Positions 1 through 64,000 of a stretch of 64,000 nucleotides of DNA are shown here, in pieces. Both the position numbers and the translations under genes were made by a program. The stretch is from Treponema sp. (GTDB taxonomy: Bacteria; Spirochaetota; Spirochaetia; Treponematales; Breznakiellaceae), in assembly GCA_009781635.1 (NCBI GenBank), contig WQXU01000007.1, positions 1-64,000 on the forward strand, read 5' to 3'. Within the stretch, counting starts at the first letter, position 1. Each line of letters starts with the position of its first letter. Under the pieces are notes generated by a model. It was not told the DNA's origin and did no database searches. It saw only the letters and a list, made by a program, of their open reading frames with translations.

Positions 1-62
1 CTTATGCTCAAACACCCGAAGATTGGGACAAACTACTTCCTTGGAATATTTTTAAATCTTAA
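1..62 (+). CDS. IS66-family transposase, C-terminal end (partial)
   Basis: The first 62 bases read in frame 3 as a short open tail ending in TAA. It contains TPEDWDKLLPWN, which matches the conserved C-terminal element of IS66-family (TnpC) transposases, where a TPED..LLPWN ending is characteristic. Everything upstream lies outside the window, so neither the catalytic DDE core nor the left end can be judged. Downstream, the run GACGGTTAC ending at base 122 resembles an IS66 terminal repeat read outward (family ends begin GTAA). The element's right end is therefore probably near base 122. Family assignment is fairly sure; the exact boundary is inference. Confidence 0.6.
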   Translation, partial: YAQTPEDWDKLLPWNIFKS

Positions 63-121
63 AATTTTATTCTCTGCTTTTTTACAAAATGATGGGTTTT
101 CTCCGCTTGGTTTGACGGTTA

Positions 122-355
122 CTGATATGAAATCAAACTAATCATATAACAAAACTGTTACACTTAAAGCCGTAAAAAAGCCGCCTCCTTGCGGAAGCGG
201 CTTGCAGTGCTAGTGCCAGACATCAGTTTGTGGTGCCTGACACTGCAAATACTAACAAGCTCTGATATGAAATCAAACTAATCATTTAACAAAACTGTTA
301 CATTTAAAGCCGTAAAAAAAGCCGCCTCCTTGCGGAAGCGGCTTGCAGTGCTAGT
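122..355. repeat. Tandemly duplicated terminator module (two ~93-bp copies)
   Basis: Bases 122-214 and 262-355 are almost identical (a few substitutions and one extra A in an A-run), 140 bp apart. Each contains the perfect inverted repeat AAGCCGC...GCGGCTT (178-203 and 319-344), followed on the minus strand by a T-run. The module begins exactly where the IS66-like right end appears to stop. The extra copy may be the leftover 3' end of a second minus-strand gene removed by recombination or by the insertion. Confidence 0.75.
313..344 (-). terminator. Intrinsic terminator of the lipoprotein operon
   Basis: On the minus strand a 7-bp stem (AAGCCGC/GCGGCTT) is followed directly by a run of T. It lies about 24 bases past the stop codon of the minus-strand lipoprotein gene. 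A second, near-identical terminator lies at 172-203, giving a tandem pair. Confidence 0.75.
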
Positions 356-367
356 CAGCTTAATACA

Positions 368-3300
368 TTATTCAATTTCAATGATATTAATACTGTGAAT
401 TATAAAACCTTGTGTAGCACTCTCATTATCAATAATAAGGTTTGAGGTAGTTTGTGTCCATGTGCCGATAAAATAAGTTGGAGTAGTGGTTAGGTTAAAG
501 CTTATTCTTTGACCATCGTTGTTATTTGGCTTTATACTTAACCTGCCAGTTTCATCTTCAACAGATGCAAATATTACTATCCTATAAGTTTTATCAACAA
601 CAGCATTAAAGCCATTTGTACCATTCCAGTACCAGTTACTTCCGCCGCCGGCTGTACCTGTCATTATTGTTATACCTTTATAATTAGCGCTGGATGTGAA
701 TACAAGATTTCCCTCACTTATTGCCCATGAAGTACCGTCAACATCTATACGTTGAACTCCGTAGTTACCGGCAAAATACTGATCACCATCTGCGGTAAAT
801 GTAATACCGTTAAAATTCGCTAATCCCCACATAGGTTCAAGTTCGATAATCTTAATACTATGAATTACAAAACCCTGTGTTGCATCGTTGTTATCGATAA
901 TGAGGTTAGAAGTAGTTTGTGTCCAAATTCCTGTAAAATCCATTGGAGTAGTACCAAGGTTAAAATGGATTCTTTGACCATCACTGTTATTTGGTTTTAA
1001 GCTTAACTTACCTTCCCCGTCTACAACAGATGCTTTTATTTCAATTTTGTAGGTTTTCCCGATAGCAGCATCAAAGCCATTTGTACTATTCCAGTACCAG
1101 TTATTTCCGCCGCCGGCTGTACCTGTCATTATTGTTATACCTTTATAACCAGAGCTGGATGTGAATACAAGATTTCCCTCACTTATTGCCCATGAAGTAC
1201 CGCCAACATCTATACGTTGAACTCCGTAGTTACTGGCAAAATACTGATCACCATCTGCGGTAAATGTAATACCGTTAAAATTCGCTAGTTCAAATGCAAC
1301 TTTTGGACCAATTTGCTGCTTCGGTGTAAATGTAATTTCTGTTACTGCGATGTATGCCATTGGAGGATTGCCGCTTGCCATAATTACCATTGCTGTAGGT
1401 GTTTGAGAATTTGGAGAAACAGATGTGGTACCTGCCGGTGAATTATCATCTAAAACCACAACACCGCTATTTCTTTGTGTAAAGTCTTGAATTATATAAT
1501 AACACCTGCTGTTCAAAGCTGTAGCATGAGGAGTATCCCATGCTTCTTCTGTTACATCCTGAGTTGTAAAACCTAACCAGCTTAATCCCCATCCTGCGGC
1601 TTGCAGTTCACTGGCTGCATTTAAGTGACGAACCTTTACTGCAACAGAAAGGTAATCCTCAAGATCAAATCCATCAGGGAAATCAAAGGGTATGACAACT
1701 CCGCCATACTGTGCTGTAATTTCCTGCGGATTTCTTGCTGCAATGCCGCGTAGAGGCATCTGATAAATTCCGCCTGCTACATATGCCTGTATCCAGCGTG
1801 CAGTAAGAGTAACATTTGAACTTACAATAGTTGAATCTGTATACTCAATCATGCTGTTCATATCCCACCAGCCATCGAAAACCAGATCAGGTTTAACAGG
1901 AACTTCTGCAGGGAATTGAGAGTCCATAGCTGTCCCGTTATCGACTATTACATCATCCATTTCAGGTGAACCGCCATATGTACCGCCGTCAAGATTAAAA
2001 CTAACAGTTCTGTCTTCAATGAGTGTCCACTGTGCTACAAGCTCTATATTACCGGTAATTGGTGGATAAGGAGAAGAAGGATATAATTCTTCATTTAAAT
2101 GCCAATTGACAAAATCATAACCGTCTCTGGATGGGTTCGCAGGCATTGCATATATATTACCCGGGATAGCATTACCAAGACTTCTTCCAGTGATTATATT
2201 TATTGATCCTATTGGAGGCATCTCTGCATATTCACCGCCGCTGAATGATACTGTATATACATCCGCTCTTTTAAAGACAGCCTTTACTAATTTGAAATTA
2301 GCTTCAACTCCAGTGTCTCCGTTGTTCTGGAATGTAAATCCTCCGCCTGTTCCAAGTTCTGCAAGTACTACCTGATATGTTTGTGTACTTGTACTGAATT
2401 GTGGATATTGGTTTCCGGAAGGATACCGGAGAACATCGACAGTACTGTTAGCCTGTTTAGAGATAAATTGCTTATTTACTGCTCCTGTAATTGTTATGTT
2501 AAAGGTCATCTCGACAAGCTGATAATCAGAAAGATCCCATTCATCATCTCCTTCCGGTTCCGGGAAGAAATAAGTTACTCCGCCTGTAAAAATATCTACA
2601 GTTCCATCCGGATTATTAGTACCGTTTGCTGATCCATGTGCACCGGCTAAACTCATAACCAGATTCGGCAGGTAATGAACAAGAGTTTCTCCCTCTTCAA
2701 CTACATAATTGCTTGGAGAAGTAATCTCAAAATCAAAGAACTTTTCAACCAGTGTGCCGCCGACAGTGAAGCTCACTGTTGTTTCTTCGTCTAACACTTC
2801 CCAGTCAAAAGCGCCAAGAGCGCTTGCGTTGGCTCTTGCATTCGCTACAATTACTTCCACATCATTCTGATTGACGCCTTCTGTAATTTCATCCAGAGCA
2901 TTTTCAATTAAGATAATGTCGACAAAGACTTTTATCTCAGCGGGAGTTACCGCGCCGCTTGCTGCGGCAGCATTCACCTTTGCTAATACTGCGGCAACGT
3001 TACCGCCATTAACTCCGGCTATGCTGTTATTTGTACAATATGTAAGAAATGCATCTGCAGTTGCTATCTGAGCAATGCTCATAGCATTCCATGCATGGTC
3101 AAAAGTACTTGTCAGGTTCTTATAGATGTGAAGCGTTTCTCTCCATGTTACTGTCCCTGAAGGTCCGCTAAGCTCAAATACAAGACTGTAAATGCCGGCT
3201 TCCAGTTCAAGTTCAGTATCCGTGATTGCTCCGGTGCCGAAAAGCGTCATTACTTCTTCAGATTCCGGAACTTCTTCTCCGTCGTCATCAAGAAGTATAA

Positions 3301-3772
3301 TAGTCATGTCTATTTTTGTAATACTTGCATGAATACCGGTAAAGTCCCATGTAAAGAAGCCATCCCCGTCTTTAATCGGTTTAAGCTCAATCTCATATTC
3401 GGTAATTGCATTGGGTACTGAAAAATCCAATATTCCGCGCGCTACAGGATTGTCTTCTGCATCAAACCCTATTAAGACTACATTGTAATCTCCCTGTTGG
3501 AGCTCTTCAATCACATATGGATCTTCACCGTCCCATAATTCTTCGTCAACAATTTTATTATCGAATTCATCAGTGATTGTCAGCTCATAAATAGCTATAC
3601 TGCCAATCAGGGGCAGAATTGTCCTTCCGTCTCCCTTGTTAATCCTAAGTACAAGGCTGTTATCTCCATCTGCCGGTTTTCCAAGAGTCAGAAAGTCATT
3701 CTGACAGCCGGACATTACCAGCAAAGCGCTAAGTATCGCGAATATCGCAATATATTTAAACTTTGTTCTCAT
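368..3772 (-). CDS. Large surface lipoprotein with InlB-type repeats and a duplicated C-terminal module
   Basis: A 1134-residue secreted protein. The N-terminus has a positively charged start, a hydrophobic core and a lipobox (LVMSGC), so it should be lipid-anchored at Cys23. Two Listeria-Bacteroides (InlB B-type) repeats can be read at about residues 505-585 and 588-665, each ending in the typical ..A.W motif. The last 300 residues are two tandem copies (about 827-975 and 980-1128) of a module starting ANFNGITFTADGDQYF and rich in aromatic and Asn residues, as in carbohydrate-binding beta-sandwich folds; binding is inference. It follows the 725-aa lipoprotein gene by 16 bases, with a good AGGAGAGG ribosome-binding site, so the two probably form an operon ending at the terminator near base 313. 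Confidence 0.8.
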   Translation of the reverse strand: MRTKFKYIAIFAILSALLVMSGCQNDFLTLGKPADGDNSLVLRINKGDGRTILPLIGSIAIYELTITDEFDNKIVDEELWDGEDPYVIEELQQGDYNVVLIGFDAEDNPVARGILDFSVPNAITEYEIELKPIKDGDGFFTWDFTGIHASITKIDMTIILLDDDGEEVPESEEVMTLFGTGAITDTELELEAGIYSLVFELSGPSGTVTWRETLHIYKNLTSTFDHAWNAMSIAQIATADAFLTYCTNNSIAGVNGGNVAAVLAKVNAAAASGAVTPAEIKVFVDIILIENALDEITEGVNQNDVEVIVANARANASALGAFDWEVLDEETTVSFTVGGTLVEKFFDFEITSPSNYVVEEGETLVHYLPNLVMSLAGAHGSANGTNNPDGTVDIFTGGVTYFFPEPEGDDEWDLSDYQLVEMTFNITITGAVNKQFISKQANSTVDVLRYPSGNQYPQFSTSTQTYQVVLAELGTGGGFTFQNNGDTGVEANFKLVKAVFKRADVYTVSFSGGEYAEMPPIGSINIITGRSLGNAIPGNIYAMPANPSRDGYDFVNWHLNEELYPSSPYPPITGNIELVAQWTLIEDRTVSFNLDGGTYGGSPEMDDVIVDNGTAMDSQFPAEVPVKPDLVFDGWWDMNSMIEYTDSTIVSSNVTLTARWIQAYVAGGIYQMPLRGIAARNPQEITAQYGGVVIPFDFPDGFDLEDYLSVAVKVRHLNAASELQAAGWGLSWLGFTTQDVTEEAWDTPHATALNSRCYYIIQDFTQRNSGVVVLDDNSPAGTTSVSPNSQTPTAMVIMASGNPPMAYIAVTEITFTPKQQIGPKVAFELANFNGITFTADGDQYFASNYGVQRIDVGGTSWAISEGNLVFTSSSGYKGITIMTGTAGGGNNWYWNSTNGFDAAIGKTYKIEIKASVVDGEGKLSLKPNNSDGQRIHFNLGTTPMDFTGIWTQTTSNLIIDNNDATQGFVIHSIKIIELEPMWGLANFNGITFTADGDQYFAGNYGVQRIDVDGTSWAISEGNLVFTSSANYKGITIMTGTAGGGSNWYWNGTNGFNAVVDKTYRIVIFASVEDETGRLSIKPNNNDGQRISFNLTTTPTYFIGTWTQTTSNLIIDNESATQGFIIHSINIIEIE

Positions 3773-3788
3773 TTTTCCTCTCCTTCCC

Positions 3789-5966
3789 CTACTGTGCTAC
3801 CGTAAAGCTTACGGTTTGATTATATGTTTCGCCATCTACAATTATCTCAACTGTTAATGTCTTCACTCCATCCGTAGCAAAATCAGCGGCATTAACCGTG
3901 ACAGATGCTGTTGTGCTTTTCAGCACTCCGTCAACAAACCATTTGATACTGTCGTAATCACCGGAGTCCAGTGTAAATGGTTTTGATCTGAGGGCTGTTG
4001 AGAATCTTGTTATGGCTACGCCTGAATCGATAATGTCTGACGCTATATCTGTGACATTGGCTATTAATATTTCGAATTCAACATCCTGTTCAAATGAATC
4101 GGATACATAAACTGTTAGTATTGCGGTTTTTCCAAGATGTTTGAATGTAAAGGTATATTCACCGTCCTCATCAAACTCAACAACAGTTATATCAAAAACA
4201 TCGTCATCATCGTTGAAAACGTCATATTCGCTATCGCCAAGCGGTCTTGTGAATACTGATCCTGTGTAAGATGCTGTTACAACAATTGATGCAAAGTCAG
4301 CATTCAACTGAGCCTCGTTTTCATCTTCTGTGTTTGTAGTTAACAGGAAAATTGAATGCGGATCTATTGTTATACCTGCTATTGCATGAACTGTAATGTT
4401 AAATGTATCTGCCTTTAAAACAGCGTCTTCTGTGTAGGATAAGGTAACAGGTAAAGAAGCTGCCGCTGCTGTTGTTGAGAATCCTGCAATACCCATAGAG
4501 CTAATTGCTGGTGGAGCCAATTCTGCTGTATAACCGCCTACGTATGTTGCTTCCACTACAATCCCTGTAAGGCTTAACGATTCTGTAAAGCCTTGATAGT
4601 AGGATGTTCTTGACGGTGCTGTTTCGATACTAATTGATTCAAGGATTTTATTTACTGTAACGACAAACTCATCTATTTCATCGCCGTCGTAAAGAACTTT
4701 TATTGTGTTTGGTCCTACAGTCATTAAGGCAGTACCGGCTGCGGGGATAAATGTAAGTTTTGGATCGTCAAGTTCGATTTCGTCATCTGTTTCATTGCTG
4801 TAGAATACTGTAATTACCATACCTGCAGGATCAAATGCTTCGCCTATATTGTAGGTTTTCTTTACTTCCTCAGTGTCTACATCGAAGTCTTCGATTGTAA
4901 CAACATTTTCCCAGTCACCTGCAAAGAGTTCAATTTTTGTTACTGTTGCGTTAGCTACCCATAAATTAACAAAAATACCCTCTATTAATTCAAAATTATT
5001 TCTGAATGCGGTGTTTATATCTCTTTTTACTATGACAGAATCGCCGTCAGAAAGAGCTGTTGCAATATTTATAGGGAACGAATTGTCGTCGTCTGTCGCG
5101 TATCTGCAAAGCTTGCCGGCCCATCCGGTAGCAACGCCTCCGCCAGCTGCTGTTACGGTAATTTCAAGATAGGCAGGAGCCACAGCGCCCATTATCTTTT
5201 CAAAATCATCGTCTGTTATCCAGCCTTTTCCTATTGCCAAGTCAGCCTGATCTTCATTGCTGCCATCTGGTTTTTTGTCTTTTATTTCAAGTTCTTTTCT
5301 TCCTTCATACTCTTCCCATTCTGGTTCATCTTCCTCTCCCCCGCCTTCAATTATGAAATTGATGGAGAATATTTGGATTACAAATGGATCAAAACTGTCG
5401 GTTCCGCCGTCAACTCCTCTTGCCTGGATCACAAATCCGTTTAATAGATCAGCGATAGTGGCTGAACCATTTGCAGGTACCAGTACTCTAACAATAGGAT
5501 CATCAGAATCTGTCAATTCTACAACATGCAGCTCCGATCCATTCCATCCTGAGGCATTAGTAAGGTGACAGAAGCCAAATCTGATATATCCATCGGGTAC
5601 TGCTGTAGCCACAATCTCAACCGTTACTTCCCTGCTTGTTGCAAAAGCTGCCATTATATCAGCTCTTTGATCTTCTGTGATATTAAAGATTACTCTTTGA
5701 TGAAGTTCATCAGCCTCAAACGTTAATACCCCGTCTTCAAAAGTCACATTTGGTACTGATGGGGTTATGCTGTTCCAGCTGATTTGATTAGTCTGATAAT
5801 CACCAAGATCAACATCAATTTCCACCTCTCCGCAAGAGCAGTCGGCTTCCGGTTCGCCGCAGCCTGGGCAAGTTACTGTCCCTCCCCCTGAAGGAGGATC
5901 ACCGCACGCAGCGAAAATCATCGCCAGCACTACAAACAGCGCCAGGATCCATGAATACTTTCTCAT
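3789..5966 (-). CDS. Ig-like-domain lipoprotein
   Basis: A 725-residue protein with a signal peptide and lipobox (MIFAAC). A Cys-rich stretch follows (CPGCGEPEADCSC), which looks like a degenerate metal-knuckle pair just after the anchor. The middle carries bacterial Ig-like (Big_3-type) segments, recognisable from the pattern of a beta-strand, then YNIGEAFDPAGMVITVFYSN, repeated with variation around residues 350-560. The function is unknown; such proteins are usually surface-exposed or periplasmic. The start is supported by an AGGAG site just upstream of ATG. It heads a two-gene minus-strand operon with the larger lipoprotein downstream. Confidence 0.75.
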   Translation of the reverse strand: MRKYSWILALFVVLAMIFAACGDPPSGGGTVTCPGCGEPEADCSCGEVEIDVDLGDYQTNQISWNSITPSVPNVTFEDGVLTFEADELHQRVIFNITEDQRADIMAAFATSREVTVEIVATAVPDGYIRFGFCHLTNASGWNGSELHVVELTDSDDPIVRVLVPANGSATIADLLNGFVIQARGVDGGTDSFDPFVIQIFSINFIIEGGGEEDEPEWEEYEGRKELEIKDKKPDGSNEDQADLAIGKGWITDDDFEKIMGAVAPAYLEITVTAAGGGVATGWAGKLCRYATDDDNSFPINIATALSDGDSVIVKRDINTAFRNNFELIEGIFVNLWVANATVTKIELFAGDWENVVTIEDFDVDTEEVKKTYNIGEAFDPAGMVITVFYSNETDDEIELDDPKLTFIPAAGTALMTVGPNTIKVLYDGDEIDEFVVTVNKILESISIETAPSRTSYYQGFTESLSLTGIVVEATYVGGYTAELAPPAISSMGIAGFSTTAAAASLPVTLSYTEDAVLKADTFNITVHAIAGITIDPHSIFLLTTNTEDENEAQLNADFASIVVTASYTGSVFTRPLGDSEYDVFNDDDDVFDITVVEFDEDGEYTFTFKHLGKTAILTVYVSDSFEQDVEFEILIANVTDIASDIIDSGVAITRFSTALRSKPFTLDSGDYDSIKWFVDGVLKSTTASVTVNAADFATDGVKTLTVEIIVDGETYNQTVSFTVAQ

Positions 5967-6111
5967 AACATTCTCCTAATTTTGGTATTTCCCCCCTCGA
6001 CCCATGATCAAATCCTGAGCCTAGTTTATAGGGACGTATTTTTTAGGCAAAAACTGTTATGTGACCATTAATCAGACGATAAGTAATAACACATAAATTT
6101 TTGGAGGTATG

Positions 6112-6723
6112 ATGACATACGGTTATATCAGAGTTAGTACGGATAAACAGACAATTAACAACCAGAGGTACGAAATTGAAAAGTTTTGCTTAAAAAAAAA
6201 TTTAGTTATTGATCATTGGATCGAAGAAACCATCAGCGGATCAAAATCACCTGAGAAGCGGCTTTTAGGTCCGCTTCTTGCGGAAGTTAAAGCGGGAGAT
6301 TTAATTATCTGCTCCGAATTATCGCGGCTTGGCAGAAGTCTTTTCATGATTATGTCGATTCTTAATCACTTGATGCTTAACGATGTACGAATTTGGACAA
6401 TAAAAGACAATTACAAGTTAGGTGACAATATACAATCAAAAGTTTTGGCATTTGCTTTTGGTTTGTCGGCGGAAATTGAAAGAGAACTTATTTTACAAAG
6501 AACAAAAGAAGCTCTTGCAAGAAAACGTGCCGAAGGTATGGTTTTGGGAAGGCCAAGCGGCAGAAAATCAGCGCACGTAAAACTGTCAGGATATGAACAG
6601 GAAATAAAATCATTATTGGAAAGACATTATTCTAAAGCTGCAATAGGAAGAATTTACGGCGTTAATAGAATGACTGTTGATGCATTTCTAAAAAAAAGGA
6701 TGATATTAACATCATTGCAATGA
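6112..6723 (+). CDS. Serine recombinase (resolvase/invertase family)
   Basis: A small serine site-specific recombinase of about 203 residues. The catalytic domain begins YGYIRVST, with the nucleophilic Ser near residue 9. It continues with the SRLGRS arginine motif and a long E helix (IERELILQRTKEALA). A C-terminal helix-turn-helix (SKAAIGRIYGVNRMTVDAFL) binds DNA. The length matches Hin/Tn3-type resolvases. The GGAGG site lies 1 base before the first ATG (6109) but 4 bases before the second, so 6112 is preferred. No invertible segment or paired recombination sites are evident nearby. It may be a relic of a mobile element, together with the IS66 end at the window start. Confidence 0.88.
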   Translation: MTYGYIRVSTDKQTINNQRYEIEKFCLKKNLVIDHWIEETISGSKSPEKRLLGPLLAEVKAGDLIICSELSRLGRSLFMIMSILNHLMLNDVRIWTIKDNYKLGDNIQSKVLAFAFGLSAEIERELILQRTKEALARKRAEGMVLGRPSGRKSAHVKLSGYEQEIKSLLERHYSKAAIGRIYGVNRMTVDAFLKKRMILTSLQ

Positions 6724-6812
6724 ATGGCGCTGAAAGTAAAAACATGCAAAAAATAAAAATAATCCACGAAAAATGAACTGGTGTTTCAGGGTTATTGATC
6801 AGCAGTTCAAGC

Positions 6813-6848
6813 TTCAAAAACATGCGCTTATCTGATAGAATGCACAAT
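6813..6848 (+). promoter_or_regulatory. Predicted leaderless promoter of the metH remnant
   Basis: TTCAAA, 17 bp, TAGAAT, then 7 nt to the ATG at 6849, with no Shine-Dalgarno sequence. It is one of eleven similar arrangements in the window. Confidence 0.4.
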
Positions 6849-8506
6849 ATGACTGTCCGTGAACACCTAAATATAATCGCAGAAGATCGAATTATCATCC
6901 TGGATGGCGCAATGGGTTCTGTTATTCAGGTTCTCAATCTGGACGAAAAAAGTTACCGCGGCAGTCTTTTCGCAGATCATCCGCTGCCGCTGGACGGCTG
7001 CAATGATTTATTATGCCTTACAAGACCCGGCGCAATCGGAGCAATTCACGATACATACCTGAAGCAGGCGCGGATATTATAGAAACATGCAGTTTTAATT
7101 CTACATCGGTTACTCTTGCCGATTACGGGATTGGATATTTATCGTACGATATAAGTGCGGCGGCAGCAAGAATAGCCCGTAAATCTGCGGATAAATTTTA
7201 CAGCGCCGGTAAACCGCGTTTTGTAGCCGGAAGTCTTGGGCCAACTTCAAGGGGTGCAAGCCTTTATCCGGATATTAATGACCCTGGTAAACGCTCTATT
7301 TTATGGGATGAAATTGAAGCTGCATATTACGATAATGCAAGAGGACTTTTGGACGGCGGCGCGGATATTCTGCTTGTAGAAACTGTTTTTGACACTCTAA
7401 ACGCAAAAGCAGCTCTTCACGCAATTGCAAGGCTGCTGGAAGAAAGGCAAATCGACATTCCTATTATGATTTCCGCCGCTGTTTCAGGCGAATTACCGTC
7501 TTCTTCATCATCAATGACAGGGCGGCTTCTTTCCGGTCAAAGCCTGGAAGCGTTTTTGGTTTCTGTTATGCATGTAAATCCCTGGGCAATTGGTCTTAAC
7601 TGCTCTTTTAATGCGCCGAAGCTTCTCCCCCTGGTACGGCAGTTATCTGAAATTGCTCCATGTCTTGTCAGCGCATATCCCAATGCAGGACTTCCGAATA
7701 AATACGGCCGTTACGAAGAAATGCCGCATATTATGTCAGCTAACATCGAGCCCTTCTTCCAGGAAAACCTTGTTAACATAATCGGCGGCTGCTGCGGTTC
7801 CACTCCTGCCCACATTGCAGCTATTGCGAAAAAAGCGGATGAGTATGTACCGCGGGATACCGGCAAACAGCAAAGATTTAATTTTTGGGGAATTTTTTCC
7901 GGTTTGGAAACATTTCGTATTCCGCATAATACAATTTGTCTTGATGACAAATCAACTATCGCAGAAAAAAATAAAATGCAGGAAGCTCTGATAAACGGTG
8001 AATATGAAGAAGCAGCCGACATTGCGCGCGGCATGATTGATTCAGGCTTATCTATTTTAAATATTACGGTTAGTGATGCAGGTATAATAAACGAAAAGGC
8101 ATTAAATGCTTTTCTGGACTATGCTCTTATGAATCCGTATGCTGCCAAAGCGCCTTTCTTTATAAACAGTCCCGAATTTTCCATTCTGGAGACTGCATTT
8201 AAACGCCTGCAAGGGCGATGCCTTGCAGGGCCTGTCAATCTAAAGGACGGCGAAGATGATTTTCTGCGTAAAATCAGGCTTATTAGGCGGTACGGCGCAG
8301 CGGCAGTTGTCCGTTTAATTGACGAGCAGAGCAGCCCGGCAGAAAACATCGAACGAAAAATTGAAATTGCAGAACGCATTTATAAATTACTAAAAAAGAA
8401 TAAATATCCGGCAGATAATATAATTATTGATCCGCTTGTACCTCAGGATGATCCGCTTTTTATATGGATACAGGACAATTGCCCTGGTGTCATTCTTGCG
8501 CTATAA
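6849..8506 (+). pseudogene. metH: metH-like homocysteine methyltransferase, frameshifted and truncated
   Basis: Two overlapping ORFs together encode the N-terminal half of cobalamin-dependent methionine synthase. Frame 1 carries the start of the homocysteine-binding barrel (ILDGAMGS) up to HDTYLK. Frame 2 resumes at AGADIIETCSF. Restoring one A in the run near 7063 rejoins them. The zinc ligands are still readable (GLNCS and GGCCGSTP). The pterin-binding domain that follows is recognisable (RRYGAA..V, DNIIIDPL) but stops after roughly 200 residues. The cobalamin and activation domains are absent. The canonical IDIN segment of the pterin domain reads LNIT. A sequencing error could explain the frameshift but not the truncation. 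ATG 6849 is chosen because the family starts just before the barrel. Confidence 0.75.
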
Positions 8507-8513
8507 TGTAAAT
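8479..8513 (+). promoter_or_regulatory. Predicted leaderless promoter
   Basis: TTGCCC (8479-8484), 17 bp, perfect TATAAT (8502-8507), then 6 nt to the ATG at 8514. The -10 box overlaps the metH stop codon. There is no ribosome-binding site, so transcription should start at or next to the ATG. Confidence 0.6.
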
Positions 8514-9194
8514 ATGGCACCGGATTTTGTGCGCTCAAAATTAACAGTTTTATTGCTTATTTTAATTCTCGTACCGGTTTCGTTAAGCGCCGATTTTGGG
8601 GATGATTTTAAATGGGCGGCTATGGGCAGCATTTTTTACTTTGCTGCAGACAACGGCCCCTCGGCGGATCCTCCTGCAATTCTTCCAACAGCAGGTTTCT
8701 CCGCATCCTGGCAGATAAACGGGCCTTTAAGGCTTGAAGTAACCGAAGATATTTATTTTACAAATTACGAATTTAATTTTGACCGCGGTTATCCAATGGC
8801 CTGTAATCCAGAAAACCGTTCTGCGTTTGTAATAGGTTTTGTTACTGCTGTTCAGCTAACGGGAAATTTTACGCTTGGGTATAACGGCACTGCAATTCGC
8901 GTTTACGGCGGCCCTGCTGCGGATTTTCGCATTGTTACTCTTGCTCTTGGCCTGCATCCAAATGACATGACAGATGCCCAGCAGCAGACAGACGCCATTT
9001 TTGAATATTTCTGGAGTAATGGCAGGTGGTTTAATCCCGTTTTGGGCACAGGAATGGATTTTCCCTTAAACGAACATTACATGCTTGGCTTTGATCTGCG
9101 CGTATGGCTTCCTGCGTATAAAATCTGGAATAATGATAATACTCCGGCCATTGACGGCTGGCGCTTTGGGATTGGTTTGCGCATAACGCCCTGA
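8514..9194 (+). CDS. Secreted envelope protein, probable small beta-barrel
   Basis: The ORF track begins at 8427, but the signal peptide (MAPDFVRSKLTVLLLILILV, then a cleavage-like SLSADF) starts at 8514, giving 226 residues. The mature part alternates hydrophobic and polar residues, is rich in aromatic and Gly residues and ends in an aromatic/hydrophobic strand (GWRFGIGLRITP). This resembles small outer-membrane barrels seen in treponemes. I do not recognise a named family. The promoter immediately upstream and lack of a ribosome-binding site suggest a leaderless transcript, possibly continuing into radA 9 bases downstream. Confidence 0.65.
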   Translation: MAPDFVRSKLTVLLLILILVPVSLSADFGDDFKWAAMGSIFYFAADNGPSADPPAILPTAGFSASWQINGPLRLEVTEDIYFTNYEFNFDRGYPMACNPENRSAFVIGFVTAVQLTGNFTLGYNGTAIRVYGGPAADFRIVTLALGLHPNDMTDAQQQTDAIFEYFWSNGRWFNPVLGTGMDFPLNEHYMLGFDLRVWLPAYKIWNNDNTPAIDGWRFGIGLRITP

Positions 9195-9203
9195 CAATAA
9201 TCA

Positions 9204-10634
9204 ATGAAAAAACAAAAAAACCTTATTTATAAATGTTCCTCCTGCGGCAAAGAAGAGCCAAAATGGCTTGGACGCTGTCCGGAATGCGGCGAGTGGAATA
9301 CATTTGCAGAAACCTCGATTAGCGCTGCTAACAGTGTTATGTATAAAAAAAAGGGCCTGCCTCAAACACTGCCTCTTGCAGCAATAGACCCAATGGAAGG
9401 CAGCCGTATCAGCAGCGGCATTGGTGAACTTGATCGCATTCTTGGCGGCAACGGGATCATGAAACGCTCTTCCGTCCTTATAGGAGGCGAACCCGGCATT
9501 GGCAAATCTACGCTGCTATTGCAAATTGCCGCCGCCGCAGTTACAAAGGGGCGGATACTCTATGTCTCCGGCGAGGAATCCGCCGGGCAATTAAGGCTAA
9601 GGGCAGACCGGCTTGGTTTAAACGCCGACAAAAGCGTTATGGAGCGCATCGAGATTCTCTGCTCGGGAAACCTTGAAGAAATAGAAACTGTCCTTAATAA
9701 CATTAAGCCTGTTTTGGTATTGATAGATTCCGCACAGACATTATTTTCTGATAACGCATCGATGCATGCGTCTAATTCCGTGCCTGGCGGCATCAATCAA
9801 ATGAAGTTTTGTTCTTTTGAATTGATTTCATGGGTAAAAGAACACGATGCAGCATTAATTTTAACAGCTCACGTTACAAAAGAAGGCCTTATCTCCGGCC
9901 CGAAAACACTGGAACATATGGTAGACACTGTCCTTTATTTTGAACAAAACGATAAAACATCAAGTTTAAGCGGAACTGCCGATTGCCGTTTTTTGCGGGC
10001 ATCAAAAAACCGCTTCGGCTCAACTGATGAAATCGGCATATTTACAATGGGTGAAAAGGGACTCTCTCCCGTTGAAGATACAGGAAGCATGTTCCTTGTA
10101 AGACGCGAAGGAGAACTTCCGCCGGGAGTGGCAATTGCCGCTGTCCTTGAAGGCTCAAGAACAATCATGGTGGAAATTCAGGCGCTTTGCATCCCTGCCA
10201 AGGGTACAATAAGCCGTGTTTTTTCCGACAAGATCGATTCCGGCAGGGTTTCCCGAATTTCCGCTGCTCTGGAAAAACATCTTGGTCTGCAAGGCAAGCC
10301 GGGGCTCAGATTGTCAGATCAGGACTTGTATATTAATGCAGCCGGCGGTATACGCATCACAGAGGTTGGAGTGGAACTTGCTCTTGCCTGCGCTTTATAT
10401 TCGGCGCGAACCGGCCTTGCGCTGCCTGCAGACCTTGCAATTGCAGGGGAGTTGTCGCTAACCGGGGAAATCAGGCCTGTACGCCGCCTGCCTGCGCGCG
10501 TAAAAACCGCAGCTTCACTTGGTTTTAATTCTTTTCTTGGCCCTGTTACAGATCAATCTGAATCAAACTCATCCGGGCTTCGCCAGGCCGGTAATATAAA
10601 ATCTGCTATTAAAATGATATATGGTTATAATTAA
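9204..10634 (+). CDS. radA: DNA repair protein RadA/Sms
   Basis: A RecA-related ATPase that promotes branch migration during recombinational repair. The 476 residues show the full RadA layout: a C4 zinc finger at Cys11, Cys14, Cys25 and Cys28 (CSSCGK and CPECGEW), Walker A GGEPGIGKST at 94-103, the RadA-specific KNRFG motif and a Lon-protease-like C-terminal domain. The length is typical. It begins 9 bases after the preceding gene with no obvious Shine-Dalgarno sequence, so translation may be coupled or leaderless. Confidence 0.96.
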   Translation: MKKQKNLIYKCSSCGKEEPKWLGRCPECGEWNTFAETSISAANSVMYKKKGLPQTLPLAAIDPMEGSRISSGIGELDRILGGNGIMKRSSVLIGGEPGIGKSTLLLQIAAAAVTKGRILYVSGEESAGQLRLRADRLGLNADKSVMERIEILCSGNLEEIETVLNNIKPVLVLIDSAQTLFSDNASMHASNSVPGGINQMKFCSFELISWVKEHDAALILTAHVTKEGLISGPKTLEHMVDTVLYFEQNDKTSSLSGTADCRFLRASKNRFGSTDEIGIFTMGEKGLSPVEDTGSMFLVRREGELPPGVAIAAVLEGSRTIMVEIQALCIPAKGTISRVFSDKIDSGRVSRISAALEKHLGLQGKPGLRLSDQDLYINAAGGIRITEVGVELALACALYSARTGLALPADLAIAGELSLTGEIRPVRRLPARVKTAASLGFNSFLGPVTDQSESNSSGLRQAGNIKSAIKMIYGYN

Positions 10635-10645
10635 TAAAAAAAGTA

Positions 10646-10674
10646 TTGACATTAAATTGATTTCAGATTATATT
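10646..10674 (+). promoter_or_regulatory. Sigma-70 promoter of the RNA-binding-protein gene
   Basis: TTGACA (10646-10651), 17 bp, TATATT (10669-10674): a near-consensus promoter. Initiation near 10681 would give a leader of about 330 nt before the RRM protein gene. Confidence 0.7.
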
Positions 10675-10680
10675 TTCATT

Positions 10681-11013
10681 AATTGGGTGTTATTTTAGGT
10701 TGAATTATGTTAATTATTGCGGGCTTTCAAAAAGGCCGCACGGTTTAGGGGTTCTGTTCTTGTTATTTTCTGCTAATGAGCAAGCTGTTCGATTTGTCCA
10801 GGCTTATCAAATTTCTCCCTTAACAATTATGCATCTTTTTTCCCTGACATCGGATTTATTTCTGGCGTCAATGGAAATTGAGTCGCTCGCTTTTGCGGGT
10901 GTGAATACTTGGGCGTAAGTCCATATGGATTATATGCATTTTATGTATATAATCCGAGCGTACCCGGACGCCTGCAAATCATATAATTTGCTCCGGGAGA
11001 AGGATTTTTCTCA
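10681..11013 (+). promoter_or_regulatory. Long 5' leader of the RRM protein gene
   Basis: About 330 bases lie between the predicted start of transcription and ATG 11014. The only ORF (72 codons, 10700-10918) has no ribosome-binding site of note and no recognisable protein. Just before the gene is a dyad, GGATTATAT/ATATAATCC (10927-10955), followed by a strong GGAGAAGG ribosome-binding site. The length and position recall the structured leaders of cold-shock genes; a regulatory role is inference. Confidence 0.4.
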
Positions 11014-11301
11014 ATGGCTAAGAAATTGTATGTCGGTAATCTCTCCTACAACACTACCGAAGATGGTCTTAAAAACCTGTTTTCAGGTTTCGGCACTGTC
11101 GCATCCGCAAAAATTATTTTTGATCGTGAAACCGGCAACTCAAAAGGGTTCGGATTTATCGAAATGAGCAGCGATGAAGAAGCAACAGCGGCAATCACAG
11201 GAACAAACGGCCGCGAATTTGAAGGACGTCAATTGCGCGTAAACGAAGCAATGGACAAGCCGCGCCGTGAACGCGGAGGCGGAGGCGGAGGTAACTGGTA
11301 A
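11014..11301 (+). CDS. RRM-type RNA-binding protein with Gly-rich tail
   Basis: A 95-residue single-RRM protein. RNP2 (KLYVGNL) is at residues 4-10 and RNP1 (KGFGFIEM) at about 48-55. A short basic, Gly-rich tail (RRERGGGGGGNW) follows. Bacterial proteins of this family resemble the cyanobacterial Rbp cold-inducible RNA-binding proteins. The gene stands alone between a strong upstream promoter with a long leader and a clear terminator, so it is monocistronic. An RNA-chaperone or cold-response role is likely but not proven. Confidence 0.93.
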   Translation: MAKKLYVGNLSYNTTEDGLKNLFSGFGTVASAKIIFDRETGNSKGFGFIEMSSDEEATAAITGTNGREFEGRQLRVNEAMDKPRRERGGGGGGNW

Positions 11302-11311
11302 TACCAGCCGG

Positions 11312-11356
11312 CGGCACACTTTTTAGTAAAAGGGGTAAAAGTGTGCCGTCTTTTTT
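11312..11356 (+). terminator. Intrinsic terminator after the RRM protein gene
   Basis: A perfect 12-bp stem CGGCACACTTTT/AAAAGTGTGCCG (11312-11323 and 11337-11348) is followed by TCTTTTTT. Confidence 0.88.
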
Positions 11357-12246
11357 CATTGATTTTTATTCAGAAGTTCCTGTCTTTTTATCTCCGCATC
11401 GGTGTGCATTTTTTCCAGTACTTCCATTATAGCGTCAGCAACTGCCTGTTTTTTGTCGCTGTCGTTATTCGTTTCTGCCAAAACCTTATTACGGAATTCA
11501 ACGCAGTCCACTACAGGTCCCACAGTAGCATGAACAACATCCCTGCTTACAGAGTCATTCAGCATATCTGTTTGCTGCACATGCAGAACCTCGCCGTTAA
11601 TTGCAATAAAACACATATAATCAAAGGAACGTATGTATGAATCAATTTCGCGCACTCCCTTTTTTGAATCCGGTTCCCAGGGACGGTAGCGGGTTCCTGA
11701 CGGGAAGACAAGAACAAGCTTACTCTTATATTTATGCCTTATAAGCGATTTCATTGCTGCGCGGTTTATGGCACTGACGCGTAATATTTCATCCTTGTCT
11801 TTTTCCGGATCCAGGTCCTGTATTGAGCGGCTCGGACAGATTATTATCTTTGTGTAAGCTGCCGTAAATGCTGAAACAATGGGATTATCTTCATTTAATT
11901 TCATACCGGCTATTGCGATGATCGAGTTTCTTATTTCTTCGCCGCGGCCTCCTGCCAATCGTGTCAGCAGAGATACAATTGAAAGATCCATATTACTGTA
12001 ATGCTCTACAAGAAGCAGACAGGCCTTCCCTGACTCTGCCTTTTTGTAAAGTTCTTCAAGATTATCTATTCCGTAAAGTCCGCTTCCGGGAAGAAGCAGC
12101 TGTTCTACCATTCCGTCAACGACTGCCAGAATCCGCGGATCTCCCTCCTGATACACATTCTCCTCGTTTATTACAGTCGGCGATTTCGATATTTTTACAA
12201 CTCTTTCTATCTGATCTTCAAAAGCAGTCCCCAATGTTTTTACCAT
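11356..12246 (-). CDS. Glycerolipid acyltransferase (PlsC-like)
   Basis: A 296-residue soluble-looking protein with the glycerolipid acyltransferase signature. It has the catalytic HX4D motif (HYSNMD) at about residue 80 and a FPSGTR block equivalent to the FPEGTRS acceptor-binding motif at about 185. Members transfer acyl groups to glycerol phosphate or lysophosphatidate in membrane lipid synthesis. The Glu-to-Ser change in FPEGT makes the exact substrate uncertain. The start is supported by AGGAGAG. The gene stops against the terminator of the convergent RRM gene. Confidence 0.75.
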   Translation of the reverse strand: MVKTLGTAFEDQIERVVKISKSPTVINEENVYQEGDPRILAVVDGMVEQLLLPGSGLYGIDNLEELYKKAESGKACLLLVEHYSNMDLSIVSLLTRLAGGRGEEIRNSIIAIAGMKLNEDNPIVSAFTAAYTKIIICPSRSIQDLDPEKDKDEILRVSAINRAAMKSLIRHKYKSKLVLVFPSGTRYRPWEPDSKKGVREIDSYIRSFDYMCFIAINGEVLHVQQTDMLNDSVSRDVVHATVGPVVDCVEFRNKVLAETNNDSDKKQAVADAIMEVLEKMHTDAEIKRQELLNKNQ

Positions 12247-12302
12247 AATAATTACTCTCCTAAAAATATTGTTAGTTATCGTTTTTCAAAACGTTCAAAC
12301 CA

Positions 12303-13535
12303 TTACGAAGCACAAACCAGATTGATGATTACCCTGCATGCAGCGCACATTTCACTTACGCTGATCCATTCAAGGCGGCTGTGAAAATTGCGGCCTCCTG
12401 TAAATATATTTGGTGTAGGTATGCCCAATTCAGTAAGCTTTGAACCGTCTGTTCCGCCCCGTACCGGCTTCAAACGCCATTCCATTCCGGCTTTTTGTAC
12501 AGCCTGTTTAAGCCGTTCAAGCACATCAGGTTTTTCATCTATCTTAGACTTCATATTATAGTATTGAGGCTGGGAATTAACAATAACTTTTCCGCCGGGA
12601 AACTGCGCTTCTATTGTTTTTGCAAATGCATCTAACGCTGCAAGGCGGCGCTCAATTCCGGCAGTTTCAAAGTCGCGGATAAAAATTTCAAGAATTGCCC
12701 TTTCCAGACAGCCCGATATTTCCATTGGACAGTAATATCCATAATAGCCGTCTGTGGCTTCCGGGCTCTCGTTGCGCGGCAAAAGAGATGCAAAGGCAGA
12801 TGCCATGAGCACGGCGTTTGCGAGTATGCCTCTTGCATGCCCTATATGAATCACTTTGCCTGTAAAATCGATATTTGCCTTCCATGCATTAAAACACTCA
12901 CTTTCAATTTCACCTGCGGGGCCGCCGTCCACTGTATAACAGAAAGCGGATCTAATTTCGTTAAACGGAAATTCCGGCAGCCCCTTGCCGGTTTCTTCAT
13001 CCGGCGTGAAAATTATCTCAACAGGCCCATGTTCTATCTGAGGGTTAGCAGCAAGGTATTCCACCGCCGCCATGATTTCCGCTATGCCGGCTTTATTGTC
13101 AGCTCCCAGCAATGTTGTTCCGTCGCTGTGTATTACCGCTTTTCCCTTCTGTTCAGCCAGTCCGCTCTCTTTACAGGGATCCAGGCAAATACCGTGCATG
13201 AGTTCAATTTTTCCGCCGTCATAATTCTGCACATACTGCGGCTTTACATTACTCCCGCAAACATCGTCTGCAGTATCAAGGTGGGCAAGAAACCCCATAC
13301 ACGGCGCATTTTCCTTTCCGGCGCTTGCAGGTAAAAGCGCTATCACATAACAGTGATCTGTAAGTTTTACATCAGTAAGTCCAAGGCCTGTAAGTTCTTC
13401 GCACAAGGCTTTTGCAAGCTCCCACTGTCCCGGCGTTGAGGGTGTTTCGGCAATGTTCCGGTTGCTTTCGGTATCAAAGCGGACGTATTTAAGGAACCTT
13501 GGAACAATTAATTTTTCAAGTTCTTGATCAAGCAT
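12303..13535 (-). CDS. pepT: Tripeptide aminopeptidase (peptidase T)
   Basis: A cytosolic M20B metallopeptidase that removes N-terminal residues from tripeptides. The 410 residues carry the zinc and catalytic motifs in order: AHLDT (His85, Asp87), GADNKAG, TPDEETGKG with the catalytic Glu pair, DGGPAG, and RGGTDGSKL near the C-terminus. The length matches PepT. There is no ribosome-binding site; a promoter ends 6 nt before the start, so the message is predicted to be leaderless. Confidence 0.95.
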   Translation of the reverse strand: MLDQELEKLIVPRFLKYVRFDTESNRNIAETPSTPGQWELAKALCEELTGLGLTDVKLTDHCYVIALLPASAGKENAPCMGFLAHLDTADDVCGSNVKPQYVQNYDGGKIELMHGICLDPCKESGLAEQKGKAVIHSDGTTLLGADNKAGIAEIMAAVEYLAANPQIEHGPVEIIFTPDEETGKGLPEFPFNEIRSAFCYTVDGGPAGEIESECFNAWKANIDFTGKVIHIGHARGILANAVLMASAFASLLPRNESPEATDGYYGYYCPMEISGCLERAILEIFIRDFETAGIERRLAALDAFAKTIEAQFPGGKVIVNSQPQYYNMKSKIDEKPDVLERLKQAVQKAGMEWRLKPVRGGTDGSKLTELGIPTPNIFTGGRNFHSRLEWISVSEMCAACRVIINLVCAS

Positions 13536-13570
13536 GTTTGTATTATATCAGGTAACGTAGATGCTGTTAA
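13536..13570 (-). promoter_or_regulatory. Predicted leaderless promoter of pepT
   Basis: Read on the minus strand: TTAACA (13570-13565), 17 bp, perfect TATAAT (13547-13542), then ACAAAC and ATG. There is no Shine-Dalgarno sequence. Confidence 0.65.
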
Positions 13571-13671
13571 CAATAAATATGGGTTATCAATTGATTAAGT
13601 ATCCATAACTAAATGTACCGGATGTAAAAATATCCCTGCTATAAGTGCGGGAGGGTTTTGAAAAACGCAGT

Positions 13672-14886
13672 TTATCTGCTTACGACATTAATCTCTGTTT
13701 CATCCATTGTTACCCAATATCCTGCTCTGCGAATTTCGTTCATTGATAACCTCAGCCAGCGTCCGAATGTGCCGGGTTCAGTTCCGTCGGGGTTCATTGC
13801 CGGCGCGCGTCCGCCAGGAAGCAGCATTGCTTCGGGCATCAGTATGTTTTTGCTTGCCCAGTAATCCAGCGCAACAGGATCAAGGGAGGCTGCGATTTTA
13901 TTTATCTGCTTTGCATTGGCATAACTGGAACTTGGGCCGCGCTCTACGCCTACCCAAATCATATCCAGAATGTTGATGACAGGCATTCTTGTATGCGCCA
14001 TTTGAGTTCCCATGCCGCCTGTTCCGACACTGTTGTGAGCGCGCCTGCTTGTTAACCTGTCAGAAGGAGTTCCCATATAATTTTTTACAGCGGCTGTCAC
14101 CTGGAAACCGCCGTGGGATTTTAACACCGGCATATTAATAACTTTAAGTTTATCGCTTATGTAAACTTGCCTGCCATCATCCCATATTCCCATTTTAAAA
14201 CTTACATGTGTTCCGTATTCTGTTACAAATTTTGGGTAGGAAATTTCAAGACCGGTATCACGAATCGTATTTTCTACTACAAAGCCGTTTTTTGTATCAC
14301 CTGAATTAAACTCTTCTACCTTTGTACCTGTAAAATCATCCCATAAAACGCCTGTTGCGCGTACTCCTCTTGCTTTGAAAAATGCGACAACATCCATAAC
14401 AGACTGCCTTCGGCATGCGGAATTGGCATTTGCCCAACTAAGACTGCCTCCCCTTCTTTCGCTGCCGAATTGCGCCTGACCGTTATCTGCAACTATTATT
14501 TCGCCGGAGAAACCGCCCGGATGTTCAGTAATTGCCTGAATAACCGACTTAATTAAATCTGTATTTGTGCCGCCGCGCTCGGCCCATTGGCAGTTAATTT
14601 TTAAAATGATTACATCACCGGAAGCAATAAGACTGTAAAAATCAAGGCCGTGTCCCTGCATGGAGTTTACAAGCCTTCTTACACCATCATCTGTACCATC
14701 CGTATCTTCAACAAAAATGGTAGATATTAATTGCCGGGGAATTTCTGATAAGTCCAGCTGCATATATTCATTGCTGTCAGCATTGCTGAGCGGGCTATTA
14801 TAGCTTATTGAATTATTCGAACACTCCGCGCTTAATAAAATCATTACAAGAGAGAAGATGCCTGTCAATTTTATAATCAATTTCAT
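13672..14886 (-). CDS. Secreted DUF362-domain protein
   Basis: A 404-residue protein with an N-terminal signal sequence ending in an odd lipobox-like LLSAEC. It is followed by the DUF362 fold (ILKINCQWAERGGTNTDLIK, VADNG, and VINMPVLKSHGGFQVTAAVKNYMG). Cytosolic DUF362 proteins are often fused to ferredoxins; this one lacks Fe-S motifs and is exported. Its activity is unknown. It starts 10 bases after the upstream permease gene, so the two form an operon. Confidence 0.75.
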   Translation of the reverse strand: MKLIIKLTGIFSLVMILLSAECSNNSISYNSPLSNADSNEYMQLDLSEIPRQLISTIFVEDTDGTDDGVRRLVNSMQGHGLDFYSLIASGDVIILKINCQWAERGGTNTDLIKSVIQAITEHPGGFSGEIIVADNGQAQFGSERRGGSLSWANANSACRRQSVMDVVAFFKARGVRATGVLWDDFTGTKVEEFNSGDTKNGFVVENTIRDTGLEISYPKFVTEYGTHVSFKMGIWDDGRQVYISDKLKVINMPVLKSHGGFQVTAAVKNYMGTPSDRLTSRRAHNSVGTGGMGTQMAHTRMPVINILDMIWVGVERGPSSSYANAKQINKIAASLDPVALDYWASKNILMPEAMLLPGGRAPAMNPDGTEPGTFGRWLRLSMNEIRRAGYWVTMDETEINVVSR

Positions 14887-14896
14887 ACTAACCCCG

Positions 14897-15811
14897 CTAA
14901 CCAGTTTTTATAACAAATTCAACTATAACATTGATAATCAAACCGGACAACATTGCAAATATTAAACAATATAACATATAGATAAAAAAGTTCTTAACGC
15001 CAAGTATCATTTTTACAGCGCTTAAATTGTTAATTTTTAAAGCCGGACCTGCAAGCATAAAAACAAGCGCATCCCCTGTGCCCATGCCTGCATGCAGCCA
15101 TGCATTGATAAGCGGGATGGTGCCGCCGCCGCAGGCATACAACGGAATGGAAAGAGAGGCGGCAAAGAGCACTCCAAGTCCCCGCCTTGCGCCGAACATG
15201 CCGGAAACCCAGTCCGGCGGGACATATCTGTCAAAAAGTGCAGTAAGCGTTAAGCCGATTAAAAGATACGGCGATGTGATCCTGAACGCTTTAAAGAGAT
15301 CATAAAGAAAGTTTTTTTTAGGTTTATCCTGCTGCTCTGAGAAACGCTCAAATGAAAACAATGTTTTATTTTTGAATAAAAGGCAGACAAGCGCTCCTGC
15401 CAGTACGCCGCAAAGAAAACTTAGTCCAAGGCGAGCCAGCGCAATGCCATTACCAAGCGCGAAACTAAGAAGCATAATATTCGGATTGAGAAGAATTGAG
15501 CTGACCATAAATGCGGCTAGCAAATGCTGCGGAACACCTGCCTTTGCGTTCGCGCCATTTCTCCCAAGCGCTGCGATAACCGGCACAGTACCGTACATGC
15601 AAAGCGGCGATACAATTCCAAGAAAAGACGAAATACAAAGCGGCATAAACCAAAATTTTCCGCCGGCAAGGCGCGTCATCTTATCCGTAATTTTATTTGA
15701 AAGGAAAACTGATACAAGAGAACCGGCGATAAGTCCCACAGCCCAGTACGGCGCAATTTGCCTGAACTGATACCAGATACCGCTTAAGATCATACCCGCT
15801 TCATAAAACAT
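14897..15811 (-). CDS. Predicted permease (DUF318/ArsP-like family)
   Basis: A 304-residue polytopic membrane protein of about 8 helices. It shows the two inverted family motifs: PLCMYGTVPVIAAL in the first half and CGGGTIPLINAWL in the second, each followed by a conserved LLNPN/AGPAL..N segment. Relatives include ArsP organoarsenical exporters and many untested permeases; the substrate cannot be read from sequence. It is the first gene of a two-gene operon with the DUF362 protein. The start codon follows a TATACT box by 6 nt, with no ribosome-binding site. Confidence 0.8.
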   Translation of the reverse strand: MFYEAGMILSGIWYQFRQIAPYWAVGLIAGSLVSVFLSNKITDKMTRLAGGKFWFMPLCISSFLGIVSPLCMYGTVPVIAALGRNGANAKAGVPQHLLAAFMVSSILLNPNIMLLSFALGNGIALARLGLSFLCGVLAGALVCLLFKNKTLFSFERFSEQQDKPKKNFLYDLFKAFRITSPYLLIGLTLTALFDRYVPPDWVSGMFGARRGLGVLFAASLSIPLYACGGGTIPLINAWLHAGMGTGDALVFMLAGPALKINNLSAVKMILGVKNFFIYMLYCLIFAMLSGLIINVIVEFVIKTG

Positions 15812-15823
15812 ATTAGTAGTATA
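15812..15823 (-). promoter_or_regulatory. -10 box placed for a leaderless start (permease gene)
   Basis: TATACT (15823-15818 on the minus strand) ends 6 nt before the ATG at 15811. A convincing -35 was not found at 17 bp, so this member of the leaderless set is weaker. Confidence 0.4.
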
Positions 15824-15871
15824 TAGTAAAAAGTTGCATTGGCGGGTGCTGGCTTCCGGTAATTGTGTCTT

Positions 15872-15903
15872 GTGAAAGTTTTTAATTTTCTTTAAACTTT
15901 CAC
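15872..15903 (+). promoter_or_regulatory. Inverted repeat before the redox operon (candidate operator)
   Basis: A perfect 10-bp dyad GTGAAAGTTT/AAACTTTCAC with a 12-nt spacer ends 3 bases before the GAGG ribosome-binding site of the first operon gene. The TTGTGA/TCAC flavour of the half-sites recalls Rex redox-repressor sites, but the spacing is longer than the usual 18-bp Rex operator. The regulator's identity is therefore open. Confidence 0.5.
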
Positions 15904-15917
15904 CATGAGGTCATAAA

Positions 15918-16448
15918 ATGTGTAGTTGCGCAAAAAACTGTCTGACCGACTGCAATGCCCGGACAAGTAAATATTGGGATTTATTTGATGATGTAATAAA
16001 AGATTTTTCAGCATCAGGTCAGTCAGATACAGGACAGTTAATACCCCTGCTTCAAAGACTGCAGGATGCTTACGGATACCTGCCGCAGGATGTAATTAAA
16101 AAATTATCGGAGAAAACAGGCATTTTTACATCGCAAATAATGGGTGTTGTAACCTTTTATTCCCAGTTCAGATTGCAGCCCGTTGGGAAAAATATAGTAA
16201 GAATATGCTTTGGAACTGCTTGCCATGTAATCGGAGCGGAAAATATCGCAGAGGCAATCTGCGCAGAACTTGGAACTAAACTTGGCGGGACAACAGAAGA
16301 CAAAATGTTCACAGTAGAATCCGTTGCATGCCTCGGATGCTGTTCTCTTGCTCCTGTAATCATGATAAACGAGGAAACCCACGGACGGCTCACCTCGGAT
16401 TCCGCCAGAAGCGTTATCAGAGATTTTAAAGCCGGCAAAGGAAAATAA
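15918..16448 (+). CDS. NuoE/HndA-like [2Fe-2S] subunit of a bifurcating flavoprotein complex
   Basis: A 176-residue complex I 24-kDa-type subunit. A helical bundle at residues 30-90 precedes a thioredoxin-like [2Fe-2S] domain with ligands in CFGTAC (about 100-105) and CLGCC (about 139-143). The N-terminal dozen residues hold four extra Cys (positions 2, 4, 8, 12), which is unusual. It passes electrons to the NuoF-like partner encoded 6 bases downstream. GAGG 7 nt before ATG supports the start. It is the first gene of a tight three-gene operon. Confidence 0.92.
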   Translation: MCSCAKNCLTDCNARTSKYWDLFDDVIKDFSASGQSDTGQLIPLLQRLQDAYGYLPQDVIKKLSEKTGIFTSQIMGVVTFYSQFRLQPVGKNIVRICFGTACHVIGAENIAEAICAELGTKLGGTTEDKMFTVESVACLGCCSLAPVIMINEETHGRLTSDSARSVIRDFKAGKGK

Positions 16449-16454
16449 TCAAAC

Positions 16455-18263
16455 ATGAAAAAAATAATTATCGGTCTTGGCTCCTGCGGCATTGCCGCCG
16501 GAGGACTAAAAGTAAAGGATACCTTAAACTCACTTGCACTTGAACATAAAGTTGACATCAGCCTTGGTGAAACAGGATGCATGGGAATGTGCTACAAAGA
16601 ACCCATGATTGAAATCGCAGACAACGGCGGCAGGACAATTTACGGAGATGTTGATGAAAAAGCAGCCCGCAGAATTTTCGAAAGCCACATAATTAATAAC
16701 ATGCCTTTAACGGAATACATTGTGCTGGAAATGGACAGCAATCAATCTGACCTTATTTCCCGGGCAGACAGCAAGTGGACAGGCGGATCAGAAGAAAGTT
16801 TTATGTCGCGCCAGAAAAGAATCGTGCTTGAGCGCTGCGGCGAAATCAATCCGGAATCGATAGAAGACGCTATAAAAATGGACGCTTACAAGGGTCTTGA
16901 AAAAGCAATTAAATCCATGACGCCCGCGCAGGTAATAGAAGAAGTGCTTAAGTCCGGAATTAAAGGCCGCGGAGGAGCCGGCTTCCCGGCGGGAATGAAA
17001 TGGAAATTTGCAGCGGCAAGTGAAGCCGATCAAAAATATATTATCTGCAATGCCGATGAGGGAGATCCCGGAGCTTTCATGGACAGGAGTATTCTGGAAG
17101 GCGATCCGCACAGTGTAATCGAGGGGCTTATAATCGGCGGCTACGCCATCGGCGCAACAGAAGGCTACATCTACGCAAGAGCGGAATACCCAATCGCCAT
17201 CCGCAGATTAAGAATTGCAATCAATCAGGCGCAGGAGCGCAGTTTTCTTGGAGACAATATTTTGGGAACCGGATTAAAATTCAATCTGCACATTAAAGAA
17301 GGAGCCGGCGCATTTGTCTGCGGCGAGGAAACCGCTTTAATTGAATCGATAGAAGGACACAGAGGCATGCCCCGGATAAGACCGCCCTTCCCTGCAGTCC
17401 GCGGACTTTTCGGAAAACCCTCAAACATCAACAATGTTGAAACACTTGCAAACATCGGCTGGATAATCAGAAAAGGCGCCGAAGCCTTCGCAGCCTTCGG
17501 CACAGAACAGAGTAAAGGCACAAAGGTGTTTGCCCTGGCCGGAAAGGTAAAACGCGGCGGACTTGTTGAAATCCCCATCGGGATGACAATTAAAGAAGTA
17601 ATTTTTGACATAGGCGGCGGAACAAAATCCGGAAAACCTTTTAAGGCAGTTCAAATGGGCGGGCCTTCAGGCGGCTGCATCCCTGCAAGTAAAATGGACA
17701 CTGTCATCGATTATGCCGCTCTTGCAGAGACAGGAGCTATCATGGGTTCAGGCGGCATGATAGTAATGGACGAAGACAATTGCATGGTGGATATCGCAAG
17801 ATATTTTTTAAACTTTACCCAGTCAGAATCATGCGGTAAATGCACTTTCTGTAAAATCGGCACAAAGAGAATGCTTGAGATTCTTGAACGAATCACAAAG
17901 GGCGAAGGCGTTGACGGCGATATTGAAAAGCTGGAAACACTTGCGCATCAGATAAAAATAAATGCCCTTTGCGGCCTTGGACAAACAGCGTCAAACCCGG
18001 TGCTTACCACAATACGGTATTTCAAAGATGAGTATGTATCTCATATAAAAGACAAAAAATGCTTAACACATCAATGCAAAGCCCTTATCAAATTTAATAT
18101 AACGGACAGGTGCACAGGCTGTACCCTGTGCGCAAAAAAATGCCCTGTTAATGCAATTAACGGCAAGGTAAAAGAATTGCACATTATTGATCAGGATAAA
18201 TGTACAAAATGCGGAATATGCAAAGCAGCATGCAAGTTTGATGCTGTTTGCATTACAGATTGA
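16455..18263 (+). CDS. NuoF/HydB-like NAD(H)- and FMN-binding subunit
   Basis: A 602-residue flavoprotein. The N-terminal thioredoxin-like [2Fe-2S] domain has Cys in GSCG and TGCMGMC. The complex I 51-kDa core carries the FMN/NAD loop GRGGAGFPAGMKW (about residue 173) and CGEETALIESIEG. An SLBB segment and the [4Fe-4S] motif ESCGKCTFCKIG follow. The C-terminus adds two ferredoxin clusters (CTGCTLCAKKCP and CTKCGICKAACK). This architecture is that of HydB/HndC/StnB subunits, where FMN bifurcates electrons between NAD and ferredoxin. The next gene starts 7 bases after its stop. Confidence 0.93.
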   Translation: MKKIIIGLGSCGIAAGGLKVKDTLNSLALEHKVDISLGETGCMGMCYKEPMIEIADNGGRTIYGDVDEKAARRIFESHIINNMPLTEYIVLEMDSNQSDLISRADSKWTGGSEESFMSRQKRIVLERCGEINPESIEDAIKMDAYKGLEKAIKSMTPAQVIEEVLKSGIKGRGGAGFPAGMKWKFAAASEADQKYIICNADEGDPGAFMDRSILEGDPHSVIEGLIIGGYAIGATEGYIYARAEYPIAIRRLRIAINQAQERSFLGDNILGTGLKFNLHIKEGAGAFVCGEETALIESIEGHRGMPRIRPPFPAVRGLFGKPSNINNVETLANIGWIIRKGAEAFAAFGTEQSKGTKVFALAGKVKRGGLVEIPIGMTIKEVIFDIGGGTKSGKPFKAVQMGGPSGGCIPASKMDTVIDYAALAETGAIMGSGGMIVMDEDNCMVDIARYFLNFTQSESCGKCTFCKIGTKRMLEILERITKGEGVDGDIEKLETLAHQIKINALCGLGQTASNPVLTTIRYFKDEYVSHIKDKKCLTHQCKALIKFNITDRCTGCTLCAKKCPVNAINGKVKELHIIDQDKCTKCGICKAACKFDAVCITD

Positions 18264-18270
18264 GGATACC

Positions 18271-20436
18271 ATGAGTATAAACATAACCATTAACGAAAAA
18301 AATTATGAAGCAAAACCCGGACAGACAGTTCTGGATGCCTGCCGCGAAAACGGCATAATAATTCCAAATCTGTGCCACGATCCCCGGCTTAATCCCTTTG
18401 GATCATGCATGATCTGCCGCGTAGAAATCGAGGGAGAACGCGGTATGCCTCTTTCCTGCAGCACGCAGGTAAGAGAAGGAATGGTAATCAAAACAGAATC
18501 AGATGTGATAAAAAAATCCAGAAAGACATGTCTTGAACTGCTTGCTTCCCAGCATTACGGTGATTGCACTGCTCCCTGTGTTCTGGAATGTCCCGCCAAT
18601 ACCGATGTTCAGGGTTATATAAACCATATTGCAAACGGCCGTTATGATGAGGCTTTAAAATTAATTAAAGAAACAAATCCTCTTCCTGTCATATGCGGCA
18701 GAATCTGCACACGGCCTTGCGAGTCAGTATGCCGCCGCAGTATTTTTGAAGGCAATATAGGCATTGCATATTTAAAACGCTTTGTTGCCGACATCGATTT
18801 GGAAAAAGCCAACAGCTACCTGCCGGAAAAAAAAGCGGCAACAGGAAAAAAAGCGGCCATCATCGGCGCAGGCCCTGCAGGTTTGTCAGCTGCCTGGTTT
18901 CTTGCGCAGGAAGGCCATAGTGTAATAATTTATGAAAGACAGGAGTGTCCCGGCGGCATGCTTCGTTACGGCATTCCCCAGTATCGTATGCCGAATGAAA
19001 TACTGGATGCAGAAATAGATATTATTAAATCTTTGGGTGTAGAGATCATTTACAACACAGAGTTCGGAAAAGACATCAATTTAAAAAGTTTAAAAGAAGA
19101 CGGCTTTAACTCAGTTCTCATTGCAGTAGGTTCGCAAAAGGGACTTCCGTTAAACATTGATGGTGAAAAAGACAGCCCTAATGTTTTAATTGGCGTGGAT
19201 TTTCTTGGCTCTGTTACAAGGGGCAGGCAGCCGGATTTAAACGGTAAAAAAATCGCAGTTGTAGGCGGAGGCAATACGGCATTTGACTGCGTAAGAACTG
19301 CTGTCCGTCTTGGCGCCAAAGAGGTCAGCATCATATACCGCAGGACAGTAGATGAAATGCCTGCCGATAAACTGGAAATTGATGAAGCTCAACTGGAAGG
19401 CGTAATGTTTCTGGAATTAACAAACCCTGTAAGCGTATCGCAGCAGGGCAGCGCATTGGATTTAAAATTGATAAAGATGAAATTAGGCGAAAGCGATGCT
19501 TCCGGCAGAAGATCGCCGCATCCTGTCGCCGGTTCTGAATACAGTATTAAACTGGATTATGTTATCTCCGCCGTTGGACAAACTCAGGATTTAAGTTTTA
19601 TTAATGACGATTGTAATTTATCTACAAACCGAAACCGGATAACAATAAACAGCGGTTCAGCAATGACAAATATCGACGGAGTTTTCGCAGCCGGTGAAGG
19701 CGTAACAGGTCCTCATACTGCTATTATGGCTATAACGGGCGGTAAAAAAGCGGCGGCAGCAATGGACAAGTACATGAAGGGAGAAAACATCGTTACTGAA
19801 GAAAACCTTTACAATCACGTAAAAGCAAAAAATAACAAAGATATAGATCCAAAGACATTTTACAATATAGAAAAAATAGAAAAGAATCACATGCCCATGC
19901 TCACAAAAGAACAGCGTCAGAATAATTTTAAAGAGGTTGAGCTTGGATTTTCCGAAGAGCAGGCAAAAAATGAAGCTGCAAGATGCCTTTCATGCGGCTG
20001 CGCAGATGCCGGTGAGTGCAAATTGCGCCGGTACGCGGCAGCTTACGGAGCGGATCAATTTGCATACAGCAGTGCAAAAGCCGGCTTTGTTCACCCGGTT
20101 GATGAAAGCCATAAGTATATAATACATGATAAAAACAAGTGTATTTTATGCGCCCGCTGTGTGCGCATCTGTATAGAAACAGGAAACGGCGTATTCGGTT
20201 TTACCGGCCGCGGATTTGATACTGCAGTAGAACCGCCTTTCAGTCTGCCGTTAGGTGAAGAGAAAAACTGCACAAGCTGCGGCCTTTGCGTCTCCGCCTG
20301 CCCGGCAGGCGCGCTCACGCCGCGCAAGGATCTGCAGCTGCCTTCAACAGCGTATACAGATCGCGCGCACCTTGACTTTGGCGGGGAGTATACAAGTGTT
20401 GCGGATGCTGCAGCGCAGGTGAAAAAAACCAGATAG
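18271..20436 (+). CDS. NuoG/GltD fusion subunit, Stn-type transhydrogenase (no H-cluster)
   Basis: ATG 18271 (GAGG upstream) gives 721 residues; the ORF-track start is too early. In order: an N-terminal plant-type [2Fe-2S] domain (CHDPRLNPFGSCMICRVE), a His-Cys region (QHYGDCTAPC), a GltD-like [4Fe-4S] domain (CGRICTRPCESVC), an FAD site (GAGPAGLSAAW) and an NADP site (GGGNTAFDCVR with following YRR). At the C-terminus are two NuoG-like [4Fe-4S] clusters (CILCARCVRIC, CTSCGLCVSACP). The H-cluster motifs of [FeFe]-hydrogenase are absent. With the NuoE- and NuoF-like neighbours this matches the Sporomusa-type Nfn (Stn) layout, coupling NADH and ferredoxin to NADP(H). That assignment is from memory of the family. 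Confidence 0.85.
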   Translation: MSINITINEKNYEAKPGQTVLDACRENGIIIPNLCHDPRLNPFGSCMICRVEIEGERGMPLSCSTQVREGMVIKTESDVIKKSRKTCLELLASQHYGDCTAPCVLECPANTDVQGYINHIANGRYDEALKLIKETNPLPVICGRICTRPCESVCRRSIFEGNIGIAYLKRFVADIDLEKANSYLPEKKAATGKKAAIIGAGPAGLSAAWFLAQEGHSVIIYERQECPGGMLRYGIPQYRMPNEILDAEIDIIKSLGVEIIYNTEFGKDINLKSLKEDGFNSVLIAVGSQKGLPLNIDGEKDSPNVLIGVDFLGSVTRGRQPDLNGKKIAVVGGGNTAFDCVRTAVRLGAKEVSIIYRRTVDEMPADKLEIDEAQLEGVMFLELTNPVSVSQQGSALDLKLIKMKLGESDASGRRSPHPVAGSEYSIKLDYVISAVGQTQDLSFINDDCNLSTNRNRITINSGSAMTNIDGVFAAGEGVTGPHTAIMAITGGKKAAAAMDKYMKGENIVTEENLYNHVKAKNNKDIDPKTFYNIEKIEKNHMPMLTKEQRQNNFKEVELGFSEEQAKNEAARCLSCGCADAGECKLRRYAAAYGADQFAYSSAKAGFVHPVDESHKYIIHDKNKCILCARCVRICIETGNGVFGFTGRGFDTAVEPPFSLPLGEEKNCTSCGLCVSACPAGALTPRKDLQLPSTAYTDRAHLDFGGEYTSVADAAAQVKKTR

Positions 20437-20447
20437 TTAATTAAATA

Positions 20448-20867
20448 TCAGGCCTTCCTGCAATGATTGCAGCCCAGCACATGCATGTGATTCTTCTTGT
20501 TCGGACGGTCAAACATGCGAGCAACAAGATAATCATTAACGGACATTTTATGTTTGCAAATCGGACAGCAGCGGGGAAGATCATTTTCCAGACAGCTGTA
20601 ACAGCCTTTGACATGAACAAGGTAATCCTTACCCCTTACGCCTGTTGCATAGGCAATCGTTTTTACAAGTTCGCCCCTCAGCATTACAATGGAACAAACA
20701 GGGCAAATTTGAGGATCGCCTGGCCTTCCTCTGATGCTTCCCTTTCTTTTGCTCCACGGAAGATACGGATAAACGGGTGACATCGGCCCGAAAAACAGCC
20801 AATGACCCACCCAAATAAAAATCATGCCGCAGATAATAAGAAAGAAAATTTGTATGAAATCTCCCAT
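20448..20867 (-). CDS. Membrane-anchored double zinc-ribbon protein, unknown function
   Basis: A 139-residue protein with one N-terminal transmembrane helix (about 5-27), then paired CxxC motifs: CPVC, CYSC, CPIC and CNHC. These are spaced as two zinc ribbons facing the cytoplasm. No enzymatic motif is visible and I do not recognise a family. It lies convergent to the redox operon, 12 bases from its stop, and divergent from rsmI; its 5' end lies about 60 bases before the rsmI start. Confidence 0.6.
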   Translation of the reverse strand: MGDFIQIFFLIICGMIFIWVGHWLFFGPMSPVYPYLPWSKRKGSIRGRPGDPQICPVCSIVMLRGELVKTIAYATGVRGKDYLVHVKGCYSCLENDLPRCCPICKHKMSVNDYLVARMFDRPNKKNHMHVLGCNHCRKA

Positions 20868-20893
20868 AAGGCCTTATTCTATGCCATGACCTC

Positions 20894-20930
20894 TTGCATT
20901 GCTAGTGGTCATGGAGTGTATAATTCCTGC
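20894..20930 (+). promoter_or_regulatory. Predicted leaderless promoter of rsmI
   Basis: Perfect TATAAT (20919-20924) lies 6 nt before ATG 20931, with no ribosome-binding site at a usable distance. The best -35 (TTGCAT, 20894-20899) is at 19 bp, so the upstream half is weak. Confidence 0.45.
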
Positions 20931-21644
20931 ATGGCAGCGCTTTATATCATCGCTACACCCATAGGAAACCTGGGAGACATAAGTTTCCGCGCAATAGAGA
21001 CACTAAAAAGCGCCGATCTTGTGGCATGCGAAGATACCCGCCGCACCTTAAAACTCCTTTCTCATTTCGGGATACGCGTAAAAATGCTTTCGTGCCGTTC
21101 CCAGAACGAGGAATATGCGGCGGAAAAAGTGATTGATGCGCTAAACAAAGGGCAAACTGTGGCCTATGCAAGCGATGCCGGCACGCCAGCCTTAAGCGAT
21201 CCCGGTGCGGCGCTTGTAAGGGCAGCTTCGCAGGCAGGACACGATGTAATTCCCATCCCCGGGCCCTCGGCCTTCGCTGCTCTTTTAAGCATTGCAGGCG
21301 GCAGGGACAAAACAGTCATTTTTGAAGGGTTTTTGTCCCCAAAACCCGGGCGAAGAAAGAGCCGCCTGCGTGAACTTATGGCAATGGAGGCCGCCTGCGT
21401 ACTTTATGAGTCGCCTTTCAGGGTTCTAAAGCTGCTGACAGACATTGCCGAAATTGACAGTGAACGTTATACTTGTGTCGGACGTGAGATGACAAAGGTT
21501 CACGAGGAATATTTACGGGGCTCTGCGGCGGAAATACTGGAAAAATTGAGCCAAAAAAAAGGCGCTAAAACCGCAAATTCGGATGTTTCCGGCGCACAAT
21601 TGGGTGAATTTTCTTTGTATATATCTGGCAAATATTTAAAATAG
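20931..21644 (+). CDS. rsmI: 16S rRNA (cytidine1402-2'-O)-methyltransferase RsmI
   Basis: An SAM-dependent methyltransferase of the tetrapyrrole-methylase fold that modifies C1402 of 16S rRNA. The diagnostic N-terminus LYIIATPIGNLGDIS fixes the start at 20931, far inside the track ORF. CEDTRRT, SDAGTPALSDPG and PIPGPSA follow in order. At 237 residues it is somewhat shorter than usual and seems to lack the last C-terminal extension of many RsmI proteins. Confidence 0.93.
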   Translation: MAALYIIATPIGNLGDISFRAIETLKSADLVACEDTRRTLKLLSHFGIRVKMLSCRSQNEEYAAEKVIDALNKGQTVAYASDAGTPALSDPGAALVRAASQAGHDVIPIPGPSAFAALLSIAGGRDKTVIFEGFLSPKPGRRKSRLRELMAMEAACVLYESPFRVLKLLTDIAEIDSERYTCVGREMTKVHEEYLRGSAAEILEKLSQKKGAKTANSDVSGAQLGEFSLYISGKYLK

Positions 21645-21699
21645 CTGGTAAACTTATAGTAGATAGTTGCCGATAATAGGGTATAGGTAGGGTAAGGTT

Positions 21700-21984
21700 A
21701 TGACAGTAAACAGAATAGGTCATGTAGAACCCATTCTTTCCGGAAAGAGGCCCGGGAGGAGTGAACAGGTGGGGGGGAACGACAAGGCCGATACTATCAA
21801 TCTTTCCGCGCAAGCGATGGAAAAGGCTGAGAGGTATCAGGTTTTAGAACTTATTAAATCCGCCCCGGAACTGGAAGAGGCCCGGATTATTGAGCTCAGG
21901 CAGAAAATTGAGGATCCTTCATATATAAATGAAAAGGTCGTCAATGCAACAGCAGACAATATTGTCAATGCCTGGTTCGCATAG
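21700..21984 (+). CDS. flgM: Anti-sigma-28 factor FlgM
   Basis: A 94-residue FlgM-family protein. Features are an N-terminal basic, flexible stretch (MTVNRIGHVEPI), DTINLS.QA and a helical C-terminal half (RIIELRQKIEDPSYINEKV..TADNI). FlgM holds the flagellar sigma factor FliA inactive until the hook is complete. The short leader contains GGTAAGG. It is followed by a strong terminator, so it is likely transcribed alone or with rsmI. Confidence 0.85.
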   Translation: MTVNRIGHVEPILSGKRPGRSEQVGGNDKADTINLSAQAMEKAERYQVLELIKSAPELEEARIIELRQKIEDPSYINEKVVNATADNIVNAWFA

Positions 21985-22021
21985 CGAGCTGAGCTTGACA
22001 GGATTTTAATAAGTACAGTTT

Positions 22022-22058
22022 AGGCGCCTGACCACATGGTGGTTAGACGCCTTTTTTT
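22022..22058 (+). terminator. Intrinsic terminator after flgM
   Basis: The stem AGGCGCCTGACCAC pairs with GTGGTTAGACGCCT (two mismatches) around a short loop, followed by seven T. Confidence 0.88.
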
Positions 22059-22079
22059 ATTGCACATAACAGAGGTTGT

Positions 22080-23210
22080 ATGGATATTTCATTTAAATTT
22101 GATCCTGAAGTTCTCATCGGAGCGGATACCCTAAGCATGGCCGGAACCATAGCCAGCCGTCATGGATCGAGGATTATGGTTGCTGCGGATCACGATTTGG
22201 AGGCGCAGACTGTAAACCGTTTAAAGGAAATCCTGGAAGACTCCGGTATAAAAGCGATTGTGTTTGACGGTATAGACAATTCCGCTTCTGCGGAAATGGC
22301 GAATAACATTGTGGAACTTGCCCGCGCGGCGCATTGTGATGCGATCATTGGTTTTGGAAATGAAAAAACGCAGATTATTGCGCGTATGGCGGCAATCATG
22401 GCGCCGATGAGAATTACAGCATTCGAACTTTTAGACGGCCGTATTTTTCATAAAAAGTTTATGCCCCTGCTTTCCATTCCTACAGAAGGCATGAGCGCTT
22501 TTTCGATGACAAACTATTTTATCACCCCGGATCCACGCAGCAGACTGATAAAATCAGTTCCATCGCCTGACGGCCTTTACTCCGCAGTTATTATAGACAG
22601 TAATTTGTTTAAGTTTCTTTCTGAAACGCGCGCAGCTTCGCATATTTTTGAAAATTTTTTCAATGCTGTTGAGGCTTACTGCTCAACAAGGGCAAGTTTT
22701 CTCTCCGACACATTGCTGGAAAAAGCAATAAGCATTTATGCAAGACTGTTAAAGACAGGTAACGCAGGCGGCTTTAATTCAGAACTTTTCGCGCAGGCAA
22801 ATTTTCTTTCTTCTCTTGGCTCCGGCGCAAGTTCGCCGGGAGCGGGCAGCGCTCTTTCCGCCGCAATTACTGCGCGCACTCCTGTTGCAAAGCCGCTGTG
22901 TTCTGCCGCTCTTTTCCCGCAATTGGCAGAGAGGCTTGCAGGTACACGCCCGGAAAAAATGGCGCGCGTTGCAGCGCTTTTGGGCGCTCCAAAAGCCGCA
23001 TCTGTAGCGGAAGGCGCTGCTTCTGCGTTAAACGCCATTCGCCAGACAATGACTGCGCATAAGGTACCTTCTAATTTAAAGGAATACAATATTCAATTAG
23101 ATCGCATAACAGCAGCAGCCGAAGCTGCCCGCAGCCTGGATTTAACAGCAAACTCCCCCTGGACAGTATCGGAAGAAGAAATCTTTAAGATATTAAAAGA
23201 AGTGCTTTAG
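22080..23210 (+). CDS. Iron-alcohol-dehydrogenase-like protein lacking metal ligands
   Basis: A 376-residue protein with the group III (iron-containing) alcohol dehydrogenase fold: a Rossmann-like half with GFGNEKTQIIA in place of the usual GGGS..D, then an alpha-helical half. The typical metal-ligand block DA..HA.EAY reads ENFFNAVEAY, so the Asp and His are replaced. The later G..H....H block reads GAGSALSAA, without His. The predicted protein therefore should not bind the catalytic metal in the normal way. It may be a non-enzymatic or differently catalytic member. AGAGG upstream supports the ATG. Confidence 0.7.
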   Translation: MDISFKFDPEVLIGADTLSMAGTIASRHGSRIMVAADHDLEAQTVNRLKEILEDSGIKAIVFDGIDNSASAEMANNIVELARAAHCDAIIGFGNEKTQIIARMAAIMAPMRITAFELLDGRIFHKKFMPLLSIPTEGMSAFSMTNYFITPDPRSRLIKSVPSPDGLYSAVIIDSNLFKFLSETRAASHIFENFFNAVEAYCSTRASFLSDTLLEKAISIYARLLKTGNAGGFNSELFAQANFLSSLGSGASSPGAGSALSAAITARTPVAKPLCSAALFPQLAERLAGTRPEKMARVAALLGAPKAASVAEGAASALNAIRQTMTAHKVPSNLKEYNIQLDRITAAAEAARSLDLTANSPWTVSEEEIFKILKEVL

Positions 23211-23234
23211 TGTCCTGTAGGGGGCCTGCTTTCT

Positions 23235-23942
23235 TTACCATTCTTTCGGTTTATTATCCGGCGCAGTGATATTAAATGTTTCTCCGGAAGGTTCTATTAA
23301 AAAAAGCCCTTGTTTTAACACATATTTTTTAACATCATCTGACACGACAACGCCTGCAACCGCTCCCAGAAAAGTTCTTTTATCACCGTGTAAATCGGCA
23401 TATGCACGCATTTTTATAAGACGCTCAATATGATCTTTTACATCTTCTGCGGTTAGTTTGGTTTTTATTTCTACCATCATGGCTTTTTCGCCATTCTGCA
23501 AAAGAACATCAATTTCAAAGAAAATATCGTTGTCATGATCTTTTATGCTAAAACCGTCACTGCTTTGAAGAAAGTTAAACCCAAACTCTTTAAATTTATC
23601 CTGTAAACCGGGCGCAATCATATGTTCAACCACTTCGCCGAAACGTTTTGTTAAATCTCCGAATCGCCTGTTATAATCCTTTATCTGCTGATCTGTTTCT
23701 TTCTGTTGCTGGGCATTTTCTCTCTGTAGTTGGGAAGTTTCACTTTGTAGTTGAGCGGTTTCCCTATGCAGTCGGGCAGTTTCTTTTGTTATTTCTTTTA
23801 TCTGCCGGTCTGTTTCTTTTGTTATTTCTTTTACAATCTGGGCAATTTCCTTTTGCTGTTCCCGGTTTTCCATTAAAGCTGCCCATACTTGCTCAAAATC
23901 TAGACCTCTGGGGTATGTTAATTGTGTTTGCGCATTTCCCAT
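23235..23942 (-). CDS. Coiled-coil protein with PD-(D/E)XK-like nuclease domain (DUF3782-type)
   Basis: A 235-residue protein. Residues 25-95 are an uninterrupted Gln/Glu/Lys heptad coiled coil built from repeats such as ITKETDRQIKE. Residues 100-235 resemble the restriction-endonuclease-like fold of DUF3782 proteins, with EIDVLLQNG followed by MVEIKTKL as the likely metal-binding Asp and Glu-x-Lys. Related genes are common and multicopy in treponemes and cyanobacteria; their role is unknown. GGAG upstream supports the start. Confidence 0.7.
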   Translation of the reverse strand: MGNAQTQLTYPRGLDFEQVWAALMENREQQKEIAQIVKEITKETDRQIKEITKETARLHRETAQLQSETSQLQRENAQQQKETDQQIKDYNRRFGDLTKRFGEVVEHMIAPGLQDKFKEFGFNFLQSSDGFSIKDHDNDIFFEIDVLLQNGEKAMMVEIKTKLTAEDVKDHIERLIKMRAYADLHGDKRTFLGAVAGVVVSDDVKKYVLKQGLFLIEPSGETFNITAPDNKPKEW

Positions 23943-24058
23943 TTAAAACTCCTGTATTTTAACTATACAATTATTTAGGATTTTTTCAATTATTATAAGC
24001 AAGAGATAAACCAATATTTCTTATATACGTTACAAAAAATAAATGATGATTAATTTAA

Positions 24059-25708
24059 TCAATATCCGTCAGACATGGCGCGGTTTTGATCGCGCTGGTA
24101 AAGTTCCTGGTATACAAAGCTGCGGTTTTTAAGTCTTTCCTTAACTTCCTGGGTAAAGGGCATGTGGCGCCAGAAGGTGCCCCGGACATCTTTGTCAAGT
24201 TTTTGTATACCCTCGGCTTCTTTTGTCATCCACATGATATAGTCACGGATAAAATATTCTTTAATATCACCTTTCAATTTATTGGACTGGAACCACTGGT
24301 AGTAATGTCCTGTAAGCCCTTCTTCCATCCAGTAGAAGGACGCTTTCTCCTTTGCTACCTGCCAGCGAAGATCTGCAACCGCTGTAAGAATGGCAAGGTA
24401 TAAATTTCTTGGATACATCGGAACAACAATGCGCCCGCGGCTTGTTGCGCGGTTAAAGCGATCAAAGGGTTCCCAGCAAAAACCCATATCGCCGTAGGTG
24501 GGTATTAACAAAACAAAGGGAGCTATTCTGTTTAACCTGTTTTTATATATGCGGCAGAACGCTTCTTTATCGATGCTTTCTATCCTTGCAAGCATGGAAA
24601 TAACGTTTTCGCGCAGGCCTACTTCATTTGGAGTACTGTGAAAGTATTCGGCCATAAGCACCGGAAAGTGATTTCCCTGCCGCCCGACTGTCATTTTTGC
24701 CATTTGACGGATGGTATCAAACTCGGTATCCAGCGCTCCTATGTCAACTGTAACCGAGCCGCCTTCGGCTTCAAGTTTTTCCTGCAAGTGATGTACGTCA
24801 GCTTCGGCGCCTGAAAAATCCTTTATGCTTAACTGCAGTTCATGATCATTTTTAAGCAGCTGCTTTAACAGGTTTTGAACTTCATTTATTGACGCTTTTT
24901 GACTTTCAGAAAAGCAATCACTCAAATCATTTAGTTCAGGTAAAGGGATGCGTTCAAATATTCCGTTCATTCTGTCACGTATTATTTTTTCAATTTCGTA
25001 GCGCTCTCTGTCTTTTGCTTTTAGTATTGATCTTGAGCCGTCAAGCTTTCCCTGGGCTTTTTCCAGCAGCGCCTGTAATTTAGTCTGAGCGCTTCCCCTG
25101 ACTACTCTTACTTCATCCGTACTGGACGGGCGCATTTTTGACGTACCAACTCCATGAAGCCATTCATCTATGTAATAAACGGGCTGATCCAGTGTGTTAT
25201 CATCAACAACCTTGCTGAAAAAATCCCTTGTCTCTGCGCTGATAAACGAAGGATGCAGTATACCGAAACGAAGAAGATATTTTTTAGGTGGCGGCAGTCT
25301 TCCGGCGGATTTCCGCCCAACATTTAAAAGGAACTCCCAAAAGGGTGACATAAACTGCTGACGAAATACGCTGCGATCTTTTGGATCTTTGGCTGTAAGA
25401 TATTTTTGTAAAATACTATGCACTCTTTGCGCAATATCACCTTCGTTGGAAAGAGCAGTTTTATAGTAATTTGGATCGTTATAAAAATTATGACCTTTTT
25501 CTTCAAGGCGCTTTGTTACCTGCGGAAATCCGGAAGTTGTAAGATCAACTTCTCCCCCCGAGGCGCTTGATATATCTGAAAAATCATTTTGATTTTTATC
25601 GCCGAAAATATCGCTGAAATCCGGAAGCGGCCCGCTCCCGGAGCCTGCGGTACCCAATAAAGCGGCAAGTTCAGGATCCATATCTCCGTGCAATGCTTTT
25701 TCAGCCAT
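24059..25708 (-). CDS. Conserved spirochaetal hypothetical protein
   Basis: A 549-residue cytosolic protein without a signal peptide or membrane helix. An acidic, low-complexity N-terminus (about residues 1-60, rich in Asp, Ser, Gly) leads into a largely helical body with a coiled-coil stretch near 205-320. The C-terminal region is rich in Trp, Tyr and Arg. No catalytic motif is apparent and I do not recognise a named family. It lies 50 bases after pheT on the same strand but has its own near-consensus promoter, TTGACA-17-TAACAT, ending 6 nt before the ATG. Confidence 0.7.
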   Translation of the reverse strand: MAEKALHGDMDPELAALLGTAGSGSGPLPDFSDIFGDKNQNDFSDISSASGGEVDLTTSGFPQVTKRLEEKGHNFYNDPNYYKTALSNEGDIAQRVHSILQKYLTAKDPKDRSVFRQQFMSPFWEFLLNVGRKSAGRLPPPKKYLLRFGILHPSFISAETRDFFSKVVDDNTLDQPVYYIDEWLHGVGTSKMRPSSTDEVRVVRGSAQTKLQALLEKAQGKLDGSRSILKAKDRERYEIEKIIRDRMNGIFERIPLPELNDLSDCFSESQKASINEVQNLLKQLLKNDHELQLSIKDFSGAEADVHHLQEKLEAEGGSVTVDIGALDTEFDTIRQMAKMTVGRQGNHFPVLMAEYFHSTPNEVGLRENVISMLARIESIDKEAFCRIYKNRLNRIAPFVLLIPTYGDMGFCWEPFDRFNRATSRGRIVVPMYPRNLYLAILTAVADLRWQVAKEKASFYWMEEGLTGHYYQWFQSNKLKGDIKEYFIRDYIMWMTKEAEGIQKLDKDVRGTFWRHMPFTQEVKERLKNRSFVYQELYQRDQNRAMSDGY

Positions 25709-25743
25709 AAACTAATGTTAATTCTTTTTATTCACGCTGTCAA
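25709..25743 (-). promoter_or_regulatory. Predicted leaderless promoter of the 549-aa gene
   Basis: Minus strand: perfect TTGACA (25743-25738), 17 bp, TAACAT (25720-25715), then TAGTTT and ATG at 25708. There is no Shine-Dalgarno sequence. Confidence 0.6.
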
Positions 25744-25758
25744 TTGCAAAAAAATGTT

Positions 25759-27540
25759 TTAAATTAATGCGTCTAAATCAAACTCGCCTGCAGTACAGGG
25801 AACTGTCACGCCCCAATTTTCCAGCACTTCCGGATGAAGTTCGCCGAAAACACCAACAGGTTTTTCCTTGTAAATAATGACAGCCGCTCTTCCGGGAATA
25901 AAGCGCGGGTCCTGTGATTCCGCCAGATCGTATTCGCGCGAAAGATAATAAAACAGCGTTTGCAGTTCCGCAGCGGCTGTATTAAAATTTGCATCGGTTC
26001 CTGCGTGCAAAAAGCCTGCAAACTGACGTGTTTCGCTTTGGTAATTTTGCGAGCCGTCAATCCAGGCAACTTTTCCAACCTCAAATATTTTGTGAGGGTA
26101 TACCGAGCGTCCGGAGATCGATTCGCTTATCATAAGCGAGGCTATCACAGTATCGCGTACATATTCATAATTTTCTGTCATCGGGTTAAAGATGCGGATG
26201 ATTTTTTCGCCGCCGGAGTGCATGTTATCTACAAGGTCTTTGCGGGAGCCAAGATAATTGTATATCATTTCCTGATAACCCATTCCGACAAGATGCTCCT
26301 TAACCTGTCTTGAAAAAAGAGTGATGGGAAGAAGCCGTCCTACAGTGGAATCCGACGGGCGCTCCGGTTTAAAAGAGCCAAGAGAGCGGCCTATCATTAT
26401 ATCCTCTGCGACATCTGCGGCATGAAGAAAATCGTTGCGGTACTCCGGCGGATATGCGCGCACTCCCTCTCCCTTATCTGTCTGGCCTCTCTCTGCATCG
26501 CGGGTAATCTCCGCTTTTACGCCCATGCGCGCAAGAGCCTTGATGCATTCATCTGCATTTAATTTTTCACCAAGAAATCTTTCTACCCTGTAAAGCGAAC
26601 AGAAAACCGGCTCCTGGAAGTAATAAGGGGTAACAATGTTTTTGCCAAAGGGCGTATCAAAGTCATATTCAATTTCGACAGGTTCAATTTTAAAACCGTT
26701 ATCAGCCAGATCGCATGCAACTATCGAGGCTGCCAGTGTGATTAAGGGAAGATCTGTGCCTGTAATCTCTACAAAGACTTCGCTGTCGCCGATCTGCACC
26801 GAGCCTAAATCACTTGAATTTATGATTGGCGGATAAGAGAGAATCTTTCCTTCCGAATCTGTAAGAAGCGGATGAATTGCCTCATGTTCCTGAATGAAGG
26901 CAAACTCCTTTCCCTTCGGGTGCTGTTTAAGGATTTCTCTTAAGGTAAGATTTCCTTCCCATTGAAGAGGTTCAAAGGAAACAGAATCGGGATCCGCGCC
27001 CTTGTATATTATTGGCCATTTAATGCCAGAGGCAAGGCGGTAAATTCCCATCGACATGCTGCGCCGTTTTCTTCCGAAATTCCAGGCAAGCTTTTCCTGT
27101 GTCTGGATTATATCGCGAAGCATGGGGTCTGTTATTGTTTTGCCGTCTGACAGGCGCGCAATAAATCCTGTAAGATAGGGTCTTACCTGTTTTACGCTTG
27201 CTTCTACTTTAACTTTGCAATCTGCTTTTTTTACATCACCCGGACGTGAAAAAAAGGAATACTCCGGTATTTTGCCGCCATCATATATCCGAAGCTGACG
27301 GGCGCAGCCTGCAGTTCCCCAAAGATCAGGGCGGTTTGTATCATTTAATTCAATTTTGAGTGTTCTTTCTGTATCCGGCCCGCTGTCTGCAGACCAGATT
27401 TCCGAATCCAGCTCGGCTTTTGCGCATGTAAGAGCCTCTTCAAATTCATCCCTGCTTTTCCAGCGGCTTTTTCCGTCCGGACAGCCTGCAAGAGTATAAA
27501 AAACCTGCTCGTTTACTTCAATTTTTGGCATATACGGCAT
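25759..27540 (-). CDS. pheT: Phenylalanyl-tRNA synthetase beta subunit, archaeal/eukaryotic-type
   Basis: Charges tRNA-Phe as a heterotetramer with PheS, which is not in this window. The 593-residue length, and the absence of the N-terminal EMAP/tRNA-binding domain and C-terminal anticodon-binding domain of typical bacterial PheT (about 800 aa), mark the short archaeal/eukaryotic type known from spirochaetes. B3/B4 and B5 regions are recognisable (NDTNRPDLWG, YPPEYRNDFLHAADVAEDIMIG), followed by the catalytic-like domain. The partner gene's absence is unusual because pheS and pheT are commonly adjacent. Confidence 0.92.
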   Translation of the reverse strand: MPYMPKIEVNEQVFYTLAGCPDGKSRWKSRDEFEEALTCAKAELDSEIWSADSGPDTERTLKIELNDTNRPDLWGTAGCARQLRIYDGGKIPEYSFFSRPGDVKKADCKVKVEASVKQVRPYLTGFIARLSDGKTITDPMLRDIIQTQEKLAWNFGRKRRSMSMGIYRLASGIKWPIIYKGADPDSVSFEPLQWEGNLTLREILKQHPKGKEFAFIQEHEAIHPLLTDSEGKILSYPPIINSSDLGSVQIGDSEVFVEITGTDLPLITLAASIVACDLADNGFKIEPVEIEYDFDTPFGKNIVTPYYFQEPVFCSLYRVERFLGEKLNADECIKALARMGVKAEITRDAERGQTDKGEGVRAYPPEYRNDFLHAADVAEDIMIGRSLGSFKPERPSDSTVGRLLPITLFSRQVKEHLVGMGYQEMIYNYLGSRKDLVDNMHSGGEKIIRIFNPMTENYEYVRDTVIASLMISESISGRSVYPHKIFEVGKVAWIDGSQNYQSETRQFAGFLHAGTDANFNTAAAELQTLFYYLSREYDLAESQDPRFIPGRAAVIIYKEKPVGVFGELHPEVLENWGVTVPCTAGEFDLDALI

Positions 27541-27657
27541 TATATTGATTTATTATGCGCATGAAAAGGTGTCTCTTTAAGTTTATCCTCTTGCCAAAAA
27601 TTGATTGTATCTGTCATAATAAAAATAATTAATTTTAATTTTTTACGGAGGAAAAAA

Positions 27658-28770
27658 ATGAAGAAAATTACAGCTATTCTATTAGTCCTTGTACTTGCTT
27701 CCTTAATGGTAGTAAGCTGCGGCGGCAGCGGTGCAACATTGATTGGTATTGCCATGCCGGAAACCCACGTATTACGCTGGGTAAAAGATGGTAATTCACT
27801 CAAGGAAGAAGCTGAAAACCTCGGATATCGCGCAGAACTGCAGTTCGGCGATGCAAATCAGGGCACACAGAATCAGCAAATTCAGAGCTTCCTTACCCAG
27901 GGAGCAAAAGCGCTTATCGTTGGTTGTATCAATGACGGCGTAGCTCCGGTTATTGCAGAGGCCGGACGTGAAGGCGTAGTAGTCATTGCCTATGACCGTA
28001 TCATTCCCAATTCAGGCGATTATGATTATTACATCACCTTTAACAATTTCAAGGTTGGTGTTCTCCAGGCAGAAAGCATTGTAGCAGGCCTGAATCTCAG
28101 AGCCGCTTCAGCAGCAGCGCCGAAATACATCACATTGTTTGCGGGCTCTCCCACAGACGGCAATGCGTTCTTCTTCTTTGACGGCGCAATGAGCGTATTG
28201 AATCCCTTCATCGACAACGGATCACTTGTTGTTGTAGGCCCCTATCCCAAAACATCCGCTGACAGGGCAAACTTCCAGAGAATTGCAACAGAAAACTGGC
28301 AGGCTCCTATCGCCAAGACCCGCATGGAAAACCTTCTTAGCAACGATGCACGCAACTACACTTTAGATGCAGTACTGGCCCCCAATGATACATTGGCCCG
28401 CGCCATCATCGAAGCGTTAAAAGCCGATGCTAAATACCGCGGCAACCTGCCTGTAGTAACCGGCCAGGATGCGGAATTTGCATCAGCATTATCAATCAAA
28501 AACGGCGAGCAGTACAGCACAGTGTTTAAAGACACAGCAAAACTTGCAGAAGCCGCAGTCATTCTTGCTGATCAGGCTCTTAAAGGCCAGCCCATCAATA
28601 TCCCCGGCGCAGTTCTTGCCTCCGGCGATCTCAGGGAAATCGGCAACACAGGCGTAAAATATGTTCAGGCATTCCTTTTAGATCCAATTCTTATTACAAG
28701 AGACAATCTCGATGTACCGGTAGAAGCAGGATTTTATGAAAGACATGAAGGCGTTCAGTTGTTGAATTAG
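27658..28770 (+). CDS. chvE: Sugar ABC transporter substrate-binding lipoprotein, ChvE-like
   Basis: A 370-residue periplasmic binding protein of the ribose/galactose family (Peripla_BP_4). The start at 27658 has a strong GGAGG; the track start is too early. A lipobox (VVSC) ends the signal peptide. LIGIAMPETHVLRWVKDG and AGREGVVVIAYDR are typical of ChvE/multiple-monosaccharide binders, pointing to aldoses such as galactose, glucose, xylose or arabinose. It is the first gene of a three-gene transporter operon; a stem-loop after it probably raises its expression relative to the membrane parts. Confidence 0.92.
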   Translation: MKKITAILLVLVLASLMVVSCGGSGATLIGIAMPETHVLRWVKDGNSLKEEAENLGYRAELQFGDANQGTQNQQIQSFLTQGAKALIVGCINDGVAPVIAEAGREGVVVIAYDRIIPNSGDYDYYITFNNFKVGVLQAESIVAGLNLRAASAAAPKYITLFAGSPTDGNAFFFFDGAMSVLNPFIDNGSLVVVGPYPKTSADRANFQRIATENWQAPIAKTRMENLLSNDARNYTLDAVLAPNDTLARAIIEALKADAKYRGNLPVVTGQDAEFASALSIKNGEQYSTVFKDTAKLAEAAVILADQALKGQPINIPGAVLASGDLREIGNTGVKYVQAFLLDPILITRDNLDVPVEAGFYERHEGVQLLN

Positions 28771-28782
28771 TTTGATTTATTG

Positions 28783-28815
28783 CCCGGCTGTCCTTTGCAG
28801 CCGGGTATTTTTTAT
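28783..28815 (+). terminator. Intra-operon stem-loop between chvE and gguA
   Basis: A perfect 8-bp stem CCCGGCTG/CAGCCGGG is followed by TATTTTTTATTT. The position suggests partial termination or 3'-end protection, keeping the binding protein in excess. Confidence 0.8.
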
Positions 28816-28842
28816 TTAAAAAACCTCTGCTCCGGAGGATTT

Positions 28843-30366
28843 ATGAGCGAATACATACTTGATATTGAAAATCTGACAAAGGAATTCCCGGGTGTAAGGG
28901 CTCTTGAAAATGTAAGTTTAAAAATTAAAAAAGGCGAAATCCATTCTTTATGCGGAGAGAACGGCGCAGGAAAATCAACATTGATGAGCTGTATCTCCGG
29001 CGTTTATCCAAGAAACAGTTACGAAGGCAAGGTATTATACAAGGGACGCGAAACAAATTATAACAGCGTCAAGGACAGCGAAAACGAAGGTCTTGCCATT
29101 ATCCATCAGGAGCTGGCGCTCAGCCCCTATCTGTCAATTTATGAAAATATTTTCCTTGGCCACATGGAAACCAAATTTGGAATAATTAACTGGAATAAAT
29201 ATATAAAAGAATCAAAGAAGTATCTTGATATTGTCGGCCTTAATGAAGCGCCGCAAACTGTCGTAAGTAAACTTGGCGTGGGAAAACAGCAATTGGTGGA
29301 AATTGCCCGCGCCTTGTCAAAAAAAACAGAGCTGCTCATTCTTGATGAACCTACATCGTCCCTTAATGATGATGAGAGTGAAAAGCTGCTCGATCTGATA
29401 ATTGAATTTAAAAACCAGGGTATTACCTCGGTTATAATTTCACATAAATTAAATGAAGTGCTGAAAGTTGCAGATACTGTAACCATTCTTCGTGACGGTA
29501 AATCCATCAGCACCTATGATGTAAAAAATGACAAGCTGACAGAAGAAATGATAATCAAGGACATGGTAGGGCGCGATTTAACACAGCGTTTCCCGGAGAG
29601 AAAATCATCGCCCGGCGAAACTGTAATGGAAGTAAAAAACTGGACTGTTTATCACCCGGACTATCATTCTATAAAAGTTGTGGATAATATATCTTTTCAC
29701 TTGCGCAAAGGCGAAATACTTGCATTCTGCGGCCCTATGGGTGCAGGACGCACTGAATTAATGATGAGCCTTTTCGGAAACTCTTATGGTTTTAAGAGTG
29801 AGGGAGATTTGTTTATAAACGGAAAAGCGTACAAGTTTAATAGTCCGCATGCCGCTATAGCTTCAGGGCTTGGTTATATTTCCGAAGACCGCAAAAGTCT
29901 TGGGCTTGTCTTAATTCAGGATATAAAAACCAATATTGCATATTCAAGTCTTGGCAGAATTTCCAAATACGGAATTGTAAACAGCCAAAAAGAAATAACA
30001 GAAGCGGAACATTACAGAAATGAATTAAAAATAAGAACTCCTTCCATTAATCAGATTGTCCGTAACCTTTCAGGCGGAAATCAGCAGAAGGTTGTTGTAA
30101 GCAAGTCATTGATGGCAGATCCCGACATATTGATAGTAGATGAGCCGACCCGCGGTATTGATGTAGGCGCTAAAACGGAAATCTACGGAATTATGAACGA
30201 CATGATTGCAAACGGAAAAAGCATTATTATGATTAGCTCAGAACTTCCGGAAGCGCTTGGCATGGCGGACAGGATATATGTTATGAACGAAGGAAAAATA
30301 AAAGGGGAGCTTGCAAAAGAAGAAGCTACCCAGGAAAAAATAATGCATCTTGCGTTAGTTGGATAA
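28843..30366 (+). CDS. gguA: Sugar ABC transporter double-ATPase subunit, GguA/MglA-like
   Basis: A 508-residue fused ATPase from ATG 28843 (GGAGG site). Domain 1 has Walker A GENGAGKST and the atypical signature LGVGKQQLVEIARA. Domain 2 has a degenerate Walker A (GPMGAGRTE) with a normal LSGGNQQK signature, the usual asymmetry in the ribose/galactose subfamily. It energises the ChvE/GguB importer. Confidence 0.94.
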   Translation: MSEYILDIENLTKEFPGVRALENVSLKIKKGEIHSLCGENGAGKSTLMSCISGVYPRNSYEGKVLYKGRETNYNSVKDSENEGLAIIHQELALSPYLSIYENIFLGHMETKFGIINWNKYIKESKKYLDIVGLNEAPQTVVSKLGVGKQQLVEIARALSKKTELLILDEPTSSLNDDESEKLLDLIIEFKNQGITSVIISHKLNEVLKVADTVTILRDGKSISTYDVKNDKLTEEMIIKDMVGRDLTQRFPERKSSPGETVMEVKNWTVYHPDYHSIKVVDNISFHLRKGEILAFCGPMGAGRTELMMSLFGNSYGFKSEGDLFINGKAYKFNSPHAAIASGLGYISEDRKSLGLVLIQDIKTNIAYSSLGRISKYGIVNSQKEITEAEHYRNELKIRTPSINQIVRNLSGGNQQKVVVSKSLMADPDILIVDEPTRGIDVGAKTEIYGIMNDMIANGKSIIMISSELPEALGMADRIYVMNEGKIKGELAKEEATQEKIMHLALVG

Positions 30367-30385
30367 GGTAATTAAGGAGAGATAA

Positions 30386-31582
30386 ATGAGCGATAAAGTT
30401 GTCCGGACAGCCGATATTAAAACCCTGATAAAAAACAATATCAGAAGTTATTCCATGATTATCATCCTGCTGCTGATTATGATAATTTTTGCTCCGCTGA
30501 CAAACGGCAGAAACTGGAGCGAAAGAAACTTTACAAACATCTTTTTCCAGTACAGTTATGTTTTAATTCTTGCAGTCGGTATGGTCATGGTCATTATCGT
30601 GCAGGGAATTGATCTTTCTGTCGGTTCTGTCTGCGCTTTTGTCGGCGCCTTAAGCATGTTCATTTACAATACCGGCATTGGAATGCCTGCTACGCTGATA
30701 CTTTCCCTTGCAATGGGTGTAGCTGTCGGCGCTTATCAGGGTGTGTGGATTGCCTACGGAAAAATGCCGGCTTTTATAGTAACCCTGTCCGGGATGCTTT
30801 TGTTCCGCGGCCTTACATACATTATTACAAATGTAAGTCCTGTAATCCCCACAGATAACGGATACTCGCTTCTTGCCACAGGAATCCTGGATGAAGTGAT
30901 GGGGCTTGAAAAAATCGGGCCGTACTTTCCCATGTCGTTTATTATTGCATTGTCTTTACTTATTATTTTCTTTTTAACAGAGTTTTCTGCGCGCAGAAAA
31001 AAAATTGAAAATGATTTTGAAGTAATACCCCTGTCTCTTTTTATTGTAAAGCTGGTACTTGTAAGCATTATAATGCTTGGCCTTGCAGAACGTTTTGCCC
31101 GTTTCCGGGGCCTTCCCATTGTAGCAATAGTTTTGGGTATTACCGTATTTGTTTTTAATTTTATTCTGAGCAACACGGTTCTTGGACGTTATATTTACGC
31201 AGTCGGAGGCAATCCCCGTTCGGCAAAATTATCGGGAATAAACTCGGAAATGGTTACGTTTATCGTCTTCTGTTTTATGGGCGGAATAACAGGTCTTGCA
31301 GCCGTTGTCTCTACAGGTTATATGAACAGCGCCCTTCCCCAGGCCGGCAACCTTTTTGAGCTTGATACGATTGCAGCGTGTTATATCGGCGGCGTCTCGG
31401 CAGGCGGCGGAATTGGCACTGTAATTGGCGTTATTGTAGGCGGCCTTGTAATGAGCTCCATCAACAATGGCATGTTATTGATGAACCTTGGCACTCACTA
31501 CCAGCATGTCGTAAAAGCTTTAATTCTGCTTCTTGCGGTTTTCTATGATGTATACACCCGCCGCAAAACAGGACTTGGATAA
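30386..31582 (+). CDS. gguB: Sugar ABC transporter permease, GguB-like
   Basis: A 398-residue polytopic membrane protein of the BPD_transp_2 (RbsC-like) family, with about 10 helices and the conserved GIDLSVGSVCAF segment near residue 70. The extra cytoplasmic stretch around residues 195-215 is typical of GguB/XylH rather than the shorter RbsC. GGAGA upstream supports the start; the gene ends the operon at a strong bidirectional terminator. Confidence 0.93.
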   Translation: MSDKVVRTADIKTLIKNNIRSYSMIIILLLIMIIFAPLTNGRNWSERNFTNIFFQYSYVLILAVGMVMVIIVQGIDLSVGSVCAFVGALSMFIYNTGIGMPATLILSLAMGVAVGAYQGVWIAYGKMPAFIVTLSGMLLFRGLTYIITNVSPVIPTDNGYSLLATGILDEVMGLEKIGPYFPMSFIIALSLLIIFFLTEFSARRKKIENDFEVIPLSLFIVKLVLVSIIMLGLAERFARFRGLPIVAIVLGITVFVFNFILSNTVLGRYIYAVGGNPRSAKLSGINSEMVTFIVFCFMGGITGLAAVVSTGYMNSALPQAGNLFELDTIAACYIGGVSAGGGIGTVIGVIVGGLVMSSINNGMLLMNLGTHYQHVVKALILLLAVFYDVYTRRKTGLG

Positions 31583-31590
31583 TTTTAAAA

Positions 31591-31619
31591 AGGCAGCCTT
31601 GTTCGGGCTGCTTTTTTTT
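31591..31619. terminator. Bidirectional terminator between gguB and the DUF4954 gene
   Basis: A GCAGCC/GGCTGC stem is flanked by T-runs in both directions (eight T on the plus strand, five on the minus strand). It serves the two convergent genes. Confidence 0.85.
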
Positions 31620-33825
31620 ATGTAATCCGGGCTTTTACCCTTTTTGTCATTTCTTTAAAAGCCTCTCCTTCTTTCTGAACAAGGCGGATAAATTGATTAT
31701 CTTCCGGTTTTCCAAGCACTTTTTCCAGTTCCGCCTTGTTGCGGAATGTAGAAGCCTTAAATGAGTTTTGATAATCCTTTGCCCTGCTGTCATAGATTTG
31801 CTTTTCTATCCAGATACGGATTTCACATCCTGCGGCAAGATCTTCTTTAAAAGCGCAGGCATCCGCCGTTCTTTTTGGTTCTCCAAGATATGCAAGAGTT
31901 GCCCAGGCATGACGGCTTTTATCAAGGGGGTATTGTTTATCCCAGCAATCATAAACACTGTGAATCTCATCCCAGTTTTTGTACATCCCTTCGCCGGTAT
32001 TTTTGCGAAGTTCATCCACGCGGAAAGAAGGAACAATCTGTCCGCCAATGTTTACCCAGTCCTTCACTCTTTCTTCCGTATCAAGTAATTTGCATAAATC
32101 ATTAAAACCAAGTTCCGGCTGCGAATCAAAATATTCCGCAATTGTTTTTACAGCGTAATAAAGCAGCATCTGCCTGTATGAAACAATTGCTTCATGCGGC
32201 TTTATTATCACCTGTCCTCTTTTGCTGTTTTCAAAATGATGGCAGGAAATTTTCCTTGCGCCTTTGTCCGCCTCCGTGTCTTGCGGTAAACCGCAATCAC
32301 AGCCGCCTGTTTCAATGAGCAGTCCGTTAATTAAAGATATGGCGGCGATAATTTCTTCTGCTGTATCCGGCGCAAGATAATCGTATTCTATTCTCTGCAC
32401 TTTTATTTTTCTCTTATCGCGGTTTTTTGATTTCCATGTGTTACGCTCAAGCGCGTAAAGATTGTGCATCCAAAAATATGCAGGCATGACTTCCAGCCTG
32501 TTTTTATAAACATTATTATTAACAAGCGAAAACGGCAGGGGGATGTTTAGTTCCGCCGGATACTCGCCCTTTGCAATAATTACAAACGATGAGAAAACGC
32601 TTGAGTGTTTAAGGCTTACTGCAAGTCCCGGCCAGAAACCTCTTTTTGCGCGTATTTCGCCGTCATTTGCGCGGCTGTTGTGATTGCTGCCTATTGTGGC
32701 TGCCGCCGCCATGTTTGACATTCCCTGAACAAGACTGGCTATTAAAAATGAATTATTGTGGTGTTGTTCATGCACAGGAAAAATTAAGTTATTGAGTATC
32801 TCACAGCATGACACTGTGGAGTTATCTCCCAGTACAGAATGAATCAGTCTTGCCCCGTACTTTAAATTACATTTCCTGCCCATTACAAAACGCACAGCCT
32901 TGGAACCGTAAAAAACATTACATGCGTAACCCACAATGCCGTTCACCATTTCCACACCCTCGCCTATCTGCGTCGGCTCATCTTCAGATGACAGGATTGT
33001 AATGTTTTTAAGTTTGTTTGCGCCTTTAATGTATGCGCATTCTCCCACTTTTGTATCTTTTATAATGGAACAGCTCTTTATAACACAGCCGTTACCTGCA
33101 ATTCCGTAGCTGCCCCGGAATGCGCCTGTCTGTCCGTTTGCCTCACAGGTGATATTTCCGTATTGATTCTGCGTAATCTCCGCCAGTTTATCAGTCAGAT
33201 TAGTATCATCACGGTAGGCTGCCCAAAGATATGCATCTGCCGCTATCATGCTCTCAAACGGCAGAATGGATCTTCCGCCGGCTTCGTTCATAACATCGAT
33301 CCAGACCCTCACTTCTTCGTCTTCACCGTCTTTAACCGCTCCGTTGCCGAATTTTGCGTGGTTTGTTGTTTGCATTTCATTTACTTCGGAGATTATGCAG
33401 TTGTTCCCGATAATATAATGAGAAATAAAAGCGCAACTCTGTATCGCCGTGTCATCGCCAATGTCACAGGAAATAATTGTGCTGCTGCGAATACCTGCGG
33501 GTATGCAAAAATCATGATGTTTCAGTAAAACATTCTGCAGAGAGCCAATTCGTACAAGACCGTAAAAGCTGGAATCGCGGATCAGAAGCGGTTCAAAAGG
33601 ATCGCAGACTAAAAAATTATCCCAGTTTGGGCAATGGTTTCTGTTTTTTTCAAGTATTTCAATTTCTTCTGATTTTAGTTTACGCCAATCACCCGGCTTT
33701 CTGTAAAAAAACTTCTGCTGCTGCGCATTTCTGATCCAGTATTCATCTGCGCCCTGCGGAAGATATAAGGCAGGAATAAAATCATAACCGTGGCGATCCA
33801 GCGGCAGAATATTCTTTGCTTTCAT
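31618..33825 (-). CDS. DUF4954 left-handed beta-helix protein
   Basis: A 735-residue protein with hexapeptide-type repeats across the first half (e.g. IGDDTAIQSC, IGNNCIISE, IGEGVEMVNG), forming a left-handed beta-helix as in sugar-nucleotide acyl- and nucleotidyl-transferases. It matches the DUF4954 family found in spirochaetes and Bacteroidetes. No nucleotidyltransferase signature is visible. A role in envelope or storage glycan metabolism is only a guess. No ribosome-binding site is present; a TATAAT box ends 7 nt before the ATG. Confidence 0.8.
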   Translation of the reverse strand: MKAKNILPLDRHGYDFIPALYLPQGADEYWIRNAQQQKFFYRKPGDWRKLKSEEIEILEKNRNHCPNWDNFLVCDPFEPLLIRDSSFYGLVRIGSLQNVLLKHHDFCIPAGIRSSTIISCDIGDDTAIQSCAFISHYIIGNNCIISEVNEMQTTNHAKFGNGAVKDGEDEEVRVWIDVMNEAGGRSILPFESMIAADAYLWAAYRDDTNLTDKLAEITQNQYGNITCEANGQTGAFRGSYGIAGNGCVIKSCSIIKDTKVGECAYIKGANKLKNITILSSEDEPTQIGEGVEMVNGIVGYACNVFYGSKAVRFVMGRKCNLKYGARLIHSVLGDNSTVSCCEILNNLIFPVHEQHHNNSFLIASLVQGMSNMAAAATIGSNHNSRANDGEIRAKRGFWPGLAVSLKHSSVFSSFVIIAKGEYPAELNIPLPFSLVNNNVYKNRLEVMPAYFWMHNLYALERNTWKSKNRDKRKIKVQRIEYDYLAPDTAEEIIAAISLINGLLIETGGCDCGLPQDTEADKGARKISCHHFENSKRGQVIIKPHEAIVSYRQMLLYYAVKTIAEYFDSQPELGFNDLCKLLDTEERVKDWVNIGGQIVPSFRVDELRKNTGEGMYKNWDEIHSVYDCWDKQYPLDKSRHAWATLAYLGEPKRTADACAFKEDLAAGCEIRIWIEKQIYDSRAKDYQNSFKASTFRNKAELEKVLGKPEDNQFIRLVQKEGEAFKEMTKRVKARIT

Positions 33826-33861
33826 GGCTTTTATTATAAAGTAAAATCAGGTGTCAGTCAC
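33826..33861 (-). promoter_or_regulatory. Predicted leaderless promoter of the DUF4954 gene
   Basis: Minus strand: GTGACT, 17 bp, perfect TATAAT (33838-33833), then 7 nt to the ATG. There is no Shine-Dalgarno sequence. Confidence 0.5.
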
Positions 33862-33994
33862 TACGCAGCACGGAGATCGTAAAAATCCCCCAAAACGACA
33901 TATAGAATTGCAGAACCAGAAAACCTTCAGCACATCTCAATAATCCTCAATCACTTAAATACCTTGTCATGAATTATCCCGCCATGTTTAATAA

Positions 33995-34513
33995 CCCCAA
34001 TGGCGATGCGGAACCATTAAAATCGGCACTAACAGTAGTTTTAATTCAACTTATACACTAACCGCCGCTGATGCAGGAAAAATTATAACTGTAGTTGTTA
34101 CCTGCTCGAATAATTCCGGCGATGTTACCAGCGCTCCGTTTGGTCCTATAATTAGCACACCTGCACCCATCTTCATAACTGTTACAAATATACCAAGCAG
34201 ATACATTGCTGGAATGCCCTTTTTAGACTCCTGGGATGGCGAAAATGCTTATTCTGATGCTACAGCTATACCTGGTACAACAGCAACATTTCAAATGTTT
34301 TGGATCTGGGGCCCAAATAGGGATTATACATTTAATAATCCGGGAACTTACGATGTAGTGATAGTACTTTACGATGGTTCACGTCAGTTCGAGTACATAG
34401 CTCCTGGCGGAAACATTACAGCAGGACAAAATTCTATACCGTTTTCGGTTTTCACAATTGGACCTTTGCTCTTACAGGTTTCACAAAAAGATGAATATCG
34501 TTTTATAATGTAA
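33995..34513 (+). pseudogene. Decayed 3' fragment of a surface protein gene
   Basis: The track ORF (34214-34513) is only the end of a longer open frame that runs back to a stop at 33992. Its upstream part reads STYTLTAADAGKIITVVVTC, the strand pattern of the surface Ig-like repeats common in treponemal lipoproteins. There is no start codon, signal peptide or ribosome-binding site, so this is a 5'-truncated remnant. The region between it and the DUF4954 gene holds nothing else recognisable. Confidence 0.6.
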
Positions 34514-34666
34514 ATTATCTTGTAACTCCGTATCCAGCAATGATATAATTGGTTTATAAATTATATATTGATTTTACATGACTGGGCGGAAGCCGCAAAT
34601 TTAAATTGAACGTCAGGATATTAAATCCTGTCTTTATAGATTATATTACACCAATAAGGATATATA

Positions 34667-36670
34667 ATGATGAAAAAATTATCACAATTTTTCATGCTTT
34701 CCATTTTAACTGCAATAATTACAATTTCATTAACAGGATGCGCCAGTTTAATGTTTGGCGTTAATATAAGAACGGATGCTAATATATCATCTGTACGGGC
34801 CGGCGGAACTATTAATTTAAGATCATCCGGACGGGATATAGTTTGGACGGTCAGTTCAACACCGGACGGCACAGGGATTGTAACAGACGGAACATTTATC
34901 AGTCAAAATGGATTGCTCACAGTATCTATTTATGAAACTGCGTTAAACCTCTATGTTATAGCAGCATCCAGAAGGGATGGTTTTTCAGATACAAGGCAAA
35001 TAAGGATTGTTACTGTAACAGGAGTGACCGTTAGTCCTGTAAATCAGGTAGTAGCGCTTGGCAGAACAGCCCAGTTCGGAGCGCAGGTCACAGGAACAAA
35101 TAATCCTGACCATGCCGTAACATGGAGAGTAGGTTCGAATGCTGCCGGTACTGGCTCTGTTATGCACGGTACTTCCATCAATGCTAATGGAACGCTGACG
35201 GTAGCTGTTAATGAACCATTAAGGACACTCTATGTTTTAGGTACATCCATTGTAGATCCATCAAAGTCCAATAGTGTTTCAGTTACTGTTGTTGTACCAA
35301 CTGTAACAAATGTGGTAGTTGGTCCTCCAAACCAGTCAATAAGAGCCGGCGGCAGACTTCAATTCCAGGCTTCTGTAATGGGAACTTATGATCCCGACCA
35401 GTCAGTAACATGGAGAGTAAGCTCAAATGCCTCAGGTACCGGAACTGTTACGCCAGGAACCAGTATCAATTCCAGCGGACTGCTTACAGTTGCCGGCAAT
35501 GAGTCTTTGCAGATTCTTTATGTCATTGCAACATCAATTTACGATCCTGCAAGATCCGGTGTTATTGCAGTATCGATAGTCATCCCGACTGTGCAGCATG
35601 TATCGGTAGGTCCTTTAAATCAAACAGTATCAGCCGGCAGCGTAATACAGTTTCGTGCATCGGTTACAGGCACAAACAATCCTGATCCTGCTGTTTTGTG
35701 GCGTGTTAGTTCAAACGCGAACGGCACAGGTGCCGTTACGGCAGGCACTGTAATTGACGGTAACGGAATACTTACAGTAGCAGCTAACGAAACGGCAAGA
35801 ACTCTCTTTATTTTTGCAACCTCTGCATTTGACCAGACAAAATCAGGCAGTGCTTTTGTAAATGTTCTTGTGCCTGCTCCTGCGCCGGAGCCTCCCGCAC
35901 CGCAGCCTGCGCCGTCTCCAAGGCCAACTCCCCCGCCGCAGCCTACTCCACGGCCGCCTGTACCAACGCCAACTCCGCCACCTGTACCGACGCCGCCACC
36001 AACGCCGACGCCGCCACCAACGCCGACGCCGCAGCCTACGCCGACTCCGCAGCCTACACCTACTCCGCCGCCACCTACACCAACGCCGCAGCCTACTCCA
36101 ACTCCGCCACCTGCGCCAACGCCGCAGCCTACTCCAACTCCGCCACCTGCGCCAACGCCGCAGCCTACACCGACGCCGCAGCCGACACCAACGCCGCCAC
36201 CTGCGCCAACGCCGCAGCCTACGCCGACTCCACAGCCTACACCGACGCCGCAGCCTACACCAACGCCGCAGCCTGTTCCTACGATAACCAGCGTAACGGT
36301 GAGTCCTTCAAGCCATACGACATTAACTAACAGAACCATTCAGTTCACTGCTTCGGTTGCCGGGACAAATAATCACAACAGTTCTGTAATATGGAGCGTA
36401 ACAGGAGCGTTTTCATCCAGGACCAGCATCAGCGCAAACGGCCTGCTTACAGTAGCGCCTAACGAATCTGCGACAACTCTGCGTGTCATAGCAACTTCTG
36501 CGGCGGATCCTTCCAAGACCGGTTCTGCAATTGTAACGATTCGTAATAACAACGAAAATCAGAATCAAAACCAGGGGAATCAAGGGAATCAAGGGAATCA
36601 AGGGAACCAAGGTAACCAGGGTAACCAAGGGAACCAGGGGAATCAAGGCAATCAAGGTCAGAACCGGTGA
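34667..36670 (+). CDS. Ig-repeat lipoprotein with a proline-rich stalk and GNQ-repeat tail
   Basis: A 667-residue predicted lipoprotein (lipobox LTGC). After the anchor come four Ig-like repeats of about 90 residues (to about 396), each with [10 protein letters not shown] and TSIN..G.LTV. A roughly 135-residue linker of PTP/PQPTPTP repeats (about 403-538) follows, then a fifth Ig repeat and a tail of ten or so GNQ triplets. The linker should extend as a polyproline stalk. The DNA of the linker and tail consists of short in-frame repeats, so copy-number slippage would change length without frameshift. AAGGA lies 6 nt before ATG 34667. Confidence 0.8.
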
Positions 36671-36686
36671 CCGGCTTAAACTGACA

Positions 36687-37049
36687 TCAACCTGTTTCTC
36701 TTAACATATCGCTTGCAGCGATAACATCGCATCCTGTTCTGGATATATTCGGAATGATAGTATCTCCGATTCTTTTTCTTTCTGTAATTATCACTTTTGA
36801 CAATACACGGACTATTTTTTTTACTTTGTTCTTCGGAACTTCTCCGTTTGTTCTGACTGACAGAAATGGAGTATCCGGAAAAGCTGTTTTCATCATTATC
36901 ATAAGCGAGCGGGTAGGTGCTGTCAGCCCGTCTATTAAATGCTTTACGCCTTCATTGCATTTATTACCGGAAAAAACATATTTCCCTTCTATAACATTAA
37001 TTGTTACACGGCATTCCAAATCACAGTTGATACACGTTATCTGCTTCAT
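36687..37049 (-). CDS. DUF1667 CxxC protein
   Basis: A 120-residue protein starting KQITCINCDLEC, with paired Cys and a later GNKCNEG, matching DUF1667 (COG3862). In other bacteria this family is encoded beside a GlpA-type glycerol-3-phosphate dehydrogenase and a flavin oxidoreductase. Neither is present here, so it is an orphan. AAGGAG upstream supports the start. Confidence 0.8.
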   Translation of the reverse strand: MKQITCINCDLECRVTINVIEGKYVFSGNKCNEGVKHLIDGLTAPTRSLMIMMKTAFPDTPFLSVRTNGEVPKNKVKKIVRVLSKVIITERKRIGDTIIPNISRTGCDVIAASDMLRETG

Positions 37050-37236
37050 CTAAACTCCTTTTTACCGGAAAACCCGTTTCGCGGGAGATTATCGATTCCA
37101 AAAGCTGAAGATATATATCAAATATAATTATTTTTTTATATGCTTTGTAGTAAAATATTAATATTTATCGTATTTTATGTTTTGCTTAACAAACTGGCCG
37201 GCAGCGGAGATTGGATAACTTTTTTATACGCGTTGA

Positions 37237-38730
37237 TTAACCGCCCCAGAGTTTTACTTTTTCCATTCCTGTTACAAGCAGCACATCCGCTGTTTCCTGT
37301 TCACTTAATTTGTCAATATTGCCGCAGGATTTAAACTCATCAATGCCTTTTAAAACAGAATCGAAACGCTGTTTAGTAATTTTATTTTTAAGCGCAAAGA
37401 ACAGGCAGACAGAAAGGAGTACAAGAGGAATAATGACAAACATCCATTTAATGCCCAGTACAACATTGCTTTGCGCGTAAGCTGCCGGATCAAAGTCTGT
37501 CATTTTGGCTTTTAATTCCGAGTATCTGTTGTGATCAAAACCGAGCGCCTGAAGCCCAAAACCCATCAAAAGGACTGCAATTCCGCTTGCAAATTTGCGA
37601 AGGAATGTTGTCATTCCGGAATAAAGGCCTTCCCGGCGTTTACCGGTGCGTATTTCATCAATATCATAAACATCGGTAAGCATCGACCATGTGGAAAGAT
37701 TGCCTGCAGACGAACCAACTGCAATCAGCGCTGCAAGTATACAGAGGATTATTAAAGGAACGCCTGCATCCAGCCATATAAATACAAATGTAGAAAGTAT
37801 CCATACAGGTATACCGATATAAAGCGGAAATATTTTCCCTTTCTTTTTCGCGATGGCGCCCTGTACGGCCATTAACAGCATTGAACATACCAAAAGCGTG
37901 CCTACAATTAATTCATAATTCCTGTACTGCAGGACAACAATATCGATATAAAAAATAAACAATGCCAGAACAAGATCAACTGCTATCTGAAACGAAATAA
38001 ATATCCCAAGTAAATTTCTGTATGCGGCATTTGAAAAAACAGACAGCCAGGTTTTGATTGTTATTTTCTCAGGAGGAGGAAGATTTTTTCTCTCCCTTGT
38101 TCCCCAGAAAGTAACAAGCCAGCATCCGCCGAAAACTGCACCGAATATAAGTCCCATAATAAGATAACCGGGAATTTGCTGAGGCCCGTTTTGATCGCCT
38201 CCTGCCGATTTAATTATAATACTTGGTATGACTGCGCATATCAGCGCGGCGCCTCCGGAAAAAATCATCCTGAATGTTGTAAAACTTGTCCGCTCATTAT
38301 AATCAGATGTCATATCCGATAAAATTGCATTATAGGGAACCATTACAATACTGAATACAGTTCCAAAGAACATGTATGAAAGCGTGTAGTAAATAATTTT
38401 TGCAATTTCACTTTGAATGCCGAAGGAATAAAAAAGCATGACAAAGGATATGTAAACGGGAATTACGCCTATTAAAAAATAAATTCTTCTTCTTCCGAAT
38501 TTTGAACGGGTTCTGTCGGATATTCTTCCCATTATTGGATCTGTTATTGCATCCCAGAGCCTTCCTATAAAAATAACTATTGTAGTTGCAATAACGGGCA
38601 AGCCTTCAACTAAAACAAGAAAATTCATGAAAAGAAGGCTGAAAATCATGAATGCGCCGCCGCCGAAAATATCACCGCTTGCGTAACAAAGTTTATTAAA
38701 AAGAAGGTTTGACTTAAGTTTGCCGTTCAT
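37237..38730 (-). CDS. GPH-family sugar:cation symporter
   Basis: A 497-residue, 12-helix MFS-type transporter of the glycoside-pentoside-hexuronide family. The diagnostic loop GRLWDAITDPIMGRISDRT (residues 51-69) and the following GRRR are clear. These proteins import disaccharides, pentosides or glucuronides with Na+ or H+. The substrate is not readable. TATACT ends 6 nt before the ATG and no ribosome-binding site is seen. The promoter overlaps the end of the upstream NlpC/P60 gene. Confidence 0.88.
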   Translation of the reverse strand: MNGKLKSNLLFNKLCYASGDIFGGGAFMIFSLLFMNFLVLVEGLPVIATTIVIFIGRLWDAITDPIMGRISDRTRSKFGRRRIYFLIGVIPVYISFVMLFYSFGIQSEIAKIIYYTLSYMFFGTVFSIVMVPYNAILSDMTSDYNERTSFTTFRMIFSGGAALICAVIPSIIIKSAGGDQNGPQQIPGYLIMGLIFGAVFGGCWLVTFWGTRERKNLPPPEKITIKTWLSVFSNAAYRNLLGIFISFQIAVDLVLALFIFYIDIVVLQYRNYELIVGTLLVCSMLLMAVQGAIAKKKGKIFPLYIGIPVWILSTFVFIWLDAGVPLIILCILAALIAVGSSAGNLSTWSMLTDVYDIDEIRTGKRREGLYSGMTTFLRKFASGIAVLLMGFGLQALGFDHNRYSELKAKMTDFDPAAYAQSNVVLGIKWMFVIIPLVLLSVCLFFALKNKITKQRFDSVLKGIDEFKSCGNIDKLSEQETADVLLVTGMEKVKLWGG

Positions 38731-38765
38731 TTTCTAAGTATATCATTAATTTACCGGACATGCAA
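38731..38765 (-). promoter_or_regulatory. Predicted leaderless promoter of the GPH symporter gene
   Basis: Minus strand: TTGCAT (38765-38760), 17 bp, TATACT (38742-38737), then TAGAAA and ATG. It sits partly inside the preceding gene. Confidence 0.5.
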
Positions 38766-39974
38766 AAGCCATCTGATACCGGAGGAAAAACGAAAGCCTG
38801 CAGAAAAATCGGAAGCTAAATCAAAAGTGCGGTTATCGCTGAAGTATGACTGCCATGCCGCTTCGATATAAGGAGAGAAATCTCCGCCCGCTGATTTAAA
38901 TGAAAACGGCGCTGCAGTTATACCAACAGTGCCAAGCCAGCTTGAGCCGCCTGAATAATAACGCTGTCCGTCTTCTGCAGGCAGTGTTGCTTCGCCAAAA
39001 CTGAATACAGGGCCTGCAAAAATTCTGATTTGTTCGCTGGGCCCCCATGATAATGTTACAGGCAGACGGAAAACACCAAGAGCACCGTCATACTCCGGCC
39101 GTACTTCAACGCCGAAAACCATTTTAGTTCCAAAGGTATAAGTCTCTGCGCCAAGGCAAAGCTGGGACGAAAAACCGCGTACCAATTCGCCGCCTTTAAG
39201 AAAACCATTCCATGTTGGCGCAATTGCAGCTCCAACAAGGAGCCGTCCATTGCTGCTTTCCTCAGGCGGACGCATTACAGGTCTTTCGATCTGCGAGCTT
39301 GTCTGTCCGGATGTTTGTTCGATAGAGGGACTGGAAGATGCAGCTGCGCTTGCAACGCGATTGTTGCCGTCGATGTTAAAGGGAGTAGATTGAGGAAAGG
39401 CGCGGCCTGCTCCTGCAAAAGCCTGCGACCAGTACTGCTCATCAAGGCTGGAATATATAACTCCTGTTTTGGAACCGGCGGAAGCGGAATGAATGAAAAC
39501 ACGTTCTCCAAGGTACAGCCCGACATGGGTAATATTTCTTGTTGAATTGGTTCTGAAAAAAAGCAGGTCGCCGGGTTGAGCTCTGTCATAGGGTATTCTT
39601 GCCGTCCATGTGTAAAGGCCGGAGGCAGAACGCGGCGTTGTTACCCCAAGCGCATCCCTGAAACTAATACCAATAAAACCTGAGCAATCAAGGCCTGCCG
39701 GCGTCATCCCGCCGTAGCGGTAGGGAGTACCTAAATATTTTCTTGAAGATTCAATAACTTTCAGCCGCGCATCTATATATGCTCTGTCTTTTTCATCTGC
39801 AGATGCTGATGATCTGGGCGCAAGGGCGAATCCTCCCTCAAGAGGCGCGGCAAAGAGCCCGGAGATGCAAAAAATCATCATGACAAAAAAAAGCACTCTC
39901 ACTATTGTCATTATCGGCAGAACACCGGACATTTTTGAGTACGACGGTTTTTTCGCTTGCTGCTGCTGTTTCAT
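38751..39974 (-). CDS. NlpC/P60 peptidase fused to a beta-barrel-like domain
   Basis: Starting at ATG 39974, just after the stop of the upstream PHP gene, the product is about 407 residues. The track's longer form overlaps that gene. A signal-anchor (VLFFVMMIFCISGLF) precedes an NlpC/P60 cell-wall endopeptidase domain with catalytic Cys in LDCSGF and His in THVGLYLG. The C-terminal 150 residues alternate polar and aromatic residues, ending FRFSSGIRWLLHV, like an outer-membrane barrel. Such peptidases cut peptidoglycan stem peptides. The fusion could place hydrolase activity at the outer membrane's inner face. Confidence 0.75.
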   Translation of the reverse strand: MKQQQQAKKPSYSKMSGVLPIMTIVRVLFFVMMIFCISGLFAAPLEGGFALAPRSSASADEKDRAYIDARLKVIESSRKYLGTPYRYGGMTPAGLDCSGFIGISFRDALGVTTPRSASGLYTWTARIPYDRAQPGDLLFFRTNSTRNITHVGLYLGERVFIHSASAGSKTGVIYSSLDEQYWSQAFAGAGRAFPQSTPFNIDGNNRVASAAASSSPSIEQTSGQTSSQIERPVMRPPEESSNGRLLVGAAIAPTWNGFLKGGELVRGFSSQLCLGAETYTFGTKMVFGVEVRPEYDGALGVFRLPVTLSWGPSEQIRIFAGPVFSFGEATLPAEDGQRYYSGGSSWLGTVGITAAPFSFKSAGGDFSPYIEAAWQSYFSDNRTFDLASDFSAGFRFSSGIRWLLHVR

Positions 39975-39981
39975 GACGAGC

Positions 39982-40740
39982 TTAAAAATCAATGTCTTGC
40001 TTTGGTCTTTTATCCAGCGCCTGTTTAAGCGCATCCATGTTTAACCCGGTTCCGACGCCGCCCGGCTGCAGTTCTTCTGCGCTTATTTCAAGTTCAAAAG
40101 GACGGCGCCCTACATGTTCACTGTAATGGGCATCCGATGAAGTTATTAACGGATATTTTAAAGTGTTTAAAGGCAAACTGCTGAATGTATCAAAGGGCGG
40201 AATGCGGACACATTCCATTGCAGCCCAGGGGCCGTCTACCACAATCCCAAGCTGACTTGTCATTGAGAAAGCAGTTCTGTCCACATGAGCGGGGATTACA
40301 ATACCGCCGTACTCGGATACCTTCCCGCCGATATTATCAATGGAAATTGCAAGCGGATTTATAAGGTAATACTCAACTTCGCCTTCAATATTATCATCTT
40401 CATCTACATAAACCTGATCCCCTGTTTTTTCGGGGTTATTTAAAAACGGCGTAAGTATCGAATAGGCATATTCGTTAAAGGCCATGCAGTTTTCAAGATT
40501 TCCGAAAAGACAAAGCATGTGCACTTCTTCGCTTGTAGTAGCTTCCATTCCAAAGATTGGAATGATGCCGTATAACGGACTGAGTTTTGCAAAGGCAGTG
40601 CAGTTAAGGCTGGAATTGTGATCTGTAAGCGCCATTAATTTAAGGCCTCTGGCCGCTCCCAGCTCAAGCAGGCGCCTTGGAGAAAGTTCCAGAGAACCGC
40701 AGGGAGAAAGACAGGAGTGATTATGAAAATCTGCGAGCAT
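39982..40740 (-). CDS. PHP-domain metal-dependent phosphoesterase
   Basis: A 252-residue PHP-family enzyme. The N-terminal metal motif DFHNHS and downstream ALTDHN are clear, and later metal ligands are present (MEATTSEEVHML, VIPAHVDR, TSSDAHY). The family hydrolyses phosphate esters such as nucleotides. GAGG lies 7 nt before ATG. The gene is third in a set after the CBS-HATPase and DRTGG genes. In clostridia this same trio is commonly found beside [FeFe]-hydrogenase genes. Confidence 0.85.
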   Translation of the reverse strand: MLADFHNHSCLSPCGSLELSPRRLLELGAARGLKLMALTDHNSSLNCTAFAKLSPLYGIIPIFGMEATTSEEVHMLCLFGNLENCMAFNEYAYSILTPFLNNPEKTGDQVYVDEDDNIEGEVEYYLINPLAISIDNIGGKVSEYGGIVIPAHVDRTAFSMTSQLGIVVDGPWAAMECVRIPPFDTFSSLPLNTLKYPLITSSDAHYSEHVGRRPFELEISAEELQPGGVGTGLNMDALKQALDKRPKQDIDF

Positions 40741-40808
40741 TCAATACCTCAAAATCTAAAAACCCTGCCCCGGAAGACAAATAAAAAAATGCCGGCATAG
40801 GGCAAAGC

Positions 40809-41138
40809 TTAATTCAACAGCCCCCACAACTTGCCGGAAACAGTAAATTGATTTTCCTTTGTGCGGATAACAGCGATACTTTCATCTTTTGCCGCTTCAA
40901 GCATGTCATCCGGAAGAGGACGCGAGTTGCAGATAATGATTACCGAAATATTTACAAGCGAAGCGACTGCCACGGTATTTTTATGAGCCTGAATTGTAAT
41001 CAATGCGCCGCCGTCCTTGGCATATGCCATCACATCGGAAAGAAGATCCGACGTATAAGCTCCCGTCACTTCGACATCATCAAATTGAGTCTGACAAATT
41101 TCCGCGCCCAGAACAGCCGCCACTTCACTAATTTTCAA
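40809..41138 (-). CDS. DRTGG-domain protein
   Basis: A 109-residue single-domain DRTGG protein (KISEVAAVLGAEI, then VTGAYTSDLLSDVMAY). The predicted start is TTG, with GGGGGG just upstream. DRTGG domains bind or sense small ligands and occur with CBS domains. It sits between the CBS-HATPase and PHP genes, in the order seen in hydrogenase-linked clusters of anaerobes. An 8-bp stem (41150-41176) separates it from the gene before. Confidence 0.78.
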   Translation of the reverse strand: MKISEVAAVLGAEICQTQFDDVEVTGAYTSDLLSDVMAYAKDGGALITIQAHKNTVAVASLVNISVIIICNSRPLPDDMLEAAKDESIAVIRTKENQFTVSGKLWGLLN

Positions 41139-41174
41139 ACTTCCCCCCCAGTGTCATGTAATATTCAGATGACA

Positions 41175-42122
41175 CTAGTGTTCATCTTTGGAAGAATTTA
41201 CAAATACTACAGAGCGTACTGTCGTTCCCTTTCCAAGCGCGGAATTAATCGAAAAATCATCAGAGACGCGCTTTGTATTTGCAAGCCCCATTCCGGCGCC
41301 AAAGCCAAGAGAACGGATATAATCATTTGCTGTTGAATATCCCTCTTTCAGCGCCTGGTTTACATCTTCAATTCCGGGACCTGTGTCCGCCGCCGTAATT
41401 ATCACTTTATCCGGCAGAATTGAACAGCGCATAACTCCGCCGTTGGAATGAACAACCTGGTTTATTTCCAGTTCATAGCAGGCAATGGCAACGCGCCTGA
41501 TTAATTTAGGATCGAAATTACGCTGTTTAAGCGCTTTCTTTATTTCGGTTGAGGCCCTTCCGGCAATCTCAAAATTATAGTGCGCAGTGGTAAATTCCAT
41601 TTCTGAAAATGTTGAAGCTGCGGCACTTTCCGTACCTTTTTGCAATTTTTCCAGCCTTAATACTTCTCGGTTCATCTCGATTAACAGGTTACGAATCACA
41701 TCAGTTGATGTAAGGATGCCGACTAGTTCGTTATTTTTATTCAGTACCGGAAAACGTCCGTATCTGTACTTGTTAAGATATGTTATTGCAAATGAGAGAG
41801 GCATATCGTCCTGCAAATGGATTACGTTCTTTGTCATCCTTTCTTCTACCGGAGAGTCTATATACCCCTTATCAAGCGCATTTATTATATCCTCGGTAGA
41901 AACAAGGCCTACTAAAAGATTACCCTCTGCAATAGGTACGCCTGCTATTTTGTTTTCCCTCATTATCGCCTGAATATGCCTCATGGTTTGCTTTTTTTCA
42001 CCAATAAGGAGCGCGGAAGTCATTACATCTTTTATTTTAAGCTGATGGATAAGCTCCAGCACAACAGACGGAGCGTCCACGGTACTTAAGGGAATATCAT
42101 CTAATCTTTCAGCCTGGCTCAC
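41175..42122 (-). CDS. CBS-pair protein with anti-sigma-type HATPase domain
   Basis: A 315-residue regulator. Residues 30-150 hold two CBS domains (IKDVMTSALLIG, VEERMTKNVIHL), which bind adenine nucleotides or SAM. Residues 175-310 are a RsbW/SpoIIAB-like GHKL ATPase with an N-box variant (ACYELEINQVVHS), a G1 motif (ADTGPGIED) and GAGMGLANTKRVSD. It starts at GTG with AAAGGAG. It probably senses energy or redox state and acts by phosphorylation or binding. The DRTGG and PHP genes follow. Confidence 0.8.
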   Translation of the reverse strand: MSQAERLDDIPLSTVDAPSVVLELIHQLKIKDVMTSALLIGEKKQTMRHIQAIMRENKIAGVPIAEGNLLVGLVSTEDIINALDKGYIDSPVEERMTKNVIHLQDDMPLSFAITYLNKYRYGRFPVLNKNNELVGILTSTDVIRNLLIEMNREVLRLEKLQKGTESAAASTFSEMEFTTAHYNFEIAGRASTEIKKALKQRNFDPKLIRRVAIACYELEINQVVHSNGGVMRCSILPDKVIITAADTGPGIEDVNQALKEGYSTANDYIRSLGFGAGMGLANTKRVSDDFSINSALGKGTTVRSVVFVNSSKDEH

Positions 42123-42212
42123 TTCAACTCCTTTAACATGACAGCTTGTGTTTTTTACAGGTCAATATACATTTTAGCACAAAATAATTGAAAAAGAAAC
42201 CTTTAAAAATTG

Positions 42213-42770
42213 TCAGACAAGCATGCTTTTCTTTACGCCTGTGACAGAGAGTAATTCCGCAACATTTTTTACACCGTGTTTTTCTGCGGATAATAAAACC
42301 AGTTTTCCGCATGTCATTGCATCGTCAAGAGCATTATGGGCATCATAAACAATGCCGAAATGTCCCGCCAGAGATGTAAGCGCGTGAGACTTTATCTGCG
42401 GCCAGGTGCGGCGGGAAAGACTGCAGGTGCAGAAATATGACAAAGTGCAGAGGGGCAGCTTGTACCAGGCCAAAACTGCTTTTAGTACGCCTATATCAAA
42501 AGAGGCATTATGCGCTGCCAATGCGGAATCACCTATAAATGGTTTTATCCCGTCGTCCCAAATATCCTTAAATCGGGGCGCATCTCTTACATCATCAACA
42601 GTAAGCCCGTGAATCCTTGTAAAATCGGGGCGAATGTAAAGTCTTGGCGGCCTTATTAACGAGTAAAAGGTATCAACCGCTTTTCCGCCGGCAAACCTGA
42701 CAAGCCCTACAGAACAGGCGCTTTCCTGCGAGTACTTGGCTGTTTCAAAATCAATTGTTACAAAATCCAA
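42213..42770 (-). CDS. DEDDh 3'-5' exonuclease (DnaQ-like)
   Basis: A 185-residue exonuclease domain. ExoI is IDFET (Asp7, Glu9), ExoII HNASFDIGVL, and ExoIII HNALDDAMT with the His-x4-Asp of the DEDDh class. The size fits a free-standing epsilon-like proofreader or ribonuclease; no polymerase is attached. The start is TTG, preceded by GGAG at 7 nt. Confidence 0.88.
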   Translation of the reverse strand: MDFVTIDFETAKYSQESACSVGLVRFAGGKAVDTFYSLIRPPRLYIRPDFTRIHGLTVDDVRDAPRFKDIWDDGIKPFIGDSALAAHNASFDIGVLKAVLAWYKLPLCTLSYFCTCSLSRRTWPQIKSHALTSLAGHFGIVYDAHNALDDAMTCGKLVLLSAEKHGVKNVAELLSVTGVKKSMLV

Positions 42771-42815
42771 TTTATAGCTCCGATCTCATTAAAACATACT
42801 GTGTTAAAAGCCGTA

Positions 42816-42850
42816 TTGCCTGACTTTTCCTAATTTGTTACATTATAACC
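42816..42850 (+). promoter_or_regulatory. Predicted leaderless promoter of parAB
   Basis: TTGCCT (42816-42821), 17 bp, TACATT (42839-42844), then 6 nt to the ATG of parA. No Shine-Dalgarno sequence is present. Confidence 0.5.
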
Positions 42851-43630
42851 ATGGGATCGATTTGTGTCTTTGTTAACCAGAAGGGTGGTGTTGGGAAAAC
42901 TACTTCGGCCATCAATATTGGCGCATACCTTGCGGAAGCAGGAAAATCCGTTCTTTTGATAGATTTTGATGCTCAGGCAAACCTCTCAAGCGGTATTGGC
43001 GCCAGCCCTTCAAAGCCCGGAATTTATGAACTGCTTTGCGATGATGTGACGGCGGAACAGGCAACAAAGAAGACAGTTATTAAAAATCTTGATGTAATTC
43101 CTGCAGACCGCGATCTTTCCGGAGCGGCAGTTGAACTAATCGATCAAAAGGAGCGGAACTATTTTCTTAAAAAAGCCATTGCTCCGCTGCGAAACAAGTA
43201 CGATTATATTTTGATCGATTGTCCTCCGAGCCTTGGGCAGCTTACGATGAACGGACTTGCTGCCGCCGATTCTGTTTTAATCCCGATGCAGTGCGAGTAT
43301 TTTGCCATGGAAGGGCTCCTGCAGCTTTTATTAACCGCCAAAGAAGTTCAGAAAGGTTTGAATCCTTCGTTAAAGATTGGCGGCATATTTTTTACAATGT
43401 ACGATCCAAGAACGCGCCTTGCAAATGATGTAATAAAACAGGTAAGTTCGCATTACAAGGATACAGTCTTAAATACAATCATCCCGCGGAATATAAGGCT
43501 CTCCGAAGCTCCGTCTTTCAGAAAGCCAATTTCGCTTTACGATCCGCAGTGCCCGGGCGCAAGGGCTTACAAGGCGCTTGCTCAGGAAATTCTCCGCCGT
43601 GACAAATTATCCAAACAGGGAGACAAATAA
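42851..43630 (+). CDS. parA: Chromosome partitioning ATPase ParA
   Basis: A Walker-type ATPase that moves ParB-parS complexes over the nucleoid. The deviant Walker A KGGVGKTT sits at residues 11-18. DFDAQANLSSG and the later IDCPPSLG (Walker B) are intact. The 259-residue length matches chromosomal ParA/Soj. The stop codon abuts the parB ATG directly. No ribosome-binding site precedes the gene. Confidence 0.96.
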   Translation: MGSICVFVNQKGGVGKTTSAINIGAYLAEAGKSVLLIDFDAQANLSSGIGASPSKPGIYELLCDDVTAEQATKKTVIKNLDVIPADRDLSGAAVELIDQKERNYFLKKAIAPLRNKYDYILIDCPPSLGQLTMNGLAAADSVLIPMQCEYFAMEGLLQLLLTAKEVQKGLNPSLKIGGIFFTMYDPRTRLANDVIKQVSSHYKDTVLNTIIPRNIRLSEAPSFRKPISLYDPQCPGARAYKALAQEILRRDKLSKQGDK

Positions 43631-44560
43631 ATGGCGCGCAGAATTGGTCTTGGAAGAGGCCTTGATGCTCTTTTGGATAATAATGATGAACTCCAGGAAA
43701 CAAAAGCTTTAAATGAATCAAGCTCTTCGCTTAATACTGCAGCAGTTTCCAGAAACAAAGCGCAGGACATTGTTCAGCTTCCTGTAAACAAGCTTGTACC
43801 GAACCCCGGCCAGCCGCGGAAAAATTTTGATGAAACAGAACTGCAGGAACTTGCGGACTCAATTAAAACATACGGCATCATTCAGCCTGTAATTGCAGCT
43901 AACGCAGGAGACGGCACTTACATTATAATTGCAGGCGAGCGCAGGACACGCGCCGCAAGGCTTGCCTCCCTGGAAACAATCCCAGTAATTATCCGCGATT
44001 ACACAGATCAAAAACGCCTGGAAGTCTCTTTAATAGAAAACATCCAGCGCAGCGATTTAAATCCGATAGAAGAAGCCGCCGCTTATAAAAATTTGATGGA
44101 CTTTTCGAATCTCTCGCAGGATGAGCTTGCGGTTAAAATGGGAAAGAACCGGTCTACAGTTGCAAATGCGCTGAGGCTTTTAAAACTGCCGGTTGAAATT
44201 CAAAAAAGCATAGAAGAAGGAAAGGTCAGTTCCGGACATGCAAGAGCCCTTCTTTCCGTTGCCAATGCAAAGGCAAGAGACAAGCTGTATAGGGAACTTC
44301 TTTCAAATGATTTTTCCGTAAGAGAAGCCGAAAAACGGGCGGCGGTTATAAATGCAGGCGGAAATGACGGAAAGGCAAAGAGCGCAAAAAACGACAAGGG
44401 AAAAAAACGCCCTCCGGAAATAGACGCCATGGCCGACAAATTCATAAGCAGACTGGGAACCAAGGTAGTTATAGAAGGGGACTTAAACAAGGGCCGTATT
44501 CACATTGACTATTATTCAATGGAAGATTTGGAAAGACTGTACGAAATTTTGGGCGGCTGA
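43631..44560 (+). CDS. parB: Chromosome partitioning protein ParB
   Basis: A 309-residue CTP-dependent clamp that loads at parS. The conserved start (RIGLGRGLDALL), the GERRTRAARLA box and the ENIQRSDLNPIEEA motif are present. The helix-turn-helix (SQDELAVKMGKNRSTVANALRLL) and C-terminal dimerisation region complete the layout. It begins immediately after parA. No canonical parS palindrome was seen in the window. Confidence 0.96.
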   Translation: MARRIGLGRGLDALLDNNDELQETKALNESSSSLNTAAVSRNKAQDIVQLPVNKLVPNPGQPRKNFDETELQELADSIKTYGIIQPVIAANAGDGTYIIIAGERRTRAARLASLETIPVIIRDYTDQKRLEVSLIENIQRSDLNPIEEAAAYKNLMDFSNLSQDELAVKMGKNRSTVANALRLLKLPVEIQKSIEEGKVSSGHARALLSVANAKARDKLYRELLSNDFSVREAEKRAAVINAGGNDGKAKSAKNDKGKKRPPEIDAMADKFISRLGTKVVIEGDLNKGRIHIDYYSMEDLERLYEILGG

Positions 44561-44656
44561 AAAATACCGGTTACAAGAAACTGCATTTTAGTTTATGAGC
44601 ATTTCTTAAAATTATTTTTAGAGTTTCCCTAATGTTATATTCCAGTCGTTTTCCCG

Positions 44657-45355
44657 TCAGGGTACGTCATAAACATCAACGCCTTCTTTTCGTTTCAGGA
44701 AACTGGATACCCAATATGTAAGAGGTGTCATGAGCGCTTCAATTCCGCATTTTAAGATATAATTTGTTATTACAAGCGACCAGAATATTTCCCATCCAAA
44801 AACCCCTGTGATGGTTGCAATAAATACAAAAATAAATGTATCGAGAAGCTGGCCAACCAAAGATGAACTAATGGTTCTCACCCAAAGCATGCGGCCTTTC
44901 ATTTTTACTTTTATTTTAGAAAGTATTGCAGCATTGGAAAACTCGCCGGCAAGGTAGGCAGAAAGGCTTGCAAGCACAATTCCGCCGTAACTCATTCCGC
45001 CAAGGATTGCATTGTATGCATTATTGCCGGCCTCGGCTTCCCAGAAAGCTTCCGGGGGCAATAAGCCAAGAACAAAGAAGACAAGTGTTGTCAGAGCCAT
45101 CACCGCAAACCCTGTCCAGATAACTCTCCGCGCTGTCCGGAATCCGTAAACTTCAGTCAGTACGTCGCCAAGCACATACACCAAAGGAAACAGAATCGTG
45201 CCGCCGTCAAACGCAAGCGGGATAGAAAAAAGCAAAATACCTGTGTCAACAATTTTTGCCGAAGATGCAATATTACTGACAATTAGTATACCGACAAAGA
45301 AGGACGCAACAACATCAAGATATCTGAATGTAGTTGGCTGGGAAGGTGTGTTCAT
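44657..45355 (-). CDS. yhhQ: Queuosine precursor transporter (YhhQ/DUF165 family)
   Basis: A 232-residue membrane protein with 6-7 helices of the YhhQ family, which imports preQ0/preQ1 for queuosine synthesis. The motifs FDGGTILFPLVYVLGDVLTEVYGFR and VGQLLDTFIFVFIA are typical. AAGGAG lies 8 nt before the ATG and falls inside a predicted pseudoknot, so control by its ligand is plausible. Queuosine-synthesis genes are not in the window, as expected for a salvage route. Confidence 0.9.
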   Translation of the reverse strand: MNTPSQPTTFRYLDVVASFFVGILIVSNIASSAKIVDTGILLFSIPLAFDGGTILFPLVYVLGDVLTEVYGFRTARRVIWTGFAVMALTTLVFFVLGLLPPEAFWEAEAGNNAYNAILGGMSYGGIVLASLSAYLAGEFSNAAILSKIKVKMKGRMLWVRTISSSLVGQLLDTFIFVFIATITGVFGWEIFWSLVITNYILKCGIEALMTPLTYWVSSFLKRKEGVDVYDVP

Positions 45356-45365
45356 TTAATATGCT

Positions 45366-45405
45366 CCTTGTTTTAATTCGTAGCAGGTTTTCAAGGTTAC
45401 TGCTA
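45366..45405 (-). promoter_or_regulatory. Candidate preQ1-type riboswitch pseudoknot, gene-proximal copy
   Basis: On the minus strand, TAGCAG (45405-45400) pairs with CTGCTA (45386-45381). In the loop, CCTTG (45396-45392) pairs with CAAGG (45370-45366), across an A-rich linker. CAAGG overlaps the AAGGAG ribosome-binding site of the transporter gene, so folding would block translation. The topology (H-type pseudoknot, A-rich third loop, ribosome-binding site as the last strand) is that of class I preQ1 aptamers. Exact consensus matching could not be run. Confidence 0.5.
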
Positions 45406-45525
45406 TTTCTCCGGGCGCGCTGCTCGGGATAAATCCCTCGCGCATCATCTATCTCGTTTACCTTTGACGTGCGCCACGCCGCGCTGACTTTTTCATCCGC
45501 ACGCATGCGCGTGCTTTCTTGGGCG

Positions 45526-45565
45526 CCTTGTTTTGTTTATTAGCAGGTTTTCAAGGATACTGCTA
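45526..45565 (-). promoter_or_regulatory. Candidate preQ1-type pseudoknot, distal copy
   Basis: The same four strands as in the proximal copy: TAGCAG/CTGCTA (45565-45560, 45546-45541) and CCTTG/CAAGG (45556-45552, 45530-45526). The linker is ATAAACAAAA. This copy follows the glgP stop and has no start codon of its own nearby. Confidence 0.42.
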
Positions 45566-45581
45566 TTTTCCGGGCGCGCTG

Positions 45582-48137
45582 TTAGGCCCATTTAATTAAT
45601 CCGCATCTGTACGGATGTATAAGCGCTTCATGCTTCGGCAGAATACGCACTGTATGTCCCTGCATGCCGGTGTCAACGCATTCAACGCGAACCTGATAAA
45701 GATTCAGGTTGCCTTCGCTTTTCAGCCATTTCATCTCCGCCTTTCTTGCGTCGGTTATATTGCTTGTCTGGCTTGATAAAGCGCCGTGGTAAAGTTCAAC
45801 CTGCAATTCGTTAGTTGAAATGCTGCCAAGATCGAGGTAGGCAATTACATTTAGCGTGTCACCGCGCTGCATTACAGGTTTGGCATTGGATTCAACTTTT
45901 ACAATCTTAAGGCTTCCCCAGGCTTGATGTAATTTGGAAAAATAAGCCGCCAGCGATTTAGCTTCGGCATAATCATCCTTGCTGAACCTGCGGTAATTTT
46001 TAAGGGCCGGAAAATAAAACTGATTCGAATAATCCATCAACATGCGATGACTCGACATAGACTGCCCTATTTCCTTCATGCAGTCTTTCATCATTTTTAT
46101 CCATTCACGCGGCAGCCCGTCGCGTCCCCTGTCATAGAACATCGGAATGATTTCGCGTTCCAGAAGATCGTATAGGGATTTGCTCTCAATATCATCCTGG
46201 AGTTTTTCATCGATGTATTGTTCGCCGTGGCCTATTGCCCAGCCAACTTCGGGATTGTAAGCCTCATCCCACCAGCCGTCCAGGATTGAGCAGTTAAGTA
46301 CGCCGTTCATTGCAGCCTTCATGCCGCTTGTGCCGGACGCTTCCATCGGACGGCGCGGGGTGTTAAGCCACACATCGCCGCCGGAAGTCAGGTATTTTGC
46401 GACATTCATGTCGTAGTTTTCTACAAATACAATACGGTTTGATACATCATATTTCTCTGCAAAATGAATTATATCGCGGATTAAATCCTTGCCGGGCATG
46501 TCGTGCGGATGCGCTTTACCGGCAAAAATTAACTGGATGGGACGGTCGTTATCTCTTACGAGCCGCAGCAAGCGTTCGGGATCGCGCAGGAGCAGATTGC
46601 CGCGTTTATAGGTTGCAAAGCGCCGTGCAAAACAAATAGTCAGCGCGTAAGGAGAAAGAACATCTTCCGCCTGACGGATACGCCTTTCCATGGCGCCGGT
46701 TCTCTTGTATTGTTCACGAACACGTTCGCGCACAAAGGCAACAAGCCTGTCACGGCGGCGCTCATGGGTACGCCATAATTCCTCGTCGGAAATACGATCC
46801 ATCCGTTCCCATATTTTTAATTCTGTCGGCTTATCCTCAAAATGAGGGCCAAAATACCTGTCCAAAAGATTAAGCATACCGGAGGAAATCCAGGTACGCG
46901 GATGAACGCCGTTAGTAACATGACCGATTGGAATTTCATCAAGCGGAAGACCCGGCCATAATCCCTGCCACATTTCGCGTGACACTACGCCGTGGAGCTT
47001 TGCAACGCCATTGGCATAAGCTGCCATCTTAAGCGCAAGAACTGTCATACAGAAAGTTTCCCGCTCATCGTTTGCATCAACCCTGCCAAGACCAAGGAAA
47101 TCCTTCCATGAGATTCCAAGAACCTGCGGCCACGAACGGAAATATTTATCCATCATCGGAATATCAAAACGCTCATTTCCTGCAGGAACAGGCGTATGAG
47201 TAGTAAAGATATTTGACGGCCAGACTGCCTCACGCGCTTCGTCAAAGGTGAAATTTTTCTCGGTCATAATTTCGCGTGTACGTTCAAGGCCGAGGAAGGC
47301 CGCATGGCCTTCGTTCATGTGAGTTGCGGCAGGATTTATCCCAAGTGCACGTAACGCACGGATGCCGCCGATACCCAAGAGAATTTCCTGCTGCATGCGC
47401 GTCTCTTTGTCGCCGCCGTAAAGGGCCGCTGTAATGTTACGGATATCCTGCGTATTTTCTTCGATATTTGTATCCAGCAAAAATAATGATGAACGCCCGA
47501 CTTTTACTTCCCAAATTTGAGCAATAGCCTGCCGTCCCGCCAAATCCACAGTTATTTTTAACGGCTGCCCGTCTTTGCCGTTTCTTCTTTCTACCGGCAT
47601 GTTGTACCAGTCATTTTCCGGATAACTTTCCTGCTGGAAGCCATCGGCATTCAGCATTTGTTTAAAGTAACCCTGCCTGTACAGAAACCCGATACCCACA
47701 AGAGGAAGACCAATATCCGAAGATGTTTTCATGTGATCCCCGGAAAGAATTCCAAGACCGCCTGAGTAAATCGGAAGAGAGGCATCCATTCCGTATTCCA
47801 TTGAGAAATACGCTATCACATCCTGAGAGCTTCTGGCCCGATGATTGCTTTTATACCATGTTTCACCTTTTTTATAACGTTGAAACCTCTCATAAATTAC
47901 ATTTAAAGCAGCCAAATAGGAATCATCCTTGGCTGTCTGCGCAAGCCGTTCCTGGCTCACCATACCCAGAGTCCTTATAGGACTTTGCTGCGACCCGAGC
48001 CAGCAATCATAATCCAGCCTGATAAAAAGCTGAACCGCGTCATAATTCCAGGATAACCAGAGATTGCGGGCAATCTCTTCCAATGGCTTCAAAACTAATG
48101 GAAGTTTTGGCTTAACTGTATATGTGGATATGTTCAT
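45582..48137 (-). CDS. glgP: Alpha-glucan phosphorylase
   Basis: A pyridoxal-phosphate enzyme releasing glucose-1-phosphate from glycogen or maltodextrins. The 851 residues follow the alpha-glucan phosphorylase type of Thermotoga and many anaerobes. It begins with a short N-terminal DUF3417-like segment (LEEIARNLWLSWNYDA), then GGLGILSGDHMKT, the MNEGHAAF block and the PLP-lysine motif EASGTSGMKAAMNG at about residue 600. There is no ribosome-binding site; a near-consensus promoter ends 6 nt before the ATG. Confidence 0.95.
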   Translation of the reverse strand: MNISTYTVKPKLPLVLKPLEEIARNLWLSWNYDAVQLFIRLDYDCWLGSQQSPIRTLGMVSQERLAQTAKDDSYLAALNVIYERFQRYKKGETWYKSNHRARSSQDVIAYFSMEYGMDASLPIYSGGLGILSGDHMKTSSDIGLPLVGIGFLYRQGYFKQMLNADGFQQESYPENDWYNMPVERRNGKDGQPLKITVDLAGRQAIAQIWEVKVGRSSLFLLDTNIEENTQDIRNITAALYGGDKETRMQQEILLGIGGIRALRALGINPAATHMNEGHAAFLGLERTREIMTEKNFTFDEAREAVWPSNIFTTHTPVPAGNERFDIPMMDKYFRSWPQVLGISWKDFLGLGRVDANDERETFCMTVLALKMAAYANGVAKLHGVVSREMWQGLWPGLPLDEIPIGHVTNGVHPRTWISSGMLNLLDRYFGPHFEDKPTELKIWERMDRISDEELWRTHERRRDRLVAFVRERVREQYKRTGAMERRIRQAEDVLSPYALTICFARRFATYKRGNLLLRDPERLLRLVRDNDRPIQLIFAGKAHPHDMPGKDLIRDIIHFAEKYDVSNRIVFVENYDMNVAKYLTSGGDVWLNTPRRPMEASGTSGMKAAMNGVLNCSILDGWWDEAYNPEVGWAIGHGEQYIDEKLQDDIESKSLYDLLEREIIPMFYDRGRDGLPREWIKMMKDCMKEIGQSMSSHRMLMDYSNQFYFPALKNYRRFSKDDYAEAKSLAAYFSKLHQAWGSLKIVKVESNAKPVMQRGDTLNVIAYLDLGSISTNELQVELYHGALSSQTSNITDARKAEMKWLKSEGNLNLYQVRVECVDTGMQGHTVRILPKHEALIHPYRCGLIKWA

Positions 48138-48172
48138 ATATTGAGTTTATGAGGGGAAATGCTTTGTGTCAA
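48138..48172 (-). promoter_or_regulatory. Predicted leaderless promoter of glgP
   Basis: Minus strand: perfect TTGACA (48172-48167), 17 bp, TAAACT (48149-48144), then CAATAT and ATG. No Shine-Dalgarno sequence. Confidence 0.65.
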
Positions 48173-48239
48173 CGGTTTGTTGAGGTGTAAATTAATGGAA
48201 AATTTGTTAAATATAGAGGCAAAGCATATAATATATATT

Positions 48240-48452
48240 TTATTTAACTCCCTGGTCGATTGCATCAAACATATTTTGCATAAATTCTTCCAGTTTATAA
48301 TCTTTAGTTCCGGATAAACGAGCTAATTCAACTGTTGCTAAACGCTGTGCCAATGAAAGCTCTTCTTCCCGGCGGCTGTAGGTTGCAATATCCATAAGAA
48401 CTGTATCACCTTCTCCATTTCTGGTACTGGATGGCTTTATGATGGGTTTCAT
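48240..48452 (-). pseudogene. YefM/Phd-type antitoxin with internal deletion, toxin absent
   Basis: A 70-codon ORF. It begins MKPIIKPS, like the first strand of a Phd/YefM antitoxin, then jumps directly to TRNGEGDTVLMDIATYSRREE, which matches the middle of the family. About 25 residues of the DNA-binding region between the two are missing without loss of frame. The C-terminal toxin-binding helix is kept. No toxin gene lies beside it. It is best read as a decayed antitoxin, though the toxin-neutralising half could still be expressed. Confidence 0.6.
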
Positions 48453-48652
48453 AATATATATATTAAGCCCATTTTTTACACAATATTCAACACATAATAA
48501 TCTGCAAATTATGTAATTTTACCTTATTTCACTTTTTCCAACCCATGCATTTACCGCTAATATGACATTTTCTTTATCCGCCTGGCTGAGTTTAGACATA
48601 CTTTTACATTATAACATTCGCTAATATCCAGATATAAAAACATTAATTTAAT

Positions 48653-48694
48653 TTGACATTATTCCGTTAATAACGTAATATTACGTAATTAACG
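48653..48694 (+). promoter_or_regulatory. higBA promoter with 30-bp operator palindrome
   Basis: TTGACA (48653-48658), 17 bp, TAATAT (48676-48681). The interval 48665-48694 is a near-perfect 30-bp palindrome with core ACGTAATATTACGT, covering the -10 box. This is the expected site for autorepression by HigA. The 256 bp upstream to the YefM remnant contain only a possible 26-codon ORF (48519-48599, minus), with no ribosome-binding site. Confidence 0.8.
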
Positions 48695-48708
48695 CAATAA
48701 AGGGTAGC

Positions 48709-48987
48709 ATGAATAAATTTAAAAACAAAATGACAGAGCGAATATTTTCTGGAGAGCTTGTAAAAGAAATTCCGGTTGATGTCATAAGAAGAGCGATTAT
48801 TAAGCTGACTATGGTTGAAGCTGCAACGAATATCCGGGAACTTGCTACACCGCCTTCAAACCATCTGGAAAAACTAACAGGCAGCAGAAAGGAGCAGTGG
48901 TCGATACGGGTAAATGATAAATATCGAATTTGCTTTAACTGGCATAACAACAGGGCCTGCGAAATAGAGTTTGTTGATTATCATTAA
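48709..48987 (+). CDS. higB: HigB toxin (RelE-superfamily mRNA interferase)
   Basis: A 92-residue HigB-type toxin. The closing motif REQWSIRVNDKYRICF-like region (here KEQWSIRVNDKYRICFNW) and final EIEFVDYH are hallmarks of the family, which cleaves mRNA on the ribosome. Gene order toxin-antitoxin is typical of HigBA. AGGG lies 4 nt before ATG. The antitoxin starts 12 bases after its stop. Confidence 0.93.
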   Translation: MNKFKNKMTERIFSGELVKEIPVDVIRRAIIKLTMVEAATNIRELATPPSNHLEKLTGSRKEQWSIRVNDKYRICFNWHNNRACEIEFVDYH

Positions 48988-48999
48988 GGAAGGAATTAA

Positions 49000-49311
49000 A
49001 TGGCAGAAAAAATAATAATTACTGTTGGAGATATTTTAAAAGAAGAATACCTTGATCCTATGGGGATTAGCGCTTATCGTTTAGCCCATGAAATAGGCGT
49101 TTCTACTTCTCTTGTATCGCAAATAATACGCGGCGTAACGGCTATCTCTGCTGATGTAGCATGGCGGCTTGGTAAATTTTTTGATACCAGCGCTCAATAT
49201 TGGTTGAATATGCAGGCTTCTTGTGACAGCAGGAAAATTGAAGAAAAATATGCCAAAATGAAAATAGAAATTTCATCTTATAAACAATTTATCAAGGTTG
49301 CTGCAGGTTGA
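49000..49311 (+). CDS. higA: HigA antitoxin (XRE family)
   Basis: A 103-residue antitoxin and autorepressor. The XRE helix-turn-helix reads ISAYRLAHEIGVSTSLVSQIIRG. The FFDTSAQYWLNMQ segment is the usual HigA signature. AAGGAAGGA precedes the ATG. It should bind the palindrome upstream of higB. Confidence 0.93.
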   Translation: MAEKIIITVGDILKEEYLDPMGISAYRLAHEIGVSTSLVSQIIRGVTAISADVAWRLGKFFDTSAQYWLNMQASCDSRKIEEKYAKMKIEISSYKQFIKVAAG

Positions 49312-49393
49312 GTATAACTATTGTTCTTAAAACTCGTTATATACAGGTTGCGCTTATACAACAAATATAAATTATCCTACAACCGCTGTTGTA

Positions 49394-50350
49394 TTATTCA
49401 TTTTCTATCCAGAACGATACTGTATTATTATTTTGTAACGCATTGAATTTATATGTGGTTCCGCTTATAAAAGCTTGCTCTTCAAATGTATATTCTGCTG
49501 ATTGTGTTGTTGTTGTTGCAATTGTTGGTCTTGTTGCTCTTTCATAACCAAGTATGTATCTCTCAAAAGCTAATTGTTCTGCACTAGGTCCAATTGTTGA
49601 AGTTGTACTTCTTGAATATCTAACTGTCACTGAATGTACACCTGCTTGTATATAAACTTCTTTTTCACTGATTTTGACCCCATTAATAGCAATAATAGTC
49701 AAATTATTACCTCCTTGAAAATCTACTGGATGGAATGGCAGGAGGTTATCATTATAAAACCAATCGTTGTTGACTTTTGTATAGTTGCCAGGTTTCATTT
49801 CATTTAAATAATAATACCCAGAAAAGTCACCAAAAATATAGCGGTTAAAAATAGTTTGCCGGAATTTGAATATATCTTCACCTGATTCTGTTCGCATATC
49901 AGGATCAATATCTGTTATTTTACCATAAATTATAACACTACTAAGAGGATTATCAGCGAATGCATAATTTCCAATATACTCTATGCTTTTTGGAATGTAT
50001 ATGGAAGAAATATTTTTATTTCTGGCAAAATTATCAAAACCTCTCATCCTATTTGAATTTATTGCAGCTATTCTAGTCACTACAATATCATCGATTGTTT
50101 CAGGGATCACTATTTCTGCTGAATCACCATGGTATTTTATAAGCGAAATTTCTTCCATCCTTTTTACAATTCTGCTTCCTCTATCATTCCATATTTCGAT
50201 TTTTCTTATTCTATATGAAAATAATCCATCTTTAGTTAAAAACTCAGTTTCGTATCGTGGATTTGGACCAGAGGCACAAGCCAGCCCAAGCATAATAAAA
50301 ACAGCTAAAGTCAATACCGCAATAACTCGCAGTGTCCATTTTCTCTTCAT
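49394..50350 (-). CDS. Lipoprotein with a short LRR-like segment
   Basis: A 318-residue lipoprotein (lipobox GLAC). Residues 90-150 have BspA-like leucine-rich repeat character (ISSIYIPKSIEYIGNYAFADN), but only about two repeats are convincing. The C-terminal half is of unknown fold. AAGGAG supports the start. It is followed upstream on the same strand by the large LRR lipoprotein, which may share its origin. Confidence 0.65.
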   Translation of the reverse strand: MKRKWTLRVIAVLTLAVFIMLGLACASGPNPRYETEFLTKDGLFSYRIRKIEIWNDRGSRIVKRMEEISLIKYHGDSAEIVIPETIDDIVVTRIAAINSNRMRGFDNFARNKNISSIYIPKSIEYIGNYAFADNPLSSVIIYGKITDIDPDMRTESGEDIFKFRQTIFNRYIFGDFSGYYYLNEMKPGNYTKVNNDWFYNDNLLPFHPVDFQGGNNLTIIAINGVKISEKEVYIQAGVHSVTVRYSRSTTSTIGPSAEQLAFERYILGYERATRPTIATTTTQSAEYTFEEQAFISGTTYKFNALQNNNTVSFWIENE

Positions 50351-50500
50351 ACATAACTCCTTAAAGTTAATTTTTTATATTGTTACCTTCAATAATTATT
50401 TCACTTCTCAATATTTTCATATTATTTATTAATATTTCAATGTTCCCTATAAAATTTACACGATACTTATATAAGTCCGCTGCCAACTTGATACTTGCTA

Positions 50501-52708
50501 TTACTGCCTTGTCCACACTGAACTAGAACTTACTGGAGCAGTCGTGGTATATGTTCCTGGGGTTCCGTTGACAGGATCATCTACGTAAAATTTTGCTCGT
50601 AAGTCACCTGGGAATGATCTTACATCAAAATTACTCGATGTAATTGTACCTAATGTAACGCTTGTTAAATCAGTACAACCACTGAATGCATTACTACCGA
50701 TACTCGTTACACTGTCAGGTATTGTGATACTCGCCAAACCAGCACAACCATAAAATGCGCTATTGCCAATACTCGTCACGCTTTCAGGTATTGAAATGCT
50801 CGTTAAGCCAGTGAAATAGGCAAATGTTAAATTTTCTATACTCGTCATGCTATTGGGTATGGATATACTTGATAAGCCAGAACAATTGGCAAATGCTAAA
50901 TTGCCTATACTCGTCACGCTGTCAGGTATTGTGATACTTGTTAAACCTGTACAACCGAGGAACGCTCCTCCACCAATACTCGTCACGCTGTCAGGTATTA
51001 TGATACTTGTTAAACCAGTACAACCAGCAAATGCCCCATTCCCGATACTCGTCACGCTGTCGGGTATTGTGATACTATTCAAATTGGTATAATAATAAAA
51101 TCCTTCATCGCTTATCGCAATTACCGGCAGATCGTTGTAGACAGCTGGTAAAAATACATCAGCGGCAGTTGCCAAACCTCTTGAAATCGAATATGCAGTT
51201 CCATTGTTTATCAGCATATATGACAGTCCTGGTGTCTTAAGTACCAGAATGTTTTCTTTTCTCCAAGTCTGATTTTCTCCCGGGTTATCCATAACATATG
51301 TCCCTGCCCCTCCATCCTCAGCAAAGAACACTTCGCGTAAGTTTCCGGGAAATGAGCTAATACTAAAATTCGCCGAGTTGATAGTACCCAATGTTACACT
51401 CATCAAGCTAGTACAACCATAGAATGCTCCACTGGATATATTTATTACACTGTCGGGTATTACAATACTTGTCAGATTAGAACAATCTCTAAATGCCCAA
51501 TCACCTATGCTCATTACGCCGTTTTGTAAGGTAACATTTGTCAAACCTGTACAACCCCAGAACGCTCTTTCATCGATAATTGAGACACTATTGGGTATTG
51601 TAATGCTAACTAAGCCTGTACAACCAAAAAATGAATATTCTCCAATACTTGTCACATAGTCGGGTATTATACTGTTCTTGCATCCAAGTACTAACATATT
51701 ATCCGATAATCGTATTATACAATTTCCTTCACTTTTATAAGTTGTATTACCACTATCTACAGTGATGCTTGCCAAGCCGGAGCAATCTTCGAACGCTCTA
51801 CTAGCAATACTTGTCACACTGCCGGGTATTGTAATGTTCATCAAGCTGGAGCAGCCAGAGAATGCCCTATTGCCGATACTAGTTACGCTGTTGGGTATTG
51901 TGATACTTGTCAAACCTGTGCAGCCAAAGAACGCACTACTGCCGATACTAGTCACGCTGTCGGGTATTGTGATGTTCGTCAGGTTTATGCACCCGAAGAA
52001 TACTCCATTATTGATACTAGTCACGCTGTTGGGTATTGTGATATCTGTAAAGCTAGTGCAACCGTAGAACGCATACTGGCCAATACTCGTTACACTGTCG
52101 GGTATTGAAATGTTCGTCAAGCTGGAGCAACCCCAAAACGCATCATCACCGATACTAATCACACTATTAGGAATAATGATGCTTGTTAAGTTGATACATT
52201 TAGCGAATGCCGAATAGCTAATACTAGTCACGCTATCAGGTATAATAATACTTGATAAACCAATGCAATTGGCGAATACCCCAGAGCCGATACTAGTCAC
52301 ACTGTCAGGTATTGTGATATCTGTTAAACCAGTGCAATAAAAGAATGCGCCTTCACCAATACTAATCACACTGTCAGGAATAATAATGCTTGTCATCTCG
52401 ACATACCCGGCAAATCCGCCTTTGAGTGCATTAAAATCCGGCACGCCATCAACACTCCAAATTATTGTATCTAAATCAATTGAACCTATCTCAGTTACCG
52501 GTAACCCATTGTAAACAGCTGGAATTACAACCACTGCGGCAATTTCCGTGCCTCTTGAAACTGAATACGCCGTTCCATCATTTATAAGTGTAAAAGCTAG
52601 TTCTGGTGTTGGGGATTGAAATGGAGGTTCTGGTTCGGAACAAGTTGTAACCAATAACACGAAGATTACCGTTAAAATTCCAATTAAATAAATTTTTTTT
52701 GTTTTCAT
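50501..52708 (-). CDS. BspA-type leucine-rich-repeat lipoprotein
   Basis: A 735-residue lipoprotein (lipobox VTTC). About 20 repeats of 23 residues with the form LTSITIPDSVTSIGSGAFFGC fall in two arrays (about 13 and 6 units). Each array is preceded by a related header (YSVSRG...PAVYNGLPVTEI and YSISRG...PAVYNDLPVIAI) and closed by a LMSVTLG segment. The gene therefore arose by duplication of a whole header-array module. Such LRR_5/TpLRR proteins mediate adhesion to host or bacterial surfaces in oral and gut treponemes. The 69-bp DNA repeats invite recombination. Confidence 0.88.
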   Translation of the reverse strand: MKTKKIYLIGILTVIFVLLVTTCSEPEPPFQSPTPELAFTLINDGTAYSVSRGTEIAAVVVIPAVYNGLPVTEIGSIDLDTIIWSVDGVPDFNALKGGFAGYVEMTSIIIPDSVISIGEGAFFYCTGLTDITIPDSVTSIGSGVFANCIGLSSIIIPDSVTSISYSAFAKCINLTSIIIPNSVISIGDDAFWGCSSLTNISIPDSVTSIGQYAFYGCTSFTDITIPNSVTSINNGVFFGCINLTNITIPDSVTSIGSSAFFGCTGLTSITIPNSVTSIGNRAFSGCSSLMNITIPGSVTSIASRAFEDCSGLASITVDSGNTTYKSEGNCIIRLSDNMLVLGCKNSIIPDYVTSIGEYSFFGCTGLVSITIPNSVSIIDERAFWGCTGLTNVTLQNGVMSIGDWAFRDCSNLTSIVIPDSVINISSGAFYGCTSLMSVTLGTINSANFSISSFPGNLREVFFAEDGGAGTYVMDNPGENQTWRKENILVLKTPGLSYMLINNGTAYSISRGLATAADVFLPAVYNDLPVIAISDEGFYYYTNLNSITIPDSVTSIGNGAFAGCTGLTSIIIPDSVTSIGGGAFLGCTGLTSITIPDSVTSIGNLAFANCSGLSSISIPNSMTSIENLTFAYFTGLTSISIPESVTSIGNSAFYGCAGLASITIPDSVTSIGSNAFSGCTDLTSVTLGTITSSNFDVRSFPGDLRAKFYVDDPVNGTPGTYTTTAPVSSSSVWTRQ

Positions 52709-52840
52709 TAAAAAATCCTTATTCTATTAGTTAATATAAACCACCTGTAAAAGTCATATGCATTTTCGTAAACACAAGTACTCCATCGTTAATAAATAGT
52801 TATTCTCACTTTTGAATATCCTTTATCAGAATTTACTGAA

Positions 52841-52861
52841 TACTGTGTACTGTGTACTGTG
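52841..52861. repeat. Three 7-bp tandem repeats (TACTGTG) between divergent genes
   Basis: TACTGTG x3 occurs in the 270-bp region between the LRR lipoprotein gene (minus) and an XRE gene (plus). The same region holds a CCACT/AGTGG dyad (52920-52936) before the XRE gene. No clear promoter was identified for either gene. Confidence 0.6.
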
Positions 52862-52978
52862 TAACTTACGCATATAAATCTCCAAAACTACCTACTATAA
52901 CTAATAGTATTATAAAATTCCACTATTGCCAAGTGGTAATCTATAACCATTATCTTATTCTTACATAGGAGATAGTTA

Positions 52979-53332
52979 TTGTCGGAAACTATGGCACAGG
53001 CCAAAAGGCTATTAGCGATAAATATCAAAAAAATGAGAAAGAAATGGGGATTTTCACAAGAAAAACTGGCTGAAATTACTGATCTTTCCGCTCAAACCAT
53101 TAGTGATATCGAAGGTTGCCGGACATGGGTTAGCGATAAAACGCTGGAAAAGCTTGCCAGTGTTCTGAATGTAGATATTTTTCAGCTTTTTATACCTCAA
53201 AATGAAGATAGTACAGGAGACACAAATTCAGTTTTATATAAAAGGCTTACTAAACTTGGAACCACAATAAAAGATGATATAGATAAAAGGCTGGAGCATT
53301 TCTATTCATCCGAAAAATCATTCTTTAAATAA
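52979..53332 (+). CDS. XRE-family regulator
   Basis: A 117-residue helix-turn-helix protein (KWGFSQEKLAEITDLSAQTISDIEG) with a C-terminal extension of about 50 residues, including a possible dimerisation helix. The start is TTG with AGGAG at 7 nt; ATG 52991 is an alternative. It is divergent from the LRR lipoprotein gene and a candidate regulator of it. Confidence 0.8.
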   Translation: MSETMAQAKRLLAINIKKMRKKWGFSQEKLAEITDLSAQTISDIEGCRTWVSDKTLEKLASVLNVDIFQLFIPQNEDSTGDTNSVLYKRLTKLGTTIKDDIDKRLEHFYSSEKSFFK

Positions 53333-53388
53333 AAACCAGGTTGCCGTAACAGAGCAGTACACTATCCGAAATCTGCCATACAGACCTT

Positions 53389-53423
53389 CCGTTTAATTTG
53401 GAATCTAATTCCAAATTAAACGG
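53389..53423. repeat. Perfect 16-bp inverted repeat with 3-nt loop
   Basis: CCGTTTAATTTGGAAT and ATTCCAAATTAAACGG flank CTA between convergent genes (XRE and mazF-like). It lacks a T-run after the stem on either strand, so it is not a standard terminator. Confidence 0.85.
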
Positions 53424-53471
53424 GTACTCACCTGCATTAAACCGTGGGTTCTGCAATATTCCGGTTAAAAT

Positions 53472-53837
53472 TTAATTTTTAACAAAGGAATTAAAAAATA
53501 CATTCGTTCTTTCATCAAACCCTACCGCAATAGATAAAGCATAACTTAACTCATTAAGTTTATCTTCTGAAAGAATACCAATATAATCAGTTAACCGGGT
53601 TTTTAAGATACTGATGAGTTCGTCACAGCGTATTGCGCTGATGTGTTTTAATCCTTCATTAACTCCAACCAGCACCTGTGTACTAAGACCCTCGTAATTG
53701 GTGTACACGGGCGCGCATATTAAGGTTGAATATGTATTATCAATTAGTTCCTGCCGTGAAACAATAACATATATTCTGTTTTTTTTCGTATCTGTTTTTG
53801 AACCGGAGAAAACACGGTAGAGCTCTCCGCGTTTCAT
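53472..53837 (-). CDS. mazF: MazF/PemK-type toxin
   Basis: A 121-residue endoribonuclease-type toxin. It begins MKRGELYRV, followed by KKNRIYVIVSRQE and STLICAPVYTNY, the usual MazF beta-barrel segments. A conserved HISAIRCDELISI corresponds to the substrate-binding strand. Its start overlaps the antitoxin stop (ATGA), typical of translationally coupled toxin-antitoxin pairs. Confidence 0.85.
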   Translation of the reverse strand: MKRGELYRVFSGSKTDTKKNRIYVIVSRQELIDNTYSTLICAPVYTNYEGLSTQVLVGVNEGLKHISAIRCDELISILKTRLTDYIGILSEDKLNELSYALSIAVGFDERTNVFFNSFVKN

Positions 53838-54067
53838 AATACGTCCTGGAATTCCAGGTTTTCTTCAGCTTCATTATTAAAACGCTCTGCATTAGCCTTT
53901 ATTATTTCTATATCGCGCTGCCTGCGTTCATGTTTTTTTAGCTCACTTATATAGTAGATAAGAGCAGTTTCTGTAAATTGAGAGATATTCATGTTTTTAT
54001 TCACTGCCGCAATATCATTTAATAATGACTTGGATAATGTAATTGACTTCTTTGTCTTTGTAATCAT
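53834..54067 (-). CDS. Ribbon-helix-helix antitoxin of the MazF-like toxin
   Basis: A 77-residue protein. The N-terminus (KSITLSKSLLNDIAAVNKNMNISQFTE) fits a ribbon-helix-helix DNA-binding domain, and the acidic C-terminal tail would neutralise the toxin. It overlaps the toxin gene by 4 bases. A consensus promoter ends 6 nt before its ATG, with no ribosome-binding site. Confidence 0.8.
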   Translation of the reverse strand: MITKTKKSITLSKSLLNDIAAVNKNMNISQFTETALIYYISELKKHERRQRDIEIIKANAERFNNEAEENLEFQDVL

Positions 54068-54102
54068 GCTACTAAAATACTACTTTTTTACTACTTTGTC
54101 AA
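54068..54102 (-). promoter_or_regulatory. Promoter of the mazF-type operon, predicted leaderless
   Basis: Minus strand: TTGACA (54102-54097), 17 bp, TATTTT (54079-54074), AGTAGC, ATG. Three spaced GTAG(T/C)A repeats cover the promoter and are a likely operator for the ribbon-helix-helix antitoxin. Confidence 0.65.
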
Positions 54103-54122
54103 ATTATTTTTAACGGATCATC

Positions 54123-54659
54123 CTACATTAAAGGCAGCGTGCCGGGGATTTCGAAGGTGACTTTTTCTTTGTTAAAACCGTAATCATCAAAATCATAAGT
54201 CATTACCAGCAGGCTGGGGACTTCGGCCATGTTGGAAGTCCGCAAGCGGTGGTTGCTCCGGTACAGATCCGGATAAAAGACAAACAACCTGAACTCTACC
54301 TGGGTTGTGGATGAAGCGGCAAGATATTTGCTGCTTTCTACCATGCCCTTGATAAATGAGTTTCTGTTAATGTGGTAATTGTAGTTTATGGTTGGCGATG
54401 GAATTTCGTATTTGTTGGGATTATTAAAATCAACAGTTACAAGAATTTCCGCTTTAATTGAATCTATTTTATTTATTACCATGGAAGCCGTACCTGCGTT
54501 CGGAGACTGCGGTGCAAGGGGAACAGGAGGAGCTTCCTGTCTGATTTCCGCGCTGGGCTCAATTGCAGGTTCATGCGAAACCGGCGCCGGGGTGCGGCAG
54601 GCTGATGATATCAAAATAATACAGAAAATTATTATCAAATTTATTGTTTTAACATACAT
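54123..54659 (-). CDS. LEA14-like lipoprotein
   Basis: A 178-residue lipoprotein (lipobox ISSAC), with a Pro-rich linker (about 22-55). It resembles an LEA14/WHy-type beta-sandwich (ILVTVDFNNPNKYEIPSPTINYNYHINRNSF). The NP(N/Y) and Y.Y..N features are characteristic. Members are associated with desiccation or osmotic protection in plants and are common, little-studied lipoproteins in bacteria. No ribosome-binding site is evident. A weaker GACAAT box sits 6 nt before the ATG. Confidence 0.7.
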   Translation of the reverse strand: MYVKTINLIIIFCIILISSACRTPAPVSHEPAIEPSAEIRQEAPPVPLAPQSPNAGTASMVINKIDSIKAEILVTVDFNNPNKYEIPSPTINYNYHINRNSFIKGMVESSKYLAASSTTQVEFRLFVFYPDLYRSNHRLRTSNMAEVPSLLVMTYDFDDYGFNKEKVTFEIPGTLPLM

Positions 54660-54707
54660 ATATTAATTGTCGGAATATCGGCATAAATTATAAATTGTTC
54701 AGGCAGT

Positions 54708-54742
54708 CAAAAATAAGGCTGTCAGGGATAACCCGGACAGCC
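54708..54742 (-). terminator. Terminator of the sigma factor gene
   Basis: On the minus strand GGCTGTC...GACAGCC, extended by GGG/CCC, is followed by TTATTTTT. Confidence 0.8.
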
Positions 54743-54766
54743 TCCTTTTATTATACAAATGCCGCC

Positions 54767-55615
54767 TTATGCAACATATGCATTTAACTTTTCCGAACGT
54801 ATGGGGTTTCGCAGCCTCATAAGCGCTCTTTCTTCAATCTGCCTTATGCGCTCCTTGCTCAAATTATACTTGGCGCCAATTTCCTTAAACGACATAGGCT
54901 GCCGTCCAAGGCCAAAATGCGACCGGATAATATCCGCTTCATCCTTGTTAAGAGTGTTAAGAACAGTATCAATGTCGTCTTTCATCAAACTTTGTTCCAT
55001 AGCCTGATCCGGCGCCATATATTGATTATCTTCGATAAAGTCCCTTAAAGGTAAATCACCTTCATTGGAAGCCGGAGCATCCAGTGAAAGAAATTCTCTG
55101 GAAATACAGATTAATTCCGAAACACGGGCCCTTGACATGTTTAAGAAATCCGCAATTTCACCGATTCTGACTTCAGTTGACTGCTGTCTTTCGATGATTT
55201 TTCCCGCTTTCTCAATTTTGACAAGGTCGGCAGCTCTGTTAACAGGGAGCCTTATAATTCTTGCTTTTTCGTACAGAGCGCTCATAATTGCCTGACGTAT
55301 CCACCACACTGCATACGAAATAAAATGATAACCTTTATCAGCATCAAAACGATCCGCCGCATTAATCAAGCCAACGTTGCCTTCATTTATTAAGTCATCA
55401 AGCGGCAATCCAAGACCCTGATACTTTTTTGCTATTGTGACAACAAAACGCAAATTTGCATTTATAAGCTTTTCTCTGGCTGCTTTGTCACCACCCGCCG
55501 CCGCAAGGGCGTATTTTTCCTCATCTTCCCTGGTTAACAGGGGAATACGATTTATTTCCTTTAAATAAATCGCGAGGTTGTCTTCAACCTTTCTCTTCTT
55601 TTCTTTTACTGTCAT
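54767..55615 (-). CDS. Sigma-70 family RNA polymerase sigma factor (group 2)
   Basis: A 282-residue sigma factor without the long region 1 of the principal RpoD. Region 1.2 (DNLAIYLKEINRIPLLTREDEE), 2.1-2.4 (DDLINEGNVGLINAADRFD, then YAVWWIRQAI), 3 and 4 (FKEIGAKYNLSKERIRQIEERAL) are all present. It therefore recognises promoters close to TTGACA/TATAAT. It resembles RpoS/RpoH-like alternative factors in overall length. GGGGG supports the start. The gene is monocistronic and ends at a clear terminator. Confidence 0.9.
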   Translation of the reverse strand: MTVKEKKRKVEDNLAIYLKEINRIPLLTREDEEKYALAAAGGDKAAREKLINANLRFVVTIAKKYQGLGLPLDDLINEGNVGLINAADRFDADKGYHFISYAVWWIRQAIMSALYEKARIIRLPVNRAADLVKIEKAGKIIERQQSTEVRIGEIADFLNMSRARVSELICISREFLSLDAPASNEGDLPLRDFIEDNQYMAPDQAMEQSLMKDDIDTVLNTLNKDEADIIRSHFGLGRQPMSFKEIGAKYNLSKERIRQIEERALMRLRNPIRSEKLNAYVA

Positions 55616-55749
55616 AATATCCCCCTTTTTATACTATTTACATAGCAAGAATCGTGCCATGTTATAATTAGAGGAATTTATGTTTTTTATTACTGCGTTT
55701 TTGATATTTTACTGTATTTATTACGTATATTTTTATTTGTAAAAGGGAG

Positions 55750-55792
55750 AAATGACACATGCGTTTATAATGAAATAAAAAATGTGTCATTT
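55750..55792. promoter_or_regulatory. 11-bp inverted repeat between divergent sigma and HDOD genes
   Basis: AAATGACACAT and ATGTGTCATTT form a perfect dyad with a 21-nt spacer; half-site centres are 32 bp apart, about three helical turns. The region is otherwise AT-rich and lacks an unambiguous promoter. It is a candidate shared operator. Confidence 0.5.
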
Positions 55793-55905
55793 TGATACAC
55801 TTTTTGCAATTTATCATAATTTATATTATGCATACAGCTTGAATTTACCGACAATAATTAATATGATCATTATATTATTTTGGAGAAATTGGGAGATTAT
55901 TATTT

Positions 55906-57426
55906 ATGAATAACGAGCGTAGCTCGGCTGTTGGTTCCGCCCCCGAACTTGTTGTGGATGAAGAGAAAATCAAAAAAGCCATACAGTCCGGACTTCCTCT
56001 TACAATTACAACATATACTCTTCCAAAAGAAATCGAAATATATATCGAGCAAGTGGTGGATGCATTTCTGCGGCATATGAATCAGTTAAAATTAAAGGAT
56101 TACATTATTTACTGTGTGCAGGAACTTGTAGTTAACGCCAAGAAAGCAAATACAAAGCGCGTATTTTTTACAGAACGCGGTTTAAATATTAACAATGAAA
56201 AAGATTACGCTGCAGGAATGGTTGACTTTAAAGAAGAGACCATCGGCAATATTCAGCATTATCTGAAACTCCAGAAGGAAAAAGGCCTTTATATAAAAGT
56301 TGTTTTACAGGTAAAGAGAAACACAATTAACATTGAAATACGCAATAACAGCACTGCCAATAAAATGGAACAGCTTAGAATTCAGGACAAGATGGCAAGA
56401 TCAAGGCAGTATGACAGTATGGAAGACGCTTTCTCTTCTGTTCTTGATGATTCTGAGGGTGCGGGTCTTGGCCTTGTAATCCTTGTTTTAATGCTGAAGA
56501 AGATAGGGCTTAATGATGATGCGTTCACAATAAAATCAACCGATAAATGCACAATTGCAAGCATTTCCATTCCGCTTGATCAGGCAATGATAGAAAACAT
56601 CTCGGTTCTTTCAGATGAAATTGTGCAAAATATAAACAGCCTTCCGCAATTCCCGGAAAATGTTCTGCATATTCAAAGGCTTATAAATGATCCAAGTTCT
56701 GACATGCCGACAATCGCAAGGCAAATTTCCATAGACCCGGCGCTTACTGCCGACCTGTTAAAGATTGTCAATTCTGCGCAGTACATGTTATCCAAGAAGG
56801 TCGAAAATATTTCTGATGCTGTGAAAATGATAGGCATAAAAGGAATTAAAAACCTGCTTTATTCTTATGGAACGCAAAAAGTTCTTGGCGACGATACTGT
56901 CGATAAAAAGAAACTCTGGGAACATTCGTACAGAACTGCCTTTTATGCCTATAACCTTATTAAGAACTTTAAAAATGACAATAACCTTCTTGAAGATGTT
57001 TATGTCAGCGGTATTTTACACGATATGGGAAAAATTATTTTTTCCAATGTGCGTCCTGAGCTGCTCAACAAGATTAAGGGTTTCTGCTCAGATAAAAATG
57101 TTCCCGCATCGACATTCGAGGATCTTTCCGCAGGCATGAACCACGCCGAGCTTGGCGCTTTAATCGCCGAGAAATGGAACTTCCCTGACAAGCTTGTAGC
57201 TGCAATTCGTTATCACCACGATCCGGAAGCTGCGCCGAAGGCCTGCAAGGATCTTGTAGACACAGTTTACCTTGCCAACATGTTCTGCGAGTACGAAAAC
57301 GGCAATATCAATTTTGATCAGTTTGACCAGGGTCCCATGGAAAATTATAAATTTAATAGTAAAAAACAGATTGATGCTTTGCTGGAACGGCTCTCCAGGG
57401 GATTTATGAGGGAAGGTCAATTCTAG
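55906..57426 (+). CDS. HATPase-HDOD signalling fusion protein
   Basis: A 506-residue protein. The N-terminal 240 residues form a GHKL ATPase-like domain: an N-box-like YCVQELVVNAKKAN, then GAGLGLVILVLMLKKIG. An HDOD domain follows (about 245-440), with INSLPQFPENVLHIQRL and IARQISIDPALTADLLKIVNSA. It includes an HD motif (ILHDMGK) at about residue 370 and HAELGALIAEKW. HDOD proteins act in signalling and stress regulation; few have an intact HD pair. A partner receiver protein is not adjacent. GGGAG precedes ATG. Confidence 0.85.
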   Translation: MNNERSSAVGSAPELVVDEEKIKKAIQSGLPLTITTYTLPKEIEIYIEQVVDAFLRHMNQLKLKDYIIYCVQELVVNAKKANTKRVFFTERGLNINNEKDYAAGMVDFKEETIGNIQHYLKLQKEKGLYIKVVLQVKRNTINIEIRNNSTANKMEQLRIQDKMARSRQYDSMEDAFSSVLDDSEGAGLGLVILVLMLKKIGLNDDAFTIKSTDKCTIASISIPLDQAMIENISVLSDEIVQNINSLPQFPENVLHIQRLINDPSSDMPTIARQISIDPALTADLLKIVNSAQYMLSKKVENISDAVKMIGIKGIKNLLYSYGTQKVLGDDTVDKKKLWEHSYRTAFYAYNLIKNFKNDNNLLEDVYVSGILHDMGKIIFSNVRPELLNKIKGFCSDKNVPASTFEDLSAGMNHAELGALIAEKWNFPDKLVAAIRYHHDPEAAPKACKDLVDTVYLANMFCEYENGNINFDQFDQGPMENYKFNSKKQIDALLERLSRGFMREGQF

Positions 57427-57476
57427 TCTTTTTAAATGTATGCAGGATTATTTACTCAATTAGGGAATTATATGTG

Positions 57477-57601
57477 TGGTCGTGTGCGCTAAGCTACCCT
57501 GTGGGCTCCCGGTTGGGTGGCTTATATGACGCACGCTTTGGCGTGACTGCATTGAACTTCACCCAAAGGTCGCCCACAGGGTAGCTTAGCGCACGCGACC
57601 A
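57477..57601. repeat. 125-bp palindromic element with 30-bp inverted termini
   Basis: TGGTCGTGTGCGCTAAGCTA... at 57477-57506 is the inverse of 57572-57601 with one mismatch. Inside are a second pair (TTGGGTG/CACCCAA) and a central CACGC/GCGTG hairpin with a TTTG loop. All arms nest around one centre, so the whole can fold as a single long stem with bulges. There is no ORF. It may be a MITE-like or REP-type element. Confidence 0.8.
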
Positions 57602-57640
57602 GATATTTGTTTAACTAAGAGTTTACATAAACGGAAAAGG

Positions 57641-58795
57641 TTAAAAAGCGAAACCTGCTCCCAAATAAATCATTCTATATCCTGGCCTGCCTACATTTTT
57701 TGATAAAACAATAGGATATGTTATACATGGCATCAAATAAAAACCACCGGCTTTACCAACATCTATTTTCCAGCCTAATTCAGGAATAATTGTAAATCCA
57801 TTGAAAATATAGTCATGATGTATATGATAAATACCTTCAATTTCTTCATTATAACCCAATCCAATACCTAAAAAGAAAGTCTTACCCCATGGATAAAGAC
57901 GAAAAAATGTATTTATTTCATAATATTCAGGAGCAATCATAGGATCAGAAAAAGGATTCCAATATGCATTTACTCCAAGCGATATTTTTGAACCAAGCAT
58001 TCTCTCATATCTTACTCCAATGCCGGCAAAAGCTAATTCGAAAGAGAGCCAGTTATCTCTAGCATTCGCGCTCTTTACTGCATTGTCCTCTCCGCGCTCC
58101 CCGCCGGCAGTTTGTTGAGTGGAATCATTTTGAGAACGGGAAACAAATGTAAGGGATGCTGGAGGTCCTATCTTATATTCAAGAACAATTGTTGGCCCGG
58201 GTGTTCTAATCCAATTAATACCAGGTATATTTCTTGGCGGATAAGTATGAGTCTGTGCAAGCGTTATGATAACGCCCTCATTCGTATCTTCTGATGCAAA
58301 AGCGCCGGCTAGAAAATCCCTTCCATTACGTTTTGCTATCCATGTGTCGCCGCCGAAAACAAATTGTAAATTGTTTCCGACTATGGGAATAGCAGGCATT
58401 CGATTTAATGTCTGTTGTAATAAAGTCGGCTCGCCTAACCTCGGAATAGCAGGTACATCATTAGTTTGTGTGACTTGTCCTGTTTGCGGAGCCGCTGTTT
58501 GATTTGGGAGCGCTGGAGGCGTTGGCAAAGGAGGAGGCGTTGCAGATATTAAAGGCGCCAGCTCCGCTATTGTTCCTGCGGCTGCCCATCCTGTCATCCC
58601 TTCTTTCCACACAAGTGAAGTTCTTGTTAATTGTCCGCGTTCAACCAGCTGCCTAAGGCCGGCTGTATCATACGGCCCTGTAATCTGCTCATTTATATTC
58701 ACAAAGTAACCAGTTAAATTGGCTTGACTAAATACAATCCCGCCTGCGCTTATAAATATGATGCAAACTACGAAAACAAATACTGTTTTTTTCAT
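57641..58795 (-). CDS. GYF_2-domain protein with C-terminal beta-barrel
   Basis: Starting at ATG 58795 (AAGGAGAAA site), the product has 384 residues. A signal peptide is followed by a GYF_2 domain (YFVNINEQITGPYDTAGLRQL...W), residues about 25-80, which binds proline-rich peptides in other contexts. A Pro-rich linker (about 85-110) follows. The C-terminal part (about 250-384) has alternating strands and ends YLGAGFAF, like an outer-membrane barrel. The combination suggests an envelope protein with a periplasmic docking domain. Confidence 0.75.
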   Translation of the reverse strand: MKKTVFVFVVCIIFISAGGIVFSQANLTGYFVNINEQITGPYDTAGLRQLVERGQLTRTSLVWKEGMTGWAAAGTIAELAPLISATPPPLPTPPALPNQTAAPQTGQVTQTNDVPAIPRLGEPTLLQQTLNRMPAIPIVGNNLQFVFGGDTWIAKRNGRDFLAGAFASEDTNEGVIITLAQTHTYPPRNIPGINWIRTPGPTIVLEYKIGPPASLTFVSRSQNDSTQQTAGGERGEDNAVKSANARDNWLSFELAFAGIGVRYERMLGSKISLGVNAYWNPFSDPMIAPEYYEINTFFRLYPWGKTFFLGIGLGYNEEIEGIYHIHHDYIFNGFTIIPELGWKIDVGKAGGFYLMPCITYPIVLSKNVGRPGYRMIYLGAGFAF

Positions 58796-58931
58796 TAATT
58801 TCTCCTTAAATATCACCTAAAACCCCAAAAAACTGTCTTAATTCAACAGGTGCTATTAGCTAATATTATAGCGCTTATACGTGAGCGTCAAGCTACTTTT
58901 ATTGTATTAACAGGAGCTATTAGAGTAGGAT

Positions 58932-59255
58932 ATGGCGCTTCAAAAGATATTCATGACAAATATGAAAAAATATCGAAAGCAGGCAGGGTTAACCCAGGAA
59001 AAGCTTGCAGAGGCTTGCAATACCGATCCCTGCTATATAAGGCAAATTGAAACAGGGCGCCGTTGTCCCTCATTTGAATATGTGGAGCGAATCGCCAATG
59101 CATTGGGTATTGCGCCTCATCGTTTGTTTTATGACGAAATTGATGCAGAAAATGATGAATTCATAAATCTTTTTATGGAACAAAAGCAAAAAATAAAGAC
59201 CATGCTTGTAGAGAACATCTCCCGGATTTGCCTAATGCTGGATGAACAGCAATAG
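58932..59255 (+). CDS. XRE-family regulator
   Basis: A 107-residue protein with an N-terminal helix-turn-helix (AGLTQEKLAEACNTDPCYIRQIETGRR) and a C-terminal helical tail. Upstream, AACAGG(T/A)GCTATTAG occurs twice (58845-58859 and 58909-58923), 64 bp apart, a possible operator pair. AGGAT directly abuts the ATG, so the ribosome-binding site is weak. It is divergent from the GYF_2 gene and close to smc. Confidence 0.82.
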   Translation: MALQKIFMTNMKKYRKQAGLTQEKLAEACNTDPCYIRQIETGRRCPSFEYVERIANALGIAPHRLFYDEIDAENDEFINLFMEQKQKIKTMLVENISRICLMLDEQQ

Positions 59256-59326
59256 AAACTGTCTTCTCAACGCTTTGTGTCCTTACTCTGGAATTTACCT
59301 GGCAGAAATGATACACTGGCAAATCT

Positions 59327-62293
59327 ATGTTTCTTAAGCGCCTCTCTATTCTTGGTTTCAAGTCATTTGCAGACCGTACGGAAATAGAATTTAACGATGG
59401 AATCACGGCTCTTTTAGGCCCCAATGGCTGCGGGAAATCCAATGTTGTGGATGCGGTCAAGTGGGTTTTGGGTGAGCATGCTATCAGATCGCTGCGCGCT
59501 GAAAAAATGGAAGATGTTATCTTCAGCGGCACGGAGTCCCGAAAGCCGTTAAATGTAGCGGAAGTTGCCCTTTCCATCGCAAACGAAACCGGCCTTCTGC
59601 CAATGGATATGCCGGAAATCGAAATAAAGAGGCGGCTGTACCGTTCCGGAGAAAGCGAGTACTTTATCAACGGGACGCAGGTTCGGCTCAAAGACATTCG
59701 CGAATTGTTCTGGGACACGGGCGTAGGCAAGACTGCGTACTCTGTCATGGAACAGGGAAAAATTGACCAAATACTTTCATCAAAACCCGAGGAAAGGCGT
59801 TACCTTTTTGAAGAAGCGGCCGGCATCACAAGGTACAGAGAACGGGGCGCAGAAGCGGAACGAAACCTTGCCAAGACCGAAGAGAATGTGCGCCAGGTTG
59901 AAATAATACTGAACGAGGTAAAACGTTCTCATGACAGCCTTAAAATACAATCGGAGAAAACTTTAAAATACCGCTCGCTCCGCGATGAAATTTTCAATTA
60001 CGAACTTGATATTCAACTGCTGCGGTTAAAACAGTTTAAATACGAAAGGGACGAGAAAAACGAAACACTAAGACGCAGGACTGCCGATCGCGACAGAATA
60101 CGCGCAGAAATGGAAGCTGAAAACAAGGCGCTGGAAGCAAACATGGACGAAGTAAACTCCATGGAAGCACGGCTTGTCGAACTGCAGAAAAACATTTACG
60201 GTCTTGCTCTGGAAAAAAATGCGAAAGAGAACGAGATTCGCCTGTTCAATGAACAGCGCGGTGAAAATAAAATCAAGATAGGACAAAACGAAGAGCGCGA
60301 AAAACAATCCATAGAAAAAATAACAGAATTAAATACAGATGCTGCGGGACAGGATGCGGTTGTACAGGATCTGCAGAAACAATGCGAAAGCATAGAAGAA
60401 AATATCCGTTCATTTGAAGAAAATATTCATCTTGCCGCATCGCGTATAAGCGAAAACGAAAAAGAAACGCGCAGAGCCGAAGATGAAATAAAAAATATCG
60501 AAAAAGAACTAGCCGGACTTGAAAAAGAACTTGCAAAAATAACAGATGACATTGTCGCTGAACTTGATGCAGGTTTAAAAAAAGCAGGCTATTCGGCGGC
60601 GGAACGCAGAAATGCAGAAGAAGCGCTGCAGGAAATACTTGGACGGCTTCGCACCACTCTCTCCGGAAGGGATGCATTGTTCCGTGATATAACTGTTGTT
60701 GCAGATGCAAAAGGCAGCGTAGAGTCTGCGGAAATAAAGCGCATAACAGAAAGCCTTGCAGCAGGCCTTGCGGAAGCTGCCGCCGGAGCGGACAAGGCCG
60801 TAGAACTTTTTGAACGTTACCGGAAACACACACCGACCTTCATTGATGAGTTTCTTGCGCCGCAGGGTATTATTACAAAGAAGCGCGCATTGGATGCTCA
60901 GATAAGAAACGCAAAGGACGGCATTGAGGAAAGGCGCCAGCGTATAAAAACACTGCACGAAGACAATATCAATTTGATGGCAAAAATTGATGAATACCGC
61001 GCTACCCTTGAAAACATGAAAGTTAACCGCGCGCAGATGAAAGCCCGCGCACAGTCTGCAGAGGATCAGGCGCGGCTTATAAGGCGCGAGTTATCAGGCC
61101 AGGAAGGAATTCTAAAAAACATCCGCGACGAGCTTTCGCTTTACCGCAAAAGACTGGGAGAGATTGATGTCCGTATTTCCGCCGTTCAGACAGAAATAGC
61201 AGGCATAGAAGAAAAAACAAAGGCCTTTACCTCCGAGCTTGAAAAACTTGAAAAAGATATCCGGAAAAGAAATGATAATGTTGCGGGGAAAAAAGTTGTT
61301 ATTAACAAGCGGATGGCGGAACTTTCCAAAGTGCAGGAAGCCCTGGAAAAAATTCACCTTGAGCTTGTTCAATCAGATATGGAAATAAAGAACATTCAGG
61401 AAAATTTCAGGGAAACTCATTCCAGGGATTTAATGGAGTTCGAAGAGCGGACTTTCAATATTACAGCATCTCCTGCGTCACTGCGCGAAAAACTTGCAGC
61501 ATCCCGCGCGAAGATAAAAGAGCTTGGCTCTGTAAATCTTATGGCCCCGGAAGAATATGCAGAAACAAAACAACGTTACGATTTTTATAATAATCAGATG
61601 GCAGACCTGGAAAAGGCGCGCAAAGACCTTGAAGATCTGACATCGGAAATCCGCCAGGAATCTTCGCAGTTATTCCTTGACACATACAACCGCATAAAGA
61701 AAAATTTTCACAATATGTTCCGCAGGCTCTTTGGCGGCGGACGCGCAGAACTTAGGCTCTCAGATCCAAATCATGTTCTGGAATCGGGCATTGAGATTCT
61801 TGCCCAGCCGCCGGGAAAAAAACTTGAACATTTAAGCCTGCTGTCCGGCGGCGAATGTTCAATGACGGCCGTGGCTCTTCTTTTTGCAACTTACATGGTT
61901 AAGCCGTCTCCCTTCTGTCTGTTAGACGAAATTGACGCTGCGCTTGACGAACAGAATGTAGGCCGTTTTATCCACCTTCTGCGCGAGTTCAGCGATACAA
62001 GCCAGTTCATTATTATTACGCATAACAAAAAAACCACTACGGGAGCCGGAACATTAATCGGTGTAACCATGCAGGAATCCGGCGTAACAAAATTGATAAC
62101 GGCGCGGCTTAAACACGGTGAACTTGATATCTCAGACGGACCTGTGCCGCAAAGCGAGCTGTGGGATACAGACGGATTATTCGAAGAAGAAGATGTCCCG
62201 CCGGAAGAGGGCAGGCAGCTTCCCGCCGGCATAAACGACCCGAAAAAAGTAACTCAGGAACAGCTAAGACCAATCAGATCACGGAAAGAATAA
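59327..62293 (+). CDS. smc: Chromosome segregation protein SMC, without a canonical hinge
   Basis: A condensin-type ATPase of 988 residues, about 200 shorter than typical bacterial SMC. The head is intact: Walker A GPNGCGKSN (about 32-40), C-motif LSGGECSMTA and Walker B LLDEIDAALDE at the C-terminus. Long coiled coils occupy residues 170-430 and 530-740. The middle (about 440-540) lacks the usual hinge-domain pattern and is instead mostly helical. Shortened SMC proteins seem to be a spirochaetal trait, but the hinge loss deserves a structural check. No ribosome-binding site was found. Confidence 0.92.
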   Translation: MFLKRLSILGFKSFADRTEIEFNDGITALLGPNGCGKSNVVDAVKWVLGEHAIRSLRAEKMEDVIFSGTESRKPLNVAEVALSIANETGLLPMDMPEIEIKRRLYRSGESEYFINGTQVRLKDIRELFWDTGVGKTAYSVMEQGKIDQILSSKPEERRYLFEEAAGITRYRERGAEAERNLAKTEENVRQVEIILNEVKRSHDSLKIQSEKTLKYRSLRDEIFNYELDIQLLRLKQFKYERDEKNETLRRRTADRDRIRAEMEAENKALEANMDEVNSMEARLVELQKNIYGLALEKNAKENEIRLFNEQRGENKIKIGQNEEREKQSIEKITELNTDAAGQDAVVQDLQKQCESIEENIRSFEENIHLAASRISENEKETRRAEDEIKNIEKELAGLEKELAKITDDIVAELDAGLKKAGYSAAERRNAEEALQEILGRLRTTLSGRDALFRDITVVADAKGSVESAEIKRITESLAAGLAEAAAGADKAVELFERYRKHTPTFIDEFLAPQGIITKKRALDAQIRNAKDGIEERRQRIKTLHEDNINLMAKIDEYRATLENMKVNRAQMKARAQSAEDQARLIRRELSGQEGILKNIRDELSLYRKRLGEIDVRISAVQTEIAGIEEKTKAFTSELEKLEKDIRKRNDNVAGKKVVINKRMAELSKVQEALEKIHLELVQSDMEIKNIQENFRETHSRDLMEFEERTFNITASPASLREKLAASRAKIKELGSVNLMAPEEYAETKQRYDFYNNQMADLEKARKDLEDLTSEIRQESSQLFLDTYNRIKKNFHNMFRRLFGGGRAELRLSDPNHVLESGIEILAQPPGKKLEHLSLLSGGECSMTAVALLFATYMVKPSPFCLLDEIDAALDEQNVGRFIHLLREFSDTSQFIIITHNKKTTTGAGTLIGVTMQESGVTKLITARLKHGELDISDGPVPQSELWDTDGLFEEEDVPPEEGRQLPAGINDPKKVTQEQLRPIRSRKE

Positions 62294-62393
62294 TTACTAA
62301 CAGAACGCCTCAAAAGTGAAATATTTTACATGACGTTAAGAGAAATTGTTACGATTGCAGCTGCCTTGATATCTTTTAAGTTTAAATAATATT

Positions 62394-62892
62394 TTAATTA
62401 ATAATAAACTCCGCCCAGGAATATTGCACCATAAATCTGCCTAAATAGTTATTTATAGAACCGCTGCCGGATTTAAGGAAATCGTACATGTCGCATGAGA
62501 ATTTATCAGGTGCAACAGCAAGATACCCGCGCTCTTTTATCAGGATATCGTGAAATCCTTCTGTCTTCAGAGTCTGGTTTAAATCTGCCACAATCTGCCT
62601 GAATTGGCTCTTTAACGATTCAGAATCATTTTTATCTTCCCAAATAACCGCAATTATTTCATTAATACTGCATCTTGCTCCATTCTTACTGACTAGGTAC
62701 GCAAATATTTCTTTTGCTTTTGAGCGCTGAAAACGAAGCGGTTTATCATTAACAAAAACATCAAAATTGCCAAAGCACTGAACACGCAGCCTTTTATTAT
62801 TGGATTCCGCAAACGTTCCATTGCCTTTAACACCCCGTTTTTGGAAACAGGCTTCATAATATAATCGCTTGCTGCAACTGTAAAAGCGTCTC
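62394..62892 (-). pseudogene. Response-regulator remnant: receiver fragment plus SARP-like output domain
   Basis: Directly fused to the kinase frame, the text reads GDAFTVAASDYIMKPVSKNG, the end of a CheY-like receiver (the KP motif). The phospho-accepting Asp and the first hundred residues are missing. A frameshift in the TTTT run near 62792 separates this from a SARP/OmpR-like DNA-binding domain (LRVQCFGNFDVFVNDKPL, FAYLVSKNGARCSINEIIAVIW) in the other frame. The original protein was probably a receiver-SARP response regulator. Confidence 0.7.
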
Positions 62893-64000
62893 CTTTTTTT
62901 GGAATTGAAATAATGGCGGTCGTTCCATGTCCGGGCTTGCTTTGTATATATAAAGTTCCCTGGCACATTGCCAAAAGACGGTTACGAACTTTCTCTATAC
63001 CGGTATGTATTCGATCCTCCGGTAACGTTCGATCCTCTGGGAACGGGCACCCTTCCTGTATAGGCATTTCAATATTAAAACCTGCGCCATCGTCAGTAAC
63101 AATGACGAAAATTTCATTTTCTGTTTCCTGCGTACTGATAGTTACTGTTCCGCCGTCTTCTGTTTTTGTCACCCCGTGCCGCACAGCGATTTCCACGATA
63201 GGCTGCAAGGTAAGCACAGGCAGCATAAAATTACGCACTTTAATGTTATAAACGATGTTAAGCCTTTCTTCAAAGCGTTTTTTTTCTATTTTTAAATAGT
63301 TTTTTACTTGATGGAATTCTTTGTCAAAAGTGATTAGTTCATTATGAACAAGCGAATCCAGATTACCCCGCAGGTATTCAGCAAACTCAACTACAGTCTC
63401 CTCCGCTTTCTTCGGGTTTTTTATGCAAAAATATTTTATAACCGAAAGAACATTGTAAAGAAAATGCGGCTGTATTTGTGTCTTTATAATGGTTATAAGC
63501 TCCTGTGACAGTTTGTGTTCCGCTTTTATTTTATCGTCAATTAAGGTTTTTATGTCCGCAGCCATAGAGTTCACAGCGTTCTTTATTTTATCAAACTCAT
63601 CGTTATAACTGCCTTCAATTTTAGTATCTAAATCACCTTCGGCTATTTTACCTATTCCGCTGACCAGCGTTTTAACAGGACTTAGAAGCCCGCTTAGAAC
63701 GAAATACACAACTATAGCCATAATAATAAGCGCAAGGAGCAAAGTCCGAATCGATTCAAGAAGCAGCTGGTTACGCTCTCTGTGAAAATCTTCTTCCGGC
63801 ACAAGTCCGATGATTGTATGACCATCTGTGTTTTTATACCCTGCGTAGTAGAGAGTATTATCTATGCTTACCCATGTGAATCCGCTGCCGGCGCTTACGG
63901 TTTTGTACCATTCATATTCTGTGACATCCCTGCCTCTTAACGTATCGTATGGGTAAGCGATTATATATCCTGCAGCCAGCACCATTCCATACCCGGTTTG
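62893..64000 (-). pseudogene. LytS/YesM-type sensor histidine kinase, truncated by window edge and 3' deletion
   Basis: The frame is open to the window end and reads a Cache-like sensor tail. One membrane helix (about LLLALIIMAIVVYFVLSGL), a HAMP segment and a His_kinase domain (QIQPHFLYNVLSVIKYF) follow. The N-box Asn is replaced: LQPIVEIAVRHG, where the family has VENA. The ATPase end ISIPKK runs straight into receiver sequence, showing a deletion that removed the kinase stop and the regulator start. The kinase is likely inactive. Confidence 0.7.

Follow-up and report, generated by a model that had tools for sequence, protein, structure and literature searches.

The leader of a yhhQ-like gene in Treponema sp. 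contains two motifs of about 43 nt, which lie on the minus strand upstream of the gene and are spaced 160 nt from start to start. Each motif is very probably a preQ1-I type II aptamer that folds as an H-type pseudoknot and represents a treponeme variant in which 2-3 nt have been added to the loop. This assignment is a prediction from sequence comparison. The DNA analysed was a stretch of 64,000 nucleotides (contig WQXU01000007.1, positions 1 to 64,000), which is referred to as the window.

Organization of the yhhQ leader

The features of the locus are listed in Table 1. The product of the yhhQ-like gene matched TIGR00697 with 113 bits (cut-off 51). The closest named relatives of this transporter are from Treponema metagenome-assembled genomes; they are presumably termite-gut treponemes. 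The original prediction described two repeats spaced 160 bp apart, with the strands TAGCAG/CTGCTA and CCTTG/CAAGG, and an overlap of the proximal CAAGG with the AAGGAG site of a YhhQ-family gene. Both the repeats and the overlap were found on the minus strand. In each copy, the CCTTG in the loop is complementary to the CAAGG in the tail. In the proximal copy, CAAGG continues into AAGGAG, and 8 nt separate the end of this site from the ATG at 45355.

Table 1. Features of the yhhQ leader and its surroundings in the window.
Feature	Position	Strand	Details
yhhQ-like queuosine precursor transporter, 232 aa	44657..45355	-	TIGR00697 and Pfam Vut_1 PF02592
Predicted proximal aptamer hairpin	45381..45405	-	45405-45381 reads TAGCAG-TAACCTTGAAAAC-CTGCTA; P1 TAGCAG (45405-45400)/CTGCTA (45386-45381); R1 match 45364-45406, E 1.7e-8
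Proximal hairpin loop UAACCUUGAAAAC	45399-45387	-	13 nt
Predicted proximal P2 5' strand (anti-Shine-Dalgarno) CCTTG	45392..45396	-	complement of CAAGG 45370-45366
Predicted proximal A-rich L3 and P2 3' strand CAAGG, overlapping Shine-Dalgarno AAGGAG	45364..45380	-	
Predicted distal aptamer hairpin	45541..45565	-	45565-45541 reads TAGCAG-TATCCTTGAAAAC-CTGCTA; P1 TAGCAG/CTGCTA, loop UAUCCUUGAAAAC; R1 match 45524-45566, E 1.6e-9
Predicted distal A-rich L3 and P2 3' strand CAAGG	45524..45540	-	
63-aa ORF	45315-45506	-	
Alpha-glucan phosphorylase gene	45582-48137		

The two copies are 87% identical over 46 nt and share 37 of 43 motif positions; since they differ, they do not represent a simple assembly duplication. 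Their stems are identical, as the original prediction had implied in finding no covariation between the copies, and covariation can come from relatives alone. Shuffling gave an expectation of 0.00 per window for the 25-mer pattern with at most 3 mismatches. The minimum-free-energy fold of the leader includes both hairpins. The whole-leader fold was no more stable than the shuffles (z -0.12), a value that is uninformative because pseudoknots are outside the folding model. The distal copy is located about 20 nt beyond the stop codon of the alpha-glucan phosphorylase gene. Directly upstream of the proximal copy, the stretch GCGAGGG..TTTA..CCCGAGCAGCGCG occurs at window positions 45416-45441, and L066 has a similar stretch ahead of its motif.

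Distribution of the motif

The covariance model R1 was built from the yhhQ leaders of the family. In the 2.77-Mb genome, R1 matched only the two window copies, with 44.5 bits for the distal and 40.9 bits for the proximal one; the next match had an E-value of about 1. Across 200 family genomes, 86 matches were identified in 81 genomes at E<=1e-5. These strong matches precede yhhQ in 85 of the 86 cases (one being a decayed yhhQ), and the remaining match is at the end of a contig. No match was obtained in about a third of the family genomes searched. When the window's genus was left out of the model, the distal copy ranked first in the window (E 2.2e-4), and the proximal copy gave a partial match (E 0.026).

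R1 also identified compact forms with 10-nt loops in other spirochaete families, such as UCGCAGCAAC, located before distant Vut_1 genes. The Vut_1 proteins at these forms are often 23-46% identical to the window protein. Compact type II-like motifs were also seen in two yhhQ leaders of the Anaerolineae (Chloroflexi), L081 and L085. The former was matched by the model; the latter has a hairpin after P1.

Conservation, covariation and inserted stem-loops

By a strict rule, the motif was found in 54 of the 103 yhhQ leaders examined. P1 consists of standard pairs in 100% of cases, and its pairing, together with the conserved U and C, was partly selected, because these features and AAAAC were required at leader extraction; the A of AC was not required. 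Further copies that were found afterwards by the model have the same features as the extracted set. The 51 distinct aligned copies share an invariant G-U where the P1 5' strand ends, the U lying just past P1, an ACC with which the 3' strand starts, and the tail AAAAC, which leads into the Shine-Dalgarno sequence. All motifs (76/76) have the AC preceding the P1 3' strand.

A comparison of yhhQ leaders for covariation had been proposed as a check, and it showed that P1 covaries in the relatives. There were 22 doubly changed cells versus 5.3 in shuffles, and 8 versus 0.9 without the window's genus. The outer pair of P1 occurs as G-C, A-U, C-G, or G-U, and the fourth pair as G-C or A-U. The P2 pairing between the loop and the Shine-Dalgarno region had a mean of 3.42 bp in the 76 motifs, versus 2.82 bp for shuffled loops, and 0 of 1000 shuffles were as high.

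Some relatives contain extra stem-loops, which occur only between the P2 strand and AC (L021, L019, L183, and L194) or right after P1 (L146, L175, L185, L177, L178, and L150). The core is kept on both sides of each insertion. Stem-loops at the loop boundaries are a prediction of the pseudoknot model and are hard to square with a protein-binding site. A stem-loop is also present in L297, within L2 or L3 of the putative yhhQ-leader aptamer.

Comparison with the preQ1-I subtypes

The preQ1-I subtypes were reportedly defined by McCown in 2014. The criteria used here were taken from more recent papers: the P1 3' strand is preceded by AC in types II and III, and by UC in type I, while UU after the P1 5' strand marks types I and III (PMC11625349, PMC10622847, PMC8752633). 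With AC and UA, the window copies fit type II best. They also have the H-type pseudoknot, the A-rich L3 leading into P2, and the link to a queuosine gene that characterize type II. The UC of type I was absent from all motifs, and the UU of type III was replaced by UA or UC in 75 of the 76. The position of C7 in Tte is A in both window copies; among the 76 motifs, it is A in 49 and C in 26. The ceiling triple C7+-G11-C30 is a feature of the Tte structure, and not of type II as a whole. Because of the longer loop and the A in place of C7, the details of the pocket ceiling must be different. The original prediction likened the distal tail to the Thermoanaerobacter aptamer tail, and a resemblance to the Tte loop sequence is presumed.

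The type II aptamers of Bsu and Tte share with the window copies the P1 hairpin, the AC, the A-rich L3, and the Shine-Dalgarno bases that form P2, and the 10-nt loops of the spirochaete relatives are also like those of type II (PMC11625349). However, the treponeme motifs differ from type II in their mostly 12-14 nt loop (13 nt in the window, versus 10 nt in the compact relatives), the extended CCY.G anti-Shine-Dalgarno arm, the A at C7, a score below the Rfam cut-off, the tandem arrangement found here, and the L2/L3 stem-loops of some relatives. The type III aptamer of E. coli yhhQ has in common the regulation of yhhQ (predicted here), the AC at the specificity base, and a P2 that sequesters AAGG; its P1 5' strand is followed by UU and its loop is shorter and pyrimidine-rich, whereas the motifs here have UA or UC and a longer loop (PMC10622847). 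The type I aptamer of Can has the same pseudoknot topology, but its P1 3' strand is preceded by UC and its tail contains CUA, in place of the AC and CAAGG found here (PMC8752633).

Searches with Rfam models

No Rfam family reached its gathering score in the window. The Rfam preQ1 models had been proposed as a check of the original prediction, and here the support failed: in a 1.2-kb stretch around the leader, no match to RF00522 or to the preQ1-II and preQ1-III models was found even at E<=10. None of 100 family genomes had a match to RF00522 at its 39-bit gathering cut-off. Sub-threshold RF00522 matches were located on the homologous site in L195 (24.3 bits, E 0.044), L288 (20.0 bits), and L174 (17.2 bits). 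The L195 match, the best among the site-matched relatives, has the same site and the same register as the motif. Because these matches fall on the homologous site, the Rfam library scores this lineage too low. Weak RF00522 matches in L032, L034, and L035 were considered to be chance, as a quick look showed neither a treponeme-model match nor a queuosine link.

Alternative explanations

The class I preQ1 reading of the original prediction is supported by the yhhQ link, the type II signature, and the P1 covariation, with RF00522 below its cut-off and ligand binding as a prediction. The motif might instead be a dispersed repeat or a transcription-factor site, which we consider very improbable. 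Such an element could account for the flanking sequence GCGCGCCCGG common to both copies and for the lack of an RF00522 match. However, the genome contains only two copies, and the flanking hairpin (GCGAGGG...CCC), tried as a dispersed element, occurs once in it. Scattering at unrelated loci, which the original prediction had named as counter-evidence, was not seen; the motif stands before yhhQ family-wide. The compensatory changes in P1 and the hairpin insertions at loop boundaries indicate an RNA and argue against a transcription-factor site. It is scarcely more probable that the H-type pseudoknot serves another ligand. The exclusive link to yhhQ/Vut_1, the type II signature positions, and the intermediates that chain to compact type II-like forms argue for preQ1, although small Shine-Dalgarno-sequestering pseudoknots also exist for other ligands.

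The distal copy and the tandem arrangement

The preQ1-I type II reading leaves room for two roles of the distal copy, which may serve as an accessory aptamer within the same transcript, or may be a duplication relic. This copy keeps every conserved aptamer position. It has no well-placed start codon (the nearest ATG is 19 nt after AAGG), and no terminator was called on the minus strand. The 63-aa ORF begins downstream of the distal copy and, in another frame, extends over the yhhQ start; it is probably untranslated. As an upstream ORF controlled by the distal copy, it was set aside because of the 19-nt distance of its ATG from AAGG. Tandem riboswitches also have two like aptamers per leader, whereas the distal copy here is without an evident platform of its own (PMC9481103). 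The 2022 survey of tandem riboswitches counts preQ1-I, -II, and -III among the classes for which no tandem was found (PMC9481103). In no other scanned genome were two copies adjacent with no gene remains in the spacer.

There is about an even chance that the distal copy is a relic, that is, an orphan aptamer that remained when, after a duplication of the riboswitch-yhhQ unit, one of the two genes decayed. In a genome of the same genus (G177, L247; G177:C81:3100-5400), the motif occurs twice at a distance of 666 nt; a decayed yhhQ start follows the first copy, and the second precedes an intact yhhQ. This arrangement suggests a possible route, in which the unit was duplicated and one of the two genes was then lost. 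However, the 135 nt between the window hairpins contain no recognisable yhhQ remnant, and the distal copy still has every conserved position. The two copies might also act jointly, with preQ1 at each copy steepening the repression of yhhQ, as in other tandems for the same ligand; this is rather unlikely. The absence of a well-placed start codon and of a terminator argues against joint action, as does the fact that the arrangement is unique to the window genome among those scanned. The intact conserved positions and the higher R1 score of the distal copy are in its favour, and so is its placement, about 20 nt past the phosphorylase stop, which resembles that of single copies in relatives such as L064. 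Both roles are compatible with the preferred reading of the motifs as preQ1-I type II aptamers. It is equally doubtful that the pair represents the first tandem preQ1-I riboswitch, with two extended-loop aptamers that jointly control yhhQ in a spirochaete subtype missed by current models.

Queuosine salvage and the proposed control of yhhQ

The genome (99.3% complete) contains Tgt and QueA, while QueF and a convincing QueC were absent from it. Two weak QueC matches were rejected, because they are partial and their 61-66 aa stretches better fit the GMP synthase/NAD synthase/LarE and MnmA models. With Tgt and QueA, and without QueC and QueF, the genome must import a queuosine precursor. The imported precursor is most likely preQ1 itself, a vitamin-like tRNA precursor, given the absence of QueF.

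The proximal copy is the putative switch, and would block yhhQ translation at high preQ1. When preQ1, and perhaps also preQ0, is scarce, P2 would be open, leaving AAGGAG free for the ribosome to translate yhhQ. If preQ1 is abundant, it would pair with the C of the AC that precedes the P1 3' strand, and would stack between P1 and P2. In this bound form, the Shine-Dalgarno sequence would be locked in P2, and import would stop.

Implications

In titles and abstracts of the literature, in which few subscription papers are covered, no relevant link of a preQ1 riboswitch to Treponema or the Spirochaetes was found. Any claim of priority is therefore tentative. The predicted aptamers would extend preQ1-I to the Spirochaetota, a phylum missing from the list in a recent review. 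They belong to a variant that the Rfam model missed in every family genome scanned, which suggests that there may be many more such switches below current thresholds. The pair might serve to test the joint action of two preQ1-I aptamers, an arrangement absent from the 2022 survey. Natural forms in which the anti-Shine-Dalgarno arm is longer, and those in which stem-loops are inserted at the loop boundaries, might be helpful for finding the essential parts of a very small aptamer.
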